From: Bacteroidota bacterium
GTDB lineage: Bacteria > Bacteroidota > Bacteroidia > JACCXN01
DNA: 64,000 nt
Reading direction: 5' to 3'
Assembly: GCA_013696965.1 (NCBI GenBank)
Contig: JACCXN010000074.1
Span: forward strand, 1 to 64,000
This document shows, in pieces, positions 1-64,000 of this stretch. The translations under genes and the position numbers were made by a program. The notes beneath the pieces were generated by a model that was not told where the DNA came from, did not search any database, and was given only the letters and a program-made list of their open reading frames with translations. The first letter of the stretch is position 1. Each line of letters begins with the position of its first letter.

Positions 1-132
1 AAAACTATGGAAGAATTATTATGAAAAAAACTGTAACATTGTAAACCAATATCAGGACTAAAATCAAACTGTAAACTTATTGCAGGATTAACTAACAAAA
101 CTGTAAACTTTTTTCAGGACGAGACACACACA
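1..132. mobile_element. possible terminus of an IS21-type insertion sequence (element mostly outside the window)
   Basis: Three direct copies of GTAAAC-N6-CAGGA lie at 41-57, 71-87 and 103-119, spaced 30 and 32 bases apart. Read on the minus strand this is TCCTG-N6-GTTTAC repeated inward from a possible TGT end near 121-132. Multiple short repeats inside each end are characteristic of IS21-family elements. A reading frame entering from the left ends at the TGA at 22-24 (K-T-M-E-E-L-L) and could be the tail of a transposition gene, but seven residues identify nothing. What is seen is the repeat series; the family assignment is recall and inference. From 133 to 355 I see no gene. Confidence 0.35.
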
Positions 133-355
133 GCCATAAGCACATTTACAATTCCCACCAACCATCTCACAATCCAAAAATTGTAAATAAGCTTCTGTCT
201 TTACCGCCCAGGTAAAAGAAGAATTTTAAATTTTTCTCCCCCCACTTAAAAAGGATAAAACACCCTACCCGCAGAGCCAAAAAATGTTCTAATAATTATA
301 TGCAAAACGCAACAACAGTAAGATTGTGAAAGACAGGAAACGCCATCATATAACA

Positions 356-468
356 CTGCATACCCTCAAGTGGGGTGCTTGGTGCATTTTGAAAAGTCAT
401 TGCTTTCTATTACCTTTCGTGCCGGTGGACAGAAACGCTGCAAACCAGCCCCACCTGAGGGTATGCAG
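356..468. repeat. 113-bp element bounded by a 20-bp inverted repeat
   Basis: The bases at 356-375 (CTGCATACCCTCAAGTGGGG) pair with 449-468 as an inverted repeat with one mismatch, enclosing about 73 bases. A 9-base sequence, CAGGAAACG, occurs at 334-342 and again at 466-474, overlapping the right arm, so it is not a clean target-site duplication. The element lies directly before the alcohol dehydrogenase fragment. It may be a non-autonomous (MITE-like) insertion or a dispersed palindromic repeat. The short minus-strand reading frame through it looks like a by-product of the repeat. Confidence 0.45.
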
Positions 469-473
469 GAAAC

Positions 474-644
474 GTTGATTCTTATTTTTTTATTCATGAT
501 GAATTGACCAAACTTGTGGAGCAAGGAAAAGTAAAACTGAATGATATAATTACCCATGAACTATCGCTTTCAGATGCCTCAAGGGCCTATGAAATTTTCA
601 ACGGAAAGAAAGACAGTTGCGTGAAAGTAGTTTTGAAACCTTAA
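474..644 (+). pseudogene. 3' remnant of a zinc-dependent alcohol dehydrogenase
   Basis: The frame ending at the TAA at 642-644 reads through D-E-L-T-K-L-V-E-Q-G-K, then D-I-I-T-H-E-L and A-Y-E-I-F-N-G-K, and closes with V-K-V-V-L-K-P. This is the usual C-terminal end of medium-chain zinc alcohol dehydrogenases (the lid helix and final strand). Only about 50 of the roughly 350-390 residues remain; no cofactor-binding or zinc-ligand region is present. Upstream the frame is closed by a TGA at 456-458 inside the inverted-repeat element. The gene was probably truncated by insertion or deletion at this scar and cannot make an active enzyme. Confidence 0.7.
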
Positions 645-708
645 CCGATTAAGCTTAGATTGCAATTCGATTCAATAATTATTAGTATGCAATATTTTTT
701 ATACGCAA

Positions 709-963
709 TTACAACGAAATCAGTCCTTTAATTTGGCTTACCTGATTGTATACTTCAAAAACTTTTTCGGGATTTAACAAAAAAGGAGTTGCGCTAACAC
801 TTGCATAATTTCCGTTTTTAGATAAACGAATTGTGGTTTCCTGCAGTTGAAAATGGATCAAAACCTCATCCAACTGGGCAATAGGAACTATAAATTTGAA
901 TGGATATATAGACGGCCATTCTAATTTGTTTAAACTATCACTGAAATTTTGATTTGTATTCAT
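709..963 (-). CDS. DUF493 (YbeD-like) family protein
   Basis: An 84-residue protein with the DUF493/YbeD pattern: W-P-S-I-Y-P-F-K-F-I-V near residue 16, a central T-T-I-R-L-S-K-N-G-N-Y-A-S-V-S strand region, and a C-terminal helix ending I-K-G-L-I-S-L. The family forms a small ACT-like alpha/beta fold; its members are proposed regulatory or ligand-binding proteins, but no function is firmly set. It starts at an ATG at 963 and is full length for the family. The gene stands alone, about 100 bases downstream of the outer-membrane receptor gene on the same strand, so it may be transcribed from that gene. Confidence 0.8.
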   Translation of the reverse strand: MNTNQNFSDSLNKLEWPSIYPFKFIVPIAQLDEVLIHFQLQETTIRLSKNGNYASVSATPFLLNPEKVFEVYNQVSQIKGLISL

Positions 964-1064
964 AGAATAAATAACGCTAAAGTGTTATAGTTTATTTGAA
1001 AAAAGGCCAGGTTAACCATTTAATGCTGTTAAAAATAAATCCTATTCTAAATTAACCATTACCC

Positions 1065-3842
1065 TCATTTAACCCTTTCCGGACTAGTTTTAAATCTCTT
1101 TAAATTATATGTTGCAGTTAACATCAAATATCTTCTTAAAACGTTTGTTCTTGAATCCTCAACATAGGTTTCTGTTATGCTTCTGCTAATACTTGTATTT
1201 TGCCCCAGAATATCAAATACGCTTAATTTTATCTCAACTGATTTGTCTTTTAGCATTTTATATCCAATTGAAGCATTCCAAAGCAAAAATTCCTGGTTAA
1301 AGCTTTCTGTTAGGCCAGTGTATTTTAGATAGGTGAAATTTGTGTTCAAAACAAGGCCTTTGCCAATAATCCAATTAATTTTTGCGGATGGATTTTGAAT
1401 TAAGTAATTGTTGTCACTCTGTTTTTGCAATGTGTTATTAACAATGCTATAGCTTGCATTATAGGAAATGTTAAAGTCTATTTTTTCACTTATGTTGCTT
1501 CCCAGAGTAAATCCACCATTTATACCCGAGTTGTTTGCATAGTTTACATCATCGTTTATCATTGCGGGTACTCTATTGAAAGTAGCCCCAGCTGATAAAT
1601 TAAGGTTTGATTTAAGTTTTGTTATTGGTAATCCATAGGAAACGTGAGTTCTTGTATTCCAATTTCCATCCATATTAACAGGTTGTGTAAATTGCATTCC
1701 GCGGTTAAGAATTGTTCCATCAGCAAGTATTGTTTCCTCTGAGGGGATAAGCGTTTGATTTGTTATAAAATCCTGAGTATAACTAGCAAAAGCGAAAATA
1801 AACAAGCTTTTGCCTTTTTTTACATCTCCGGTACCATAGCGGGTAAAAAGAGTATGGCTGTAGCTTTGGTCCAAATCAGGGTTTCCTGTGCTAAGAACCA
1901 ATGGATTACTGTTATTTACAACATTTTGCAGTTGATTAACACTTGGTGCAGATGTATTGGTACGATATCGAATGCGAAAATTCTTTGCTTCAGTATAATT
2001 ATATTTAAACATTAACTCGGGAAGAACATTGTTGAAATTCCTTTGAATAATTTGCTGTTCAGGAAATAATTGATTACCGGTCAATTCAGCATACTGATAA
2101 TTAACGCCCATATTAAAATTGACTTTTTTGGTATTAAAAACATAGTTTGAACCAACCTTGTTTGAGAAATAACTATTGTCAAAATTGCTGGAAAGCAAAG
2201 TATCCATTAGGGAATACTCATCATTTGCTGTATCAGCATTCATTGTTGTTTTATTGCTGTTACTTTTGGTAATAGAAGGAGTGAAATTAAATTGAATAGC
2301 ACTTTTTTCCTTCAGAGGTTCTGTGAAAGCAAGATTTGCAGAGGTATTAACTCCATTTGTATACTGATCTGATTGTTGGTCGATGATTGTGCTCTCATTC
2401 AAAAAATAATATTCATTCAATGAATATTGATTTCGTTCGGAGTCATTTATCCTGCTTTCTATTTCAAAATTAGTTGAAAAAGACCTTCTTTCCTTCTTGA
2501 ATTTATACTGATAAAGAACTCCATTTGAAATATTATAACCTGATCCATTAGTGAATATATCATTTAACGTTCTACTTTGAGGCGAAACACCATCTAGTAA
2601 AAAATCACCATTCATAAAAGAGTTTTTTTGATTGGATTGAAAACTCAGCCTGGGAGTGATTACTACAGTATTTGAAGAATCAATTTTATATTCAATTCTA
2701 AGGTTTAATCTGTGGTTGATATTTGTACTGGTTGAATTACTGCTCTCATTGTAGGTAAGTCCACTTTCTCTGTCAGAAAAAAAGGTTCTGTTGAGTTGAG
2801 AAACCTGATCATTAAGGCTTTTGTTGTAAAAATAACTTCCCGAAATACTTATTTTCTTTCCCCAGGTGTCAGAATAATTTATTCCGAAGGCGTTTGTTTT
2901 TGCTACACCACCTTGTTGGTTTACCATAAGGCCCTCCATTTCAGGGCTTCTTCTCCATCTACCACCGCCACCTTTACTGCCACCAGTTGCACCCAAAATA
3001 TCTTCATCAGAAAAATTTTGTTGATTGATGTTGTTGCTTAGGCCTAATAAAGTTATTCTCCTGGCACCATCGAATAAATTCATTGATAAACCAGCATTGT
3101 ATCTGTCATCTGTACCGTAACCCCCGTAAATCCTCCCGAATTGTCCGTTGTTTTTGCCGCTTTTGGTTATAATATTAATTGCCTTACTGGTGTTTCCATC
3201 ATCAATACCAGTGAATTTAGCCTGATCGCTCATTCTGTCGAATACCTGAATCTGGGAAATTACTTCAGCAGGCATATTTTTAAGAGCCATATTTGGATCA
3301 TCACCAAAAAAAGGCTTACCATCCACAAAAACCTGTTTCACATCTTCTCCCTGCGCTTTAATCTTTCCCCCTTCCAGGGTAATGCCTGGCATTTTAGTTA
3401 CCAGATCCTCAGCATTTGCATCCGGATTAGTTTTAAAGGCATCTGCATTGTATTGGGTAGTATCTCCATTTTGTTCAACCCTTACCTGCGTTTCTTCCAC
3501 TTGAATACTTTTGAGTAATATAGAAGATTGTTTTATTACCAAAGTACCAATATCAACAAATGATTTATTAGCCTCTACATAAGTTTCTTTGAAATCATAT
3601 CCAATAAAAGATGCTCTAAGTATATACTTACCATAATTTTCCCCTTTAAATTCAAAGCGACCATCACTATCTGTAATGGTTCCCTTAAACACGGTTGTGT
3701 CAGAAACTGAAATTAACAAAATGTTTGCCCCTGGCACTGAAAGTTTATCCTTTTCATCCATTATTTTTCCTTTAATATCAGCCTGTTGGGCAAAAATAAG
3801 CATTGGAATAAAAGCAATAAACAATGGATATATTTTTTTCAT
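1065..3842 (-). CDS. outer-membrane beta-barrel receptor with carboxypeptidase-regulatory-like and TonB-plug domains
   Basis: About 925 residues. A signal peptide (M-K-K-I-Y-P-L-F-I-A-F, cleaved near A-Q-Q) is followed by a CarboxypepD_reg-like beta-sandwich (about 22-107), a plug domain (about 125-235, with V-T-K-M-P-G-I and V-F-V-D-G-K-P-F-F-G-D-D-P), and a long barrel rich in aromatic, Asn and Ser residues. This is the arrangement of the Bacteroidota OMP_b-brl_3 family, related to TonB-dependent transporters. No SusD-like partner is adjacent, so the substrate is unknown. The ATG at 3842 is preferred to a TTG one codon upstream. A Gly-rich stretch near residue 290 (G-S-K-G-G-G-G-R-W-R-R) is typical of some members. 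Confidence 0.85.
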   Translation of the reverse strand: MKKIYPLFIAFIPMLIFAQQADIKGKIMDEKDKLSVPGANILLISVSDTTVFKGTITDSDGRFEFKGENYGKYILRASFIGYDFKETYVEANKSFVDIGTLVIKQSSILLKSIQVEETQVRVEQNGDTTQYNADAFKTNPDANAEDLVTKMPGITLEGGKIKAQGEDVKQVFVDGKPFFGDDPNMALKNMPAEVISQIQVFDRMSDQAKFTGIDDGNTSKAINIITKSGKNNGQFGRIYGGYGTDDRYNAGLSMNLFDGARRITLLGLSNNINQQNFSDEDILGATGGSKGGGGRWRRSPEMEGLMVNQQGGVAKTNAFGINYSDTWGKKISISGSYFYNKSLNDQVSQLNRTFFSDRESGLTYNESSNSTSTNINHRLNLRIEYKIDSSNTVVITPRLSFQSNQKNSFMNGDFLLDGVSPQSRTLNDIFTNGSGYNISNGVLYQYKFKKERRSFSTNFEIESRINDSERNQYSLNEYYFLNESTIIDQQSDQYTNGVNTSANLAFTEPLKEKSAIQFNFTPSITKSNSNKTTMNADTANDEYSLMDTLLSSNFDNSYFSNKVGSNYVFNTKKVNFNMGVNYQYAELTGNQLFPEQQIIQRNFNNVLPELMFKYNYTEAKNFRIRYRTNTSAPSVNQLQNVVNNSNPLVLSTGNPDLDQSYSHTLFTRYGTGDVKKGKSLFIFAFASYTQDFITNQTLIPSEETILADGTILNRGMQFTQPVNMDGNWNTRTHVSYGLPITKLKSNLNLSAGATFNRVPAMINDDVNYANNSGINGGFTLGSNISEKIDFNISYNASYSIVNNTLQKQSDNNYLIQNPSAKINWIIGKGLVLNTNFTYLKYTGLTESFNQEFLLWNASIGYKMLKDKSVEIKLSVFDILGQNTSISRSITETYVEDSRTNVLRRYLMLTATYNLKRFKTSPERVK

Positions 3843-4270
3843 CAATTTATTTTATGATATACAGGATGAGTTTATATATACTCATCTCAAGCCTTTATGT
3901 AGAGATTCAGCCAACTTTCAAGAATTGCATTTAATCCTGAATTTCAAAAAAAACTATGGGGTTTTAAACAGCAAAGCAATTTATTTGGCACCATTAAATG
4001 TTTTCTTACAAGTATAAAAAATTTGTTTAAATGTAAGCCAGTAAAGGTAATAAAAGCGGTTTGATTTTTAAATATACATTTTTATCCTGAAATTCCGGGT
4101 AAACTTTCGCCCTGTTTTTAAACAAATGCTGAAGAATTTTATAGCACTCTTCAAAATGTATTCCTTGTTATCAGGGAATATGATTTAAAGTAATTTTTTA
4201 TTTATAAATAAGGGAATATATAGCTATGTGAAAATAAATTTGCAGCTTTGGTAAAACAACTTATATTTAA
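3843..4270. other. intergenic stretch without a recognisable gene
   Basis: AT-rich spacer between the receptor gene (minus strand) and the decayed methyltransferase (plus strand). The one element I can point to is TAAATTTG at 4235-4242, matching the Bacteroidota -7 consensus TAnnTTTG and pointing toward the methyltransferase remnant; there is no TTG at the expected -33 distance. It may be the surviving promoter of the lost gene. Confidence 0.3.
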
Positions 4271-4573
4271 CTATTAGATTCAGAGGGAAAAGCAGAAGCC
4301 TGTAGAAAAAATGACTTGAATGTTATAGTTAAGGATTGTCGTACTATAAAACCTGGGGATTTTGGAGTTTTTGATGCGATTACTTGTATTGGAGGATTGG
4401 AAAATTTTTGCTTTGTAGAAGAATGGCAAGAAGGAAATCAAGAAAAAGTTTATATGGGTTTTTTTAAAATACTTTATGACTTATTACCTGTTGGTGGTTG
4501 ATTTTACATTCAAACAATGACCTTTAGCAAAAACTTTAATTTCAGTAAAATAAAAAAGCAGATTTTTATGTAG
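4271..4573 (+). pseudogene. decayed S-adenosylmethionine methyltransferase (cyclopropane-fatty-acid-synthase-like) fragment
   Basis: One frame runs from 4271 to a TAG at 4571-4573, broken by an in-frame TGA at 4499-4501. It contains V-I-V-K-D-C-R-T-I, G-V-F-D-A-I-T-C-I-G-G-L-E-N-F, V-E-E-W-Q-E-G and F-F-K-I-L-Y-D-L-L-P-V-G-G, then after the TGA F-Y-I-Q-T-M-T-F-S-K-N. These match the middle of the methyltransferase domain of the mycolic-acid/cyclopropane synthase family, where the post-Gly-Gly strand normally continues R-F-Y-V-Q-T-M-T-F. The N-terminal SAM-binding glycine loop and all of the C-terminal third are missing. The call is a gene in late decay; the TGA is exactly where an Arg codon is expected. 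Confidence 0.7.
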
Positions 4574-4637
4574 ACAACAAACCTATTATCTTTAATTCCT
4601 TGTATTTTATTCTGGTTTATAATTTAATATTTATTAA

Positions 4638-6284
4638 ATGAATTTGCTTTCTTCCCTTAATAGATCCTCACTTTTAGAAGAATTATCATCCAATGAATAT
4701 GACTTATTGATAATAGGAGGGGGAATTACTGGGGCAGGCATTGCATTAGATGCTGCATCAAGAGGAATAAAAACAGCGCTTATAGATAAACAAGATTTTG
4801 CAGCTGGAACAAGTTCGCGTTCCACTAAGTTAATACATGGTGGGCTAAGGTATTTAAAACAGTTTGAAATTAACCTGGTAAGGGAGGTAGGCAGGGAGAG
4901 GGCCATTGTTTATTCCAATGCTCCTCATTTAGTTGTGCCTGAAAAAATGCTTCTTCCTATTATTAAAAATGGAAATTATACCAAGCTGGCAGCATCAATC
5001 GGGTTATTTGTTTATGATTTTTTAATACGGGTGAAAAAAGAGGATCGGAGAAAAATACTTTCTAAAGAACAAACCCTGGAAATAGAACCCCTGCTAAGAA
5101 AGGATATTCTAAAAGGCGCTGGTTTATACGTTGAATACAGAACGGATGATGCACGACTTGCAATTGAAATTATTAAAACAGCTGCTAAATACGGAACACA
5201 TGCTGGCAATTATTTGGAGGCTAAAAAATTTATTTACGATAATAAAAAAATAATAGGCATTGAATGTGAAGATTTAATATCCCACCGTATATTAATTATA
5301 AGGGCAAAACAAATTGTAAATGCTACAGGTCCATGGGTAGATGAAATCAGAAAACAGGATCTTTTTATAAAAGGAAAGTATTTACATCTCACAAAAGGAG
5401 TACATTTAGTTGTTCCGAGTGAAAAACTACCTGTTAAACAATCTGTTTATTTCGATGCTCAGGATGGAAGAATGTTGTTTGCAATTCCACGTGGAAACAT
5501 TACTTATTTTGGTACAACGGATACTGACTTTATAGGAAAACTGGAGGATCCTGTTATAACCAAAACGGATGTAAATTACCTTATTGACTCAGTTAATTTT
5601 ATGTTCAAGGATTGTAAGCTTACCATTGAAGATATAATTTCAAGTTGGGCAGGTTTAAGGCCATTAATACATGAAAAGGATAAATCACCCTCTGAACTAT
5701 CACGCAAAGATGAAATTTTTATTTCTCCGGCAGGATTAATTTCAATTGCCGGAGGTAAGCTTACCGGATACAGGAAAATGGCGCAAAGGATAGTGGATAT
5801 TGTAGTTGAAAACCTAAATCAATTATCCGGATTTACGAAAGTTAAATGTAAAACAGAACAAATTGTAATTAGTGGTGGGGAATTTCAAAAACCCAGTCAA
5901 GTAAATGACTATATTCAGGAAGTTTTCCAAAAGATAAAAAACAAGGGTTTAGGGAAAAATAAAGCTGTAAGCCTGGTTCGCACTTATGGCAAACAAACAG
6001 ATTTGATTTTAAATAAATTTTTTGAATTTAATGATTCAGATCAGGAAATAGCGCTCGCTAGGGCAGAATTATGGTTTACCGTAAACAATGAAGCTGTTCT
6101 GCATTTACATGATTTTTTTGTAAGGCGAACAGGTAAACTCTATTTTGAAGTATCAACAATTTCTAAGCTTTTGCCTATGCTTTTATTGGATTTGAAAAAC
6201 TACCTGAACCTAACAAATGAACAAGCTAAAGCTGAAAGCGATGCAATGCATGCAATTGTTAACGAAGTTACAAATTTTAAATAA
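4638..6284 (+). CDS. glpD: FAD-dependent glycerol-3-phosphate dehydrogenase
   Basis: A 548-residue protein of the DAO/GlpD family, which oxidises sn-glycerol 3-phosphate to dihydroxyacetone phosphate at the inner membrane and passes electrons to quinone. The FAD-binding Rossmann motif is G-G-G-I-T-G-A-G at about residues 27-34, followed by A-G-T-S-S-R-S-T-K-L-I-H-G-G-L-R-Y-L near 55-72, the signature of the family. A second conserved block, I-A-G-G-K-L-T-G-Y-R, occurs near 370, and a C-terminal DAO_C helical domain follows. The length is normal. The gene is monocistronic here; a glycerophosphodiesterase that could supply its substrate lies at 12822-13577. Confidence 0.93.
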   Translation: MNLLSSLNRSSLLEELSSNEYDLLIIGGGITGAGIALDAASRGIKTALIDKQDFAAGTSSRSTKLIHGGLRYLKQFEINLVREVGRERAIVYSNAPHLVVPEKMLLPIIKNGNYTKLAASIGLFVYDFLIRVKKEDRRKILSKEQTLEIEPLLRKDILKGAGLYVEYRTDDARLAIEIIKTAAKYGTHAGNYLEAKKFIYDNKKIIGIECEDLISHRILIIRAKQIVNATGPWVDEIRKQDLFIKGKYLHLTKGVHLVVPSEKLPVKQSVYFDAQDGRMLFAIPRGNITYFGTTDTDFIGKLEDPVITKTDVNYLIDSVNFMFKDCKLTIEDIISSWAGLRPLIHEKDKSPSELSRKDEIFISPAGLISIAGGKLTGYRKMAQRIVDIVVENLNQLSGFTKVKCKTEQIVISGGEFQKPSQVNDYIQEVFQKIKNKGLGKNKAVSLVRTYGKQTDLILNKFFEFNDSDQEIALARAELWFTVNNEAVLHLHDFFVRRTGKLYFEVSTISKLLPMLLLDLKNYLNLTNEQAKAESDAMHAIVNEVTNFK

Positions 6285-6395
6285 TACAAGCTTATTCTAT
6301 GTTGTTTTTTGTGGAGTATTTCACAAATAACCTGAGTTCGATTTAAACAGCAGTGATCTGGTCAGTTTTATTTGATTATAAAGTCCAGGTAATCT

Positions 6396-6515
6396 GTATG
6401 GCCCTCTGTGACTTTACCTTGTAACTCTGTGAAATAATTGAGTTCAGCAATATCTGAGCCGATTCCGCTTTTTTATTTTACACAAAGAACACAAAGGAAT
6501 CACAGAGTTGCATTG
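6396..6515. repeat. intergenic palindromic CTCTGTGA repeat
   Basis: The segment around 6401-6435 (containing CTCTGTGACTTTACC and AACTCTGTGAAAT) is an imperfect inverted copy of 6478-6511 (TACACAAAGAACACAAAGG, ATCACAGAGTT), separated by about 42 bases. It is the main content of the 320-base gap between glpD and the lipoprotein gene. Its architecture (two short motif copies per arm, AT-rich loop) is the same as that of the larger array at 7671-8118, although the motif differs. Confidence 0.6.
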
Positions 6516-6604
6516 AATGCGTAAAAGGAAAATAGGTTTATTGCTTTTTTAAAAAAATAAATTAAAATGAAAATAATTTATTTTTCTAAACGCTAGAATT
6601 TTGT

Positions 6605-7504
6605 CTAATTAATAAAAGGTATTAATCCTCTAATACCCATATCAACTACAGTATCACCGGCTGCTGGTTCAAACCATCCATCCATATTGGCATCCTTCCA
6701 TTCAAAGCTTTTATTGGTGGAAAGTGAAACAGTAATTACTATATCTTTATTTGTCATCGCTAATAATTGTAATGGAACAGTTTGTCCTTGGGGATTAATA
6801 AATTCTCCGGTAACCACACAGGAACCAGCCGGGATAGGGGAGGTTGAGGCAATTGGATTTGGAACCGTTGTTGCTCCAGGAGGAGCCTGGCCTATGGATG
6901 TATATGTTGTGCCATAAGCGGTAGTTTCAAAACCCCAGAATCCTTGTGGTTTATTTTCATTTACCTGCACCGGTTGGTTCTTAATGTTGTAACTGGTTAT
7001 AAAAGTATTGTACCCAATAAAAGAGGCCAGTGTTCCGGAACCATAATAAATATCTGATTTGTACTTAATATCGTAATTTTGGTAGGCAAGGGAAACTCTT
7101 AACCATTCATAATTTCCTTTAGGAATATCTTTTAAAGGAATGGAAAAAAATATTTCTCCGTTTCCTTTAATAATTGCCTTTGAAAAATCAATTGCTCTGG
7201 TTCCCCCTAAAGTTGTTTCTTCATTTTTATAAATTACAGTTCCTTGTCCTAAAGCTGTGTTTTTTGTGGGTGCAAGTTCAATGTAATGGGCACTCATTTT
7301 ATTGAACACAGGTGATTGAGCTGAATTTGTGCTTGGAATGGTGGAAACATTTCCGAAATTATTAAGCCTAACCTGAGTGGAATCAAATTGGAATTTAAAA
7401 ATTAACTTAGGCTCTTCCTTTACTGGATCTGGATCTTTATCTTTTTTACAACCGAAAAAAGCAAGTGTAACTAATGCAATTAGAATTAATTTAAATAACT
7501 TCAT
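6605..7504 (-). CDS. secreted lipoprotein of unknown function
   Basis: About 299 residues. The N-terminus is a lipoprotein signal (M-K-L-F-K-L-I-L-I-A-L-V-T-L-A-F-F-G-C), then a charged linker K-K-D-K-D-P-D-P-V-K-E-E-P typical of Bacteroidota surface lipoproteins, and a beta-rich body beginning K-L-I-F-K-F-Q-F-D. The body has no motif I can assign; a late segment D-A-N-M-D-G-W-F-E-P resembles an Asp-rich calcium-type loop. I chose the ATG at 7504; a TTG at 7525 would extend it by seven residues but falls inside a promoter-like TATCTTTG. The gene stands alone between two palindromic-repeat regions. Confidence 0.75.
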   Translation of the reverse strand: MKLFKLILIALVTLAFFGCKKDKDPDPVKEEPKLIFKFQFDSTQVRLNNFGNVSTIPSTNSAQSPVFNKMSAHYIELAPTKNTALGQGTVIYKNEETTLGGTRAIDFSKAIIKGNGEIFFSIPLKDIPKGNYEWLRVSLAYQNYDIKYKSDIYYGSGTLASFIGYNTFITSYNIKNQPVQVNENKPQGFWGFETTAYGTTYTSIGQAPPGATTVPNPIASTSPIPAGSCVVTGEFINPQGQTVPLQLLAMTNKDIVITVSLSTNKSFEWKDANMDGWFEPAAGDTVVDMGIRGLIPFIN

Positions 7505-7522
7505 AAGTATAGATTTAAATAT

Positions 7523-7530
7523 CAAAGATA
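7523..7530 (-). promoter_or_regulatory. -7 promoter element for the lipoprotein gene
   Basis: On the minus strand the sequence is TATCTTTG, an exact match to the Bacteroidota -7 consensus TAnnTTTG, ending 18 bases before the ATG at 7504. No convincing TTG is seen at the -33 distance. It supports the downstream ATG start. Confidence 0.45.
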
Positions 7531-7670
7531 ATAATATTGAATAATATACACACTTTCAATCAATAATTTTACAATACCATGTTTGTTTTTTGTTTAGATT
7601 CTCAATATAAATTTAATTTTTTCTTTACGCCCTTTAAGTGAATACTATGAATTTTGTGGATTTTGTAAAT

Positions 7671-8118
7671 GCAGCTCCGCTCTTTTGCTTTGTTTGATTT
7701 TTTTTTGCGCCTTTGCGAAAAACTTTGTGCCTTTGCGTGAAAATGGTATTTCCTTTTATTAATAATCGGTTTAAAATTTCACGCAAAGGCGCAAAGAGAT
7801 TAGCGCAAAGGGCGCAAAGAATTTGGAGTGTTTTTTTATTGCAGCTTCTCGCATTTTTTTATTTGATTTTTTTTTGCGCCTTTGCGAAAAACTTTGTGCC
7901 CTTTGCGTGAAAATGGTATTTCCTTTTATTAATAATCGGTTTGAAATATCACGCAAAGGCGCAAAGAGATTAGCGCAAAGGGCGCAAAGAATTTGGAGTG
8001 TTTTTTTATTGCAGCTCCTCACATTTTTTTATTTGATTTTTTTTGCGCCTTTGCGACAAACTTTGCGCCCTTTGCGTGAAAATGGTATTTCCTTTTTTTA
8101 ATAATCGGTTGAAAATTC
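7671..8118. repeat. tandem array of a 170-bp unit, each unit a large imperfect palindrome
   Basis: Two full units (7671-7840, 7841-8010) and a partial third (8011 to about 8118) repeat at a period of exactly 170 bases, judged from the GCAGCT(C/T)C block at 7671, 7841 and 8011. Within each full unit a left arm (TTTGCGCCTTTGCG ... CTTTGCGTGA) is the inverted complement of a right arm (TCACGCAAAGGCGCAAAG ... GCAAAGGGCGCAAAG) around an AT-rich loop of about 30 bases (GGTATTTCC...AATAATCGG), so each unit could form a hairpin with arms of about 40 bases. The third unit stops within the loop. Short reading frames crossing the units arise from the repeat and are not genes. The rest of 7531-8325 shows nothing else. 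Confidence 0.85.
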
Positions 8119-8325
8119 GGGGATTCAGAAGTTAATAGCCTTTAAATGTTGTTAGAAATATTTTCATCCTGACTCCATTTAATTCAATTTTTTCTTGAAT
8201 AACTGATAATAATTCGCTTTAATAGTTAGTTTCTTGCATTATATTCAAAAAATCAAGTCGAAAAAAAAGCAAAATCATTAGTTTAAAAGAATAAATTTTT
8301 TCAGTTTTACAAAAAAATAAAAATT

Positions 8326-8766
8326 ATGGATTTCGGTATTGTGAATGAAAAGGTATTGACGATAATAAAAATGAATGAGCAATTATCAAGGATCACCTAC
8401 AACGATCCAAATTATGATCAGCTAGAAGATAAGGTTTATGAAATTCAGGATGAAGTAAATGACAAATTTGGCGATTACTTTGAAGATATAATGGAGGATG
8501 TTTATAAGGAATTAGGATGTGATGATGATGTTTTGAATTTCACCGATTACATCGCTAAATCCTATACTGTTTCTGGAGAAAAAAATCCGGATGGTTCATT
8601 GAAATTTGAGGAAGCGCCCAATGATTGTATAATTATCAGGATTAGTCCAAAGGCATTAAACGGAAAATCAATCAATGCAAAAATTTATTTGAAACCAAAT
8701 CCGCTTAGAATTGGTTTTGCAATTGAAAAGCTTGAACGCATTGTTTGGAACAGTGAACAGCTTTAA
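8326..8766 (+). CDS. conserved-looking acidic protein of unknown function
   Basis: A 146-residue soluble protein, strongly acidic in its first half (repeated D/E between residues 24 and 66, including D-D-D-V near 56), with a basic strand-rich second half (I-I-I-R-I-S-P-K-A-L, then A-K-I-Y-L-K-P-N-P). There is no signal peptide or membrane segment. I do not recognise the family. It starts with a well-placed ATG and its codon pattern matches its neighbours, so it is probably real. It sits alone between the 170-bp repeat array and the two-component operon. Confidence 0.7.
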   Translation: MDFGIVNEKVLTIIKMNEQLSRITYNDPNYDQLEDKVYEIQDEVNDKFGDYFEDIMEDVYKELGCDDDVLNFTDYIAKSYTVSGEKNPDGSLKFEEAPNDCIIIRISPKALNGKSINAKIYLKPNPLRIGFAIEKLERIVWNSEQL

Positions 8767-8880
8767 TTCTTATCTCTAATTTACCGGGAGCTTTAATGTG
8801 AAGAATGCTAAAAATAAACAGCATTAAATTCGTAAATTGTTAGCCTAGTTTTATTATTTCCTAAATTAAATCAGAATTTA

Positions 8881-9930
8881 ATGAACAAACAAAAAATCTA
8901 CTGGATCTGCCAGGTTTCAGGATGGTTTCTGTTTGTTCTATTAAACAGTTTTTTTATTCAACTCGAACAAGAGCTAAGTTCCCAGATTATTACTGGACTT
9001 GTTGTTTCTTTTTTTATTGGAATAAGCACTTCTCATGTATACAGGAACTTTATTATTCGTTCCGGGTGGTTAAAATATGGCTTTATAAAGCTTATTCCGC
9101 GCTTTATTATTTCCTCGCTTATTCTATCGCTTGTTTATTACCTGCTTTACTTTTCTATTATCTCATTTTTATATGAACCTACGCTCTCTGTTCCTAAATT
9201 AGCAGGTCTTTTTGCAGATATTCTCAACATTGCTTTCGTTTATTTTGTTTGGTCATTGATTTACTTTCTCTTTAATTTTATTGAAAATTATAAGAAGGAA
9301 GAAATTAAAAATCTAAAATGGGAGGCCAGTACAAAAGAAATTGAACTTAACAGGTTAAAATCCCAGTTAAATCCTCATTTTATGTTTAATGCAATGAACA
9401 GCATAAGAGCTTTGGTGGATGAAAATCCTCAAAAGGCAAAAAATGCTATCACCCAACTTTCAAATATTTTGCGCAACACACTTCAAATGGGCAGGAAAAG
9501 ACTAATTTCTTTTGATGAAGAATTAAGCCTGGTAAGAGATTATCTTGGGCTGGAATTTACCCGGTATGAAGAGCGGCTAAATGTGGAATATAAATTGGAT
9601 CCTTTGTCTATACAATTTAAAGTACCCCCATTAATGATTCAAACAATTGTTGAAAATGCCATTAAACATGGTATAGCAAAGCTCATAAAAGGAGGGAAGA
9701 TTGAAATTCAAACAGCCGTTAAAGGAGATTTTTTATTCATCACTGTAATAAATGATGGAAAATTAAAGGAAGAAATTAATCAGGAAAAAGGTTTTGGAAT
9801 AAAAAATACGATTGAAAGATTAAGTTTGTTATACGGAAATAATGCTACTTTTAATATCAGAGGTTTAAATGAAAATAAAGTAATTACAGAAATTAAAATA
9901 CCAAAGTATTATGAAAGCACTGATAATTGA
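8881..9930 (+). CDS. LytS/YehU-type sensor histidine kinase
   Basis: A 349-residue membrane kinase. Four hydrophobic segments occupy about residues 10-30, 35-50, 70-97 and 108-134. A short coiled linker leads to the His_kinase domain with L-N-P-H-F-M-F-N (phospho-acceptor His166) and an HATPase domain with the N-box V-E-N-A-I-K-H-G near 257-264 and a G-box G-F-G-I-K-N near 301. It lacks a dedicated extracellular sensor domain, as is common for the family. It overlaps the LytTR response-regulator gene by 20 bases, which makes the two a cognate pair in one operon. The signal sensed is unknown. Confidence 0.92.
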   Translation: MNKQKIYWICQVSGWFLFVLLNSFFIQLEQELSSQIITGLVVSFFIGISTSHVYRNFIIRSGWLKYGFIKLIPRFIISSLILSLVYYLLYFSIISFLYEPTLSVPKLAGLFADILNIAFVYFVWSLIYFLFNFIENYKKEEIKNLKWEASTKEIELNRLKSQLNPHFMFNAMNSIRALVDENPQKAKNAITQLSNILRNTLQMGRKRLISFDEELSLVRDYLGLEFTRYEERLNVEYKLDPLSIQFKVPPLMIQTIVENAIKHGIAKLIKGGKIEIQTAVKGDFLFITVINDGKLKEEINQEKGFGIKNTIERLSLLYGNNATFNIRGLNENKVITEIKIPKYYESTDN

Positions 9931-10645
9931 TGATGAACGTCTTGCCCGGCAAGAGTTAAAATCACTTCTTTCTGATTATTCTGAGATAGAGATTATTGGT
10001 GAGGCGAACAATGCCGATGAAGCCATTGAACAAATTAAAGAAAAACAACCCGATCTTATTTTTCTTGACATACAAATGCCAGAAAAAAACGGTTTTCAAA
10101 TGCTTGAACAATTAGATGCTGTTCCTTATGTGATTTTTGTGACAGCTTATGATGAATATGCCTTAAAAGCATTTGAAGTAAATGCACTGGATTATTTATT
10201 AAAGCCCATTCAAACAAAAAGACTTGATGAGGCGTTAAAAAAAGTAATGCAAATTGAATCCAAAACCAAGGTACATGTTTATCCTGAACATTCAATAATT
10301 CAGGGATTGCTGGGAGAAAACGACCAGGTTTTTGTCAAGGACGGAGAGAAATGTTGGTTTGTGAAACTATCAGAAATACGTTTGTTTGAATCTGAAGGAA
10401 ATTATGTTAGGGTTTATTTTAATTCCAACAGGCCATTGATATTAAAATCACTTAACAGTCTCGAAGAAAGATTGGACAGTAAAGCTTTTTTCAGGGCCAG
10501 TCGAAAACATATTATTAATTTAAAATGGATAAGTAAGATTGAAAGCTGGTTTAATGGTGGGCTTATGGTAACCCTTGAGGGTGGTGAACAAGTTGAAATA
10601 TCAAGAAGGCAATCGGCTAAATTCAGAGAAATGATGAGTCTTTAA
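9911..10645 (+). CDS. LytTR-family response regulator
   Basis: A 244-residue transcription regulator. The receiver domain (1-120) has the acidic pair D-D at 7-8, the phosphorylated Asp53 in I-F-L-D-I-Q-M-P, and the conserved T-A-Y-D-E-Y and L-L-K-P-I segments. A LytTR DNA-binding domain follows (about 140-240) with I-R-L-F-E-S-E-G-N-Y-V-R-V-Y and F-F-R-A-S-R-K-H-I-I-N-L. It is the partner of the overlapping kinase. Its stop shares one base with the start of the next gene (TAATG), so the membrane protein behind it is probably co-translated. Confidence 0.93.
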   Translation: MKALIIDDERLARQELKSLLSDYSEIEIIGEANNADEAIEQIKEKQPDLIFLDIQMPEKNGFQMLEQLDAVPYVIFVTAYDEYALKAFEVNALDYLLKPIQTKRLDEALKKVMQIESKTKVHVYPEHSIIQGLLGENDQVFVKDGEKCWFVKLSEIRLFESEGNYVRVYFNSNRPLILKSLNSLEERLDSKAFFRASRKHIINLKWISKIESWFNGGLMVTLEGGEQVEISRRQSAKFREMMSL

Positions 10646-11085
10646 TGGAATTTTTTTATGAATACGGCCTCTGGGGTCTTTTTTTTGCAAGCTTTTTTGC
10701 CGCTACCTTGCTTCCCTTTGGTTCCGAAGGAGTATTAGCAATTATGATTGCCACTGGTTTTGATCTGTATACCTGTTTATGGGTTGCAACGGCAGGAAAC
10801 TGGCTTGGAGGCATGAGTTGTTATTTTCTGGGTTTTATTGGAAAATGGGAATGGATTGAAAAAGTATTGAAAATAAAACCTGAAAAAATAAAAAGCATTA
10901 AAGTAAAACTGGATAAATATGGTAGTCTAATGGGTTTGTTTACCTGGCTTCCAATAATTGGCGATCCTTTAGCTGTGGGTTTAGGGCTAATGCGAAGTAA
11001 CCTTGCTTTAGTTTCAATTTTTATGTTCGTAGGTAAGTTCCTGCGGTATATTGTTTTAGCCTACGCAACGGATTTAGCAGTTTAA
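10645..11085 (+). CDS. YqaA-type DedA/VTT membrane protein
   Basis: A 146-residue small DedA-superfamily protein. It has a re-entrant/first helix with F-A-A-T-L-L-P-F-G-S-E-G near 18-29, then G-N-W-L-G-G-M-S-C-Y near 50-59, a cytoplasmic charged stretch (K-I-K-P-E-K-I-K-S-I-K), and the diagnostic F-T-W-L-P-I-I-G-D-P-L-A-V-G-L-G near 98-113. Related proteins are membrane-lipid scramblase or transporter candidates; the YqaA subgroup has no proven role. Translational coupling to the response regulator suggests a link to envelope sensing. Its TAA overlaps the stop of the convergent peroxidase gene by four bases (TTAA at 11082-11085). Confidence 0.85.
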   Translation: MEFFYEYGLWGLFFASFFAATLLPFGSEGVLAIMIATGFDLYTCLWVATAGNWLGGMSCYFLGFIGKWEWIEKVLKIKPEKIKSIKVKLDKYGSLMGLFTWLPIIGDPLAVGLGLMRSNLALVSIFMFVGKFLRYIVLAYATDLAV

Positions 11086-12065
11086 TTATAAGAAAAACGA
11101 CTGTCGGTCAAGGCTTTCAAAAATTCTTCAATATCCGTTATTTCTTGCTCGCTAAGGTTTAAAGGACTTAGCATTAAACTATCTTCATTAATCCTGTTTT
11201 TGACAAACTTATCAGGCTGGTTATAAAATTCAATACTTTCTCTTAATGTTGTAAACATGCCGTTATGCATATAGGGAGCTGTAACAGCAATGTTTCTCAA
11301 ACCCGGAACTTTAAATTTACCTAAATCGCTACTGTCTTTTGATATTTCAAAACGACCAACATCATTAAATTCTAATCCGTTAAAAAGACCTATATTCTTA
11401 AATTCATTTCCAGTGAAATCTGGTCCAAAGTGACAATCGAAACATTTGCCCTTAGTATTAAAGATTTCCCTTCCCCTGATTGCAGATTCATTCATTGCTC
11501 CTTCATTTCCATTCATCCATCTGTCAAAGGGAGAGTTTGCTGTTCCAAGTGATTTTTGAAATTCAGCAAGGCTAATTCCTATATTCTCCTTACTTGCTTT
11601 GCTTTTAAAAATTTTCTTAAATAGCCTGGAATATTCAGGGTTATCATTTAATCTTTTTATAGCTTCAGTAATTGGCAAACCCATTTCATCAGGATGTTCA
11701 ATAGGCATTAAAGCCTGCTGTTCTAGGGAAGATGCTCTTCCATCCCAGAAAAAACTCGACATCTCTTCCACATTCATAACAGTAGGCGTGTTTCTTTTTG
11801 TTTTAATTGAATCAACACCAAAGCTTAAAGCTACATTATCTGAGAAAGCAAAATTGGGTTTGTGGCATGAGGAGCAACTAATTGAATAATTCTTTGAAAG
11901 AATTGTGTCGAAAAATAATTTTTCACCTAGCTGAGAAACTGTTTTGATCTTTATATTCTTGCTTTTAACACCAGGATTATTAGTAAATGCTGCTAAAAAC
12001 ACAAATCCTATCAACAGTACCAGCAATGTTAAAGTCCGTGTCAATTTTGTTTGTTTTTTGTGCAA
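11082..12065 (-). CDS. di-haem cytochrome c peroxidase (MauG/CcpA family)
   Basis: A 327-residue periplasmic enzyme that reduces hydrogen peroxide using cytochrome electrons, or a MauG-like oxidase. An N-terminal membrane anchor or signal (about 10-28) precedes two CXXCH haem sites: C-S-S-C-H at 64-68 and C-F-D-C-H at 208-212. The block R-N-T-P-T-V-M-N (91-98) with F-F-W-D-G-R, and T-A-P-Y-M-H-N-G-M-F late in the protein, are standard family features. Length is normal. It is monocistronic, divergent from the SiaC-like gene, with a 16-base palindrome in the shared upstream region. Confidence 0.92.
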   Translation of the reverse strand: MHKKQTKLTRTLTLLVLLIGFVFLAAFTNNPGVKSKNIKIKTVSQLGEKLFFDTILSKNYSISCSSCHKPNFAFSDNVALSFGVDSIKTKRNTPTVMNVEEMSSFFWDGRASSLEQQALMPIEHPDEMGLPITEAIKRLNDNPEYSRLFKKIFKSKASKENIGISLAEFQKSLGTANSPFDRWMNGNEGAMNESAIRGREIFNTKGKCFDCHFGPDFTGNEFKNIGLFNGLEFNDVGRFEISKDSSDLGKFKVPGLRNIAVTAPYMHNGMFTTLRESIEFYNQPDKFVKNRINEDSLMLSPLNLSEQEITDIEEFLKALTDSRFSYN

Positions 12066-12162
12066 TGATACTAAAAATAATTAAATTATTGGATTTTACA
12101 ATGCATAACTTGGGACTTAGCTTGTAATTTTAATGTGGTATTTGAAAGGAATAGCGTTTTTT

Positions 12163-12178
12163 AAACCAGGCCTGGTTT
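12163..12178. promoter_or_regulatory. 16-bp perfect palindrome between divergent genes
   Basis: AAACCAGGCCTGGTTT is a perfect dyad without a loop, about 100 bases upstream of the peroxidase start and 160 upstream of the SiaC-like start. It could be an operator for a dimeric repressor controlling either gene. No second copy was noticed in the window. The role is inferred from shape and position alone. Confidence 0.3.
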
Positions 12179-12339
12179 CTCATTTCCTGTACTTTTTTTC
12201 TTCCAATTTATAAAAAAAGACAAAAATATTTTTTGATAATCTTTCTTCTTGTTTGATTTATCTTCTCTAAATACAGATAGGTAGAATTAATGAATTTTGA
12301 AAGCTTATTTGTTTTAAATTAGCTTTAACAATAGGAATT

Positions 12340-12732
12340 ATGGAACCATTAATAATCCCGGGCACAGAAATATGTCCGGATGTTAGGCTTGATGTTTTAA
12401 ATAATATTTTTGAAATTAAAGGTAAATCAATACCTCCTGATGGAAAAACCTTTTACGAGCCTATTTTGGATTGGTTGAAAATATATTCCTATAATCCAAA
12501 CCAAACAACCAATTTTAGATTTAATTTAGAATTTTTCAATATTACATCTTCTAAAATGCTATTGTTTATTCTCTATAAACTCAGCGATATTCACGCTTCT
12601 GGCTTTAATGTTAATATTACCTGGTGTTATGGTGATGATGATATGTTTGAGGTTGGTGAGGATTATGCATACATGATCAATATCCCCTTTGATTTTATTG
12701 CAAATCCTGAAAAAACAGATTCTGCAGCCTAA
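12340..12732 (+). CDS. SiaC-family (DUF1987) regulatory phosphoprotein
   Basis: A 130-residue protein of the DUF1987 family. Visible family features are P-D-V-R-L-D near 13-18, the proline-rich S-I-P-P-D-G-K-T-F-Y-E-P block (30-41), and F-F-N-I-T-S-S-K (65-72), which carries the position of the phosphorylated Thr of Pseudomonas SiaC (here Thr69 by alignment from memory). The end, W-C-Y-G-D-D-D-M-F-E-V-G-E-D-Y, is also typical. In Pseudomonas the protein is switched by a SiaB kinase and a SiaA PP2C phosphatase. No SiaB-like kinase is adjacent; a PP2C phosphatase gene lies 9 kb away. Confidence 0.8.
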   Translation: MEPLIIPGTEICPDVRLDVLNNIFEIKGKSIPPDGKTFYEPILDWLKIYSYNPNQTTNFRFNLEFFNITSSKMLLFILYKLSDIHASGFNVNITWCYGDDDMFEVGEDYAYMINIPFDFIANPEKTDSAA

Positions 12733-12821
12733 ATACTTTCTTAATTTTTTGGCTTGATTCCTTTAGCTATATTTGCACCTATTAATTTTTTCTTGCACAA
12801 TTTTTTTCTGTAGTTATTTGT

Positions 12822-13577
12822 ATGCGTGAGGATTTGAAAAGGATAATGGTTATTGCCCACAGAGGTTCCTCTGCAATTGCCCCGGAAAACACAATTTCTG
12901 CTTTTAAACAAGCAGTTATTGAAGGTTCCGATATTATTGAACTAGATGTGCATCAATCCAAGGACGGTGTGGTCCTTTGCATTCATGATGAAGAACTCTC
13001 AAGAACAACTACCGGTAAAGGCAAAGTAATTAATTTCACTTTCGAAGAACTAAAACTATTTGATGCGGGTGTAAAATTCAGCCAAAAATTTAAGGGAGAA
13101 ACAATTCCTTCACTGGAACAGGTTCTGGAAGAAATAAAATTACCAATTTTAATAGAAATTAAAAATGCAACAGGTTATTATCCTGAAATTGAACAAAATA
13201 TTATCAATTTGCTTAAAAAACACAATTCAATTAATAGATGTATTATTCAATCCTTTGAAAACAGTATACTATTTAAAATAAGAGAGTTGAATGATCAAGT
13301 TGAACTTCATAAGTTGGTGTTGGGGAATCTACCTATTGTACCCTTTCATATTGACAATAAACTTAAAAGGGGTGAAATAACGGAATATTCCAATGTAAAG
13401 GCAATTAATCCTAATCATAAATTTCTTTCAAAAAACCTTGTAGATCAAATTCATAAAAATGGCCAAAAAGTATTTACCTGGACTGTTGATGATGAGTCAG
13501 ATATGATTAAGGTAATTGGATTTGGTGTTGACGGAATAATTACCAATTACCCTGATCGTCTTTTAAATTTACTTTAG
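12822..13577 (+). CDS. glycerophosphodiester phosphodiesterase
   Basis: A 251-residue GDPD-family TIM-barrel enzyme that hydrolyses glycerophosphodiesters to glycerol 3-phosphate and an alcohol. The catalytic set is present: H-R-G at 13-15, E-N-T at 22-24, the metal ligands E40 and D42 in I-E-L-D-V, and H55 in C-I-H-D-E. The C-terminal strands include F-T-W-T-V-D and G-V-D-G-I-I-T-N-Y-P, as expected. There is no signal peptide, so a cytoplasmic role (UgpQ-like) is likely. An internal ATG at codon 9 is an alternative start. Its product feeds the GlpD enzyme encoded at 4638. Confidence 0.9.
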   Translation: MREDLKRIMVIAHRGSSAIAPENTISAFKQAVIEGSDIIELDVHQSKDGVVLCIHDEELSRTTTGKGKVINFTFEELKLFDAGVKFSQKFKGETIPSLEQVLEEIKLPILIEIKNATGYYPEIEQNIINLLKKHNSINRCIIQSFENSILFKIRELNDQVELHKLVLGNLPIVPFHIDNKLKRGEITEYSNVKAINPNHKFLSKNLVDQIHKNGQKVFTWTVDDESDMIKVIGFGVDGIITNYPDRLLNLL

Positions 13578-13710
13578 CCAATTAATTATTCCTTTTTGGA
13601 TTTACTCCTTTTTTTTAGATTTTGTTTTCTTTAATGTAGATAGATTATTATCTTTAATTGTGTTTTTTAGTTATAGAAAATAAAGCTTTTCCATTTTTTA
13701 AATAATCCAA

Positions 13711-14298
13711 ATGTCATTTTTTGATACTTTATTTAATCAATTTTTTTCAAGAGAAAACAAGGTCAAAAGCATTGATATAAGTGAAAATCTGCTTAGATCA
13801 GATAAATATATTGCCGCTTATCAAAAGTGGCGAAATTCCACAAGGCCAGTTGAATTCAGTGAACAAATTGCCAAAGCATATCAATTAAAAAAAGCAGGAG
13901 TAGAAGACAATATACATGTCTCACTCTATAATTCTGTTTACGCAAACGGGTTCTTTTTCACAATTAATGATGCAATGGATGAAAATGAACTTGAATTTAT
14001 TTTCGATTATTTTAAAGAAAGGGTATTAGATATGGGATATTTTCTTGCAACATCGGATAGACGTATTCGTGAAAAAAACAGCCAAATCGAAGAAATACAA
14101 AAGCATTTTTTGAAACCAAAAAACAAAATGAATGAGGATTTGTTGGAGCAATTGTATGGAAATGTACTGATAGAATATGTTAAAATTAACGGGATTTCAA
14201 GTTATATTAAAATAATGGCCAATGTATATTCTGATTCAAAATTTAAAAAACCACTAGGATTTGATGAATTCATGGAAAAATTGCCAGGTAGAGATTAA
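13711..14298 (+). CDS. protein of unknown function
   Basis: A 195-residue soluble protein that I do not recognise. It opens with an amphipathic M-S-F-F-D-T-L-F-N-Q-F-F helix, has a central alpha/beta region (V-S-L-Y-N-S-V-Y-A-N-G-F-F-F near 70-85) followed by helices with Q-I-E-E-I-Q-K-H, and ends K-L-P-G-R-D. There is no export signal. Codon use is like that of its neighbours. It is followed 23 bases later by another small unknown protein whose promoter overlaps this gene's 3' end. Confidence 0.65.
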   Translation: MSFFDTLFNQFFSRENKVKSIDISENLLRSDKYIAAYQKWRNSTRPVEFSEQIAKAYQLKKAGVEDNIHVSLYNSVYANGFFFTINDAMDENELEFIFDYFKERVLDMGYFLATSDRRIREKNSQIEEIQKHFLKPKNKMNEDLLEQLYGNVLIEYVKINGISSYIKIMANVYSDSKFKKPLGFDEFMEKLPGRD

Positions 14299-14310
14299 AA
14301 GTTATTTTTG
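14281..14310 (+). promoter_or_regulatory. Bacteroidota-type promoter inside the 3' end of the preceding gene
   Basis: TTG at 14281-14283, a 19-base spacer, and TATTTTTG at 14303-14310 match the -33/-7 consensus (TTG-N19-TAnnTTTG) in sequence and spacing. Predicted transcription starts near 14315, only about seven bases before the ATG at 14322, so the mRNA would be almost leaderless. Confidence 0.5.
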
Positions 14311-14321
14311 CAGTCAATAAA

Positions 14322-14570
14322 ATGGATTTTATGAGAGTTGTAGATGAAATACCGCATGAATTATTTAAAATAACTGTTTTTTCCTGGAATGCCAAATACA
14401 TTATTAAATTTGAACTAGATAATTTTGAGCAGAGTTATAAAATTTCTGAAAATGATGTTTCTGGTATAGAGGAATTAAAAAACAGTGTAAATGAAACATT
14501 TTTAGATGAAGTGTTCGAACATTTTCTAGCCATGAGAAAATCTTTTGGAAAAGCAATTCAACTGAAATAA
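14322..14570 (+). CDS. small protein of unknown function
   Basis: An 82-residue acidic protein without a signal peptide or membrane helix. Strand-like segments (F-K-I-T-V-F-S-W-N-A-K-Y-I-I-K-F-E-L) are followed by an alpha-helical end (F-L-D-E-V-F-E-H-F-L-A-M-R-K-S). I do not recognise the family. The strong promoter placed directly before the ATG supports it as a real gene, transcribed separately from the upstream one. Confidence 0.6.
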   Translation: MDFMRVVDEIPHELFKITVFSWNAKYIIKFELDNFEQSYKISENDVSGIEELKNSVNETFLDEVFEHFLAMRKSFGKAIQLK

Positions 14571-14629
14571 TGAACATACTTTTTAATCAAATAATTAGTT
14601 TTTATTCATAACAAATAAAAAAAAACAAA

Positions 14630-15268
14630 GTGAAAAATTTACCATATTTAATAAATTTCGTGCTTTTAGCGGCTATAGGCTTTTTATATTACCTGCATTT
14701 TTCAACTACTCAAAACCCTGTTTCAATGGAACTTCCTCTACAACAGGAGGGTGAAGCACCAAGCAATATTCTCTCTGGAACTGGAATTTATTATGTTAAT
14801 ACTGATTCCCTTTGGGTAAATTATGAATTGGTAAAAGATGCACAGGATAATCTTAAAATCGAAAAATTAAAACTTGAAAGCCAATTTAAAACAAAATTAA
14901 GTGCTTTTGAAAAAGAATATATAGATTTACAAAATAAGGCCGGCAAGGGATTAATTACAATGGAAGAAGCTCAACGAAAAGAGGGAGAGTTAATGGAAAA
15001 GCAACAAAAACTTTTGGAGTTAAAAGATGAACTGGCATTGAAATTTATGGAAATGGAGCAGGAAATGAATGAAAAAATTCAAATAGCCATTTATGAGTAC
15101 CTAAATAAATTCAGGATGCAGAATGATATTAATTTTGTATTGGGTTACAACAGAGGTGGAGGAGCAGTTCTGATCGGAAATGATTCTCTTGAAATTACCA
15201 ATTCAATTGTAAGCGGTCTTAACACCGATTATAAAGCCCAGCAATTAACTGAAAAAGTTAAAAAATAA
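14630..15268 (+). CDS. OmpH/Skp-family periplasmic protein
   Basis: A 212-residue protein with an N-terminal hydrophobic helix (about 5-24), the OmpH motif Y-Y-V-N-T-D-S-L near 54-61, a long coiled coil (about 70-160, with K-I-E-K-L-K-L-E-S-Q and A-Q-R-K-E-G-E-L-M-E-K-Q-Q-K-L), and the closing F-V-L-G-Y-N-R-G-G-G strand. Skp proteins are trimeric holdases for unfolded outer-membrane proteins. The hydrophobic segment has no obvious cleavage site, so the protein may stay membrane-anchored. The start is a GTG at 14630; the first in-frame ATG would remove the membrane segment. Confidence 0.85.
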   Translation: MKNLPYLINFVLLAAIGFLYYLHFSTTQNPVSMELPLQQEGEAPSNILSGTGIYYVNTDSLWVNYELVKDAQDNLKIEKLKLESQFKTKLSAFEKEYIDLQNKAGKGLITMEEAQRKEGELMEKQQKLLELKDELALKFMEMEQEMNEKIQIAIYEYLNKFRMQNDINFVLGYNRGGGAVLIGNDSLEITNSIVSGLNTDYKAQQLTEKVKK

Positions 15269-15291
15269 AGCTCGAATATTAAATTTTAGTT

Positions 15292-15879
15292 TTACAATGT
15301 GGCAGCAACAAAAATTAAAGTCATATATGTTGCAAATATAGCCCCTGTACCAATAATACTTCCTAAGGCTGCTTTTTTCACACTTTTCAGTCTGTATTGG
15401 TCTTTATATCCTTTCATATAATCAGGATTTTTCATTAAGGTAGGATCTGAAACAATTTTTGGGCTAGGATTAGGATTTGAAGATGAATATGCCAAAATAA
15501 CTATCGGTAGAATGGGTAAGCAAACTGGGGATATGCCCCCAAGGCAAAAGGGAGTTGTGCCGGAATAATATTTTTCTACATCTTCCTTTCCTTTAAAATA
15601 GAGATCTGTTGTAGATGATTTACCAATTGCTTCTATCTCAGTATCTAAATGGCCAGGAAAAACCTCTTTTGTTCCATTTGCATATTTTATCATGAACACT
15701 TCAAGCAAGGGGAGTGAGGCATTTAATCCACTTGGTCTGTTGAATTCCACATATTTAATGCCTATTTCAATAATTTTTCCAGTTAATATTTCTCCGTTTA
15801 CGGTAATAATTGTGTCCTGGCCTTTTACAGAAAAGGAAATTGAAAATAAAGCAAGAAAGATAAATAAGATAATTTTCAT
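15292..15879 (-). CDS. secreted protein with the same N-terminal domain as its upstream neighbour
   Basis: A 195-residue protein with a signal peptide ending near V-K-G-Q-D (about residue 20). Residues 21-77 form a small beta domain (T-V-N-G-E-I-L-T-G-K-I-I-E-I; V-F-M-I-K-Y-A-N-G-T-K-E-V) that matches the N-terminal domain of the next gene. The second half has a short hydrophobic Pro/Cys segment (F-C-L-G-G-I-S-P-V-C-L-P-I-L-P) and a C-terminal transmembrane helix near 170-193. Its start lies five bases after the stop of the 15885 gene, so the two are an operon. Function unknown. Confidence 0.75.
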   Translation of the reverse strand: MKIILFIFLALFSISFSVKGQDTIITVNGEILTGKIIEIGIKYVEFNRPSGLNASLPLLEVFMIKYANGTKEVFPGHLDTEIEAIGKSSTTDLYFKGKEDVEKYYSGTTPFCLGGISPVCLPILPIVILAYSSSNPNPSPKIVSDPTLMKNPDYMKGYKDQYRLKSVKKAALGSIIGTGAIFATYMTLIFVAATL

Positions 15880-15884
15880 TTTTT

Positions 15885-16625
15885 TTAATTTTTACGCATA
15901 TTAAAGCCCAAAACAATACTGTACCTTACTCCACCAGGAGAAGCCACTACAGCAAAATTAACCGGGAAATTAATTTCAGAATTTCTAAGATTTATTCCTG
16001 CTGCAAATACCATAGCAGCTCCGGATAAAGAAAGATTTGGCCCCATGCCCAATTCAATACCAGATGGTCCTCTCATACCAATTAGTAAGCTTGCCGTAGG
16101 TAGAAAAAGTCCTTGTTCAAGACCACCAATGAGTGGAATAAACTCAACAACCCCTGTGGTTCCAGAAGGCAGAGTGAAAAACTGGGTCTCAAACTGCCAA
16201 CCAAACAGGCTGAGGAAAGGAACGGCATTAAATTCATCCTTTAATCTATTGGCAGTCCTACCAGGTGATATATAAGTGAACCCAAGCCTTGGGCCACTTA
16301 AATTAACTGGTCTTATTGTATGGGGATATTCCTGTGGTTGTGCTGGATGCGGCTTATCAGCTTCAGGAATTGCTTTTTCAACCTGTGGAGTTTCCTTTCC
16401 AAATTTCTCAGTAATTCCATTTTGGTAGGTTATAAGGAAAATATCGCTTTTGGCTAAATAAATAAGAGGGCCATCAGGATTATCAAAACGTTTGTATTTT
16501 ATTTCATTCGGAGTTATTTCTTTTACTAATGCTTTAATTTCTTCACCGTTTTTTTTTGTAATTATATCTTGCGCAAAGGAGGGAAAAGCAAGAAAAAAAA
16601 CAATAATAAAGGAATAGTTTTTCAT
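15885..16625 (-). CDS. secreted protein with shared N-terminal domain and a barrel-like C-terminus
   Basis: A 246-residue protein. The signal peptide ends near S-F-A-Q-D (residue 19). Residues 20-75 (I-I-T-K-K-N-G-E-E-I-K-A; I-F-L-I-T-Y-Q-N-G-I-T-E-K-F) match the N-terminal domain of the downstream neighbour. A Pro/Glu-rich linker (about 78-105) leads to a glycine-rich region of alternating hydrophobic residues that ends I-V-L-G-F-N-M-R-K-N, suggesting a small outer-membrane beta barrel. It is the first gene of a two-gene operon, preceded by a -7 element. I know this domain as a recurrent Bacteroidota secreted domain without an assigned role. Confidence 0.75.
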   Translation of the reverse strand: MKNYSFIIVFFLAFPSFAQDIITKKNGEEIKALVKEITPNEIKYKRFDNPDGPLIYLAKSDIFLITYQNGITEKFGKETPQVEKAIPEADKPHPAQPQEYPHTIRPVNLSGPRLGFTYISPGRTANRLKDEFNAVPFLSLFGWQFETQFFTLPSGTTGVVEFIPLIGGLEQGLFLPTASLLIGMRGPSGIELGMGPNLSLSGAAMVFAAGINLRNSEINFPVNFAVVASPGGVRYSIVLGFNMRKN

Positions 16626-16644
16626 TTTTTTGTTTTTTGTAATA

Positions 16645-16652
16645 CAAATGTA
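16645..16652 (-). promoter_or_regulatory. -7 promoter element for the 15885/15292 operon
   Basis: TACATTTG on the minus strand matches TAnnTTTG exactly and ends 19 bases before the ATG at 16625. No clear -33 TTG is visible. Confidence 0.4.
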
Positions 16653-16822
16653 TATATCTATTTTAGATTAATAATAAATTATTGAAAATAAGAAATAATT
16701 TTGAACTTTTCCATTATTTAATGACTTCATAATGAATGAATTTCGACTTTTATTTTTTTATTGTTTTATAACATTTTCCTGATCCAATCACACATAAATC
16801 TACACATTAATTTTGTATTATT

Positions 16823-18277
16823 CTAAATATTAAATATTGATTTACCAATTGTAAAAATAAAAAGTGTGATAAGTACAATTCCAATTAAATTCAAAATAAG
16901 TCCTGCTTTTAACATGGAATTAATTTTTATTTTTTCGCTTGCAAAAATCACAGTATTTGGTGGTGTGGCAACGGGAAGCATAAAAGCAAAAGATGCTGAA
17001 AAAACAACTGGAACCATTAATAATAAGGCATGAGTTCCTGCACTCACTGATACTGCTAAAATTATAGGTAAAATAAGATAAGTTGAGGCGGTATTGGAAG
17101 TTAACTCAGTAAAAAAAGTCATGAAAGTGCATAGTAAAATAACCAGAAGTACAGGGTGCAGAAGATTTACAGAAGTTAATTGAGAGGCAATCCATCCTGA
17201 GAGCCCGCTATCTGAAATTCCTTTAGCAAGGGCAAACCCTCCACCAAAAAGAAATATAATGCCTAAGGGCATTTTTTGAACTTCCTTCCAGCTTAGTATT
17301 GTTCCCTTTTTAGAACTTGGAAATAAAAACATAATGCTTGCCATTGCCATGGCAATTGTAGAATCGGTAATGTAAGCAGGATTGTCAAATAAATTGCTCC
17401 ATCCCTTTAGTTTAAATTGATCAATAGTAATATCACCCCTGAAAAACCAAAGTAAAACGGTAATTGTAAAAAGGCAAATAATTACTTTTTCTTCAAATGT
17501 AACTTGGCCTAATTCTTTATATTCTTGTTTGCATCTGCTTAAATCAGTTATTACTGGAGGATTGTTTTTGAAAAAGAGAAATCTGAGAGTGAAAAATGCA
17601 CAAGTAAAAAAGACTATTGCAACTGGAAAACCAAACATTATCCAGGTTGTAAAACTAATTGGCACTGCATCAGGAAAAGCCTCATTGTAAAAACCCATAA
17701 AAATCATGTTAGGAGCTGTACCAATAAGTGTGGCAGTGCCTCCAATTGAAGAGGCATAAGCCAGGCCTAAAAGAAATGGAGTAACGTAAGGAGAATCATT
17801 ATTGCCTGGAGTTAGCTCAAATTGTGATGCAACAGCCAATACTGCAGGAAGCAGCATCATTGTTGTTGCAATATTTGAAATCCACATGGAAAGCAAAAAT
17901 GAGGCTGCCATTATCCCAAACAATATTTTAGAAGGAGTAGCTCCTACGGATAGTATAATTGCAAAAGCCATTCTTTTATGAAGGTTCCATTTTTCAATTC
18001 CAAATGCAATTAAAAATCCTCCAATAAAAAGGAATATAATCTCATTGGTGTACATGGGAGCCACACTTCTCATATCCATTATCCCCAAAAAAGGAAACAA
18101 AGACAATGGCAAAAGTGCAGTAAAATACAAGCTAACAGCTTCAAATATCCACCAAATTGCCATCCATGATGCAACACCTGCCATTTTTGCCATTAATGCA
18201 TCACCATTGGCCTGGAGCATTAAAAAATACACAACAAAACCAACAAGAGGACCGGATACTATTTTCAGTATTTTCAT
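16823..18277 (-). CDS. DASS-family sodium/anion symporter
   Basis: A 484-residue polytopic protein of the SLC13/DASS family, which imports di- or tricarboxylates or sulfate with sodium. About 11-12 hydrophobic segments are visible. Family signatures include W-I-F-E-A-V near 43-48, the first S-N-T-like turn I-S-N-I-A-T-T-M-M-L-L-P near 133-144, the T-A-P-N-M-I-F substrate loop near 187-193, the second S-N-T-A-S-T-Y-L motif near 393-400, and P-V-A-T-P-P-N-T-V-I-F near 435. Both SNT-type sodium motifs are present, so it should be a working transporter. The substrate cannot be read from sequence. It is monocistronic. Confidence 0.9.
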   Translation of the reverse strand: MKILKIVSGPLVGFVVYFLMLQANGDALMAKMAGVASWMAIWWIFEAVSLYFTALLPLSLFPFLGIMDMRSVAPMYTNEIIFLFIGGFLIAFGIEKWNLHKRMAFAIILSVGATPSKILFGIMAASFLLSMWISNIATTMMLLPAVLAVASQFELTPGNNDSPYVTPFLLGLAYASSIGGTATLIGTAPNMIFMGFYNEAFPDAVPISFTTWIMFGFPVAIVFFTCAFFTLRFLFFKNNPPVITDLSRCKQEYKELGQVTFEEKVIICLFTITVLLWFFRGDITIDQFKLKGWSNLFDNPAYITDSTIAMAMASIMFLFPSSKKGTILSWKEVQKMPLGIIFLFGGGFALAKGISDSGLSGWIASQLTSVNLLHPVLLVILLCTFMTFFTELTSNTASTYLILPIILAVSVSAGTHALLLMVPVVFSASFAFMLPVATPPNTVIFASEKIKINSMLKAGLILNLIGIVLITLFIFTIGKSIFNI

Positions 18278-18369
18278 TTTATATTAAAAAAAATCGGCTA
18301 AAATGCAGGTTTTTAATTTACCTTATGCTTTTAGTATCAAAAAAACAAATCCGGTTTAATTGAAGGAAA

Positions 18370-18861
18370 TTAGGACTTCATGTTAATATATTGAAGAGGA
18401 GTTTCAAAATCACTGTTTCTACAAAGTGAAATAATTGCTTGTAAATCGTCAATTTTTTTTGCTGTAACCCTAATTTGATCATCCATAATCTGGGCTTGTG
18501 CCTTTAATCCACTTTCCTTAATCCGTTTTATGATTTTTTTTGCAGCTTCCTTATCAATTCCTTCTTTAATTTTAATGTCTTTTCTTATCATATTACCGGA
18601 AGCATATTGTTCCTTACCAAAATCAAGACTTAGTGGATCTAGTCCTTGCTTGATCATGCGGGAACGAATAACATCCTCAATTGCTTCTATGCGCATTTCA
18701 TTTTCTGTAACTATTGTTAAAGAATAGTTTTTTTTATCAAGTTCAATACTGCTTTTTGATTCACGAAAATCATATCGTGTTAAAATCTCTTTTTTAGCTG
18801 CATTTATTGCATTATCAAGAGTTTGTGCATCTATTTTACTAACAATATCAAAGGAGGGCAT
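18370..18861 (-). CDS. yajQ: YajQ-family nucleotide-binding protein
   Basis: A 163-residue, full-length YajQ protein: M-P-S-F-D-I-V-S-K-I-D at the N-terminus, R-Y-D-F-R-E-S-K-S-S-I near 29-39, two duplicated ferredoxin-like halves, and the closing I-R-V-T-A-K-K-I-D-D-L-Q near 133-144. In Xanthomonas a homologue binds cyclic di-GMP and acts with a transcription factor; elsewhere the role is unclear. The protein is cytoplasmic. It is in the same direction as the DASS transporter gene, with 92 bases between them. Confidence 0.93.
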   Translation of the reverse strand: MPSFDIVSKIDAQTLDNAINAAKKEILTRYDFRESKSSIELDKKNYSLTIVTENEMRIEAIEDVIRSRMIKQGLDPLSLDFGKEQYASGNMIRKDIKIKEGIDKEAAKKIIKRIKESGLKAQAQIMDDQIRVTAKKIDDLQAIISLCRNSDFETPLQYINMKS

Positions 18862-18969
18862 ACGTTTTTTTTTGTAAAATTACATTTTTAATCCAAATGA
18901 AAAAAGGATAGTAAAAAATATGGAATTACTTTTAGAAAATAAAAAAAACAATATCAGGTTTAATAGAAT

Positions 18970-18977
18970 TACTTTTG
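18970..18977 (+). promoter_or_regulatory. -7 promoter element for the dipeptidase gene
   Basis: TACTTTTG matches TAnnTTTG exactly. It lies 18 bases before the ATG at 18996 and overlaps a TTG (18975) that would otherwise extend the frame by seven codons, so it supports the ATG. Confidence 0.4.
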
Positions 18978-18995
18978 TCGAAAATTGTGTATTTG

Positions 18996-19829
18996 ATGAG
19001 TTTTTATATTTTTAAAAAAGTGATCAAAAAGACATACTTCCTATTTTGCTTTGCATTTATATTAATCCATGGATGTTCAGAACCCAGCAAAAAAGACAAA
19101 AAAAATTTTGATCCTTTTATTAATTCTGATTCAATTGTAGAAAACAAGAAAAGGAATGAAATTATTAAGGATGAAAGTCAAGATGATTCTTTGTTAATTT
19201 TTCAAAAACAATATGAGTATACAGAAATAGAATTAAACCTACTGAATTCAGGTTTAGTAGATATCCAGGTTGCAGACTCCTCTATAATAGTTGATTTAAG
19301 ATATTCAAGTACTAATAATTTTATGGGAAGTGATGTTTATGGAGAGTGGAACAGGGCTTTTTTACAACCTGAAGCGGCTGAAAAATTAGTAATTGCCCAA
19401 CATTTATTAAAATCGAAATTTCCTAAGTGGAGCCTGGTTGTTTTTGATGCAGTAAGGCCTGTAAGTGTTCAACAGAAAATGTGGGAAATGTTAGTGATGC
19501 CAATAAATGAAAAAACAAAATATTTGTCAAATCCTAAAAACGGATCCTTGCATAATTATGCGGCAGCTGTGGATATAAGTATAATCAATGAAAATGGAGA
19601 AGAATTAGATATGGGTACAGCATTTGATTATTTCGGTGAACTTGCATATCCAACTAAAGAGAAGGAAATGCTGAAAATGGGAAAATTATCTGAGCAACAA
19701 ATTAACAACCGGAAACTACTAAGAGATGTAATGGAAAAATCCGGTTTTTTCAATATTCAAACAGAATGGTGGCATTTTAATTCTTGCACAAGAATTGAAG
19801 CAAAACTGAGGTACAAAATTATTCAGTAA
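18996..19829 (+). CDS. M15D (VanX-like) D-alanyl-D-alanine dipeptidase lipoprotein
   Basis: About 277 residues. A lipoprotein-type signal (hydrophobic segment ending I-H-G-C) and a charged linker precede the peptidase domain, which starts I-I-V-D-L-R-Y-S. The zinc site is seen as S-L-H-N-Y-A-A-A-V-D, with H and D of the H-x6-D motif, and the catalytic E-W-W-H-F near the C-terminus; the substrate-positioning R is in F-D-A-V-R-P. M15D enzymes cut D-Ala-D-Ala dipeptides. With an outer lipoprotein location and no van genes nearby, a role in cell-wall recycling is more likely than antibiotic resistance. Confidence 0.88.
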   Translation: MSFYIFKKVIKKTYFLFCFAFILIHGCSEPSKKDKKNFDPFINSDSIVENKKRNEIIKDESQDDSLLIFQKQYEYTEIELNLLNSGLVDIQVADSSIIVDLRYSSTNNFMGSDVYGEWNRAFLQPEAAEKLVIAQHLLKSKFPKWSLVVFDAVRPVSVQQKMWEMLVMPINEKTKYLSNPKNGSLHNYAAAVDISIINENGEELDMGTAFDYFGELAYPTKEKEMLKMGKLSEQQINNRKLLRDVMEKSGFFNIQTEWWHFNSCTRIEAKLRYKIIQ

Positions 19830-19944
19830 ATTTTTCACATCCATTTTCTTTTAGTATACCTTCCAAATCTCACATAATTACTAAATTTTGCATTTACCTT
19901 ATGTAATCTCAGCAAAGAAAATTGAATAATAAGAACCTTTAAAC

Positions 19945-19975
19945 TTGTGTGTTCCTGTTTTTAGCTTTAGTTTCG
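19945..19975 (+). promoter_or_regulatory. promoter of the hflKC operon
   Basis: TTG at 19945-19947, a 20-base spacer, then TAGTTTCG at 19968-19975, one mismatch from TAnnTTTG. Predicted transcription would start near 19980, about 33 bases before the hflK ATG. Confidence 0.35.
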
Positions 19976-20012
19976 CAACAATTCCTATTTAATCTCCGAA
20001 AAACAGTAAAAT

Positions 20013-20999
20013 ATGTCTGATTATCAATTTGAAGAATTTAAAATGCCCGATATTTTTCAAAAAGTATTGAAAAATATTAAAGCTATCCTCCTTGTTTTAA
20101 TTCTGGTTATTGCTGTTTTTTCAGCTTTTTTTCAAATTGGACCCGAAGAGGTTGGCGTAATAACCCGATACGGGAAATATTCCAGGACTCTAGAACCTGG
20201 TTTGAATTTTAAAATTCCGTTCATAGAAACATTATATAAAATTCCTGTTGAAAGACAACAGAAACAGGAATTTGGGTTTCGAACCACAAGTGCTGGAATT
20301 CAATCAACTTATACAAAATCAGGCACAAGTGAAGAATCCCTTATGCTTACTGGTGATCTTAATTTAGCAGATGTGGAATGGGTAGTTCAATATAGAATAG
20401 ACAATCCCTATAATTTTCTTTTCAAGGTGCGTAATCCTGAAAAAACTTTACGTGATATTTCTGAGGCTGCAATGCGTCAGGTTGTTGGAGACCATACAGT
20501 AAATGAAGTTTTAACTGTAAGAAGACCCCAGGTAGCCAGTAATGTTCAGGACCTTATACAAAAATTAAGTACGGAATATTCCCTGGGAATTAAAGTTGAA
20601 CAAGTGGTTTTGCAGGATGTAAACCCTCCTGATCAGGTAAAAGCAGCTTTTAATGCTGTAAATCAAGCACAGCAAGAAAAAGAAACACTTATAAATCAAG
20701 CAAAATCAGAATACAATAAGGTAATACCTAAAGCAAGCGGACAAGCCAAGGAAACAATTCAAATGGCAGAAGGTTATGCACTGGAACGTGTAAACATGGC
20801 CCAGGGTGAAGTTGCCCGTTTTAATGATTTATATAAGGAATACATTAAAGCTCCCGAAGTAACCAAGAAAAGGATTTACCTTGAAACCATGAGCAGTGTT
20901 ATACCAAAACTAGGTCAGAAAATAATTACCGATAAAGGCGGGAATAATGTATTGCCTCTTCTTCAGATGCAAACCCAAAGCAATAAAAAAGAAAATTGA
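20013..20999 (+). CDS. hflK: HflK, FtsH-protease modulator subunit
   Basis: A 328-residue SPFH/prohibitin-domain protein. A single membrane helix (about 23-44) precedes the SPFH domain that begins I-G-P-E-E-V-G-V-I-T-R-Y-G-K and includes L-E-P-G-L-N-F-K-I-P-F and V-E-W-V-V-Q-Y-R-I. The second half is a coiled coil rich in Ala, Gln and Glu (Q-A-Q-Q-E-K-E-T-L-I-N-Q-A). HflK and HflC form a large cage in the inner membrane around FtsH and restrain its proteolysis. The Gly-rich N-terminal extension of Proteobacterial HflK is absent. hflC follows within three bases. Confidence 0.93.
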   Translation: MSDYQFEEFKMPDIFQKVLKNIKAILLVLILVIAVFSAFFQIGPEEVGVITRYGKYSRTLEPGLNFKIPFIETLYKIPVERQQKQEFGFRTTSAGIQSTYTKSGTSEESLMLTGDLNLADVEWVVQYRIDNPYNFLFKVRNPEKTLRDISEAAMRQVVGDHTVNEVLTVRRPQVASNVQDLIQKLSTEYSLGIKVEQVVLQDVNPPDQVKAAFNAVNQAQQEKETLINQAKSEYNKVIPKASGQAKETIQMAEGYALERVNMAQGEVARFNDLYKEYIKAPEVTKKRIYLETMSSVIPKLGQKIITDKGGNNVLPLLQMQTQSNKKEN

Positions 21000-21001
21000 T
21001 T

Positions 21002-21946
21002 ATGGAAAAAAAGAAAATAATTGGATCATTAATACTTTTGGTGGTATTAATAGTTGTGCTAACTCAAAGTATGTACATTGTTAATGAAGAAGAACAAGTG
21101 GTGATAACTCAACTTGGAAAGCCAGTTGGAGAAGCCGTAATTGAATCAGGGATTCAATTTAAACTACCTTTTATTCAAACTGCGAATTATTTTGATAAAA
21201 GGTACCTTGAGTGGGATGGGAATCCAAATCAGGTAACTACAAAGGATAAAAAGTTTATTTATGTGGATACTTATGCACGTTGGCAAATCGTTGATCCACT
21301 TCAGTTTTACAAGAGGTTAACAAATGAAAGAGGAGCACAATCAAGACTTGATGATATTCTTGATGGTGAAACAAGGAATTTCATTGCAAACCACAACATT
21401 GAAGAAACCGTTAGAACCAGTAACAGGGAACCTGTTTTAACGGATACAATTAGCGAACCCCTTGGTGATTCCCTAATAAACATTTCTGTTGGTCGTGAAA
21501 AAATACAGCAAATGATTCTTGTCTCTTCTAACCAAAGGGCCTCTGACCTAGGTGTTGTTATTTTAGATTTTCGTTTTAAAAGGTTAAATTATGTTCAGGA
21601 AGTACAAGACCAGGTTTATAAGCGTATGACCAGTGAACGTTTTCGTATTGCTGATAAATTCCGATCAGAAGGGCAGGGGGAAGCCTCTAAAATTAATGGG
21701 GAAAAAGAACGTGAGCTTAAATCAATTCAATCTGAAGCATTTAAACTTGCAGAGGAGATTAAAGGTAAAGCAGATGCAAAAGCTGCATCAATTTATGCTG
21801 CTGCTTATGACCAATCGCCAAAATCAAGGGATCTTTATTCATTTTTGAAGTCTATGGAATCCTTTGAAAAAACATTTGATAAGGAAACTTCAATTATTAT
21901 TTCAACAGACAGCGAGTTTTACAAGTATCTGAAAAAGATGGATTAA
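21002..21946 (+). CDS. hflC: HflC, FtsH-protease modulator subunit
   Basis: A 314-residue SPFH-domain partner of HflK. The N-terminal membrane helix (about 4-24) leads into Y-I-V-N-E-E-E-Q-V-V-I-T-Q-L-G-K-P-V-G and then I-Q-F-K-L-P-F-I-Q, with the HflC-specific Y-L-E-W-D-G-N-P-N-Q and Y-V-D-T-Y-A-R-W-Q-I segments. The coiled-coil part has R-S-E-G-Q-G-E-A-S-K-I-N-G. The C-terminus F-Y-K-Y-L-K-K matches the family. The ATG at 21002 follows the hflK stop by two bases; a TTG two codons upstream overlaps that stop and is not preferred. Confidence 0.93.
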   Translation: MEKKKIIGSLILLVVLIVVLTQSMYIVNEEEQVVITQLGKPVGEAVIESGIQFKLPFIQTANYFDKRYLEWDGNPNQVTTKDKKFIYVDTYARWQIVDPLQFYKRLTNERGAQSRLDDILDGETRNFIANHNIEETVRTSNREPVLTDTISEPLGDSLINISVGREKIQQMILVSSNQRASDLGVVILDFRFKRLNYVQEVQDQVYKRMTSERFRIADKFRSEGQGEASKINGEKERELKSIQSEAFKLAEEIKGKADAKAASIYAAAYDQSPKSRDLYSFLKSMESFEKTFDKETSIIISTDSEFYKYLKKMD

Positions 21947-21982
21947 TTGAGGACTATTTTTGAATTTAGAAAACTCAATTTT

Positions 21983-23923
21983 TTAAATTTTCACCCCAAT
22001 AATACACACATCGTCCACTTGTTCGAGATTTCCTTTCCAGCTTTCAAAAACTGAATCTAAATATCCTTTTTGGTCTTCCAGAGATTTGTCTTGAATAGAA
22101 AGTAGTATTTCTTTTAGCTGTTTAATCATAAACTTTTTCCCTTTAACTCCTCCAAATTGATCGGCAAAACCATCTGACAATAAATAAATCGTATCATCTT
22201 TTTGCAGCTCAATTTCATGATTTTTAAACGGTTTTCTTTGCACATGTTTACCTACAGGTTGTTTATCTGCTTTTATTTCCGTTATTTTAAATGCATTGGT
22301 TAAAGATTCATCCTCTTTAGAAATTATCCAAAGAGAATTATTTGCCCCTGCATATTGAAGTTTGTTACCTTGTAAACGACAAAGTGCAATATCCATCCCA
22401 TCTTTAACTTCGTCATCACTTTTTTCGAATTGCTCGATGATCAAATCTGTAATCTTATCAAGAATTTCTCCTGGGCTTGAAAGATTAAATTCTCTTATAG
22501 ATCTGTTAAGTGCGTTAAAACATACTACACTAACCATTGCGCCAGGTACACCATGCCCGGTACAGTCTGCGGCAGCGAATAATACAGGAGTAGTTTCAGG
22601 ATTCATGGTGCCAAATCCGGTTTTTGTTTGGTTAATATCAGAATGAACAATTGAAATGGGTTCCATCCAGTAAAAATCTCCGGCAACAATATCCTTTGGT
22701 TTATAAAGTATGAAACTTTGTGGCAAATATTTTTTAAACAGGTGATTAGGAGGTAGAATGGCTTGCTGAATTCTTCTTGCGTACCGAAAGCTTTCATTTA
22801 ATTCATCAATTACCGACTTTAATTCAACATTTCTGAGGCGGAAAATTTCCTTATGCTGATTCATTATTTCTAATTCATGTTTGCTGTTAAGCTGCTCTAT
22901 TTTCCTTGTTATTTCCTGATTGTGGACCTCTTCCTTGTATTTGTGATAATTTTTCAAATGTTTCAGCTCCAGGGCAAAATCGCCTGTTCTTTCATAAATA
23001 ACTGAGAGTAATTTATGTGCCTCGAAAAGTTTTGGTATTAAATTCAATTCCTTTGACTTATCCACTGCCAAATTACCATAATGTAATGCATCCTTGAGGT
23101 TATCCTGTTTAAAATAAATTCCGGAAAGCTGGATATAACAGGTAATGGCAGCACTCCAAAAATTATTTTCAGTTCTTATTTTTAAGCTCTTTTTTTGGAA
23201 TTCAAGGGCTTTATCAATATTATTGTTTTTGAGGTAATAATCTCCTAAATCAGCATATATTTTTGATTCAAGCATAAAGCCTCCCGGTTCTGTTAATTCC
23301 AGGGAACGGTTTAAGTAATCAAATGCTAAAGGCAAATCAGATGTTTTTAAATAAATACAACCTAACCCGTTTAACATTCTTGCCTTCATTAATTGATTTT
23401 CCAAATTTAATTTTAACCCTTTTTGGAAATAGTGTATTGCAATTTCATATTTTTCCAAAATCCCGTTCATTTCACCTGCCTGGTAATATGCATTATTCAG
23501 AAAATGATGGAATTCATTTTCTTTTTCGGTTTTTTCAAGAATTTCTAAAGATTTTTGTATGCTTATTTGGGCCTTTTCAAACTGTCCTAATGATTTATAG
23601 CAAATATTCAACAGGCAATGCGCTGCTCCAACAATTACTTTATCCCCTTGTTCAGAAAACATTTCAATTGCCGATAATAATTTATCAATGGCTTTAGTAT
23701 ATTCTGAACTGAATGTATACATTGCTCCTTCTGAAAAGGTTTGAAAGGATTCAAAACCAGGAATGTTTTTAAAAGTTATACTTGCCAAATGAAGAAGTTT
23801 TTTTCTTTCTTCAAAATTAAGCAGTGGCATTTTTTTGCCGAATAATGAGTAGAAGTTATAAAGCGCATCCGGGTTGTTATTAACCAACTCCAACTGATCT
23901 TTTAAAACATTAAAATTACTCAT
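21983..23923 (-). CDS. TPR-repeat protein with C-terminal SpoIIE-type PP2C phosphatase
   Basis: A 646-residue protein. Tetratricopeptide repeats span about residues 50-330 (for example A-L-D-Y-L-N/A-F-D-Y-L-N-R-S-L-E-L and A-L-E-F-Q-K-K-S-L-K-I). A coiled coil of about 40 residues leads to the PP2C/SpoIIE domain, which opens A-R-R-I-Q-Q-A-I-L-P and K-P-K-D-I-V-A-G-D-F-Y-W, then has A-A-D-C-T-G-H-G-V-P-G-A-M-V-S and a late Y-L-L-S-D-G-F-A-D-Q-F-G. The metal-binding Asp residues (G-D-F, A-D-C, S-D-G) are all there. It has no receiver or membrane domain. Such proteins dephosphorylate STAS-like or SiaC-like phosphoproteins; the target here is unknown. Confidence 0.9.
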   Translation of the reverse strand: MSNFNVLKDQLELVNNNPDALYNFYSLFGKKMPLLNFEERKKLLHLASITFKNIPGFESFQTFSEGAMYTFSSEYTKAIDKLLSAIEMFSEQGDKVIVGAAHCLLNICYKSLGQFEKAQISIQKSLEILEKTEKENEFHHFLNNAYYQAGEMNGILEKYEIAIHYFQKGLKLNLENQLMKARMLNGLGCIYLKTSDLPLAFDYLNRSLELTEPGGFMLESKIYADLGDYYLKNNNIDKALEFQKKSLKIRTENNFWSAAITCYIQLSGIYFKQDNLKDALHYGNLAVDKSKELNLIPKLFEAHKLLSVIYERTGDFALELKHLKNYHKYKEEVHNQEITRKIEQLNSKHELEIMNQHKEIFRLRNVELKSVIDELNESFRYARRIQQAILPPNHLFKKYLPQSFILYKPKDIVAGDFYWMEPISIVHSDINQTKTGFGTMNPETTPVLFAAADCTGHGVPGAMVSVVCFNALNRSIREFNLSSPGEILDKITDLIIEQFEKSDDEVKDGMDIALCRLQGNKLQYAGANNSLWIISKEDESLTNAFKITEIKADKQPVGKHVQRKPFKNHEIELQKDDTIYLLSDGFADQFGGVKGKKFMIKQLKEILLSIQDKSLEDQKGYLDSVFESWKGNLEQVDDVCIIGVKI

Positions 23924-23986
23924 TCTCTCAATATTAGTTAAAAATAAAGGTCAGCAATCTTTTTTAACAATTTTATTAAATTTTAG

Positions 23987-25126
23987 CTACAAGGAAACAA
24001 CCAAAGGCTTATGAGAGTTGGGTTGTGAAATAAAATTCGATGGACGGTAATCCTTCTCTTTGCCAATTCTTTTTAGGAACAAATAATGGGAGGATAAAGC
24101 ACTGAAAAAGGTTGGTTTATCGTAATAAGGCAAATCATATTCAGCGGCTGTATCCTGAACAATTTTAGCAAGCGCTCTATAATGGATGCTGCATATGTAT
24201 GGAAACAGGTGATGTTCGATTTGTTGGTTAAGCCCTCCAGTTAAAAAGCCCGCTAATGAATTTCCTGTACTGAAATTAGCAGTGGTATAGAGTTGATGAA
24301 TGGCCCAGTCGTTTTCTAAAATCCCAGTTGGTTCAGGCCTTGGAAAATGGACTTCTTCAATACCATGAGCCAACATGAAAACTATGGCAAGATAAAAACC
24401 AGACACAAAATGCATGAGCAGATAACCACCTAATATATGCATCCAGGAAATATCCATTACTAATAAAGGGAGCACCAGAAAAATTGTATAATTTAAAAAC
24501 TTATAAAAAAACAAAAAGAAATATTCTTTTTTTGGATGAATACTGTTATTGAAATTGCCTGCTTGATTTTTAAAAAATTTCACATAATCTTTGATAAAAA
24601 CCCAGGAAATAGTAGCTAATCCATAAAAGAAAAAGGCATACAAATGCTGGTATTTATGTATAGGTTTTAATTTCTCGTCTGGGGAAATGCGAATTATACT
24701 TATTGGTGAAATATCTTCATCGTATCCATACACATTGGTATAGGTATGATGTGCTACATTATGCATGCTTTTCCACATATAAGCACTGGCTCCATTTAAA
24801 TTGTAAGTATGTTTTAGCAAATTTGTAAGCCATTTTTTTGAAGTATAAGCCCCATGAATTGCATCATGACCTATGTTAATGGAAACAAGTGCAATGGATA
24901 TGCCTAAAACAATCCAAACAAAATAAACAAATGCCAAGGGAATATTTCCAAAAATCAAGGCACAATATGAGCCAATCCATAATGAAAGTAAAAATATAGT
25001 TTTGAAAACCATTGCGCTATTAGAAAAAACAGAAATGTTTTTTTCCTTGAAATAATCTTGAACACGCTTTCTAAGCACTTTAGCAAAGTCATTTCCCGAA
25101 GGCTTGAATTTTAATGGTACAGGCAT
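23987..25126 (-). CDS. membrane fatty-acid desaturase (acyl-lipid/acyl-CoA type)
   Basis: A 379-residue di-iron desaturase. The three histidine boxes are H-D-A-I-H (87-91), H-N-V-A-H-H (122-127) and Q-I-E-H-H (near 308), the last with the Gln typical of front-end (delta-6/linoleoyl-CoA-like) enzymes. Hydrophobic segments lie near 43-85 and 185-250. No fused cytochrome b5 domain is present, so an external ferredoxin or cytochrome partner must donate electrons. The enzyme introduces double bases-of-unsaturation into acyl chains in the membrane, probably for fluidity control. The gene is alone between the phosphatase and the deacetylase genes on the same strand. Confidence 0.9.
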   Translation of the reverse strand: MPVPLKFKPSGNDFAKVLRKRVQDYFKEKNISVFSNSAMVFKTIFLLSLWIGSYCALIFGNIPLAFVYFVWIVLGISIALVSINIGHDAIHGAYTSKKWLTNLLKHTYNLNGASAYMWKSMHNVAHHTYTNVYGYDEDISPISIIRISPDEKLKPIHKYQHLYAFFFYGLATISWVFIKDYVKFFKNQAGNFNNSIHPKKEYFFLFFYKFLNYTIFLVLPLLVMDISWMHILGGYLLMHFVSGFYLAIVFMLAHGIEEVHFPRPEPTGILENDWAIHQLYTTANFSTGNSLAGFLTGGLNQQIEHHLFPYICSIHYRALAKIVQDTAAEYDLPYYDKPTFFSALSSHYLFLKRIGKEKDYRPSNFISQPNSHKPLVVSL

Positions 25127-25258
25127 TTGATAAATTATTAAAAAACCAGAATCAATTTCTGGTAAGATTCAAAATTTTGTTTGAAGAGAAACTAATCCCA
25201 TTTGCTGCAAATTTAACCAAAGTAATTATATATCAAACTTCACAAATTACAGTAAATA

Positions 25259-26161
25259 TTAAAAATAAATATATTGTGCTAACCTAAAGGTGTTGGCATG
25301 CGCCTCAATAATATCATTTATTTTTTCTGAGTAACCACCGCCCATGCTTACTACAACAGGAATAGAATTTATTTTACAGGTGTTTAAAACAATTTTATCC
25401 CTTTCCTTACATCCTTCTCTGGTTAACGAAAGCCTTCCAAGCCTATCGGTGGATAAAACATCTACTCCACTTAAAAAAAAAACAAACTCCGGTTGCACAT
25501 CTTCAATAAGTTTTGCTAATGTTTCTTGTAATATTTTCAAATAGAATTTGTCATCCGTATAATCAGGTAAAGCAATATCAAGATCTGATTTTTCTTTATG
25601 TAAAGGAAAATTCTTTTCCCCATGCATGGAGAAGGTAAATACCTGTTTATTATTTTTGAATATTTCTGCAGTCCCATTTCCCTGGTGAACATCAAGGTCT
25701 ATTACAAGAATTTTATTTAATTTCTTTTTATTCAGTAAATAATTTGCAGCAATTGCAATGTCATTTAGTAAACAAAAACCTTCTCCTCGGTTTGTAAATG
25801 CATGATGCGTTCCTCCAGCAACATTCATTGCAATGCCATGTATTAATGCATACTCAGCCCCCATAACTGTTCCACTCATTATACATGATTCTCTGTGCAC
25901 CAATTCCTTAGAATGAGGAAAACCTGTTTTCCTAATCTCAGATTGAGTTAATTTAAGAGAACTTAATCTTTCCCAATAGGTTTTACAGTGTGTTGAAAGA
26001 ATATATTCTTCATTAAGAAGGCCAGGTTCAAATAAATTATCTTTTGTTATAGTACCTTCATGTATCAGTTGTTGAGGCAAAAGTTCATATTTTAACATTG
26101 GAAAACGATGGCCATCAGGAAGGGAATGAGCAAAAATTTCGGACCATGCAATTTTCAACAT
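25259..26161 (-). CDS. histone-deacetylase-fold (acetylpolyamine/AcuC-like) zinc hydrolase
   Basis: A 300-residue member of the HDAC superfamily. The active site is recognisable: the tandem His pair H119-H120 in G-G-T-H-H-A-F, F-C-L-L-N-D-I-A near 129-136, the zinc ligands in D-L-D-V-H-Q-G-N-G (Asp157, His159) and the later S-G-V-D-V-L and G-G-G-Y loops. Bacterial relatives deacetylate polyamines, acetoin-pathway targets or other acetylated small molecules, and the true substrate cannot be told. The protein is cytoplasmic. It is in the same orientation as the desaturase gene, with 132 bases between them, so the pair could be independent. Confidence 0.88.
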   Translation of the reverse strand: MLKIAWSEIFAHSLPDGHRFPMLKYELLPQQLIHEGTITKDNLFEPGLLNEEYILSTHCKTYWERLSSLKLTQSEIRKTGFPHSKELVHRESCIMSGTVMGAEYALIHGIAMNVAGGTHHAFTNRGEGFCLLNDIAIAANYLLNKKKLNKILVIDLDVHQGNGTAEIFKNNKQVFTFSMHGEKNFPLHKEKSDLDIALPDYTDDKFYLKILQETLAKLIEDVQPEFVFFLSGVDVLSTDRLGRLSLTREGCKERDKIVLNTCKINSIPVVVSMGGGYSEKINDIIEAHANTFRLAQYIYF

Positions 26162-26244
26162 ACTTGAAAAAAAATAAATTTTAATAAATCTATAAAATTG
26201 AGCAAATCAGCATTAGATGTAACATGCTCTTCATTCTTTTTATT

Positions 26245-27561
26245 TTAAGTAAGTGTTGAAATCAAATAAGAACAAAGACCAAAAATTGCACTAAGGGCAA
26301 TCCATTTAACCATGTTTATTTTATAGTGGTATAAAGCAACAACAGAAATAATAAGCCAGCCCAAGGAAATATAATGAATAGAATCAAAACTAATTCCTTT
26401 AGGAAACAGAACAGCTTTTCCAAGGAAAATGGTAAGATTAAGAATAACTCCAACAATTGCAGCAATAACAATTTCGAGTATTTCTTTAACTTTTTTATTC
26501 TCTTGTGTTTTTTCCATAATTGGAGCCCCTGCAAAAATGAACAGGAAACAGGGAAGAAAGGTATAAAAAACAGTTGTGGCCATAGCAAAAGTTCCCATAA
26601 GCAATGAGCCATTAAAATGGTTATATCCTGCCATAAAACCAACAAAGGAAAGAACCATTATTAAAGGTCCTGGAGTAGTTTCACCCAAGGCCAAACCATC
26701 AATCATTTGTAGCTCATCAAGCCAATTTAATTGTTCAACACTTACCTGAGCAACGTATGGCAATACAGCATATGCCCCTCCAAATGTAACTAAAGCAGCT
26801 TTTGTGAAAAACAGAGAGAGATCATTCCAAAATTTAAAGTCATTTGCAAATTTAAAAAAGATGAATAGAGGTAAAGCCCATAGTACAAATGTTACAAAAA
26901 CTTGTTTTAGAAGATTACTAAATTTAAAGTCTGATAAGGGAGATAGAGAGTTTTGGTTTAAATAATAATCCTCCTCCCGCTCAATTCTTAAATCACTGCT
27001 GGCGTTTTTATTATGGAAAATCCCCGGTAAAAATTTACGAATGATTGCTGCTAAAACAACAGCACTTACAATAATTAATGGAAATGGAATATTGAAAAAA
27101 AAAATACTTATAAATGCACAGGCAGCTACAAAATAATGAAAATAACTTTTTAACGATCGCTTTGCTATTTTCAACAATGCCAACAGGACAATTGCAATAA
27201 CAGCAGGTTTAACCCCATCAAACAGTGCATTTACCCAAGGTAGGTTTCCATATAAAACATAAATTATACTTAAAGCAAGTAAAATAAACATTGAGGGTAA
27301 AAAGAATAAAATTCCTGCTGCAAAACCTCCTTTTTTTCCATGCAATAACCAACCAATATAAATTGCCAATTGCTGTGCCTCCGGCCCAGGTAAAATCATA
27401 CAATAATTTAGCGCATGAAAAAACCTGCTATTGCTTATCCATTTTTTTCTGTCAACAAGAAATTCATGCATTATTGCAATTTGCCCTGCAGGTCCGCCAA
27501 AACTTATAAAACCTAATTTTGTCCAAAATTTCAGGGCTTCTTTAAAAGCAGGTTTTTCCAT
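26245..27561 (-). CDS. chrA: chromate transporter, two-domain ChrA type
   Basis: About 438 residues with two CHR domains. The first begins F-W-T-K-L-G-F-I-S-F-G-G-P-A-G-Q and contains M-I-L-P-G-P-E-A-Q-Q-L-A; the second has F-F-T-K-A-A-L-V-T-F-G-G-A-Y-A-V-L-P-Y-V and L-A-L-G-E-T-T-P-G-P-L-I. ChrA proteins export chromate, but many relatives may move other oxyanions. I place the start at the ATG at 27561 (M-E-K-P-A-F-K-E). An ATG at 27624 would add 21 residues but lies inside a terminator hairpin and would place a polar tail before the first helix. Confidence 0.88.
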   Translation of the reverse strand: MEKPAFKEALKFWTKLGFISFGGPAGQIAIMHEFLVDRKKWISNSRFFHALNYCMILPGPEAQQLAIYIGWLLHGKKGGFAAGILFFLPSMFILLALSIIYVLYGNLPWVNALFDGVKPAVIAIVLLALLKIAKRSLKSYFHYFVAACAFISIFFFNIPFPLIIVSAVVLAAIIRKFLPGIFHNKNASSDLRIEREEDYYLNQNSLSPLSDFKFSNLLKQVFVTFVLWALPLFIFFKFANDFKFWNDLSLFFTKAALVTFGGAYAVLPYVAQVSVEQLNWLDELQMIDGLALGETTPGPLIMVLSFVGFMAGYNHFNGSLLMGTFAMATTVFYTFLPCFLFIFAGAPIMEKTQENKKVKEILEIVIAAIVGVILNLTIFLGKAVLFPKGISFDSIHYISLGWLIISVVALYHYKINMVKWIALSAIFGLCSYLISTLT

Positions 27562-27613
27562 AATCTTAATCAACAAATTAAATTTCGAGTAATAATTTCC
27601 TGAATTTTTGAAT

Positions 27614-27645
27614 AAAAAAGCCATCCCATAAAAGATGGCTTTTTT
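27614..27645. terminator. rho-independent terminator, AAAAAAGCCATC stem
   Basis: AAAAAAGCCATC (27614-27625) pairs with GATGGCTTTTTT (27634-27645) around an 8-base loop, with T-runs on both strands. It lies 240 bases downstream of the minus-strand SDR gene and just before chrA, and probably separates their transcripts. The remaining 27646-27885 spacer holds nothing else that I can see. Confidence 0.75.
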
Positions 27646-27885
27646 ATATATGTTTTAATTTGATAAAAATATACCTAATTTGATTTTTAGATTTGTAAAT
27701 GAAAATCAACTCAAAGATATTTATCTTATTACTACAAGTTTTTCCCGTGTTAAATGAAAATCAAGACCATTTGTAAAACATTTCTCATAATTTTTAATTT
27801 AATAATCAAACTTATTTTATTTGTTTTTTTAATGATTTTAATCACATTAGCCTAGAATTCAGCTTTTTAATTCCATTTCTCAGTT

Positions 27886-28758
27886 TCATTCTTGCTTTTT
27901 TCCTCTAACCTGTTTTTCAATAATATCCCACATCTGTTGTGGAATATGATCAAATGCATTAAATTCACCTGCTCCATAAAGCCATTCACCTCCATCAATG
28001 GTTACTACCTCTCCATTTACAAAACCAGAAAAATCAGAAACTAAATAGGATGCAAGATTTGCAAGTTCAGAATGTTCCCCATATCTCTTTAGTGGAATTC
28101 TTTGTATTGGATCTAATATTTTTTTTATTTCCTCTGGAAACAAACGGCTGAAAGCACCTTCAGTAGGGAAGGGACCTGGTGCAATTGCATTTAACCTTAT
28201 GTTATATTTTCCCCATTCAGATGCAAGTGAACGAGTAAGTGCCAAAACCCCAGCCTTAGCACAGGCAGAAGGCACTACATAGCCAGAGCCAGTAGATGCG
28301 TAAGTTGTTACTATGCTTAATACATTTCCCTTTTGTTTGTTTTCAATCCAGTGTTTTCCAAGAGCAAGAGTGCAATTGTAACTTCCCTTTAATACAATAT
28401 CAACGATTACATCAAATGCTTTAGGACTTAATCGTTCAGTAGGACTAACAAAATTTCCAGCAGCATTATTTACCAGAACATCAATGCTTCCAAAAGTTTT
28501 TATTGCCTCGTGTATAACATTTTCTACCTGTTCATATTTTCTTACATCACACACAACTGCGAGTACTTTCCCGCCTGTTTCTTTTTCAAGTTCAGCTTTT
28601 GCTTTTTCAAGAACTTCCACCTTTCGGCTGGCTATTATAATATTTGCACCTGCATTTAAAAATGATTTACTCATAGAATACCCCAAACCCGTTCCGCCAC
28701 CAGTAACTAAAATGGTTTTATTTTTAAGGGCATCTTTACTTAACATTTGTTCCTGCAT
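27886..28758 (-). CDS. 2,4-dienoyl-CoA-reductase-type short-chain dehydrogenase
   Basis: About 290 residues. The NAD(P)-binding motif is T-G-G-G-T-G-L-G near the N-terminus, and N-N-A-A-G-N-F is the family's N-N-A-G variant. The usual Y-x3-K catalytic pair is replaced by T-Y-A-S-T-G-S-G ... S-A-C-A-K-A-G, the arrangement of mitochondrial/peroxisomal 2,4-dienoyl-CoA reductases, where the Tyr lies further upstream and Ser-x3-Lys follows. P-G-P-F-P-T-E-G-A-F-S-R-L is also typical. It probably reduces 2,4-dienoyl-CoA intermediates in degradation of unsaturated fatty acids. The start is the ATG at 28758; an upstream TTG would add an unusual hydrophobic extension. Confidence 0.85.
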   Translation of the reverse strand: MQEQMLSKDALKNKTILVTGGGTGLGYSMSKSFLNAGANIIIASRKVEVLEKAKAELEKETGGKVLAVVCDVRKYEQVENVIHEAIKTFGSIDVLVNNAAGNFVSPTERLSPKAFDVIVDIVLKGSYNCTLALGKHWIENKQKGNVLSIVTTYASTGSGYVVPSACAKAGVLALTRSLASEWGKYNIRLNAIAPGPFPTEGAFSRLFPEEIKKILDPIQRIPLKRYGEHSELANLASYLVSDFSGFVNGEVVTIDGGEWLYGAGEFNAFDHIPQQMWDIIEKQVRGKKQE

Positions 28759-28928
28759 TTTTTTTATTTTTAGATAGTAAGGAATCAAAATTAAGATTTT
28801 TATTAAAAGCAATGCATCAATTTTTTATTGATTTTTAAAACTTTTTAAAGATTTAAGCCTCAATTGTTTTAAGTTTGAAAAAAATACCTGCAATTTATTG
28901 CCTTAGGTTATTGTTATATTAATTAAAT

Positions 28929-30419
28929 ATGAATTTTATTCCCAAGCATATATTAAGTAAATCTACTTTTATAAGAAGTTCACAATGCCTTAAATCACTT
29001 CATTTATATAAGAACCATTATAATTTAAGAGACACAATATCCCTAAGTCAGCAGGCCCTTTTTACCAGTGGTACTGATATTGGCCTTTTAGCGCAGGGTA
29101 TTTTTCCTGGAGGAGTGGATGCAAGTCCGGCTGATAGATTCAGATTTCAGGAATCTGTTAGCAGGACAATTGAATTAATTCAAAATGGTACTGAAATAAT
29201 TTACGAAGCTGCTTTTCAATTTGATGGGGTATTAGCTGCCATTGATATAATGGTGAAGAAAAATGAGAAATGGTATGCCTATGAAGTAAAAAGCGCTTCA
29301 AAGGTTTCCGGAACTTATATTTTAGATGCTGCCCTTCAATATTATGTGATTACAAAAAGCGGCTTAAGGCTTGAAAATATTTCAATAATTCATTTAAATA
29401 CCTCGTATATCCGTAAAGGAGAGCTTGAGTTAAGAAAATTATTCAAAGCTACCTCAGTTCTTGAGGAGGTTATTAGTAAACAGGAACTAATTAACACTAA
29501 AATTGAGCAGGCTAAAATTACCCTTGCTGATTCCATGGAACCCCCGGTGAAAATAGGAAAACATTGTTTTGAGCCTTATTCTTGTGATTTCATGGGACAT
29601 TGCTGGAAAAATGTGCCTCAAGGTTCTATTTTTGAACTTGCAGGTATGCATAAATCAGATTTATTTGAAATGTATGAATCAGGTATTACAACAATCAAGG
29701 AAATACCTGAGGATTTTCCACTAAAAAAACTGCAAAAATTACAGGCTGAATATTTCAATAAAAATGAAGTTTTTATTGATCACCAGGGAATCGATAATTT
29801 TTTGGCATCTATAAATTATCCTGTTTATTTTATGGATTTTGAAACCTTTATGCCTGCTGTTCCAATGTTTGAAGATACTTCGCCATTTCAACATATTCCC
29901 TTTCAATATTCTCTTCATTATAAAAAGGACAGAACATCGGAAGTTACTCATAAGGATTTTATTGCACAAACAGGAAGCAATCCTTCTAATGCTTTCATTT
30001 TGAATTTGCTCTCTGATACCCAAAACAAGGGTGATATCCTGGTTTATAACCTTACATTTGAAAAAAGTGTTTTAAAAAAATTAAAAACTTTGTTTCCTGA
30101 ATTTGAATTGCAAATCGATGAAAGAATAAGTAGAATGAAAGATCTTATGCTTCCTTTTCAGGACCTGCTTTATTACCATCCTAATATGAAAGGATCACAT
30201 TCTATAAAAAATGTGCTTCCTGCTCTTGTTCCCGAATTAAAATATGATGAACTTACCATTAATAATGGAAACAATGCATCTGCGGCCTTTGAAATGCTGC
30301 AAAAGGAAACAGATAGTATTAAAATAGCTGAAATACGTGAGGCTTTGCACACATACTGTAAATTGGACACTTATGCAATGGTTCGAATTCTTGAAGTATT
30401 GGAAGGTAGGATTAAATAA
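28929..30419 (+). CDS. DUF2779 protein: Cas4/RecB-like nuclease joined to a DEDDy-type exonuclease
   Basis: A 496-residue protein with two nuclease-like halves. The first (1-230) has a PD-(D/E)XK core: D106 in A-A-I-D-I-M, E119-V-K121, and Q137 in A-A-L-Q-Y-Y, framed by four cysteines, C20 and C213-x5-C219-x5-C225, the layout of the iron-sulfur cluster of Cas4 and AddB. A linker (231-280) has a helix-hairpin-helix look (S-G-I-T-T-I-K-E-I-P). The second half (295-496) carries D303-F-E305, D405 in M-K-D-L, and Y476-x3-D480, an RNase-H-fold exonuclease pattern. Relatives belong to a 'predicted RecB family nuclease' group of unproven role. No CRISPR or restriction gene is near. It is a single gene. 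Confidence 0.8.
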   Translation: MNFIPKHILSKSTFIRSSQCLKSLHLYKNHYNLRDTISLSQQALFTSGTDIGLLAQGIFPGGVDASPADRFRFQESVSRTIELIQNGTEIIYEAAFQFDGVLAAIDIMVKKNEKWYAYEVKSASKVSGTYILDAALQYYVITKSGLRLENISIIHLNTSYIRKGELELRKLFKATSVLEEVISKQELINTKIEQAKITLADSMEPPVKIGKHCFEPYSCDFMGHCWKNVPQGSIFELAGMHKSDLFEMYESGITTIKEIPEDFPLKKLQKLQAEYFNKNEVFIDHQGIDNFLASINYPVYFMDFETFMPAVPMFEDTSPFQHIPFQYSLHYKKDRTSEVTHKDFIAQTGSNPSNAFILNLLSDTQNKGDILVYNLTFEKSVLKKLKTLFPEFELQIDERISRMKDLMLPFQDLLYYHPNMKGSHSIKNVLPALVPELKYDELTINNGNNASAAFEMLQKETDSIKIAEIREALHTYCKLDTYAMVRILEVLEGRIK

Positions 30420-30481
30420 AAAACTAAGACAAGTTTTTTATTTAATCCTAAAAGTTTAGTATTCTTTCTAAGAAATTAGTT

Positions 30482-30829
30482 CTAATATCTGCGTTTATTT
30501 TCAAATCTTTCATAAATCGACATGAACAAGGAAAGGAGTAAACTAAATAATAGGGCCCACCAGAAATTATCCACATAAAATCCACTGATTAAATAATCAG
30601 CAAAAAGAATAATTGCAGCATTTATTACTAAAAGAAAAAGACCAAAAGTCAGGATAGTTAATGGAATTGTAAATAATATTAGCAATGGCTTTAAAAATGC
30701 ATTTAAAAAAACCAATACAAAAGAAACTATCAGGGCTGTTGAAATACTCTCCACATGTACGCCAGATAAAAGATATCCAATAGCTAAAACAGCAATGGAG
30801 GCAAAAAGAAGTCTTATAATAAATCTCAT
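30482..30829 (-). CDS. small four-helix membrane protein (phage-holin-4_2/YvlD family)
   Basis: A 115-residue protein with four hydrophobic segments, a G-Y-L-L-S-G-V-H-V-E-S turn near 18-28, and the family block N-A-F-L-K-P-L-L-I-L-F-T-I-P-L-T near 43-58. Despite the Pfam name, these are common chromosomal proteins with no lysis genes nearby; the function is unknown. It is transcribed away from the plus-strand nuclease gene and follows the DUF819 gene on the same strand with a 64-base gap, so the two could share a transcript. Confidence 0.88.
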   Translation of the reverse strand: MRFIIRLLFASIAVLAIGYLLSGVHVESISTALIVSFVLVFLNAFLKPLLILFTIPLTILTFGLFLLVINAAIILFADYLISGFYVDNFWWALLFSLLLSLFMSIYERFENKRRY

Positions 30830-30893
30830 TTTAATTCTTGTTAATTAACAATTGTAAGTATTAGAAATAACTTTTAACATTCAACATATAGTT

Positions 30894-32141
30894 TTATTCA
30901 GCAGCAATTCTCATAAGTTGGGCACAAATCCAGGCACCGTATGTTCCAAGAGCATATCCAAAAACAGCAAGCAAAACACCAACTGGGGCAAGAGATGGAT
31001 TAAAAGCAGAAGCAACAATTGGGGCTGAAGCAGCTCCTCCCACATTTGCCTGACTTCCCACCGCAACGAAAAAATAAGGAGCTTTAATAATTTTGGCAAC
31101 AGTTAAAAGTACGGTTACGTGTACGAGCATCCAAATAAGCCCAACAACAAACAATCCAGGGTTACTTCCAATTGCCATTATATCCATTTTCATTCCAATA
31201 GTTGCAACAAGTATATAAAGCAAAACGCTTCCAATCCTAGATGCTCCTGCACCTTCTAATCTTTTTGCAGGGGTAAAGGAAAACAAAAGTCCCAAAGTGG
31301 TGGCAATTACAATTAACCAGAAAAAAGAAGAAGTAAGGCTAAATCTTTCCAATATTTCAGCTTGTGGATGATTCACCATTAATGGTGTTATGTAATCGGC
31401 CCCGAAATGAGAAACTGCCGTTGCTCCAAAACCAACAGCAAGAATAGTAATTGTATCTGCTAGGGAAGGAATTTTTCCTATTTCAGCCCTGTAGTGTTCA
31501 ATTTTTTTTTGCAAAGTTACAATTGCAGAATTATCAGCTTTCAATACTTTATCCAATTTGTCAGACATTCCAACACCAAAAAGCAACACGGCCATCCATA
31601 CATTTGCAACTATTACATCAACGGCTATCATTACTGAAAATAACTGATCAGAAGTTCCAAAAACCTCCTTCATAGCTGTTTGATTTGCACCTCCGCCAAT
31701 CCAGCTCCCGGCAATGGTTGCCATTCCCCTCCAAACTGCATCTGGTCCGATTCCCCCAACAGTTTCAGGAGAAAATATTGAGGTAATTAGTATTGCAACG
31801 GGTCCACCTACAATTATTCCCAATGTACCAGCTAAAAACATTATTATGGCTTTTGGGCCAAGTTGTAAAATAGCTTTCATGTCAATACTAACACATAAAA
31901 GCACAAGACTTGCAGGAAGCAAATACCGGGAAGCAATTTTATACAACTGAGATTCTTCACCTGAAATAATATTAAAAGAATTTAGTAAAGCGGGAATGAA
32001 ATAACACAATAACAAGGCCGGTACATATTTATAGAATTTTTTAAGCCAGGGGTGCGAACTTGAAGAAGTTTGAAAAACAAGGGCCAGGATGAGTAGCAAA
32101 ATTCCAAGTACTACGGCATCATTTGTAAATAGTGGTTCCAT
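30894..32141 (-). CDS. DUF819 (YjcL-like) membrane protein
   Basis: A 415-residue polytopic protein with about 12 hydrophobic segments. DUF819 features are N-D-A-V-V-L-G-I-L near 6-14, G-S-W-I-G-G-G-A-N-Q-T-A-M-K-E near 143-157, and V-A-V-G-S-Q-A-N-V-G-G-A-A-S-A-P near 357-372, which look like two inverted repeats with Gly/Asn-rich turns as in secondary transporters. The substrate is unknown. A TAATTTTG on the minus strand at 32168-32175 may be its -7 element. It is divergent from the S46 peptidase gene. Confidence 0.88.
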   Translation of the reverse strand: MEPLFTNDAVVLGILLLILALVFQTSSSSHPWLKKFYKYVPALLLCYFIPALLNSFNIISGEESQLYKIASRYLLPASLVLLCVSIDMKAILQLGPKAIIMFLAGTLGIIVGGPVAILITSIFSPETVGGIGPDAVWRGMATIAGSWIGGGANQTAMKEVFGTSDQLFSVMIAVDVIVANVWMAVLLFGVGMSDKLDKVLKADNSAIVTLQKKIEHYRAEIGKIPSLADTITILAVGFGATAVSHFGADYITPLMVNHPQAEILERFSLTSSFFWLIVIATTLGLLFSFTPAKRLEGAGASRIGSVLLYILVATIGMKMDIMAIGSNPGLFVVGLIWMLVHVTVLLTVAKIIKAPYFFVAVGSQANVGGAASAPIVASAFNPSLAPVGVLLAVFGYALGTYGAWICAQLMRIAAE

Positions 32142-32389
32142 TTTTAATTTTTATCCGGGGCAAAATACAAAATTATCTTAATTAATTACGGCAATTGTGT
32201 AATGAAAAATGACGTTCACCCTATGAGCGTTTTAACTTTTATAATTTAAAAATGAGATTTATTTTGAGATTTGAAATAATTATTCGCACTTTTGAAAACA
32301 AACCCAAACAATTAATAAGTGAACATAAAATAAACTGTTGAAAAAACTTTGACTGTCTATTTCTTTTCAGCTTTAATAAAAACCTATCC

Positions 32390-34588
32390 ATGAAAATTAA
32401 AATTTATCATTTACTGCTTTTCATTTTCACAATTAATATCAGCGCGATTAAAGCTGATGAAGGAATGTGGCTACCCTTGTTATTAAAGCAACTCAATGAA
32501 TCAGATATGCAAAGCAGGGGGTTGAAACTAAGTGCAGAAGACCTTTATAGTATAAACCGTTCCAGTTTAAAAGATGCAATTGTGCATTTTGGAGGAGGTT
32601 GCACAGGAGAATTAATTTCCCCCGAAGGATTAATGCTAACAAACCACCACTGTGGATACAGTCAGATTCAATCTCACAGTTCGGTTAAAAATGATTATCT
32701 AACCAATGGTTTCTGGGCTAAATCCAGAGCTGAAGAATTAGCAAATCCTGGTTTGACCGCAACTTTTATTATTAGCATGGAGGACGTTACCCAAAAAGTG
32801 CTTAAAGGTGTTTTAACAAACATGTCGGAATCCTTAAGAGACAGTCTAATTGCTCAAAACAGCCGGAGCATTGAAAAAGAAGCGGTTCTAGGAACACATT
32901 TTGAGGCTAAGATAAAACCTTTTTACAATGGAAATGAGTTTTACATGTATATTACTGAAACCTTTCGTGATGTAAGGTTAGTGGGGGCACCACCATCTTC
33001 AATTGGTAAATTTGGAGGAGATACCGACAATTGGATGTGGCCTAGGCATACAGGTGATTTTTCGGTTTTTAGAATTTATGCCAATAAAGAAAACAAACCT
33101 GCAGATTACTCAACTGAAAATGTTCCTTTTATCCCAAGACATTTTTTTCCTGTATCACTAAAAGGTGTTGAACAAGGTGATTTTACAATGGTTTATGGTT
33201 TTCCTGGAAGAACAAATCAATATTTAACATCCTATGCGGTTGATAATATTATGCATGTTTCCAATCCTGCTAAAATTAAAATCAGAACGACAAGACTTGA
33301 TATTTGGGACAAGGAAATGAAAAAAAGTGATGAAGTAAGAATTCAATATGCTGCAAAATATGCCTCTGTAAGTAATTACCATAAAAAGTGGATAGGGGAG
33401 AACAGGGGACTTAAAAAGTTAAATGCTATTGAAGCAAAACGGAATTTTGAAACAAAATTTACTGATCGACTGGCTGAAAATCCTGACCATGCTACAAAAT
33501 ATGGATCTTTATTAAAAGATTTCAAAGTTTTATACGATCAACTTGATAAAATACAAAAACCTTATGATTATTTTGGTGAAGCTGTAATGGCTGTTGAAAT
33601 AATAAAATTAGCCAATACTTTTATGGCTATTGCCGAATCAGCAAATAACCCTGCAAAAACTAAGGATGAATACCTTCAGCAATTGGAAAATTTAAGGGCT
33701 ATTGGAAAAGGGCATTTTAAAAATTACAATGCGGTTACAGATCAAAAAATATTTACCGCTCTTTTAGAAATGTATCAAAAAGATGTGAATGCTTCAAACC
33801 ATCCCGAAATATTTAAAACAATTGATAAAAAATTCAAAGGAGATTTTAATAAATATGCCCAATTTGTTTTTGATGGTTCAGTAATGAGCTCAGCTGAAAA
33901 AATTAATAAATTTATTGATGCACAGGAAGCTTCTGTAAAAAAGAATGGAACGTTTACAAAGGAAATGGCGAAGACGATTTCTCGCGATCCAGCTTATGAG
34001 CTTATGATAAGTTTTATTAAAAACTACAGACTTGTTATTTTACCGGAAATTACCCGGATCAACAATGAATTAAACCGACTGAACAGAACTTATATGCAAG
34101 CTTTAAGAGAAGTAATTCCTGAGAAAAAATACTATCCGGATGCAAATTCAACCTTGCGTGTTGCCTATGGAAAAGTTGATGGTTATGAGCCCGCAGATGG
34201 AGTTGAATATATTTATTACTCCACTCTTTCAGGAATTATGGAAAAAGAAAACCCCGAAATTGATGAATTTATAGTTTCTGACAAATTAAAAGAATTATAT
34301 AAAAACAAGGATTTTGGACAATATGCGGATAAAAATGGAGAATTAAGGGTTGCATTTATAGCATCGAACCATACCACAGGTGGAAATTCAGGAAGTCCGG
34401 TTATTGATGGAAACGGATACCTTATAGGAACAAATTTCGATCGTAATTGGGAAGGCACCATGAGTGATATTATGTATGATCCTGAAAGAGTAAGAAACAT
34501 ATCAGTAGATATTCGCTATACTCTTTTTGTAATCGATAAGTTCGCAGGTGCTGGTTATCTTTTGAATGAAATGAAAATAATTAAATAA
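32390..34588 (+). CDS. S46-family dipeptidyl peptidase, probably DPP11-like
   Basis: A 732-residue secreted serine exopeptidase. A signal peptide (1-21) precedes the N-terminal A-D-E-G-M-W-L-P, where the family recognises peptide N-termini. The catalytic His lies in L-T-N-H-H-C-G-Y (83-90), and the nucleophile is Ser667 in G-G-N-S-G-S-P; F-G-G-D-T-D-N-W-M-W-P-R-H near 206-218 is also diagnostic. Eighteen residues after the Ser is Arg685 (N-F-D-R). In Porphyromonas this position is Gly in DPP7 and Arg in DPP11, where Arg sets preference for Asp or Glu at P1; this alignment is from memory. The enzyme supports growth on peptides. Confidence 0.9.
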   Translation: MKIKIYHLLLFIFTINISAIKADEGMWLPLLLKQLNESDMQSRGLKLSAEDLYSINRSSLKDAIVHFGGGCTGELISPEGLMLTNHHCGYSQIQSHSSVKNDYLTNGFWAKSRAEELANPGLTATFIISMEDVTQKVLKGVLTNMSESLRDSLIAQNSRSIEKEAVLGTHFEAKIKPFYNGNEFYMYITETFRDVRLVGAPPSSIGKFGGDTDNWMWPRHTGDFSVFRIYANKENKPADYSTENVPFIPRHFFPVSLKGVEQGDFTMVYGFPGRTNQYLTSYAVDNIMHVSNPAKIKIRTTRLDIWDKEMKKSDEVRIQYAAKYASVSNYHKKWIGENRGLKKLNAIEAKRNFETKFTDRLAENPDHATKYGSLLKDFKVLYDQLDKIQKPYDYFGEAVMAVEIIKLANTFMAIAESANNPAKTKDEYLQQLENLRAIGKGHFKNYNAVTDQKIFTALLEMYQKDVNASNHPEIFKTIDKKFKGDFNKYAQFVFDGSVMSSAEKINKFIDAQEASVKKNGTFTKEMAKTISRDPAYELMISFIKNYRLVILPEITRINNELNRLNRTYMQALREVIPEKKYYPDANSTLRVAYGKVDGYEPADGVEYIYYSTLSGIMEKENPEIDEFIVSDKLKELYKNKDFGQYADKNGELRVAFIASNHTTGGNSGSPVIDGNGYLIGTNFDRNWEGTMSDIMYDPERVRNISVDIRYTLFVIDKFAGAGYLLNEMKIIK

Positions 34589-34666
34589 TTTATTATTTTC
34601 ATTTGAAATTTGATTTTGTTAGCTAAACCCTTTGGGGATTATTGTTGATTTTTTTTTTCATTCCAA

Positions 34667-35992
34667 ATGTTTAATGCATTAAAACAAAACAAACAAGAGC
34701 TGTTGTTTATTTTCACAACTGCTCTTGTTTTTCGTTTTGCCTGGTTTCTAACTGTTTTTTTTATTAACCCCGATGGTTTTTATTTTTTTGATTCTCATGG
34801 CTATTTAGAATTAGGACAAAATATTTTGTCAAAAGCTGAATTTGGCAGATTTAGCGATGGCTATTTCTATAAAGAACATTTTAGAACTCCAGGTTACCCA
34901 CTATTAATAAGTTTTTTCCTTGCCCTTTTTAAGGATTTATTGCCATTGGTTCTTTTCCAGGTGCTTTGTGCTGCTTTAATTCCAGTATTGCTTTATCTGA
35001 TTACTATTAGACTTGAATTCTCGAGAAAAACAGCACTTATTGCCTCATTTTTAATGGTTATTGATTTTCCTTCAATCCTATTTGCAAGTACCATTCTATC
35101 CGAAACGTTTTTTGTTTTTGCATTCTTGCTCTCGGTTTGGTTAATTTTACTTGCTAGGAAAAAAAGCAGTTATACTTTCTTTGTTCTTAGCGCACTTACA
35201 ATTAGTTTTGCTATTCTTATACGGCCAATAGCCATATTCTTACCATTTGTGATTATCTTATTAATCAGGTTTGAAATAAATAAAAAAATAATAGTTAAAT
35301 ACTTCGTATTTCTTTCTCTTTCTTATTTGCTTGTGTTCTTTTGGATGTACAGAAACAACCATGTTTTTGGTTTTAAATTTATAAGCACGGTTTCAAATGT
35401 TAATTTATTGCATTTTAGGGCTGCTGAAGTATATGCAAAAAAACACACCATAAGCATTCAGCAAGCCAGGAAATACTTGGAAAAGCAAGTTGTTGAAGAG
35501 TATGAAGAAATAAAAACTGGTTATTACAGAGTTGATTTAAAAAATGGTTTTGCAATCAGCAATAAAATAGCCTGGCAGATTATTTCAGAAAACCCTTTGC
35601 TGTTTATTAAACAATCCATGCAAAATGGATTCTTACTACTTTTAAAACCCGCTAGAAGCTTTGTTGACTATCAGTTAGGATTCCATGTTCAAGCTTTGGG
35701 GACTGGTTATAAATCTGTTGTTGAAAAAACTTCAACTTTTGCCCTTATTGCTAGTGTTTTCCAGATTATTATTTTAATGGTTACATGGCTGGCTTTTCTT
35801 GCAGGAGTATTTATATTATTTAAAGAAAAGAACTTTTCTTTATTGATCCCACTTTTACTGATAATACTGTACTATATAGTAGCATCATCAGGTACCGAAG
35901 CAGATGCACGCTTAAGAATGCCATTGATGCCCTTTGTTTTTATTATAGCTGCCAAAGGATTTGATGGAGTAAAAAAATTCAAGTATAATTAA
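34667..35992 (+). CDS. GT39/ArnT-like membrane glycosyltransferase
   Basis: A 441-residue integral membrane protein with about ten hydrophobic segments. After the first helix comes D-S-H-G-Y-L-E-L-G-Q (near 43-52), the periplasmic loop with the acidic residue expected for a polyprenyl-phosphate-sugar-dependent transferase, then F-R-T-P-G-Y-P-L-L near 72-80. The end has A-D-A-R-L-R-M-P-L-M-P, the usual final loop. It probably transfers a sugar from a lipid carrier to protein, lipid or glycan outside the membrane. The start ATG is 78 bases after the S46 gene; a strong hairpin lies within codons 9-22, and no alternative Met retains the first helix. Confidence 0.85.
   Translation: MFNALKQNKQELLFIFTTALVFRFAWFLTVFFINPDGFYFFDSHGYLELGQNILSKAEFGRFSDGYFYKEHFRTPGYPLLISFFLALFKDLLPLVLFQVLCAALIPVLLYLITIRLEFSRKTALIASFLMVIDFPSILFASTILSETFFVFAFLLSVWLILLARKKSSYTFFVLSALTISFAILIRPIAIFLPFVIILLIRFEINKKIIVKYFVFLSLSYLLVFFWMYRNNHVFGFKFISTVSNVNLLHFRAAEVYAKKHTISIQQARKYLEKQVVEEYEEIKTGYYRVDLKNGFAISNKIAWQIISENPLLFIKQSMQNGFLLLLKPARSFVDYQLGFHVQALGTGYKSVVEKTSTFALIASVFQIIILMVTWLAFLAGVFILFKEKNFSLLIPLLLIILYYIVASSGTEADARLRMPLMPFVFIIAAKGFDGVKKFKYN
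34691..34732 (+). promoter_or_regulatory. intragenic stem-loop with terminator-like T tail, in the start of the glycosyltransferase gene
   Basis: AAACAAGAGCTGTTGT (34691-34706) and ACAACTGCTCTTGTTT (34715-34730) form a 16-base stem with one mismatch and an 8-base loop, followed by more T residues. It lies 100 bases after the S46 stop but inside codons 9-22 of the next gene. It could act as an attenuator between the two genes or as a structure limiting translation. Confidence 0.5.
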
Positions 35993-36262
35993 TTTTTTTA
36001 AAAAAAAAGTCATGCAGGTGCCAGTATTAAAGGAAAACAAAATATTTTTTTTTAAAAATTGGAAAATAAAACTACTCTAACCTTTTGTTAACAAACTTAG
36101 GACTACAGGATTTTTTTAAATAGCCCCAGATTTTTCAATCATTCTTGTAAACTATTTCCTTAGTATTTTAAAACTAAAGAGCTAAATATTCTTTCTGATT
36201 TAAATATTCTTTTATTCTAAAAAACAAAAGCACTTCTTCATTAAATATAAATCAGAACTTCC

Positions 36263-36270
36263 TATCTTTG
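36263..36270 (+). promoter_or_regulatory. -7 promoter element for the bshC-asnB operon
   Basis: TATCTTTG matches TAnnTTTG exactly and ends eight bases before the bshC ATG, so the transcript would have a leader of only a few bases. At the -33 distance the sequence is TTA rather than TTG. The rest of the 35993-36262 spacer shows no gene. Confidence 0.45.
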
Positions 36271-36278
36271 ACACCATA

Positions 36279-37919
36279 ATGGTAGCTAAAACAACAAAAA
36301 TAGACTTTGAAAAAACTGGCTTTTTTTCGAAAATTATAGTTGATTATCTTAACAAAGATGAAAAACTTGAGCCTTTTTTTAATTTTTATCCAGAACCATC
36401 TTCCTTTGAAAAGGCCCTGAAAAAGAAAAAATACAACTTTGACCGTACTATTTTGGCTGATGTTATTACCAAACAAAATGTAAATGCAGAAATAAATATC
36501 TCTCAAAGTTCACTAAAAAACATTGATTTACTTAAAAGCAGCAATACCTACACCATTACTACTGGGCACCAATTGTGTCTGTTCACAGGACCCTTATATT
36601 TCATTTATAAAATTATTACATGTATTAATTATGCAGGAGAGCTTAAAGAAAGATTTCCTGCATATGATTTTGTTCCTGTTTTTTGGCTGGCAAGTGAAGA
36701 TCATGATTTTGAAGAAGTAAATCATATTAATATATTCAATAAAAAAATTGTTTGGAACCCTGAACAGGCTGTAAAAGGAGCCGTAGGAAGAATTAATACT
36801 TCTTCACTTGGTAATGAAATAAATGAGCTCAAACAAATAATGGGAGAGGGTGAAAATGCATTAAAATTGAATGACTTATTTGATAAAGCTTTTCTTAAAC
36901 ACAACAACCTTTCAGATGCATTAAGGTATTTAGTAAATGAATTGTTTTCAAAATGGGGAATTGTTATTATTGATGGTAGTGACAAAAAATTGAAAGAAGC
37001 ATTTAAACCAATTATTAAAGATGATATTTTAAACAACACTGCATTTGGATTAATCAATAATACTATAAAAGAGTTGTCTAATGCAGGTTACAGGAAGGTA
37101 CAAATGCATCCAAGAGAAATAAATTTCTTCTATTTAAAGAATAATTTAAGAGAAAGAATTGAGAAAGCAGAAGATGGAACGTATAAAGTGCATGATACAG
37201 AATTAATTTTTTCAGAATCTGAACTTATAAATGAAATTGATAACTATCCCGAAAGATTTAGCCCTAATGTTTCTTTAAGACCATTGTTTGAAGAATTTGT
37301 TTTGCCTGGAATAGCTTACGTTGGAGGAGGAGGAGAGCTGGCATATTGGCTGGAACTTAAAAGTGTTTTTGATTATTACAAAACAGATTTTCCTGCATTG
37401 ATTCTAAGAAATTCAGCGCTATGGATTGATGCTAATTCGGCTGATAGATTGAAAAAATTAAATTTAACTGCCAAAGACCTGTTTGAAAATTCTGTTACGC
37501 TAATAAACAAGCTTGTTGCAGAGCAATCCGATTTTGAACTATCCCTTGAGGATGAAATGAATGAACTTAAAACTATTTATAATAGAATTTCAACTAAGGC
37601 TCTTTCCATTGATGTAACCCTAAAAGCTAGTGTTGAAGCGGATCTACAAAAAAACCTTCAGTCTTTAAAACATTTAGAGAATAAATTGTTAAAAGCTGAA
37701 AAACAAAAGCAAGAAATCACAGTAAGTCAGGTTACAAAACTAAAAGAGAAATTATTTCCAGGCAACGGGCTGCAGGAAAGACATGAAAACTTTATTCCAT
37801 ATTACCTTAAACATGGGGATAATTATTTAGATATTTTGAAAGAACAATTTAAACCCTTCTCCGAGAGTTTTTTAATTATAGAAGAAAATATATACCAGAG
37901 GCAGGAAAAGCAATCTTAA
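36279..37919 (+). CDS. bshC: bacillithiol biosynthesis cysteine-adding enzyme
   Basis: A 546-residue BshC-family protein, the putative last enzyme of bacillithiol synthesis, which joins cysteine to glucosaminyl-malate. Recognisable features are T-I-T-T-G-H-Q-L-C-L-F-T-G-P near 91-104, P-V-F-W-L-A-S-E-D-H-D-F-E-E-V near 131-145, S-L-R-P-L-F-E-E near 332-339, and Y-V-G-G-G-G-E-L-A-Y-W near 350-360, followed by a C-terminal coiled coil. Length is standard. It is the first gene of a tight operon: asnB starts four bases after its stop. bshA is at the right end of the window; a BshB deacetylase is not in the window. Confidence 0.93.
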   Translation: MVAKTTKIDFEKTGFFSKIIVDYLNKDEKLEPFFNFYPEPSSFEKALKKKKYNFDRTILADVITKQNVNAEINISQSSLKNIDLLKSSNTYTITTGHQLCLFTGPLYFIYKIITCINYAGELKERFPAYDFVPVFWLASEDHDFEEVNHINIFNKKIVWNPEQAVKGAVGRINTSSLGNEINELKQIMGEGENALKLNDLFDKAFLKHNNLSDALRYLVNELFSKWGIVIIDGSDKKLKEAFKPIIKDDILNNTAFGLINNTIKELSNAGYRKVQMHPREINFFYLKNNLRERIEKAEDGTYKVHDTELIFSESELINEIDNYPERFSPNVSLRPLFEEFVLPGIAYVGGGGELAYWLELKSVFDYYKTDFPALILRNSALWIDANSADRLKKLNLTAKDLFENSVTLINKLVAEQSDFELSLEDEMNELKTIYNRISTKALSIDVTLKASVEADLQKNLQSLKHLENKLLKAEKQKQEITVSQVTKLKEKLFPGNGLQERHENFIPYYLKHGDNYLDILKEQFKPFSESFLIIEENIYQRQEKQS

Positions 37920-37922
37920 AAT

Positions 37923-39821
37923 ATGTGTGGAATTAATGGAATATACAGCCATAATGGGGCCACGGAATGTTTTCCCATCCTAAATAAAATGAATGATACT
38001 CTTTCTCATCGGGGTCCTGATGATAATGGTGTTTTTACAGAAGGCCCGGTAGCTTTAGGTCATTGCAGGCTTTCTATCATTGACTTATCCAGCGCAGGAC
38101 ATCAACCTATGAGTTATGCCAACAAAAGATTTACAGTTGTTTTTAATGGTGAAATTTACAACTACAAGGAGTTACGTGAAGAATTAAGAAAAACTGATAA
38201 TTCTTATTTGGCTGAAACATTTACAACAAATACAGATACAGAAGTTTTGCTTGCTGCATTTAAAAGGTGGGGAAAAAATTGCGTCAATAAATTTAACGGT
38301 ATGTTCGCTTTTTCACTATGGGATTCTCATGAAAAAGAATTGTTCATTGCCCGCGATAGGCTTGGTATTAAGCCCCTTTATTATTTTAAAGATGAAAAAA
38401 AATTAATTTTCTCCTCAGAAATACGTCCCTTATTAAATACCGGTTTAATTCCTTTAAAATTAAACCGCTCAGGACTTATTGACTATTTGCGGTATCAGAC
38501 TGTTCATGCTCCTTTTACAATAGTTGAAAATATTTTTATGCTTCTTCCCGGTCATCACATTACCATAAATGAAGAGGATTTCAGCATAAAAAAATATTGG
38601 GATATAGTTGAGGAGGCACTTGAAGAGAAAATTCCTTTTAGTTATGAGGATGTTTGTAAAAAAACAAAGCAATTGTTATTTGAATCAGTTGAAAGGCGCT
38701 TAGTTGCCGATGTTCCTTTTGGTGCCTTTTTATCTGGTGGAATTGATTCCAGTGCTGTTGTTGGTATTATGACTGAAGTTTCAGAACAAAAAGTAAATAC
38801 ATTCAACGTTTCTTTTGATGAACAGGAGTTTAGTGAAGCTAAATATGCTGCTTTGATTGCAAAAAAATTTAAAACAAACCATCATGAAATAAAACTTAGC
38901 CCTTCTGATTTTTTAAAAAATCTTCCTTTGGCACTTTCTTCTCTTGATCACCCAAGTGGTGATGGTCCTAATACATGGATTGTTTCTAAAGTAACGAAAG
39001 AGGCAGGAATTACAATGGCACTTTCAGGACTTGGTGGGGATGAATTATTCGCTGGATATGATATTTTTAAACAAATGTATAAGTTACGTGAAAACAGGTG
39101 GTTGTTAAGCTTTCCTATGTTTTCAAGGACTCTTGCCGGATTCGCCCTGAAATCAATTAAACCTGGAGTTGCATCGGATAAAACAGCAGAAATATTAAAA
39201 CAGGATTATTTTGATATTTCAACAGTTTACCCTCTTTACAGGCAGGTTTTATTGGATAAACAGATTTATAAACTACTTAAAGGTTCCTCCTTACCGCCTA
39301 ATAAAGTTGCAGAAATGTTAAAATCAACTGTTGAATTTGAATCTGAAGGTTTTGCCTTGCCTTCAATGGGTCGAATTTCTGTAGCTGAGATCTATACTTA
39401 TATGCAAAATGTACTTTTACGTGATGCTGATCAAATGAGCATGGCACATGCCCTTGAAGTTAGGGTGCCTTTTTTGGATTATAACTTGGTGAAATTTGTT
39501 TTAGCTGTTCCGGATGAATATAAATATCCCCATACACCTAAAAAATTATTAACTGATTCACTCAATGGTCTGCTTCCTTCCGATATTGTTAACAGGCCAA
39601 AAATGGGCTTTACCTTTCCCTGGAAACATTGGATGAAAAACGAATTGAGGGAATTTTGTGAATCAAAGCTTAAAAGCTTATCTTCTCGTGATGGAATCAA
39701 TCCTAAGGAAGTCAACTTCTTGTGGCAGCAATTTTTGAAAGATAACCCACGAATTACATGGTCACGGATTTGGTACCTTGTGGTATTGGAAAACTGGCTA
39801 ATTGAAAATAAGATTACCTAA
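37923..39821 (+). CDS. asnB: glutamine-hydrolysing asparagine synthase (AsnB type)
   Basis: A 632-residue two-domain enzyme. The mature N-terminus is M-C-G-I-N-G-I, with Cys2 the glutaminase nucleophile; L-S-H-R-G-P-D-D-N-G follows near 26. The synthetase domain has the pyrophosphate loop S-G-G-I-D-S-S near 270 and S-G-L-G-G-D-E-L-F-A-G-Y near 370. It makes asparagine, or in polysaccharide loci amidates a sugar acid. It begins three bases after bshC and abuts a GT4 gene (zero gap), so a role in glycan modification is plausible, and it is cotranscribed with bacillithiol synthesis. Confidence 0.9.
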   Translation: MCGINGIYSHNGATECFPILNKMNDTLSHRGPDDNGVFTEGPVALGHCRLSIIDLSSAGHQPMSYANKRFTVVFNGEIYNYKELREELRKTDNSYLAETFTTNTDTEVLLAAFKRWGKNCVNKFNGMFAFSLWDSHEKELFIARDRLGIKPLYYFKDEKKLIFSSEIRPLLNTGLIPLKLNRSGLIDYLRYQTVHAPFTIVENIFMLLPGHHITINEEDFSIKKYWDIVEEALEEKIPFSYEDVCKKTKQLLFESVERRLVADVPFGAFLSGGIDSSAVVGIMTEVSEQKVNTFNVSFDEQEFSEAKYAALIAKKFKTNHHEIKLSPSDFLKNLPLALSSLDHPSGDGPNTWIVSKVTKEAGITMALSGLGGDELFAGYDIFKQMYKLRENRWLLSFPMFSRTLAGFALKSIKPGVASDKTAEILKQDYFDISTVYPLYRQVLLDKQIYKLLKGSSLPPNKVAEMLKSTVEFESEGFALPSMGRISVAEIYTYMQNVLLRDADQMSMAHALEVRVPFLDYNLVKFVLAVPDEYKYPHTPKKLLTDSLNGLLPSDIVNRPKMGFTFPWKHWMKNELREFCESKLKSLSSRDGINPKEVNFLWQQFLKDNPRITWSRIWYLVVLENWLIENKIT

Positions 39822-40997
39822 ATGGATAAAAAGAAAAGAATTCTTGTGTTTATTGATTGGTTCCTTCCGGGGTATAAAGCAGGGGGACCTGTACAATCGT
39901 GTAACAATCTTATTGAGCAGTTAAAGGACGAATATGATTTCTCAATAATTACAAGAGATACAGATTATTGTGAGCAAACTCCTTACCCCAAGATTAAATC
40001 AAATGAATGGATAATAAATCATCAGGGAACCAGAGTTTATTATATTTCAAGTGATAAACTCTATCGTAAAACAATCAGGCAATTAATAAAATCGGAAGAT
40101 TTTGATTTGGTTTACCTAAATGGTATTTATTCCTTGTATTTTACACTAATTCCTTTGTTTTATCTTAAACGTGTTTTTTCTTTACGGCTTGCATTTAAAA
40201 CTTCCGAAAAAAAAATTATAGTTGCAGCCAGGGGGATGCTTTCTCAAGGGGCTGTTTCAATTAAAAGGAATAAAAAAATGCTTTTTATTAAATCATCAAG
40301 GATAATTGGATTGTTTAGTAATGTGATTTTTCATGCCACAAACACAGAGGAAGCAAGGGATATTACTTTGCATTTTGGAGCAAATTCAAAAATTTTTATA
40401 GCTCCGAATTTGCCAAAGAAATTTACCTCAAATACCCATACATTAAGAATAAAAGAAAACAGCTTGGTTAAAATTGTAAATATTGCAAGAATAGCTCCTG
40501 AAAAGGGATTGCTGACTGCGCTTTTGGCCCTGGAAAATGTAAATGCAAGAGTTGATTTGGATATTTATGGACCATTGTATGATGAAAATTATTGGCAACA
40601 GTGTAAATTACAGATTAAGAAACTGCCCAAAAATATTTCCGTAAATTACAAAGGAAGTATACCAGGTAATGAAATTGATGGTGTTTTAAGGAAATGTCAT
40701 TTTATGCTAATGGCAACAATGGGAGAAAACTACGGCCATGTTATAATTGAATCTTTATCAGCAGGCTGTCCCGTTATTATTTCAAATAAAACACCATGGA
40801 AAAATTTAACTGAAAATCTTGCCGGCTGGGAAATTAGTTTAAATGAACTTGAAACATTTTCAAAAGTTATTGAAAAATGTGCACAAATGGATCAGCTTGA
40901 TTACAATAAATGGTCAAAGGGAGCTTATTTATATGCAGAAAAATTCATTAACAATGCTGAAATTTTGGAACAGAATCGTGAATTATTCCGATTTTAA
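39822..40997 (+). CDS. GT4-family glycosyltransferase
   Basis: A 391-residue GT-B-fold transferase. The N-terminal acceptor domain has F-L-P-G-Y-K-A-G-G-P-V-Q-S-C-N near 13-27; the C-terminal donor domain has I-A-R-I-A-P-E-K-G-L near 226-235, and the E-x7-E motif as G-E-N-Y-G-H-V-I-I-E-S-L near 308-319. GT4 enzymes use nucleotide sugars with retention of configuration. Its ATG directly follows the asnB TAA. It most likely adds a sugar to a surface glycan made with the WcaF-like and GT2 products encoded further on; the exact sugar is unknown. Confidence 0.88.
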   Translation: MDKKKRILVFIDWFLPGYKAGGPVQSCNNLIEQLKDEYDFSIITRDTDYCEQTPYPKIKSNEWIINHQGTRVYYISSDKLYRKTIRQLIKSEDFDLVYLNGIYSLYFTLIPLFYLKRVFSLRLAFKTSEKKIIVAARGMLSQGAVSIKRNKKMLFIKSSRIIGLFSNVIFHATNTEEARDITLHFGANSKIFIAPNLPKKFTSNTHTLRIKENSLVKIVNIARIAPEKGLLTALLALENVNARVDLDIYGPLYDENYWQQCKLQIKKLPKNISVNYKGSIPGNEIDGVLRKCHFMLMATMGENYGHVIIESLSAGCPVIISNKTPWKNLTENLAGWEISLNELETFSKVIEKCAQMDQLDYNKWSKGAYLYAEKFINNAEILEQNRELFRF

Positions 40998-41126
40998 TCT
41001 TTTAACTAACTTGAAAATTTAAGGAATTATATTTCCACAATTGCTTGTTCCAAATAAATCGAAAAAAAAAAGATACCGTCTCTTCAAATTAATCCTGCAA
41101 ACTAAGTACTCTGCTTTTTTATTAAA

Positions 41127-41957
41127 TTAATATTTTTGTTTAATATAAACAGAAGTGCCATTATTTCGGTATTCTAATTCATATTTTTCAGATAAGGATT
41201 TAAATAAGCTGGTTAAGGAGTTAAAACCAAAAGTTCTTGGGTCAAAACTTGAATCCAATCTTCTTAAGGCTTCACCAATTGCACCCAAATAAGCAGATTC
41301 ATCATCTTGCTTCACCATATCAAAAGCGGAATTTATCATTCGAATTTCAAGTGGTTGTTTAGTAATTTTACTTTTAATGGAATTTTTTTCAGATTCTAAA
41401 TTTATATCCGTATTTATTTTTTCGAAATTATCGAGCCCATGCTGTTCATTAATATTCTCTGGAATAGTTAAACTAATATTTTTTCTGGAATTTATTTTCT
41501 TTTTAATAGCAGCAACAGTCTCATCAGGTGTTAAATTTTCAGTAAAAATAAATAGTTCGCAAGCCTTAACAAAGGCATCCGGGGTCTTAGCTTGCCCAAT
41601 TCCCATTACAAATACTCCTTCTTCTCTTATCCTGTTGGCAAGTCCGGTGTAATCGCTATCACTTGATATCAAACAAAATGCATTTACTAGTTTACCGTGC
41701 AGTATATCCATTGCATCTATTATCATTGCGCTGTCGGTGGAGTTTTTGCCTTTGGAATAGGAAAATTTCTGCATAGGTCTAATTGCAAAACTATTGAGTT
41801 GTGTCTTCCAACCATTCATGCTCGGGGAAGTCCAGTCACCATAAATTCTGCGAATGGTAACTTTACCGTATCTTCCTGTTTCTGTTAATATGTCTTTTAA
41901 TAAATTGGGCTGTGCATTGTCTCCGTCTATGAGCAAGGCTATTTTTAATTCGTTCAT
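41127..41957 (-). CDS. NYN-domain protein with C-terminal OST-HTH/LOTUS-like domain
   Basis: About 276 residues. The NYN (PIN-like) ribonuclease domain occupies about 1-150, with Asp residues in L-L-I-D-G-D-N, S-T-D-S-A-M-I-I-D-A and I-S-S-D-S-D-Y-T, the expected metal site. A polar linker leads to a C-terminal domain (about 200-276) with A-Y-L-G-A-I-G-E-A-L-R-R-L-D and L-T-S-L-F-K-S-L, typical of OST-HTH/LOTUS RNA-binding domains. It probably cleaves or handles RNA. The start is the ATG at 41957; a TTG eight codons earlier is less likely. It sits on the opposite strand inside the polysaccharide genes and is probably unrelated to them. Confidence 0.85.
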   Translation of the reverse strand: MNELKIALLIDGDNAQPNLLKDILTETGRYGKVTIRRIYGDWTSPSMNGWKTQLNSFAIRPMQKFSYSKGKNSTDSAMIIDAMDILHGKLVNAFCLISSDSDYTGLANRIREEGVFVMGIGQAKTPDAFVKACELFIFTENLTPDETVAAIKKKINSRKNISLTIPENINEQHGLDNFEKINTDINLESEKNSIKSKITKQPLEIRMINSAFDMVKQDDESAYLGAIGEALRRLDSSFDPRTFGFNSLTSLFKSLSEKYELEYRNNGTSVYIKQKY

Positions 41958-42112
41958 TATTTTATTTATATTTCTAATCAAACTACATAAACATTTAAAT
42001 TTACAAATAATTTCAGGAAAAATTAGTTATTTTACAGGAAATAAGTCTGAATACAGCCCAGTTTTTTTTAGGCTGACTTTATTTTTAATTTTGATTGAAA
42101 CTTATTTATTTA

Positions 42113-42670
42113 ATGGTATATAAAACTGATCTGTCTTCTTTTAACAATAAGTGGTTTAAAACTGGTGCTTCAAAACCTAAAAGAATTTTGTGGTATTATG
42201 TAAACCTGATTTTCTTTCTTTCTCCGATTTTCCCATCCTATAAATTAAAAGTCAGATTACTTAGGATGTTTGGGGCAACAATTGGTGATGGAGTATTAAT
42301 TAAGCCATCTGTGAATATTAAATACCCCTGGAAATTAATTATATATAATAATGTCTGGATCGGTGAAAATGCATGGATTGATAATCTAGCATTAGTTACC
42401 ATTGGAAATAATGTTTGCATTTCACAGGGAGCGATGCTTTTATGCGGAAATCATAATTATAAAAAATCTACTTTTGATTTGTTAACAGGTGCAATTACAA
42501 TTGAAGAGGGGGCCTGGATTGGGGCAAAAGCAATTGTTTCTCCTGGAGTTAAATGCTTTTCCCATTCAATTCTAACTGTTGGCTCAGTTGCAGTAAAAAA
42601 TTTAGAGCCTTTTTCCATTTACCAGGGAAATCCAGCAGTAAAGGTAAGAGACAGGGTTCTTATAAGCTAA
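42113..42670 (+). CDS. WcaF-like hexapeptide-repeat acetyltransferase
   Basis: About 185 residues. A short N-terminal region with W-F-K-T-G-A-S-K-P-K-R and a hydrophobic stretch (W-Y-Y-V-N-L-I-F-F-L) precedes left-handed beta-helix repeats (for example I-G-D-G-V-L-I, I-G-E-N-A-W-I, I-G-N-N-V-C-I, I-G-A-K-A-I-V) and the closing G-N-P-A-V-K-V-R. The His of the acetyl-CoA site is probably in L-C-G-N-H-N-Y. This is the colanic-acid WcaF-type arrangement: an O-acetyltransferase acting on an exopolysaccharide unit. The ATG at 42113 is preferred over an upstream TTG. It is seven bases before the GT2 gene. Confidence 0.87.
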   Translation: MVYKTDLSSFNNKWFKTGASKPKRILWYYVNLIFFLSPIFPSYKLKVRLLRMFGATIGDGVLIKPSVNIKYPWKLIIYNNVWIGENAWIDNLALVTIGNNVCISQGAMLLCGNHNYKKSTFDLLTGAITIEEGAWIGAKAIVSPGVKCFSHSILTVGSVAVKNLEPFSIYQGNPAVKVRDRVLIS

Positions 42671-42676
42671 AACAGA

Positions 42677-43426
42677 ATGAAAATTTCCATTATTACCATT
42701 TGCTTTAACAGTGCTGATACAATTGAGGATACGATTAAATCTGTACTTTCACAAAACTATCCCAATATAGAATATATCATTGTTGATGGAGAGTCAACGG
42801 ATAATACCAAGGTAATTATAGAAAAATACAGGGATAAAATAAACACATTTATTTCTGAAAAAGATAATGGAATTTATTCAGCAATGAACAAAGGAGTTAA
42901 ATTAGCTACTGGTCATATTGTTGGAATTTTAAATTCAGATGATTTATACTCCGATCCAAATGTAATTACCAATGTTGTTAATAAATTCTTAAATCCAAGT
43001 GTGGAAGGTATTTACGGAGATTTGGTATACGTTTCCAGAACCAATACCGATAAGGTTTCACGTGTTTGGAAAGCAGGAGAATACAAGGAAGGAATGTTTT
43101 TAAAAGGATGGATGCCCCCTCATCCTTCATTTTTTGTTAAAAGAAACATTTATGAAAAGTTTGGGATGTTCAATACCCAATTAACTTCTGCTGCAGATTA
43201 CGAATTAATGCTTCGTTTTATTCACAAAGAAAAAACCAAAATTGCTTACCTGCCTGAAGTTCTAGTAAAAATGAGAGATGGTGGAAAAAGTAACATCTCA
43301 ATCTTCAACCGGATAAAAGCAAATAGGGAAGATTTGCTGGCATGGAAAATTAATGGTCTTAAGCCAGGACCTTTTACACTGATTTTAAAACCATTTTCTA
43401 AAATAGGACAATTTTTAAAAAGATAA
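42677..43426 (+). CDS. GT2-family glycosyltransferase (WcaE/WcaA-like)
   Basis: A 249-residue GT-A-fold transferase: I-S-I-I-T-I-C-F-N-S-A-D-T-I near 3-16, I-V-D-G-E-S-T-D-N-T near 35-44, K-D-N-G-I-Y-S-A-M-N-K-G near 62-73 and L-N-S-D-D-L-Y near 87-93, which carries the metal-binding D-D pair. W-M-P-P-H-P-S-F-F-V-K near 144-154 and S-A-A-D-Y-E-L-M-L-R-F near 170-180 complete the group. It adds a sugar to a lipid-linked glycan. It shares an operon with the WcaF-like gene and is ended by the hairpin at 43441-43482. Confidence 0.9.
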   Translation: MKISIITICFNSADTIEDTIKSVLSQNYPNIEYIIVDGESTDNTKVIIEKYRDKINTFISEKDNGIYSAMNKGVKLATGHIVGILNSDDLYSDPNVITNVVNKFLNPSVEGIYGDLVYVSRTNTDKVSRVWKAGEYKEGMFLKGWMPPHPSFFVKRNIYEKFGMFNTQLTSAADYELMLRFIHKEKTKIAYLPEVLVKMRDGGKSNISIFNRIKANREDLLAWKINGLKPGPFTLILKPFSKIGQFLKR

Positions 43427-43440
43427 ATTCAAACTTATTT

Positions 43441-43482
43441 CCAACAAAAAAGGCTGCAAATAATGGCAGCCTTTTTTGTTGG
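43441..43482. terminator. bidirectional rho-independent terminator, 17-bp perfect stem
   Basis: CCAACAAAAAAGGCTGC (43441-43457) and GCAGCCTTTTTTGTTGG (43466-43482) pair perfectly around the loop AAATAATG. It lies between the convergent GT2 gene (ends 43426) and DUF6089-like gene (ends 43497) and serves both. Confidence 0.9.
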
Positions 43483-43496
43483 GTCTATTTAAAATT

Positions 43497-44417
43497 TTAG
43501 AATTTAGCTCTTGTTTTACGTTTTTTACGCCCACCCTTACCCCAAATAAAGTTATACTGAGAACGGTAAAAATTACTTTTACCCCTAATCACATAACTGT
43601 AATTGATTGTGGAAACAAAATAGTTATCCTTGTTACTTGGATCCCCACGTTTTTCGCCTGGAGCATAATTGTTTCTATGAGGAATACCCTCACCACTAAT
43701 TTCGTTCCTTCGGTTAGCTATAGCAACAGTGTTAGGATCATTATTCAATTGCTCGTTGGTAGCATATTGTGTACTGATATCATCCAGGTAATCAGTAAAG
43801 GTTTTTCTCCAACCAAATTCCCAACCAATCCTATGCTTTCTTTTGTAAGTATAATAAAATCCTACTCCCATTGGAATACTCATTTGAATTCTGCTGTAAG
43901 GTTTTATCTGGCCTTCGGTGCGCAAAGGCTGTAATTTCACCCATTCACCATTGTAATTTGTTTTTGGACTGTGATAAAAGGCTCCTAATCCAAAAAATAC
44001 ATACGATCTAAAATCTAATCTGAACCTCCTTGAATTTCCAATATCATTGGGTTGATAAAAGTTGATTTCTGCAGTTCCAGCCAATTCCACAATATCATTC
44101 CTGAAATTTAAATTTCTTCCAACTCGGCCTGGATTTGTAGATAAATTATCTGAACCTTGTATTCTTAAACCCGAAAGACTCCCTTTAACCAGTAATGTTG
44201 GACTAATTCTGTGACGCGCAAAACCAGTGATAGCTGGACGTGTTTGGCTGATTTTAATGTCATTTACAAAACCTCTTCTGCTTTTTGCCAAACCTCCAAT
44301 TTCTCCAAGATAATTAGCACCACCAAGTCCAAAACCATAATCCCAGGCATACTGGGCTATTCCGGTTGCTGGAAGGATAAACAAAGAAAGAAATAGTATG
44401 AATAAATATTTACGCAT
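43497..44417 (-). CDS. DUF6089-like outer-membrane-associated beta-barrel protein
   Basis: About 306 residues. A signal peptide (M-R-K-Y-L-F-I-L-F-L-S-L-F, cleaved after G-I-A-Q) precedes W-D-Y-G-F-G-L-G-G-A-N-Y-L-G-E-I-G-G, the typical opening of this Bacteroidota family, then alternating strands (G-L-G-A-F-Y-H-S-P and V-G-F-Y-Y-T-Y near the centre) and a basic tail G-K-G-G-R-K-K-R-K-T-R-A-K-F. It is probably an outer-membrane or periplasmic barrel; in other Bacteroidota such genes occur next to bamA, but not here. The highly basic C-terminus is unusual for a barrel end. The ATG at 44417 sits seven bases from a -7 element. Confidence 0.65.
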   Translation of the reverse strand: MRKYLFILFLSLFILPATGIAQYAWDYGFGLGGANYLGEIGGLAKSRRGFVNDIKISQTRPAITGFARHRISPTLLVKGSLSGLRIQGSDNLSTNPGRVGRNLNFRNDIVELAGTAEINFYQPNDIGNSRRFRLDFRSYVFFGLGAFYHSPKTNYNGEWVKLQPLRTEGQIKPYSRIQMSIPMGVGFYYTYKRKHRIGWEFGWRKTFTDYLDDISTQYATNEQLNNDPNTVAIANRRNEISGEGIPHRNNYAPGEKRGDPSNKDNYFVSTINYSYVIRGKSNFYRSQYNFIWGKGGRKKRKTRAKF

Positions 44418-44423
44418 CAAGCA

Positions 44424-44431
44424 CAAATATA
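44424..44431 (-). promoter_or_regulatory. -7 promoter element for the DUF6089-like gene
   Basis: TATATTTG on the minus strand matches TAnnTTTG exactly and ends six bases before the ATG at 44417, predicting an almost leaderless transcript. No -33 TTG is evident. Confidence 0.4.
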
Positions 44432-44573
44432 TATAAAATATTTTTTGTTTAATAAATTGAAGGAATTAATTTTAAATAAATTATACAATTAGATTGTTTA
44501 AAAGCAAATCCTTACATGTTTTTAATGCTTGCTTAATTTATTAATTTCGCTCAAAATAAAGGAATTTGCAGTT

Positions 44574-45527
44574 ATGGATAATCCTATTTCAAAACTTTTC
44601 AACATTAAATATCCAATAATTCAGGCAGGCATGATTTGGTGTAGTGGCTGGGAGTTAGCCTCTGCCGTGAGTAATGCAGGAGCATTGGGCATTATTGGTG
44701 CAGGTTCTATGTATCCTGAAATTTTAAAAGATCATATTCGCAAATGTAAAGCAGCAACCCCTAAACCTTTTGCTGTTAACCTTCCTTTACTTTATCCTGA
44801 AATGCAAGCCTTGGTTGACATTGTTATTTCTGAAAAGGTTGAAATAGTTTTTACTTCAGCAGGTAATCCCTCTACATGGACCACAAAGCTAAAAGAGAAT
44901 GGAATTAAAGTTGTACATGTTGTTTCAAGTGCTAAGTTTGCCAGAAAGGCAGAGCTTGCTGGTGTTGATGCTATTGTTGCTGAAGGATTTGAAGCCGGAG
45001 GCCATAATGGAAGGGAGGAAACAACAACAATGTGCCTTATTCCATTAGTAGCAAAGGCTGTTTCAATTCCTGTTATTGCCGCTGGTGGAATTGGAAGTGG
45101 GAGAGCTATGCTCGCGTCCTTTGCTCTAGGTGCTCAAGGAGTTCAAATTGGAAGCAGATTTGTTGCATCACAGGAATCCTCAGCGCATGAGAATTTTAAA
45201 AATAAAGTAATTGAAGTTAACGAAGGAGACACTATCCTTTCCCTTAAAAAACTCTCTCCGGTTCGTTTAATCAAAAACGGATTTTATCAACAAATTCTCC
45301 AGGCTGAAGAAAAATGTGCATCAAGAGAAGAACTGCAACAGATTTTAGGTAGATCAAGAGCAAAAAAAGGAATGTTCGAGGGCAATTTAGAAGAAGGTGA
45401 ATTGGAAATAGGCCAAGTAGCAGCATCAATTAATGAAATAAAGCCTGCAAAGGAGATAATTATGGAAATAATAGCAGAATATAACGAAGCATTAGAGGAA
45501 ATTGCTTCACAAAAATATAATTGGTAA
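44574..45527 (+). CDS. nitronate monooxygenase (2-nitropropane dioxygenase family)
   Basis: About 317 residues, a TIM-barrel flavoenzyme that oxidises nitronates, related to FabK enoyl-reductases. Family features: Y-P-I-I-Q-A-G-M-I-W near 12-21, G-A-L-G-I-I-G-A-G-S near 36-45, E-G-F-E-A-G-G-H-N-G with the catalytic His near 140, A-A-G-G-I-G-S-G-R-A-M near 170 for the FMN phosphate, and G-A-Q-G-V-Q-I-G-S-R-F. I chose the ATG at 44574; the TTG at 44529 would add 15 residues not found in the family. It leads an operon with two M16 peptidase genes and a secreted protein. Confidence 0.88.
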   Translation: MDNPISKLFNIKYPIIQAGMIWCSGWELASAVSNAGALGIIGAGSMYPEILKDHIRKCKAATPKPFAVNLPLLYPEMQALVDIVISEKVEIVFTSAGNPSTWTTKLKENGIKVVHVVSSAKFARKAELAGVDAIVAEGFEAGGHNGREETTTMCLIPLVAKAVSIPVIAAGGIGSGRAMLASFALGAQGVQIGSRFVASQESSAHENFKNKVIEVNEGDTILSLKKLSPVRLIKNGFYQQILQAEEKCASREELQQILGRSRAKKGMFEGNLEEGELEIGQVAASINEIKPAKEIIMEIIAEYNEALEEIASQKYNW

Positions 45528-45551
45528 ATTTAAATTAAAGAATTTTAGAAT

Positions 45552-46790
45552 ATGATTGAATTTGATCGTTTTCAATTAAACAATGGATTAAAAGTAATTG
45601 TTCATAAAGACACTTCAACCGCTATTGTTGCAGTTAATTTGTTGTATGATGTAGGTGCAAGAGATGAAACTCCCGATAAAACAGGTTTTGCTCACTTGTT
45701 TGAACACCTTATGTTCGGGGGGTCCATCAATATTCCTGTATATGATGAACCTTTGCAAATGGTAGGAGGAGAAAACAATGCGTTTACTTCAAATGATATG
45801 ACCAATTACTACCTTACATTGCCAAAAAATAATATTGAAACTGCTTTTTGGCTAGAGTCTGATAGAATGTTAAGCCTTGCCTTTACAGAAAAGAGTCTTG
45901 AGGTTCAAAAAAATGTTGTAATTGAAGAATTTAAACAACGTTATTTGAACCAACCCTATGGTGATGTCTTTTTATTATTAAGACCCCTGGCATATAAAAT
46001 ACACCCCTACAACTGGCCAACAATTGGAAAAGAAATTTCCCACATTGAAAATGCGACAATGGAGGATGTAAAAGGATTTTTCAAGAAATTTTATGCTCCA
46101 AACAATGCAATTTTGGTTGTTGCTGGCGATGTTGATACCCAGCAGGTTAAAGAATTGGCAGAAAAATGGTTTGGTGAAATTCCCAGAGGCCCTGAATTCA
46201 TAAGACAATTACCAAAAGAACCTGAAAAACTTGAACCTGAATATCTTACAGTTGAAAAAGATGTTCCTTTTGACGCCCTTTATATGGCTTACCATATATG
46301 CGCCAGAAAAGCAAAGCAATATTATACTGCTGATCTTATTTCTGATATTCTTTCCCGAGGAAATTCTTCAAGATTTCACCTTGAATTGGTGAAAAAAAAG
46401 AAAATTTTCAGTGAAATTAATGCTTATGTAACCGGGGATTTTGATGAAGGATTATTTATTATTAGTGGAAAAGTTGTTGAAGGGTTTTCCATTAAACAGG
46501 CCGAACAGGCTGTTTTTGAAGAAATTGAAAAGTTGAAACTTGAACTTGTTGAGCAAAATGAACTCGATAAAGTCAAAAATAAAGTGGAATCTTCCCTTGC
46601 CTTTTCAGAATTGAGTGTTTCAAACAAGGCTATGACCCTTGCCTATTATGAATTATTAGGTGATGCAGAAATGATTAATCAGGAAATCGGTAAATATATG
46701 CTTGTATCTCCATTAGAAATTAAAAAGCTTGCAAATGAAATATTTAAGGGGCAAAATTGCTCTACACTTTATTATTTATCAAAGAAATAA
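45552..46790 (+). CDS. M16 zinc peptidase, catalytic subunit
   Basis: A 412-residue member of the M16B (processing peptidase) family. The inverted zinc motif H48-L-F-E51-H52 is intact, with the third ligand in V-V-I-E-E-F near 122-127. The second half lacks the motif, as usual. There is no signal peptide, so it appears cytoplasmic, unlike M16 proteins that are exported. It starts 24 bases after the nitronate monooxygenase stop and is followed by a non-catalytic partner 18 bases downstream; such proteins act as heterodimers that degrade small peptides. Confidence 0.92.
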   Translation: MIEFDRFQLNNGLKVIVHKDTSTAIVAVNLLYDVGARDETPDKTGFAHLFEHLMFGGSINIPVYDEPLQMVGGENNAFTSNDMTNYYLTLPKNNIETAFWLESDRMLSLAFTEKSLEVQKNVVIEEFKQRYLNQPYGDVFLLLRPLAYKIHPYNWPTIGKEISHIENATMEDVKGFFKKFYAPNNAILVVAGDVDTQQVKELAEKWFGEIPRGPEFIRQLPKEPEKLEPEYLTVEKDVPFDALYMAYHICARKAKQYYTADLISDILSRGNSSRFHLELVKKKKIFSEINAYVTGDFDEGLFIISGKVVEGFSIKQAEQAVFEEIEKLKLELVEQNELDKVKNKVESSLAFSELSVSNKAMTLAYYELLGDAEMINQEIGKYMLVSPLEIKKLANEIFKGQNCSTLYYLSKK

Positions 46791-46808
46791 TTATAAAACA
46801 AATAGAAT

Positions 46809-48089
46809 ATGCTCGATAGAAAATTAGCACCGGAGTTTCAAACCTTGGATAAAATAGCCATGGTCCAGACAGTGAAGCATGTGCTTGAAAATGGGGTGGA
46901 ACTTTATTCCCTGAATGCTGGAACACAGGAGGTTATTAAAATTGAATTTTTATTTACAGCCGGAGAACGCTATCAAACTGCTCCCTTGGTTGCTTCTACA
47001 GTAAATAACTTGATTAATGAAGGTACAGATAAGCACAGTTCTGAAGAAATTGCTGGTATAATTGATTATTACGGTGCATTTTTTCAAACTGAAACCGGTA
47101 AAGATTCCTCATCTGTTGTTTTATACACTTTGGAAAAACATTTGAAAAAAGTATTGCCTGTAGTTAAAGAAATACTAACAGAAGCTGCTTTTCCAGAGAA
47201 TGAATTACAAACATTTATACAGAATTCAAAACAAAAATATCTTGTTGATAATCAGAAAGTAAGTAGCATTGCCAGAAAGTATTTCTTGAACATGTTATAC
47301 GGTGATAAGAACTACTACGGCTATACAGTTCAACTTGAGGATTTTGATAAACTTGAAGATACAAGCAGGCTAAAAGATTTCTACAGAGATTATTATGCCT
47401 CAAACCGATGTACAATTATTGCAGCGGGAATGGTAACGGATGAAGTTATAGATCTTTTGTCATCTGTTTTTGGAAGCAATTGGAAAAGATCAGAATCCTT
47501 TTTGGTTGATACCATGCGCATTCTTGATCCTTTGGAAAAACAAAAAGTGATTGAAAAACCAGATGCAATTCAATCGGCTATCAGAATTGGAAGGAATTTA
47601 TTCAATAAAACGCATGAGGATTACATGAGCATGCAGGTTGTTAACACCATTCTGGGTGGTTATTTTGGTTCAAGACTAATGGCTAATATACGGGAAGATA
47701 AGGGTTACACCTATGGTATTGGCTCAGGATTGGTTTCATTGCAAAAAGCAGGCTATTTTTTTATTTCCACTGAAGTAGGGGTGGATGTATGCCAAAAAGC
47801 CATTAATGAAATATATTTCGAATTAAAACGTTTAAGGGAGGATCTTGTATCTGAGGCAGAATTAAATCTGGTTAAAAATTACATGACTGGTGTTTTTTTG
47901 AAAAACACAGATGGACCTTTTGCTCTTTCAGAAAGATTTAAAGGAATTTTCGAATACGGATTGGGCTATGAGTTCTATGATAGGTATTTAAATACTATAA
48001 AAACAATAACCCCGAAGCAAATCAAGAATATAGCCAATAAATACCTGCAACAGGAAGATTTATTGGAATTGGTGGTTGGAAAAAAGTAA
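46809..48089 (+). CDS. M16 peptidase, non-catalytic subunit
   Basis: A 426-residue M16 protein that has no HxxEH motif: the equivalent helix reads L-V-A-S-T-V-N-N-L-I-N-E-G-T-D. The substrate-binding R/Y element remains in N-I-R-E-D-K-G-Y-T-Y-G-I-G-S near 293-306, as in beta-subunit-like partners of processing peptidases. With the preceding gene it should form an alpha/beta heterodimer. It has no export signal. The gene is 11 bases before the type-B secreted protein gene and is therefore in the same operon. Confidence 0.92.
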   Translation: MLDRKLAPEFQTLDKIAMVQTVKHVLENGVELYSLNAGTQEVIKIEFLFTAGERYQTAPLVASTVNNLINEGTDKHSSEEIAGIIDYYGAFFQTETGKDSSSVVLYTLEKHLKKVLPVVKEILTEAAFPENELQTFIQNSKQKYLVDNQKVSSIARKYFLNMLYGDKNYYGYTVQLEDFDKLEDTSRLKDFYRDYYASNRCTIIAAGMVTDEVIDLLSSVFGSNWKRSESFLVDTMRILDPLEKQKVIEKPDAIQSAIRIGRNLFNKTHEDYMSMQVVNTILGGYFGSRLMANIREDKGYTYGIGSGLVSLQKAGYFFISTEVGVDVCQKAINEIYFELKRLREDLVSEAELNLVKNYMTGVFLKNTDGPFALSERFKGIFEYGLGYEFYDRYLNTIKTITPKQIKNIANKYLQQEDLLELVVGKK

Positions 48090-48100
48090 TAAAATAATTA

Positions 48101-49699
48101 ATGAAGCCCTTATTGTGGGTAACAAGAATTCTCTCAGTATTGAGAAACTTAATTTCATGTGTTTGTACTCTTATCCTGTTTCTTACAGGATTTTCTCACA
48201 GCCAGGCTGCGGGGTTTATGATCAATGAGATTAATCTTGTTGAATCCCCTGTAATCATTAAGCCACCTTGTGATCCTTTACAACCAACTTTAATTGATTC
48301 AGTTAGTGTAAATCCTTTTACAGGGGCTATAAGAGTTAGTTGGTTCCAGAACCCTTCCCCTGATGTTGTGTATTACGTTGTATATGTTTACAATGCCTCA
48401 ACCAGTCCACCTTGGGATGCTATTGATACTGTATATGGGGCAGCAAACCTCTCATCAACCATTACAAATTACAACTCTGCTACTGGGAGTTATACTTTTG
48501 CTGTTTCCGCTCACGATAATTGCGGAAATTCAAGTTTTTTCTCCCTTGATGCAGCTCACAATACAATTTTTTCAGAAATGGAATATAATGCTTGTGAACT
48601 GGAAATTAATTTGAAATGGAACAAATACAAGAATTGGCAAAATGGAGTTCTCAATTATAAAATATGGGCTTCTGTGAATAATGGGGCATATCAATTAATT
48701 GGAGTTACTTCAAATACAGACACTACTTTTAAACATTCCTCAGTAAGCTCTCAAGCCAATATTTGTTACTATATACAGGCAATATCACAGAGTGGAAATA
48801 AAACTTCAAAATCCAATAAAACTTGTGTTTTTACAAATTTCCCCGGTTCCCCTGCATTTTCATATATAAGATATGCTACTGTTACCGGGAACACTCAAAT
48901 TAAAATAGCTGCTTATGTGGATATAACTGCAAATGTATTAAATTATATAATTGAGCGTAAAACAACTGGAACTTTTGCAACCATTGCAGAAATTTCACCT
49001 GCTCAGATTACAGGAGATTCGTTTGAATATACCGACAATGATGTAAAAACAAACGAAAACAGCTATGTATACCGCTTTAAAACTATAAACAATTGCAATA
49101 AGGAATCGGGAATTTCGAATGAAGCTAAAACTATTCTACTTGATGTTCAAAACAATACAGATGCAATGGTGAACAGCTTGAAATGGAATGATTATTTAGG
49201 TTTTGATGTCTCCGTTTCATCTTATGATATTTATCGTGGTGTAGATGGGATTTACACTAAAATTGCCAGTTTACCTGTCGGTTTTAATTTTTATGAAGAT
49301 AATATTTCTGATTTTCATTCTACCAGCGGTGAATTTTGTTATTTTGTTAAAGCAATAGAGGGAGTTGGAAATGTATATGATTTTAAAGAAGAAAGCAACA
49401 GCAATCAAAAATGTATAGAACAAAGCCCCTTTCTATATGTACCTAGTGCTTTTACTCCTATGGGAAATAATCCGATTTTTAAACCTGTATTTTCCTTTGT
49501 TGAACCTTCATCCTATTTTTTTGCAATTTATAATAGATGGGGAGAACGATTTTTTGAAACCTCTAACACCCAGACTGGTTGGGATGGGAATACTAAAAAT
49601 GGCCCAGCCCCAATTGGAGTTTACATTTATCATATAGAATATGGTTCTGCTTTTGGCCAGTCATTTGTAAAAACAGGGAGTGTAACTTTAATTCGGTAA
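48101..49699 (+). CDS. secreted fibronectin-type-III-like protein with type-B (gliding) C-terminal sorting domain
   Basis: A 532-residue protein. A long hydrophobic signal segment (about 10-36) is followed by several fibronectin-III-like beta domains (W-Y/W-N-K-Y-like strands; for example V-S-W-F-Q-N-P-S-P-D-V-V-Y-Y near 69-82, L-K-W-N-K-Y-K-N-W). The final 85 residues have the type-B CTD: V-P-S-A-F-T-P-M-G-N-N near 448, I-Y-N-R-W-G-E-R-F-F-E-T and G-W-D-G-N-T-K-N-G, then V-Y-I-Y-H-I-E-Y and the closing T-G-S-V-T-L-I-R. It is exported by the type IX system to the cell surface or medium. Its context with M16 peptidases is unexplained. Confidence 0.87.
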   Translation: MKPLLWVTRILSVLRNLISCVCTLILFLTGFSHSQAAGFMINEINLVESPVIIKPPCDPLQPTLIDSVSVNPFTGAIRVSWFQNPSPDVVYYVVYVYNASTSPPWDAIDTVYGAANLSSTITNYNSATGSYTFAVSAHDNCGNSSFFSLDAAHNTIFSEMEYNACELEINLKWNKYKNWQNGVLNYKIWASVNNGAYQLIGVTSNTDTTFKHSSVSSQANICYYIQAISQSGNKTSKSNKTCVFTNFPGSPAFSYIRYATVTGNTQIKIAAYVDITANVLNYIIERKTTGTFATIAEISPAQITGDSFEYTDNDVKTNENSYVYRFKTINNCNKESGISNEAKTILLDVQNNTDAMVNSLKWNDYLGFDVSVSSYDIYRGVDGIYTKIASLPVGFNFYEDNISDFHSTSGEFCYFVKAIEGVGNVYDFKEESNSNQKCIEQSPFLYVPSAFTPMGNNPIFKPVFSFVEPSSYFFAIYNRWGERFFETSNTQTGWDGNTKNGPAPIGVYIYHIEYGSAFGQSFVKTGSVTLIR

Positions 49700-49859
49700 T
49701 TTTAAAAGCGTTTTTCCTTCAATAAAATCAATTGTTTTTTGGCTTATAAAACGTTTCTTACTTTTTTAATTTGTTTTAAAAAAGAGCTGGTAAATAATCA
49801 AATTGGTTGTAATTAAATAAACCCCGCAACCCCAATAGGGTCAATTTTAGAAAATGAAT

Positions 49860-50825
49860 TTAAATTGAATTATGCCCTGCTTTTTTTAATCTGTCATTTA
49901 TTGCCCTTCCAAGACCTATTTCTGGAAATTCCTCTGCAAGTATAATATCCAGATTTAATTTATCAAGCATTCTCATTGCAGAAAACAGTTTTTGAGCAGC
50001 TTCCTGTAGATTTCCCTCAGGTGATAAAATCATTTGCTGAGAAATAGGAACTCCGGGATAAGTGGTTTTAAATGATATTATACCTGTTTTTTTAGGATCG
50101 TAATTAGAAATCATTTCATTTATTTTACCTGTAAGCATTGCAGTAGAAGTGGCATAATGACTTTTCAGTCTTCCTGGAGTAGTTGGTAGTTTTTCCAATT
50201 CATTTAATAAAATTGCTTTTTTACCCGTTTCAGTTTCTATATCTTCTATACTTAATCCTCCTACACGATAAATTAATAGGTCTTCTGAAAAATCAAATCC
50301 AACAATTGTTGACTCAATTCCTACACTACAAGGGCCACCATCCAATACAAATGGAATAGCTTCTCCCAATTGAGAAACAACATGTTCAGCAGTTGTAGGG
50401 CTTACATATCCAAAGGGGTTCGCACTAGGAGCAGCCAAAGGGAAATCTATTATTTCCAATAATTGCAAGGTTAATGGGTGGCCTGGAATTCTTACAGCAA
50501 TTACAGGACTGCCGGCTGTTACTAAATCTGGAACATTGTCTTTTTTAGGTAAAAGAAGGGTTAATGGTCCAGGCCAAAATTTTTCCGCTAGTTTAAGTGC
50601 AGGTCCGGCAAGATCAGCAAATTCAAAAATTTTATCAATAGAATTAGTATGTACAATTAAAGGATTGAAAAATGGCCGCTTTTTAACTTCAAATATTTTT
50701 GAAACAGCTGTTGGGTCAAATGCATTTCCTGCTAAACCATAAACTGTTTCGGAAGGAATTGCTATTACTTCTCCCTTTTTCAAATATTCAGCCGCCAGTT
50801 TTATATCTGTAGAAATTTTCGCCAT
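49860..50825 (-). CDS. threonylcarbamoyl-AMP synthase, Sua5 type
   Basis: A 321-residue enzyme of the YrdC/Sua5 family, which makes threonylcarbamoyl-AMP from threonine, bicarbonate and ATP, the first step of t6A modification of tRNA. The YrdC domain (about 5-195) has I-P-S-E-T-V-Y-G-L-A-G near 22-32, K-K-R-P-F-F-N-P-L near 48-56 and S-A-N-P-F-G near 134-139. A C-terminal Sua5 domain (about 230-321; G-I-I-S-F-K-T-T-Y; G-L-G-R-A-I-N-D-R) distinguishes it from the shorter TsaC. It is the last gene of a five-gene minus-strand operon with the rhomboids and mutL. Confidence 0.93.
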   Translation of the reverse strand: MAKISTDIKLAAEYLKKGEVIAIPSETVYGLAGNAFDPTAVSKIFEVKKRPFFNPLIVHTNSIDKIFEFADLAGPALKLAEKFWPGPLTLLLPKKDNVPDLVTAGSPVIAVRIPGHPLTLQLLEIIDFPLAAPSANPFGYVSPTTAEHVVSQLGEAIPFVLDGGPCSVGIESTIVGFDFSEDLLIYRVGGLSIEDIETETGKKAILLNELEKLPTTPGRLKSHYATSTAMLTGKINEMISNYDPKKTGIISFKTTYPGVPISQQMILSPEGNLQEAAQKLFSAMRMLDKLNLDIILAEEFPEIGLGRAINDRLKKAGHNSI

Positions 50826-50857
50826 TAAATAAAAGATTAGGATAATAAATGGTCTTA

Positions 50858-51751
50858 CTATAGATTTTTACTAATTTTAAATAGAAATTCCTTTTCCTCT
50901 TTGGTCAGGCTTTCGTACCCAGATCGCGAAATTTTATCCAATATATCATCCATTTTTTCCTGCTTTTTAATTTTTACTTCATTGTAATCCTGATCACTTA
51001 ATTTTTTTTTGTAAGCCACTTTCAATTTAGAGCCTGGTTTAAATAAACGGGTAAAAAAGTCGGCTATATTTTCAAACCAACGGGCAACATTAAATCCTTT
51101 TTTTAAACTACTGATATAAATATATCCATAAATTGCTCCACCTAAATGAGCAATATGTCCTCCGGGATTACTTGATTCAATACTTATTACATCCAACAAT
51201 ACCAGAAAAATCACAATATATTTCAATTTTACCGGACCAATAAGTATAAGGTGTACAGTGTAATTGGGAACGAAAGTGGCGGCAGCAACAAGTATTGCCA
51301 AAACTGAAGCAGAAGCTCCCATTGCAATGGCATTTGGAAGTATGTTTTCAAATGCAGGAAAGGCGTTAAAAGCAATGATATATAAAATAGCCCCTGAAAT
51401 TCCTCCTAAAAAATAGGTGCTAATAAACTTTTTGTCACCCAGGTATTCACTAAATATCCTTCCACCTAAATATAATACGAACATATTAAATAATATGTGC
51501 ATGAAATCTACATGAAGAAACATATAGGTAATTAAGGTCCAAGGTTTTCCTAAAAGAGATATTAAATCAGCCGGAACAGCGAAATATTTTATTAATGTCC
51601 GAAAGGAATCATCTCCTAAATTCATTAAAAAATAAATTAGTTTTACTAGTTTCACACAAATAAAAACAACAATATTTACAACAATTAGCTGTATTAATGC
51701 CGAACCAGCAATAAATTTATTTTTCAATTCTGCAAAAACAGGATTATTCAT
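50858..51751 (-). CDS. rhomboid-family intramembrane protease
   Basis: A 297-residue protein with six hydrophobic segments. The catalytic Ser lies in A-M-G-A-S-A-S-V near residue 141-148, and the catalytic His in G-H-I-A-H-L-G-G-A-I-Y-G near 203-214. The family W-T-L-I-T-Y-M-F-L-H element is near 72-81 and is followed by H-I-L-F-N-M near 86-91. A 70-residue cytoplasmic tail (F-N-V-A-R-W-F-E-N-I; then many Lys/Glu; ends F-K-I-S-K-N-L) is longer than usual. The motif reads G-A-S-A rather than G-A-S-G. It is co-transcribed with a second rhomboid gene 30 bases upstream. Confidence 0.9.
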   Translation of the reverse strand: MNNPVFAELKNKFIAGSALIQLIVVNIVVFICVKLVKLIYFLMNLGDDSFRTLIKYFAVPADLISLLGKPWTLITYMFLHVDFMHILFNMFVLYLGGRIFSEYLGDKKFISTYFLGGISGAILYIIAFNAFPAFENILPNAIAMGASASVLAILVAAATFVPNYTVHLILIGPVKLKYIVIFLVLLDVISIESSNPGGHIAHLGGAIYGYIYISSLKKGFNVARWFENIADFFTRLFKPGSKLKVAYKKKLSDQDYNEVKIKKQEKMDDILDKISRSGYESLTKEEKEFLFKISKNL

Positions 51752-51781
51752 AAAAAATCATAATAAAATGTATGAAATAAA

Positions 51782-52615
51782 TTAATATGTACGATTAGTC
51801 CCCCACATTTTAATCAATATGAAACCAAATAACATTCCGCCTAAATGTGCAAAATGAGCCACATTTGATGTTAAATCTGTAAAACCTGAATAAAGTTCTA
51901 ACGCACCATATAAAATTACAAAGTATTTTGCTTTAATTGGTATTGCAAAGAAAAGATATAATAGAGAGTTGGGAAACAACATTCCAAATGCGAGCAAAAG
52001 CCCGAAAAGTGAACCACTTGCTCCTACAACAACTGGTGCATTTAAATAATCCTCCTTATAATTTGCTATGAATTTTGTCGACAAATTCAAAGCTTCCTGT
52101 TTTTGGCCCTGTTCTAAAAGGGCATTATACGAAGATCTGAAATCATTAAAATTTGACAGAATTTCAGTTGAACTAATTTTAAAATACTCTGAGGATAGAA
52201 ATTTAGTGAGTTCTTGTTGAGAAGGAGAATTTAGATAATCATTAACCATCTGCAGTGTTGGAAGCATTTGATAATAAACAATTCCATAATGTAGAACTGC
52301 AGCTCCAATTCCCGTAATTACATAAAAAATTATAAACTTTTTAGCGCCCCAAAAATTTTCTAAAACACTTCCAAACATCCAAACAGCAAACATATTAAAG
52401 AAAAGATGAGTGAAGCTTCCATGCATAAATAAATAACTGATAATCTGATAAGGTTGAAACTTTTCAGCAAAAGGGAAACGAAGCCCTAAAACCTCGATTA
52501 AGCTGAAATCAAACCTGTTTTCAAGAACAATTGTAGCCAGAAAAAACAATCCGTTTAAAATCAATAAATTTTTTACAACGGAGGGCAGCATATTGAATCC
52601 ACCTGGTCTAATCAT
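51782..52615 (-). CDS. rhomboid-family intramembrane protease with a large inter-helix insertion
   Basis: A 277-residue protein. The catalytic Ser is in V-V-G-A-S-G-S-L-F-G-L near 187-197 and the His in N-V-A-H-F-A-H-L-G-G-M-L-F-G near 252-265. H-L-F-F-N-M near 71-76 and W-M-F-G-S-V-L-E-N-F near 79-88 are as expected. Between the third and fourth helices is a polar insert of about 55 residues (about 130-185, from N-S-P-S-Q-Q-E to Y-K-E-D-Y-L-N) that should project as an extra domain on the periplasmic or cytoplasmic side. Adjacent to mutL and another rhomboid gene; the substrate is unknown. Confidence 0.9.
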   Translation of the reverse strand: MIRPGGFNMLPSVVKNLLILNGLFFLATIVLENRFDFSLIEVLGLRFPFAEKFQPYQIISYLFMHGSFTHLFFNMFAVWMFGSVLENFWGAKKFIIFYVITGIGAAVLHYGIVYYQMLPTLQMVNDYLNSPSQQELTKFLSSEYFKISSTEILSNFNDFRSSYNALLEQGQKQEALNLSTKFIANYKEDYLNAPVVVGASGSLFGLLLAFGMLFPNSLLYLFFAIPIKAKYFVILYGALELYSGFTDLTSNVAHFAHLGGMLFGFILIKMWGTNRTY

Positions 52616-52648
52616 TGTTTGAAGGGATTAAATTTAAATTAATGTTTC

Positions 52649-54487
52649 TCATTTTCTGAATTTTTGCTCCAGTTCATCTAAAGGAAGGGTAATTACAGTT
52701 GGTTTTCCATCTGGAGAACTATAGGGCTTATGACATGCAAAGAGCTCATCAACTAAATTGCGCATCTCATCCTCTGAAAGATTTCTTCCTGTTTTAATTG
52801 CAATCCTTTTTGACATTGCTCTACACAGGCTGTCTTTTTTATCGAGCTTTAGTTCAGAAACATTAATTTTATAATGTTCCAGCGCACCTTCAATAATATC
52901 GCGTGCCTCACTCTCAATCACACCAGAGGGGATCCCATTTATTATGAAAGTATTATTTCCAAATTCTTGAATATCAAAACCAATAGATTGAATATCTGGT
53001 AATAATTCTATAATTAGTTGTGCATCCTTAACTGGAAATTCAAAAGAAATAGGAAAAAGAACTTGTTGACTGTATCCTTTTGATTGGTCAATAGAGTTGT
53101 AAAAATGTTCAAAAAGCACCCTTTCATGTGCTCGTTGCTGATTAATTATTACCAACCCTGATTTTATGGTTGTAATAATATAAGTTCTTTGAAGTTGATA
53201 ATAAAGCGGCTTTTCGCTTGTTTTCTTTTCCCACTTAGGATTTAACTCCTGCTGAAGATGTTCTTCTTCAGAATTTTTTTCAGTTAAATCCGATTTAGTG
53301 TTAAAATCATTTGTATAAAGCTGCTCCCAATTGCTTAGATTGTTTTTTTGCAAAGTTTGAACGGGAGTGGATTTTTCTGAATCGAAAGGATTAAAATTGG
53401 GATTAACCTTAATTCCAGGCATTTTTGCATCCTTATCCCGGAATGAAAGAGGTAAATTAAAATTACCTTCTTGGTCAAAGTCTAGGGTAGGGGTGATATG
53501 ATACTTTCCAAGTGCCTGGCGAACTGAAGATCTAATTATTGCATAAATGGATTTTTCATCTTCAAATTTTATTTCCGTTTTTGTTGGGTGAATATTTATA
53601 TCTATGGTTGATGGATTAATGTCAAGCATGAGAAAATATGCGGCAAATGTTCCGGAAGCTATAAATTCTTCAAAAGCAGTTTGAACTGCATGGTGAAGAT
53701 ATGGACTTTTTATAAATCTTTCATTTACAAAGAAATATTGATCACCTCGAATTCTTTTTGCAAACTCAGGTTTACCAACAAAGCCCCTTATTTTCACTAT
53801 TTCAGTATCTTCTTCCACAGGAACAAGTTTTTCATTGTAATTGTTTCCAAAAATAGCTGAAACTCGTTGTCTTAAATTACTCTTTTCCAACATGAAAACT
53901 TCCTGGTCATTGTTGTAAAAAGAAAAAGAAATATGAGGATTTGGCAACGCTACACGTTGAAACTCCTCAATAATATGGCGTGTTTCAACAGCATTTGATT
54001 TTAGAAAATTTCTGCGTGCAGGTACATTGTAAAAAAGGTTTTTGATGCAAACTGAAGTTCCCGTGGAACTTTGTACAGGCTCATGTTTTATTAGTTCAGA
54101 ACCCTCAATCTCAATTAAAGTACCCAAATCCTCACCTTCTTTTTTTGTCTTTAATTCCACTTGCGCAATTGCAGCAATTGAGGCCATAGCCTCTCCTCGA
54201 AAACCCATAGTTCGTATGGAAAATAAATCATCTGCTTTACGGATTTTAGAGGTAGCATGACGTTCAAAACACATCCTTGCATCAGTTTCGGACATCCCAC
54301 TGCCATTGTCAATTACTTGGATCAGGGTTTTTCCCGCATCCCTAATTATTAGTTTGATGGATAGAGCACCTGAGTCAATTGCATTTTCCAACAATTCTTT
54401 CACAGCCGAAGCAGGCCGTTGAACAACTTCTCCGGCAGCAATTTGATTCGCAACTGAATCAGGAAGTAATTGTATTATATCGGCCAT
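52649..54487 (-). CDS. mutL: DNA mismatch repair protein MutL
   Basis: A 612-residue MutL. The GHKL ATPase domain (1-330) has I-A-A-G-E-V-V-Q-R-P near 16-25, L-L-E-N-A-I-D-S-G-A near 32-41, D-N-G-S-G-M near 60-65 and G-F-R-G-E-A near 95-100. A variable linker (about 335-425) leads to the C-terminal dimerisation/endonuclease domain. There the DQHA-x2-E-x4-E motif reads N449-Q-Q-R-A-H-E455-R-V-L-F-E460, with the first Asp changed to Asn. F-A-C-H-K-P-Y-S-S-P-D-G-K-P-T lies near the end. It couples MutS recognition to strand removal. It is in an operon with the rhomboid genes. Confidence 0.95.
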   Translation of the reverse strand: MADIIQLLPDSVANQIAAGEVVQRPASAVKELLENAIDSGALSIKLIIRDAGKTLIQVIDNGSGMSETDARMCFERHATSKIRKADDLFSIRTMGFRGEAMASIAAIAQVELKTKKEGEDLGTLIEIEGSELIKHEPVQSSTGTSVCIKNLFYNVPARRNFLKSNAVETRHIIEEFQRVALPNPHISFSFYNNDQEVFMLEKSNLRQRVSAIFGNNYNEKLVPVEEDTEIVKIRGFVGKPEFAKRIRGDQYFFVNERFIKSPYLHHAVQTAFEEFIASGTFAAYFLMLDINPSTIDINIHPTKTEIKFEDEKSIYAIIRSSVRQALGKYHITPTLDFDQEGNFNLPLSFRDKDAKMPGIKVNPNFNPFDSEKSTPVQTLQKNNLSNWEQLYTNDFNTKSDLTEKNSEEEHLQQELNPKWEKKTSEKPLYYQLQRTYIITTIKSGLVIINQQRAHERVLFEHFYNSIDQSKGYSQQVLFPISFEFPVKDAQLIIELLPDIQSIGFDIQEFGNNTFIINGIPSGVIESEARDIIEGALEHYKINVSELKLDKKDSLCRAMSKRIAIKTGRNLSEDEMRNLVDELFACHKPYSSPDGKPTVITLPLDELEQKFRK

Positions 54488-54601
54488 TTAAATTTTCTCA
54501 AATATTGAATTAGTAAAGTTGAAATTAAGAGTTTTATCGTTTAGGTTTTACCTAAATTAGTATTTCACTGCGAATTTTAATTACAGGAAAAATAGCAATT
54601 T

Positions 54602-54898
54602 TTATTTAAAGAGGTACCAAAGAACAATGACAATAAGAAAAACAATAACAATTATCCTAAGGTTATAATTACTTACACTCTTAGCATAAGTTTTACGGCC
54701 CCAGCGCTCTTTTAATTTTTCTTTGAAGATATCAGAAGAATGTTCGCCTGTTTTTTTTTCGGAATTTTGAAGTTCATTTTTTATTGTTTCATATCTTTTT
54801 TTCATTTGTTCATTTGCCTCATTGTAATATAAAGGCTTGTATTCAAACTCTTTATGTTTAGCCTGTTTGAATAATGATGGAAGTTTTGGCGTTAACAT
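54602..54898 (-). CDS. small tail-anchored protein of unknown function
   Basis: A 98-residue protein with a polar, basic N-terminal three quarters (P-S-L-F-K-Q-A-K-H-K-E-F-E-Y-K-P; I-F-K-E-K-L-K-E-R-W-G-R-K) and a single C-terminal hydrophobic helix (about 78-97, I-I-V-I-V-F-L-I-V-I-V-L-W-Y-L). A small protein of this layout is common beside mutL in Bacteroidota and is often mislabelled in databases as a riboflavin synthase subunit, which it does not resemble. Its likely position is the inner membrane, facing the cytoplasm. It is the first gene of the mutL operon, preceded by a good promoter. Confidence 0.75.
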   Translation of the reverse strand: MLTPKLPSLFKQAKHKEFEYKPLYYNEANEQMKKRYETIKNELQNSEKKTGEHSSDIFKEKLKERWGRKTYAKSVSNYNLRIIVIVFLIVIVLWYLFK

Positions 54899-54917
54899 GT
54901 CTAAAAATTAAAGTTTA

Positions 54918-54946
54918 CAAAAATAGCTTTTATTCTTTCATTCCAA
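54918..54946 (-). promoter_or_regulatory. promoter of the small protein-mutL-rhomboid-sua5 operon
   Basis: On the minus strand, TTG (54946-54944), an 18-base spacer and TATTTTTG (54925-54918) match the TTG-N19-TAnnTTTG promoter with a spacer one base short. The -7 element ends 19 bases before the ATG at 54898. Confidence 0.45.
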
Positions 54947-55141
54947 AACCTGATTTACCTTTAGAATTATTTAAAAAAAACAATTTTTTCATTTAAGAAT
55001 ATAAACGAATTTACCTCGTTAATATTCTAATCCTAAACAATAATAAAATCAACTCCTTGCTGTTAATAAATAGCTTTTTGTTTCGAAAAACATCGCTGTT
55101 TAAATCCTAACTTTAACCCTGTTAACATTTTATTTAATTCA

Positions 55142-58102
55142 ATGAGGCTTTCCATACATTTATTATTTGCAGGTTTACTTCTATTAGTTTCAAATTTTGT
55201 ACCGTTTGCCCCCTTAAGTTTTTCTTTAGCTTATGGCCAGCAACCGCCAAATTATCTTCAAAATCCACATTGGGCAGATTCAGTCTTTAAAAAGCTTACT
55301 CCCGATGAACGTATAGCCCAACTCTTTATGGTTGCTGCTTATTCAAACAAAGACCAAAAACATGTTGAGGAAATTGTTGATTTGGTTAATAAATATAAAA
55401 TAGGTGGTTTGATATTTTTCCAGGGAGGCCCGCTAAGGCAAGCACATCTAACTAATTATTATCAAAGCCTTGCTAAAGTACCTTTAATGATTTCTATTGA
55501 TGGTGAATGGGGATTAGCTATGCGATTAGACAGTACTGTGCAATTTCCAAAACAAATGACTCTTGGAGCTATTCAGAATGATTCACTTATTTATCAAATG
55601 GGTGCTGAAATTGCCAACCATTGCAAGAGAATTGGGATACATGTAAATCTTGCCCCTGTTGTTGACGTTAATAATAACCCTGCAAACCCAGTAATTGGAA
55701 ACCGTGCTTTCGGAGAAAATAAATACAATGTTGCCAGAAAAGGAATAGCTTATATGAAAGGTATGCAGGATAATGGTGTAATGGCAAATGCAAAACATTT
55801 TCCCGGGCATGGAGATACCGATAGTGATTCACATAAAACATTACCATTAATTTCGCATTCTCGCCAACGAATGGATTCCATTGAATTGTATCCTTTTAAA
55901 GAATTAATTGACAATGGATTGGGCAGTATGATGGTTGCTCATTTGTATATCCCAGCCTATGATGCCACAAAAGACATTGCTACTACTCTTTCAAAAGTTG
56001 TTGTTACTGACTTACTTCAGAACCAGTATGGCTTTAAGGGCTTAATATTCACCGATGCCCTAAATATGAAAGGCGTAAGTAAATTTTTTCCACCAGGAAT
56101 AGTCGATGTAAAAGCTCTTCTTGCTGGCAATGATGTTTTGTTATTTGCAGAGGATGTGCCTACTGCAATTTTTGAAATAAAAAAATCAATCGAAAGGGGA
56201 GAGATAACACAATCTGAAATAGATTTAAAATGCATGAAAATTCTTATGGCAAAGCAATGGTGCGGCCTGAATAAGTATCAGCCCGTACAAATTAAAAAAC
56301 TTTATGAGGATTTAAATTCAGTTAGTTCAGAGCTTATTAATAGAAAGTTAACAGAAGCTTCCCTTACAGTATTAAACAATAAAAACAACCTGTTGCCTTT
56401 AATGAATCTGGATACACTAAAAATTGCATCCTTGCTAATTGGATCAAATCAAGCAAATGCTTTTCAACAAACGCTCGAACTTTATACTCAAGTTGATCAT
56501 TATTTTATCGATAAAGAAGCGACAATTGATAAAATAAATTCAAAACTTGATCAGCTAAATGATTATAATTTAGTGATAATTAGTGTTACTGGAACAAACA
56601 ACAACCGGAATAAAAACTATGGTATTAATAATGTTACAATTGATCTTATTAATAGGCTTTCCAATAGAGTTAAAACAATCGTACACTTACCCGCAAATCC
56701 ATATTCACTTACAAAAATTGAGGGCATAGAAAAGGTTGATGCCTTAATAATGGCCTATGAGGATAATGAATGGAGCAAAAATTATTCAGCTCAACTTATT
56801 TTTGGTGGGATTGCTGCCACAGGGAAACTTCCTGTTACTGCCTCAAAATTGTATGTGGAGGGTATGGGGCATAACACTATTAAAACCAGATTTAAATATA
56901 CAATTCCTGAAGAAATGTTTATTAAATCAAAGCAGTTCAATAAAATTGATTCCATTGCTTATTATGGTATTAGCCAAAATGCTTATCCAGGATGTCAGAT
57001 ATTAGTTGCGAAATCAGGGAATGTTATTTACAATAAATCTTTTGGATACCATACTTACGAAAACAAAATCAAAGTAAAAAATTCTGATATTTATGATTTA
57101 GCTTCCATTACTAAAATTGCAGCATCAGTGCCCGGGATTATGAAATTGCAGGATGAAAATTTAATTACCTTGGATGATAAACTTTGCGATTTTTTACCAT
57201 CAGTTGATAGCTGCAATAAAAACTCTGCTTCTTTACGCAATATCCTTACTCATCAAGCTGGGTTTAGAGATTGGATACCTTTTTACCTTAAAACAATTAA
57301 CAAGGGGGTTTATAAACCGGGTGTTTATAACAAAGAGAAATCTGAGGAATTCCCTTTTAGAGTGGCTGAAAACCTTTATATACACAAGGATTATCCTGAT
57401 AGTATTATGAGTAGAGTAATTAATTCACCTGTTGCAGAAAAAGTTGAATATAAATACAGTGACCTGGGGTATTATTTAGTTAAGGAAATAATAGAAAGGT
57501 ATACTTATATGCCTCTTGAAATTTTTTCTCAAAAAACATTTTATGGACCCTTGGGAATGACAACTACAACATACCGGCCTCGCGAAAGGTTTCCTTTAAA
57601 CAGAATTGTTCCAACTGAATATGATTTAGCCTTTCGTAAGCAACTCATTCATGGTGATGTTCACGATCAGGGAGCAGCTATGCTTGGTGGAGTTGCAGGG
57701 CATGCTGGATTGTTTTCTAATGCCAACGATCTTGCAAAATTAATGCAAATGTATATGCAATTTGGCGAATATGGAGGTATCAGGTATTTTAGAAAGGAAA
57801 TTATTCAGGAATATATTAAATGCCAGTTTTGTGAAAATGAAAACCGAAGAGGAATTGGATTTGATAAACCTGAAATGAATTACAATAAAATAGGTCCAAC
57901 ATGTAAATGTGTTTCAGATATGAGTTTCGGACATACCGGGTTTACGGGAACAATGGCCTGGGCTGATCCTGAAAACGAATTAATTTTTATCTTTCTTTCC
58001 AATAGAGTATATCCTGATGCAGAAAATAAAAAACTTGTTAGCCTTGGTATTCGTACTCAAATTCAAAATGCAATCCATGAGGCGCTAAAGATCAATAATT
58101 AA
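55142..58102 (+). CDS. GH3 beta-N-acetylhexosaminidase-like / beta-lactamase-fold serine hydrolase fusion
   Basis: A 986-residue secreted protein. After a signal peptide (ending near Y-G-Q-Q, residue 34) comes a GH3 domain (about 45-375), with K-H-F-P-G-H-G-D-T (218-226) and its D-S-H (Asp229, His231) dyad, as in NagZ, and the nucleophile Asp305 in F-T-D-A-L-N-M-K-G. A GH3 C-terminal domain occupies about 395-570. From 600 to the end is a class-C beta-lactamase/DD-peptidase-like domain: S655-I-T-K658 (SxxK), Y-S-D in the YxN position, and H-T-G near the end. It probably trims peptidoglycan sugars and acts on peptides or esters in the periplasm. It is monocistronic. Confidence 0.9.
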   Translation: MRLSIHLLFAGLLLLVSNFVPFAPLSFSLAYGQQPPNYLQNPHWADSVFKKLTPDERIAQLFMVAAYSNKDQKHVEEIVDLVNKYKIGGLIFFQGGPLRQAHLTNYYQSLAKVPLMISIDGEWGLAMRLDSTVQFPKQMTLGAIQNDSLIYQMGAEIANHCKRIGIHVNLAPVVDVNNNPANPVIGNRAFGENKYNVARKGIAYMKGMQDNGVMANAKHFPGHGDTDSDSHKTLPLISHSRQRMDSIELYPFKELIDNGLGSMMVAHLYIPAYDATKDIATTLSKVVVTDLLQNQYGFKGLIFTDALNMKGVSKFFPPGIVDVKALLAGNDVLLFAEDVPTAIFEIKKSIERGEITQSEIDLKCMKILMAKQWCGLNKYQPVQIKKLYEDLNSVSSELINRKLTEASLTVLNNKNNLLPLMNLDTLKIASLLIGSNQANAFQQTLELYTQVDHYFIDKEATIDKINSKLDQLNDYNLVIISVTGTNNNRNKNYGINNVTIDLINRLSNRVKTIVHLPANPYSLTKIEGIEKVDALIMAYEDNEWSKNYSAQLIFGGIAATGKLPVTASKLYVEGMGHNTIKTRFKYTIPEEMFIKSKQFNKIDSIAYYGISQNAYPGCQILVAKSGNVIYNKSFGYHTYENKIKVKNSDIYDLASITKIAASVPGIMKLQDENLITLDDKLCDFLPSVDSCNKNSASLRNILTHQAGFRDWIPFYLKTINKGVYKPGVYNKEKSEEFPFRVAENLYIHKDYPDSIMSRVINSPVAEKVEYKYSDLGYYLVKEIIERYTYMPLEIFSQKTFYGPLGMTTTTYRPRERFPLNRIVPTEYDLAFRKQLIHGDVHDQGAAMLGGVAGHAGLFSNANDLAKLMQMYMQFGEYGGIRYFRKEIIQEYIKCQFCENENRRGIGFDKPEMNYNKIGPTCKCVSDMSFGHTGFTGTMAWADPENELIFIFLSNRVYPDAENKKLVSLGIRTQIQNAIHEALKINN

Positions 58103-58210
58103 TTTCCGAGATTTTTTTCTCTCTTTTTTTTTTCTTATTACAATAAAAATAGTTTCGATTAATATTTATTGTTTTTTTGAAAAGTTGGTAGAATATTTAA
58201 AACTATTCCT

Positions 58211-58647
58211 ATTTATTTTCTTCAAATAAACCTTTGTACAATAAGGTGATTTTCATGCTTATTTTAATTTACCCTGCCAAATGAAAATGGGAAACATTAT
58301 TTTCATTCAAATAAACCTTTGTACAACAAGATGATTTTCATGCCTACTTTATAATACATTGCCAAAGGTAAATGGGAAACATTATTTTCTTTCAAATAAA
58401 CCTATGTACAATAAGATGATTTTCATGCTTACTTTACAATACCTTGCCAAAGATAAATGGGAAACATTATTTTCTTTCAAATAAACCTTTGTACAACTAA
58501 ATGATTTTCATGCTTACTTTACAATACCTTGCCAAAGGTAAATGGGAAATATTATTTTTTTTCAAATAAACCTTTGTACAACAAGGTGACTTCCATGCCA
58601 CCTCTTCCAGAACTTGCCAAACGTAAATGAGAAACATTAATATCATA
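58211..58647 (-). repeat. 85-bp tandem array derived from the 3' end of the PorP/SprF gene
   Basis: Five units begin at 58223, 58308, 58393, 58478 and 58563 (marker CAAATAAACC), an exact 85-base period. The last unit is inside the PorP/SprF-like gene and encodes its C-terminus. The other four are downstream of its stop. Translated on the minus strand, each reads like that C-terminus: for example the unit at 58308 gives N-N-V-S-H-L-P-L-A then K-I-I-L-L-Y-K-G-L-F-E, against I-N-V-S-H-L-R-L-A then E-V-T-L-L-Y-K-G-L-F-E in the gene. Two units have an internal stop. Because 85 is not a multiple of three, no frame runs through the array. The rest of 58103-58210 is T-rich spacer. Confidence 0.9.
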
Positions 58648-59562
58648 GCTAAAGCCAACAGAAAAATTATTTTTAAAATCGAATCTGCTAGCTAAAGCAA
58701 TTGCATCACCAACCCTATAAAAACCACCAAGATATAAAGCAGAGGAAGTTCTTAAACCAGTATATTTTGAATCAACTCCCAAAACATATTTTACCATTGC
58801 TCCTGCATTTATTTCATAAAATGGACCTTGTTTGGCAAGCATTAGCGCTGGAAGAATTGATGTATTGGTGTTTTCCAGGACTATTTCACTACCTCCATGT
58901 ACTATTATTTTTGTAAGTACTCGGTCACTGCTTCCATAAAAGGATTGGGGTGGATTATTTATATGAGATACGGAAATACCAGAATTAAATTTTAAATTTT
59001 TATCCCTCCTTACAAAATTCCAAAACAATCCTCCTGAAAGGTCAATAAAGGCAAAATTTAGAGCAGATAAATTTTCATTAGGATTTCGGTTTACATCATA
59101 ATTATCTCCGTCAAATTGATTATCCCATTTTAAACCTGAAAGATTTACGCTTTTTTGACCCATTCCACTTTGTATTCCAGCACCCAAAGTGTTTTCCTTA
59201 TTCATTTTTATATGATAGGAAAGAGAAAGTGATCCCATACTAGTTCCCATTTTGGATTCACCTGCCTTATCACTATAAAAAGATACACCCAAACCCAAAG
59301 CATTATTTTTGGATTTGCCTACTTTGATTTTAGAATCAAATAATGCATAAATTGTTTTATAAGGAGTTCCAACACTCCCCCATTGGTCTTTGTAATGTGA
59401 CATAAAACGATAATCTTCTCTGAAAGCTCCTATAGTAGCGGGGTTATAGGTTTGGCTTGCTATTTCAAACTGAGAGAAATGAATATCTTGGGCATTTGAA
59501 TCTATTTTGAATAGCATACAACCAATTGCTATTGCAATAAAGCACGTAAATTTTTTTTTCAT
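58552..59562 (-). CDS. PorP/SprF-family type IX secretion outer-membrane protein
   Basis: A 336-residue protein. The signal peptide ends near S-N-A-Q-D (residue 25). The PorP/SprF domain begins I-H-F-S-Q-F-E-I-A-S-Q-T-Y-N-P-A-T-I-G and continues Y-R-F-M-S-H-Y-K-D-Q-W with alternating beta strands (L-G-L-G-V-S-F-Y-S-D-K-A-G) to the final strand S-H-L-R-L-A ... M-E-V-T-L-L-Y. PorP/SprF proteins assist export or surface attachment of type-B-CTD cargo and are usually encoded next to it. Here that cargo is the 60341 gene, upstream on the same strand across 778 bases. Its 3' end is the source of an 85-bp array. Confidence 0.92.
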   Translation of the reverse strand: MKKKFTCFIAIAIGCMLFKIDSNAQDIHFSQFEIASQTYNPATIGAFREDYRFMSHYKDQWGSVGTPYKTIYALFDSKIKVGKSKNNALGLGVSFYSDKAGESKMGTSMGSLSLSYHIKMNKENTLGAGIQSGMGQKSVNLSGLKWDNQFDGDNYDVNRNPNENLSALNFAFIDLSGGLFWNFVRRDKNLKFNSGISVSHINNPPQSFYGSSDRVLTKIIVHGGSEIVLENTNTSILPALMLAKQGPFYEINAGAMVKYVLGVDSKYTGLRTSSALYLGGFYRVGDAIALASRFDFKNNFSVGFSYDINVSHLRLASSGRGGMEVTLLYKGLFEKK

Positions 59563-60340
59563 GAAATTTATATTTATATTTATTTATGAATTATTAGTCA
59601 TAATTGAATTGTGTTTTTTGATCAAATAATTTATTTTACAGCCTTTTTATTATGGCAAAAACAATTGATTTGCCCTTCATCTTTTATTATTCAATTTAAT
59701 TACCATTCCCTTAATTTCTTTTTTCGCTTTTACTATTTCTTCACATTTCACTGGTTTTTTAGGTCATTTCATTAATTTTGCAAATTTTATTTATTACTGC
59801 AATTCAAAATTCTCGTGAATTTTTTTCTACATTCAGTGAAATATCCTTGAATACTCCCATATTCTTGAGGCCATTTTAAATTTATATTCCTTATTATTCT
59901 AAATTAATATCTTGATTAAATGGGAGGAAAATTGAATTTTTCCTTGATTTATAGCAATTAACTATAAATGCAAAGAGGAATAATAATAGAAAACAAAGGT
60001 GTTATAGTAAAATCACAAAGACAACTCATCATATTTAATGTTAACTAATGGTATTTACCACGTGAAAACTAATAAGATGGTTTGGGGTTAATTAAAGAAA
60101 GCAATCGTTCTTTGAGTTTTAGGGCCTTAATTTTTTTAATAGGAGGAAATAACTCTTGTTTCCCTTTGAAGTGAGATAAAAGTTAATTTGCAATTTTTGA
60201 TTCCTAGGGTTTGATTAATGCGAACTGTTCATGTTTTTTTGACTTGTACCTAAATGATCCTTACCCTTACATTAAATGGAATAGAGTAAATATTTCTTTT
60301 GTTCCAATTCAATGGAAAATAATTTTATTGAATATTCCAC
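59563..60340. other. 778-base intergenic stretch with no recognised gene
   Basis: AT-rich spacer between the type-B-CTD gene and the PorP/SprF gene, both on the minus strand. I found no reading frame with family motifs, no tandem repeat and no strong hairpin; the short near-palindrome GGAAAATTGAATTTTTCC (about 59932-59949) is the only dyad noticed. It probably contains the PorP promoter, but no clear TAnnTTTG site stood out. Confidence 0.3.
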
Positions 60341-62785
60341 CTATCTAATCAAAGTTATATCTCCCTTTTGGATTATTCTTTGATTTGTTTCTAAAAAGGC
60401 ATCTAAATAAAAAACAAAAACAGATGGTGGTAATTGTTGTCCTCTAAAAGTCCCATCCCAGCCTTGATTTAAATCGCTTGATTCAAATACTTTTTCTCCC
60501 CATCTATTATATATATACAAATTGATCGATTTAATACCTTTGCCTCTTATATAGAGGATGTCATTGTTACCATCACCATTCGGGGAAAATATGTTGGGTA
60601 CAAATACTAGCAGGTTAGGATCAACAAAAACAGTAACCGAGTCAATTGATTTACATCCATTATCACCTGTTAACATTACATAATATGTTGTACTCACTTT
60701 AGGATTAGCATTAGGAGAAGCACAATTTAAACAACTTAAACTACTTTCAGAATTCCAGGCATATTTAACACCACCTATTGCATTTAATTGAGCAGAGGTT
60801 CCTAATAAAATAGTTGTATCTTTTCCCGCATCAACAGGTGGGATAAGTTTAATTCTTACTTCCGTTGAATCCTTAACAGTTCCACAGTAATTACTTGCCT
60901 CCACCCAGTAAAACCCCTCCTGATTTACATTAATTACCATTGATGTTTCTCCTGTTGACCAGGTATATTTAAGACTATTTTCTCCTTTAGGATTTAATTC
61001 ATATTCATTGTTTTGACACAAACTAATTTCTTTTTCAAGACTTAGCTTTGGATAAATGAATTGTTTAACTATAATAGTATCAATGGTAGTACAGATTTCA
61101 TTACTTGTTTTGAGCCAGTAAATACCAGGATCTGATGTACTAATGTAAGATGTGGTGTCACCTGTTGACCAAAGAAAGGAATTAGCATTTCCTTGAGCAT
61201 TAATTATTATAGGAGTATTTCCACAAATTGCAGTGTCTTTAATTACATCTACGAGAGGGGCAAGGGGAACTTCAATTATTTTAGTTATTGTATCGGAGCA
61301 GCTACTGCCTTTACCAAAAATCAAGGTTACATTATAAGTTCCAGGTAAGGCATAATTATGTTGTACACTTTCTCCCGTTTCATTACTGCCATCCCCAAAA
61401 TCCCAATAACATGATGATATTCCACTACCCTGTGCATAAAAAGTAACTGGAATTCCAGCGCAAACAGGTGTTTCAAAAGTAAAATCATGATTACTATCTT
61501 CTTCTTTATATCCAACCGTGAAAAAATAGCTGTTCCAACCTCCTGTTCCAAATACATTCGCAATTATGCCACTATCACCTTCTAAGGAATGATAGCCCGG
61601 ATTTATTTCAATTTGTTGATAAGAATAAGAATTAGAGCTTGGAAATGGGATAAAACCTGCTCCAATATTATTTCCGTTAAAAATAACATAATCTTTATAT
61701 AAAGTTTCAACAACAACATTTAAATAATGATTGTTAATGTTTGAAAGGGTTAGGGTGGAAAAATTAACTTTAGTGTATTTCCTATCCCCAGGTGCAAGTA
61801 TTGTCATAGCAGGATCGCCAGATCCTGAACAATCTGATCCTTGTAGGAATTGTGCCACCATTAATGGCTTTTCTGAAGTTATTTGTTTTGTTCCATTTTG
61901 GTTGTTTAAGGTAAAATAATTACCCTTATTTAATGTGGTAAGCGGAACCCCATTGATTGTTATTGCTGTGTTGTCTTCTGAAGCTATCATTCTTAATGAA
62001 TAAAAACCATTCAACGGAGTAACAAGATAATTCTTTCCCCAGTAATCTACTGGTAACATTTGATGGAAAATATGATCCGCAGCAACACAATTAGTGGGGA
62101 TGTTTGCTATTTTTGCTCCGGAAAAAACAGCAAAAGGATTACAAAGCTCCTTAGCTTTTATCTGTGTGCCTGAAATATCAGTTCCATTTGATGATTTTAA
62201 TAAATAGGTTTGACCCGCATTAAGTGTTATCGAAAATTCGACTCCTGAAGCATTCCCATTTATGGTATTTACTGAAGGAATAATGTCAATAATGGTATTA
62301 TCTGTTGCTGCAACTATTAACATATCATTGGGCCATGAACTATAAGCATTATAAGTTAATACTATATATTCTGACCTAAGACTTTGTTTTGGAATTACAT
62401 AACTAGCATCAGAAGTAAATCCAGCATAGTTAGTAACAAAAACAGTAACATCATCATTGGATATAATTTTAATCCCTTTATTTTGTATAACTCCTGATGT
62501 AGTATTTTCTCCTAATGGGGTTGGTATGTTTATGGATACAGAACCACCCGCAGTTACCGAAAAATTGCTTTCCCAGGATTGTAAAGGAATCGAAACTGTT
62601 CCTGACGTATTTACTTCAGAAGAAATGGTTACAACCAATTTCACATTTGATTCTGATTCATTGTTTTGCAAAAAACCTAACCAAAATTCTTTTCCTTTCA
62701 TTGCACTTTGACCCGAGGAAGAATCACTTATCAAAATCAACAAAAGCAATAAAAATACGATTTTAAAAAAGTCTAAATTTACCAT
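60341..62785 (-). CDS. IgGFc-binding-like / PKD secreted protein with type-B C-terminal sorting domain
   Basis: About 814 residues. A signal segment (M-V-N-L-D-F-F-K-I-V-F-L then S-S-S-G-Q-S) precedes an IgGFc-binding-protein-like region (about 30-435), starting G-K-E-F-W-L-G-F-L and including V-T-V-F-V-T-N-Y, S-Y-V-I-P and Y-F-F-T-V-G-Y-K. A PKD domain follows (Y-W-D-F-G-D-G-S near 455), then two or three Ig-like repeats that share Y-x-W-S-T-G. The end is a full type-B CTD: P-N-I-F-S-P-N-G-D-G-N-N-D, Y-N-R-W-G-E-K-V-F, G-W-D-G-T-F and G-D-I-T-L-I-R. Probably a surface adhesin exported by the type IX system. The ATG at 62785 is chosen; an upstream start at 62866 would add 27 basic residues. 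Confidence 0.87.
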   Translation of the reverse strand: MVNLDFFKIVFLLLLLILISDSSSGQSAMKGKEFWLGFLQNNESESNVKLVVTISSEVNTSGTVSIPLQSWESNFSVTAGGSVSINIPTPLGENTTSGVIQNKGIKIISNDDVTVFVTNYAGFTSDASYVIPKQSLRSEYIVLTYNAYSSWPNDMLIVAATDNTIIDIIPSVNTINGNASGVEFSITLNAGQTYLLKSSNGTDISGTQIKAKELCNPFAVFSGAKIANIPTNCVAADHIFHQMLPVDYWGKNYLVTPLNGFYSLRMIASEDNTAITINGVPLTTLNKGNYFTLNNQNGTKQITSEKPLMVAQFLQGSDCSGSGDPAMTILAPGDRKYTKVNFSTLTLSNINNHYLNVVVETLYKDYVIFNGNNIGAGFIPFPSSNSYSYQQIEINPGYHSLEGDSGIIANVFGTGGWNSYFFTVGYKEEDSNHDFTFETPVCAGIPVTFYAQGSGISSCYWDFGDGSNETGESVQHNYALPGTYNVTLIFGKGSSCSDTITKIIEVPLAPLVDVIKDTAICGNTPIIINAQGNANSFLWSTGDTTSYISTSDPGIYWLKTSNEICTTIDTIIVKQFIYPKLSLEKEISLCQNNEYELNPKGENSLKYTWSTGETSMVINVNQEGFYWVEASNYCGTVKDSTEVRIKLIPPVDAGKDTTILLGTSAQLNAIGGVKYAWNSESSLSCLNCASPNANPKVSTTYYVMLTGDNGCKSIDSVTVFVDPNLLVFVPNIFSPNGDGNNDILYIRGKGIKSINLYIYNRWGEKVFESSDLNQGWDGTFRGQQLPPSVFVFYLDAFLETNQRIIQKGDITLIR

Positions 62786-62893
62786 GTTCAAGTTTTTAGT
62801 TTTAATTTTTTTTATTCCTTTTGCTTTCTTCACATTTCTCTTTCTTGAAATCATAAAATTTGCCAAATAATATTGAATTCTCTTTTCCAGTTC

Positions 62894-63070
62894 TTAAAGC
62901 AGTTTATGCTTCTTTTCCTCTTGTGTTTTTTCTTCTTTAAATAATTCATCCAAGAATTTTTTACAGCTATCAGGGGATTTTACTCCACATATACAATTCT
63001 TTTCATTTATTTATTCACCACCTCTGAAAATACTTCCTCCTTTAAAAGATTATCTAATACTGGAGTTTAA
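62894..63070 (-). pseudogene. possible frameshifted remnant of a small Cys-containing protein
   Basis: On the minus strand a frame of about 19 codons (T-P-V-L-D-N-L-L-K-E-E-V-F-S-E-V-V-N-K, ending TAA) runs toward an overlapping frame that reads N-E-K-N-C-I-C-G-V-K-S-P-D-S-C-K-K-F-L then D-E-L-F-K-E-E-K and ends at 62894. The second frame has no start codon. Joined by a frameshift they would give a small charged protein with C-x-C and a third Cys. Composition looks coding-like, but I recognise no family and the length is short enough for chance. The remainder of 62786-63144 shows no gene. Confidence 0.2.
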
Positions 63071-63144
63071 TTGAATAAAAAAACCATTACCTTAGTTCCA
63101 TTATTTATTAGGTAAAAAAAACTTAGAATTTAATTGAATTTGTA

Positions 63145-64000
63145 ATGAAAATTGGAATTGTATGCTATCCCACTTTTGGTGGAAGCGGTGTTGTTGCAAC
63201 TGAATTAGGAAAAGCTCTTGCCGAGAAAGGACATAAAGTTCATTTCATAACTTATAGTCAGCCTGTGAGACTAGATGTGTTTGCTGAAAACATATTTTAT
63301 CATGAAGTTAATGTTTCTGATTATCCACTTTTTGAGTATCCTCCTTATGAGCTAGTGTTAGCAAGTAAATTGGTGGATGTAGTAAAATATGAAAAGCTGG
63401 ATTTGCTCCATGTTCATTATGCAATCCCTCATGCTTCAGCAGCTTATATGGCAAAACAAATCTTGGCAACTGAAGGAATTAAAATTCCTGTGGTTACAAC
63501 CCTTCATGGAACAGACATTACATTGGTTGGTAAGGATGCATCATTCGAACCCGTAATTACTTTTGCAATAAATCAATCAGATGCTGTTACTGCTGTTTCA
63601 GAAAGTTTAAAGAAGGATACTTTCCAACATTTTAAAATTACTCGACCAATACATGTAATTCCCAATTTTATTAACTTACAGCAATATTCCTATCCATTTT
63701 CAGAGGCATCTAAAAAGAAATATGCTCCTTTGGGACAAAAAATAATTATTCACATCTCTAATTTCAGACCTGTGAAAAGGGTAGAGGATGTATTGAGGAT
63801 ATTTGATAAAATTAGAAAAGAAATTCCAGCCAAATTATTATTGGTTGGTGATGGTCCTGAAAGACATAAAATAGAAGCATTATGCAGGGAGCTAAATACT
63901 TGTAATGAAGTTGTTTTTTTAGGTAAAGTTAAAGCCACAGAACAAGTATTATCAATTGCTGATCTTTTTTTACTTACTTCAGAATCAGAAAGTTTCGGGC
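63145..64000 (+). CDS. bshA: bacillithiol glycosyltransferase BshA, 5' part (cut by the window end)
   Basis: The first 285 codons are present; the gene continues beyond the window (full length about 375-380). It is a GT4 enzyme that joins N-acetylglucosamine to L-malate, the first step of bacillithiol synthesis. Diagnostic segments are C-Y-P-T-F-G-G-S-G-V-V-A-T-E-L-G-K near 7-23, L-H-V-H-Y-A-I-P-H-A near 92-101, T-T-L-H-G-T-D-I-T-L-V-G near 122-133, P-N-F-I-N near 174-178 and S-N-F-R-P-V-K-R near 207-214; the E-x7-E motif begins at the very edge (S-E-S-E-S-F-G). It starts with an ATG and appears to have its own promoter region. The pathway partner BshC is encoded 27 kb to the left. Confidence 0.93.
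   Translation, partial: MKIGIVCYPTFGGSGVVATELGKALAEKGHKVHFITYSQPVRLDVFAENIFYHEVNVSDYPLFEYPPYELVLASKLVDVVKYEKLDLLHVHYAIPHASAAYMAKQILATEGIKIPVVTTLHGTDITLVGKDASFEPVITFAINQSDAVTAVSESLKKDTFQHFKITRPIHVIPNFINLQQYSYPFSEASKKKYAPLGQKIIIHISNFRPVKRVEDVLRIFDKIRKEIPAKLLLVGDGPERHKIEALCRELNTCNEVVFLGKVKATEQVLSIADLFLLTSESESFG

Follow-up and report, generated by a model that had tools for sequence, protein, structure and literature searches.

Tandem copies of a PorP/SprF gene's 3' end are probably a decayed partial duplication that later expanded

In this Bacteroidota genome, a gene for a type IX secretion protein is followed, beyond its stop codon, by four more copies of its own last 85 bp. Are these copies a store of alternative ends for the protein, do they act as non-coding DNA, or are they what is left of a duplication? 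An earlier note on this DNA had raised both C-terminal variation by repeat recombination and a relic of repeated end-duplication. We conclude, with a probability of roughly 87%, that the array is a decayed partial tandem duplication that expanded; the process is ordinary, though the form it takes here is unusually clean. (Below, the window is the whole stretch of 64,000 nucleotides that was analysed.)

The gene (58552-59562, minus strand) encodes a 336-amino-acid outer-membrane protein of the PorP/SprF family, and it matches both family models over its full length: PF11751 (E = 6.6e-34; 118.1 bits, cut-off 22.3) and TIGR03519 (158.5 bits, above the curated cut-off of 90.55). No solved structure matched the protein by sequence. 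An AlphaFold2 model has 14 strands (pLDDT 67.5, pTM 0.69), and with moderate confidence the protein is predicted to be a 14-stranded outer-membrane barrel. In the model, residues 309-336 run from the end of strand 13 through the last loop and the closing strand 14 (321-331) into the tail. About 780 bp upstream, on the same strand, lies a gene (60341-62866) for an IgGFc-binding/PKD protein with a type B (CHU_C) T9SS sorting domain (PF17517, PF18911, PF13585, TIGR04131), whose product is likely the cargo partner of the PorP protein. PorP/SprF shuttle genes have been described downstream of their cognate type B cargo gene (PMC12618676; PMC9143113), and this gene has the same placement. So in its profile matches, its predicted strands, and its neighbor, it looks like a normal member of the family. 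The genome contains 15 PorP/SprF-family genes (loci L064-L078), which suggests that it has many type B cargo partners; 10 such genes have been reported in Flavobacterium johnsoniae (PMC9143113).

The array consists of five 85-bp units in register (58215-58639, minus strand) between two convergent genes. TRF reported a period of 85 with 5.0 copies at 58213-58639 (87% matches, 0% indels, score 616), and identity at a lag of 85 was 0.867 over 58211-58640, whereas 2000 base-composition shuffles reached 0.386 at most. This confirms the exact 85-base spacing that had been described, and tandem units in register are also what a variable-number tandem repeat would have. Unit 1 (58555-58639) is coding and, as had been noted, coincides exactly with the last 28 codons of the gene (309-336). 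The gene's TAA stop codon (58552-58554) doubles as the first three bases of unit 2. The other four units lie beyond the stop codon and are non-coding: unit 2 (58470-58554) has an in-frame TAG, unit 3 (58385-58469) is open throughout, unit 4 (58300-58384) has an in-frame TGA near its end, and unit 5 (58215-58299), which is the most diverged, has an in-frame TAA. The earlier note stated that all four of these copies translate recognizably; they do stay in register, but an in-frame stop interrupts three of the four and only unit 3 is open. It was right that the downstream copies are more similar to each other than to the coding copy: units 2-4 are identical to each other at 78-79 of 85 positions and to unit 5 at 70-72, while the coding unit matches units 2 to 5 at 68, 68, 69, and 65 positions.

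To see which version of the sequence is older, we set the units beside 53 other PorP proteins, taken from this genome and from related ones. Glutamate 324 is present in all 53, and glycine 321 in 49 of them. Unit 1 retains both residues; units 2-5 instead read lysine at 324 and valine or isoleucine at 321. On a profile of the family's C-terminus, unit 1 scores 26.0 bits, and units 2 to 5 all score below zero (-1.8, -0.6, -1.0, and -1.7, respectively). By this comparison, it is the coding unit that preserves the ancestral state of the family. Nor do the extra copies differ in the way that coding sequences would. By codon position, the sites at which unit 1 departs from the array consensus are split 4/6/4, and the columns that vary among units 2-5 are split 7/7/5, so neither set has an excess at third positions. 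A coding unit that keeps the family's sequence, next to extra units that have stops and lack codon-position bias, is what would be expected of a decayed partial tandem duplication. The suggestion that the array is a relic is thus borne out by the stops, the loss of E324 and G321, and the sub-zero profile scores.

The same observations bear on the idea that the downstream units are silent cassettes, which would recombine with the coding unit to alter the closing β-strand and its fit to a cargo or partner. In antigenic variation by silent cassettes (vlsE, pilE/pilS), partial, promoterless copies beside the expressed gene supply usable alternatives. The array likewise consists of partial, promoterless copies next to an expressed gene, but among these there are stops, and residues that are invariant in the family are missing. 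Judging from their sequences, the units would not be expected to encode a functional alternative. The near-perfect register of the units would suit a variation device, as would the open unit 3, and PorP-like proteins are thought to be specific to their cognate type B cargo (PMC9143113; PMC12618676). Yet no other PorP gene that we examined ends in the array-type sequence, and modelling also speaks against this explanation.

We modelled the gain or loss of between one and four whole units and placed the crossover at every phase. Gains never changed the protein, because the TAA that opens each unit comes into frame once a full unit has been read (85 = 3 × 28 + 1). The outcome of losses depended on the position of the crossover. 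Around unit positions 55-80 are the longest tracts that are identical to the coding unit, at 23-25 bp (in units 2 and 4). Losses through these tracts left GRGGMEVTLLYKGLFE intact and altered only the last two or three residues; for instance, loss of a single unit changed KK to RK. Crossovers in the first half of the unit, where identity is broken, replaced the motif with one that lacks the invariant glutamate or led to an early stop, although an alternative end of full length would result if two units were lost through an early crossover. So the proposal that, with a period not divisible by three, recombination could swap the C-terminus or make it longer is mostly wrong: the 85-bp period insulates the protein instead of exposing it to variation. 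What survives of the swap is the first-half-crossover losses, which would bring in an end without the glutamate. Rare non-functional variants may arise in this way, but a variation device is highly improbable. It is just as hard to credit that rare two-unit losses replace the closing β-strand of a cargo-specific PorP protein with a glutamate-less end and thereby switch off or redirect the secretion of a type B surface protein. Slippage in the A8 run at the end of the gene would add at most about 19 residues; this could happen in principle, and we saw no evidence for it.

Could the array instead owe its sequence to a paralogous PorP gene with an array-type end, by copying or by homogenization? 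The 15 PorP genes in the genome provide candidate sources, and nine sites that differ from the coding unit are fixed in all four copies. However, fixed differences are also expected if a single decayed copy was later multiplied. Furthermore, neither the array's DNA nor its translation has a match elsewhere in this genome, which is estimated to be 100% complete, and within this genome no gene ends in the array-type sequence. The DNA also lacked a match in a sample of 395 genomes from the class, where the only other match was in a PorP homologue (in genome G025), within its conserved coding part. The array units resemble the 3' ends of other PorP genes at about the chance level (the best, 32, equals the null maximum), and the array-type end (RYCKVSMKII) lacks the glutamate that is conserved in 53 of 53 other PorP proteins. 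We therefore consider a paralogous source, which the earlier note had offered, to be very unlikely. Instead, the loss of E324 and G321, the stops, and the sub-zero profile scores of units 2-5 imply that the array type is a degraded derivative of the gene's own end. We did not find a genome from the same genus or another close relative among two genomes from the same family, the 395 genomes from the class, and GTDB contigs; the best PorP relatives in these genomes are about 40-47% identical.

Alternatively, the copies might be a non-coding element, such as a structure in the 3' untranslated region, a transcript end, or a protein-binding array between the converging genes. The location of the array would fit with this. 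Also, both flanks of the unit are unusually alike between the coding and the non-coding copies, while the middle is less so. Each unit also contains an inverted repeat, ACCTTTGGCAA ... TTGTACAAAGGT, which is imperfect, although over seven bases it matches exactly in units 2 and 4. But the stem of this inverted repeat is broken in units 3 and 5, and predicted folds were not clearly better than those of shuffled sequences (z-scores from -1.4 to +1.0, with the coding unit as the best). We found no terminator-like site in the array, a search of the array against Rfam gave no match at E ≤ 1, and other PorP genes do not have similar copies behind them. We view a non-coding element as unlikely.

How would a partial duplication have given rise to this arrangement? 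The left edge of the unit inside the gene (GATATTAATG) contains an out-of-frame TAA that spans codons 308-309 (ATT AAT), and a TAA stands at the start of every unit. We infer that the 85-bp stretch holding the last 28 codons was duplicated head to tail and that this internal TAA was likely joined to the TAA of the gene's stop codon, so that the junction would be a shared TAA. Because the distance is 3 × 28 + 1, the duplicated gene would have kept its complete end, followed by TAA, and the original end would have been displaced and become non-coding. The displaced copy, free of coding constraint, would have accumulated mutations while the coding unit stayed under selection, and the decayed copy would later have been amplified, by slippage or unequal recombination, into four units. 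The far side of the array supports a duplication. Unit 5, the most diverged copy, adjoins unique sequence; the 85 bp past it are unrelated to the array units. When gaps are allowed, the GAAGAAAATAA at its far end aligns with the GAAAGAAAATAA at the ends of the other units; unit 5 lacks one A there, and the match extends over the TAA. (Read as it stands, without the missing A, unit 5 would end in ...GLFEENK-stop.) Presumably, unit 5 runs into the original 3' flank of the gene.

The formation of tandem repeats at direct repeats or at same-strand complementary sequences was described as a general process in bacteria (PMC4169377). The β-lactamase gene penA offers a parallel to the PorP gene: there too, a short piece was repeated head to tail, and short sequences are associated with the ends of the duplicated piece (PMC4169377). 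In penA the duplications are within the coding sequence and reversibly changed the substrate spectrum; in contrast, all but one of the units in the PorP array are beyond the stop codon and are decayed.

Two features of the array are not fully explained by a decayed duplication. First, in the gapped alignment, indels are almost absent from the four non-coding copies (just one base, in unit 5), which is surprising if the copies are unconstrained; homogenization could account for this. Second, the differences between unit 1 and the array consensus are clustered, with 11 of the 14 within 29 middle positions (P ~ 0.014 after allowing for G+C sites). The cause could be that, outside the conserved motif, the copies exchanged sequence with the coding unit, or it could be some further constraint. 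Exchange outside the motif or continued homogenization could cover both features.

Copies of 3' ends are rare in this genome. We compared the 3' ends of 620 genes, in 864 kb of the 3.86-Mb genome, to the DNA downstream of them, and only the PorP gene gave a strong match (score 97, as compared to a null maximum of 39). None of the 53 other PorP genes is followed by copies of its own 3' end, so in this respect the gene differs from the rest of its family, and in the literature we found no direct description of tandem copies of gene 3' ends in bacteria. The next gene in the survey (score 40) is dihydroorotase-like and has a weak two-copy tandem repeat of 80 bp that crosses its stop codon (L091:13457-13612, which is C57:153457-153612 in this genome). 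This is a possible second duplication of a 3' end, and as it lies in a housekeeping gene, it suggests that gene ends can be duplicated without a link to T9SS function.

We noticed several other tandem repeats. In the window, an intergenic array at 7670-8117 has 2.6 copies of a 170-bp unit that is rich in the palindromic TTTGCGCCTTTGCG / CGCAAAGGCGCAAAG. The unit has partial relatives on contigs C4, C56, C37, C81, and C59 of the same genome, which implies that it is a dispersed repeat family. Elsewhere in the genome, an intergenic array (L089:11566-12479; C57:111566-112479) with 5.1 copies of a 180-bp unit (88% matches) separates the 3' ends of two converging ORFs of 2020 and 1326 residues. In genome G009 (L033:120-883), tandem repeats of 195-226 bp cross the stop of a repeat-built ORF (GNAFITGYFSGTADFDPSAGTANLTSVG) near a PorP gene.

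If the array did alter the end of the PorP protein, this would amount to a new means of modifying a type IX secretion partner. As the relic that it probably is, it cautions against taking copies that translate recognizably as evidence of use, and against assuming that a period which is not a multiple of three must vary a protein, as it can protect the protein instead. The array would then be a tidy natural record of how tandem duplication of a 3' end can be tolerated: thanks to the TAA at the junction, the protein stays whole even as the copy set free by the duplication decays and multiplies.
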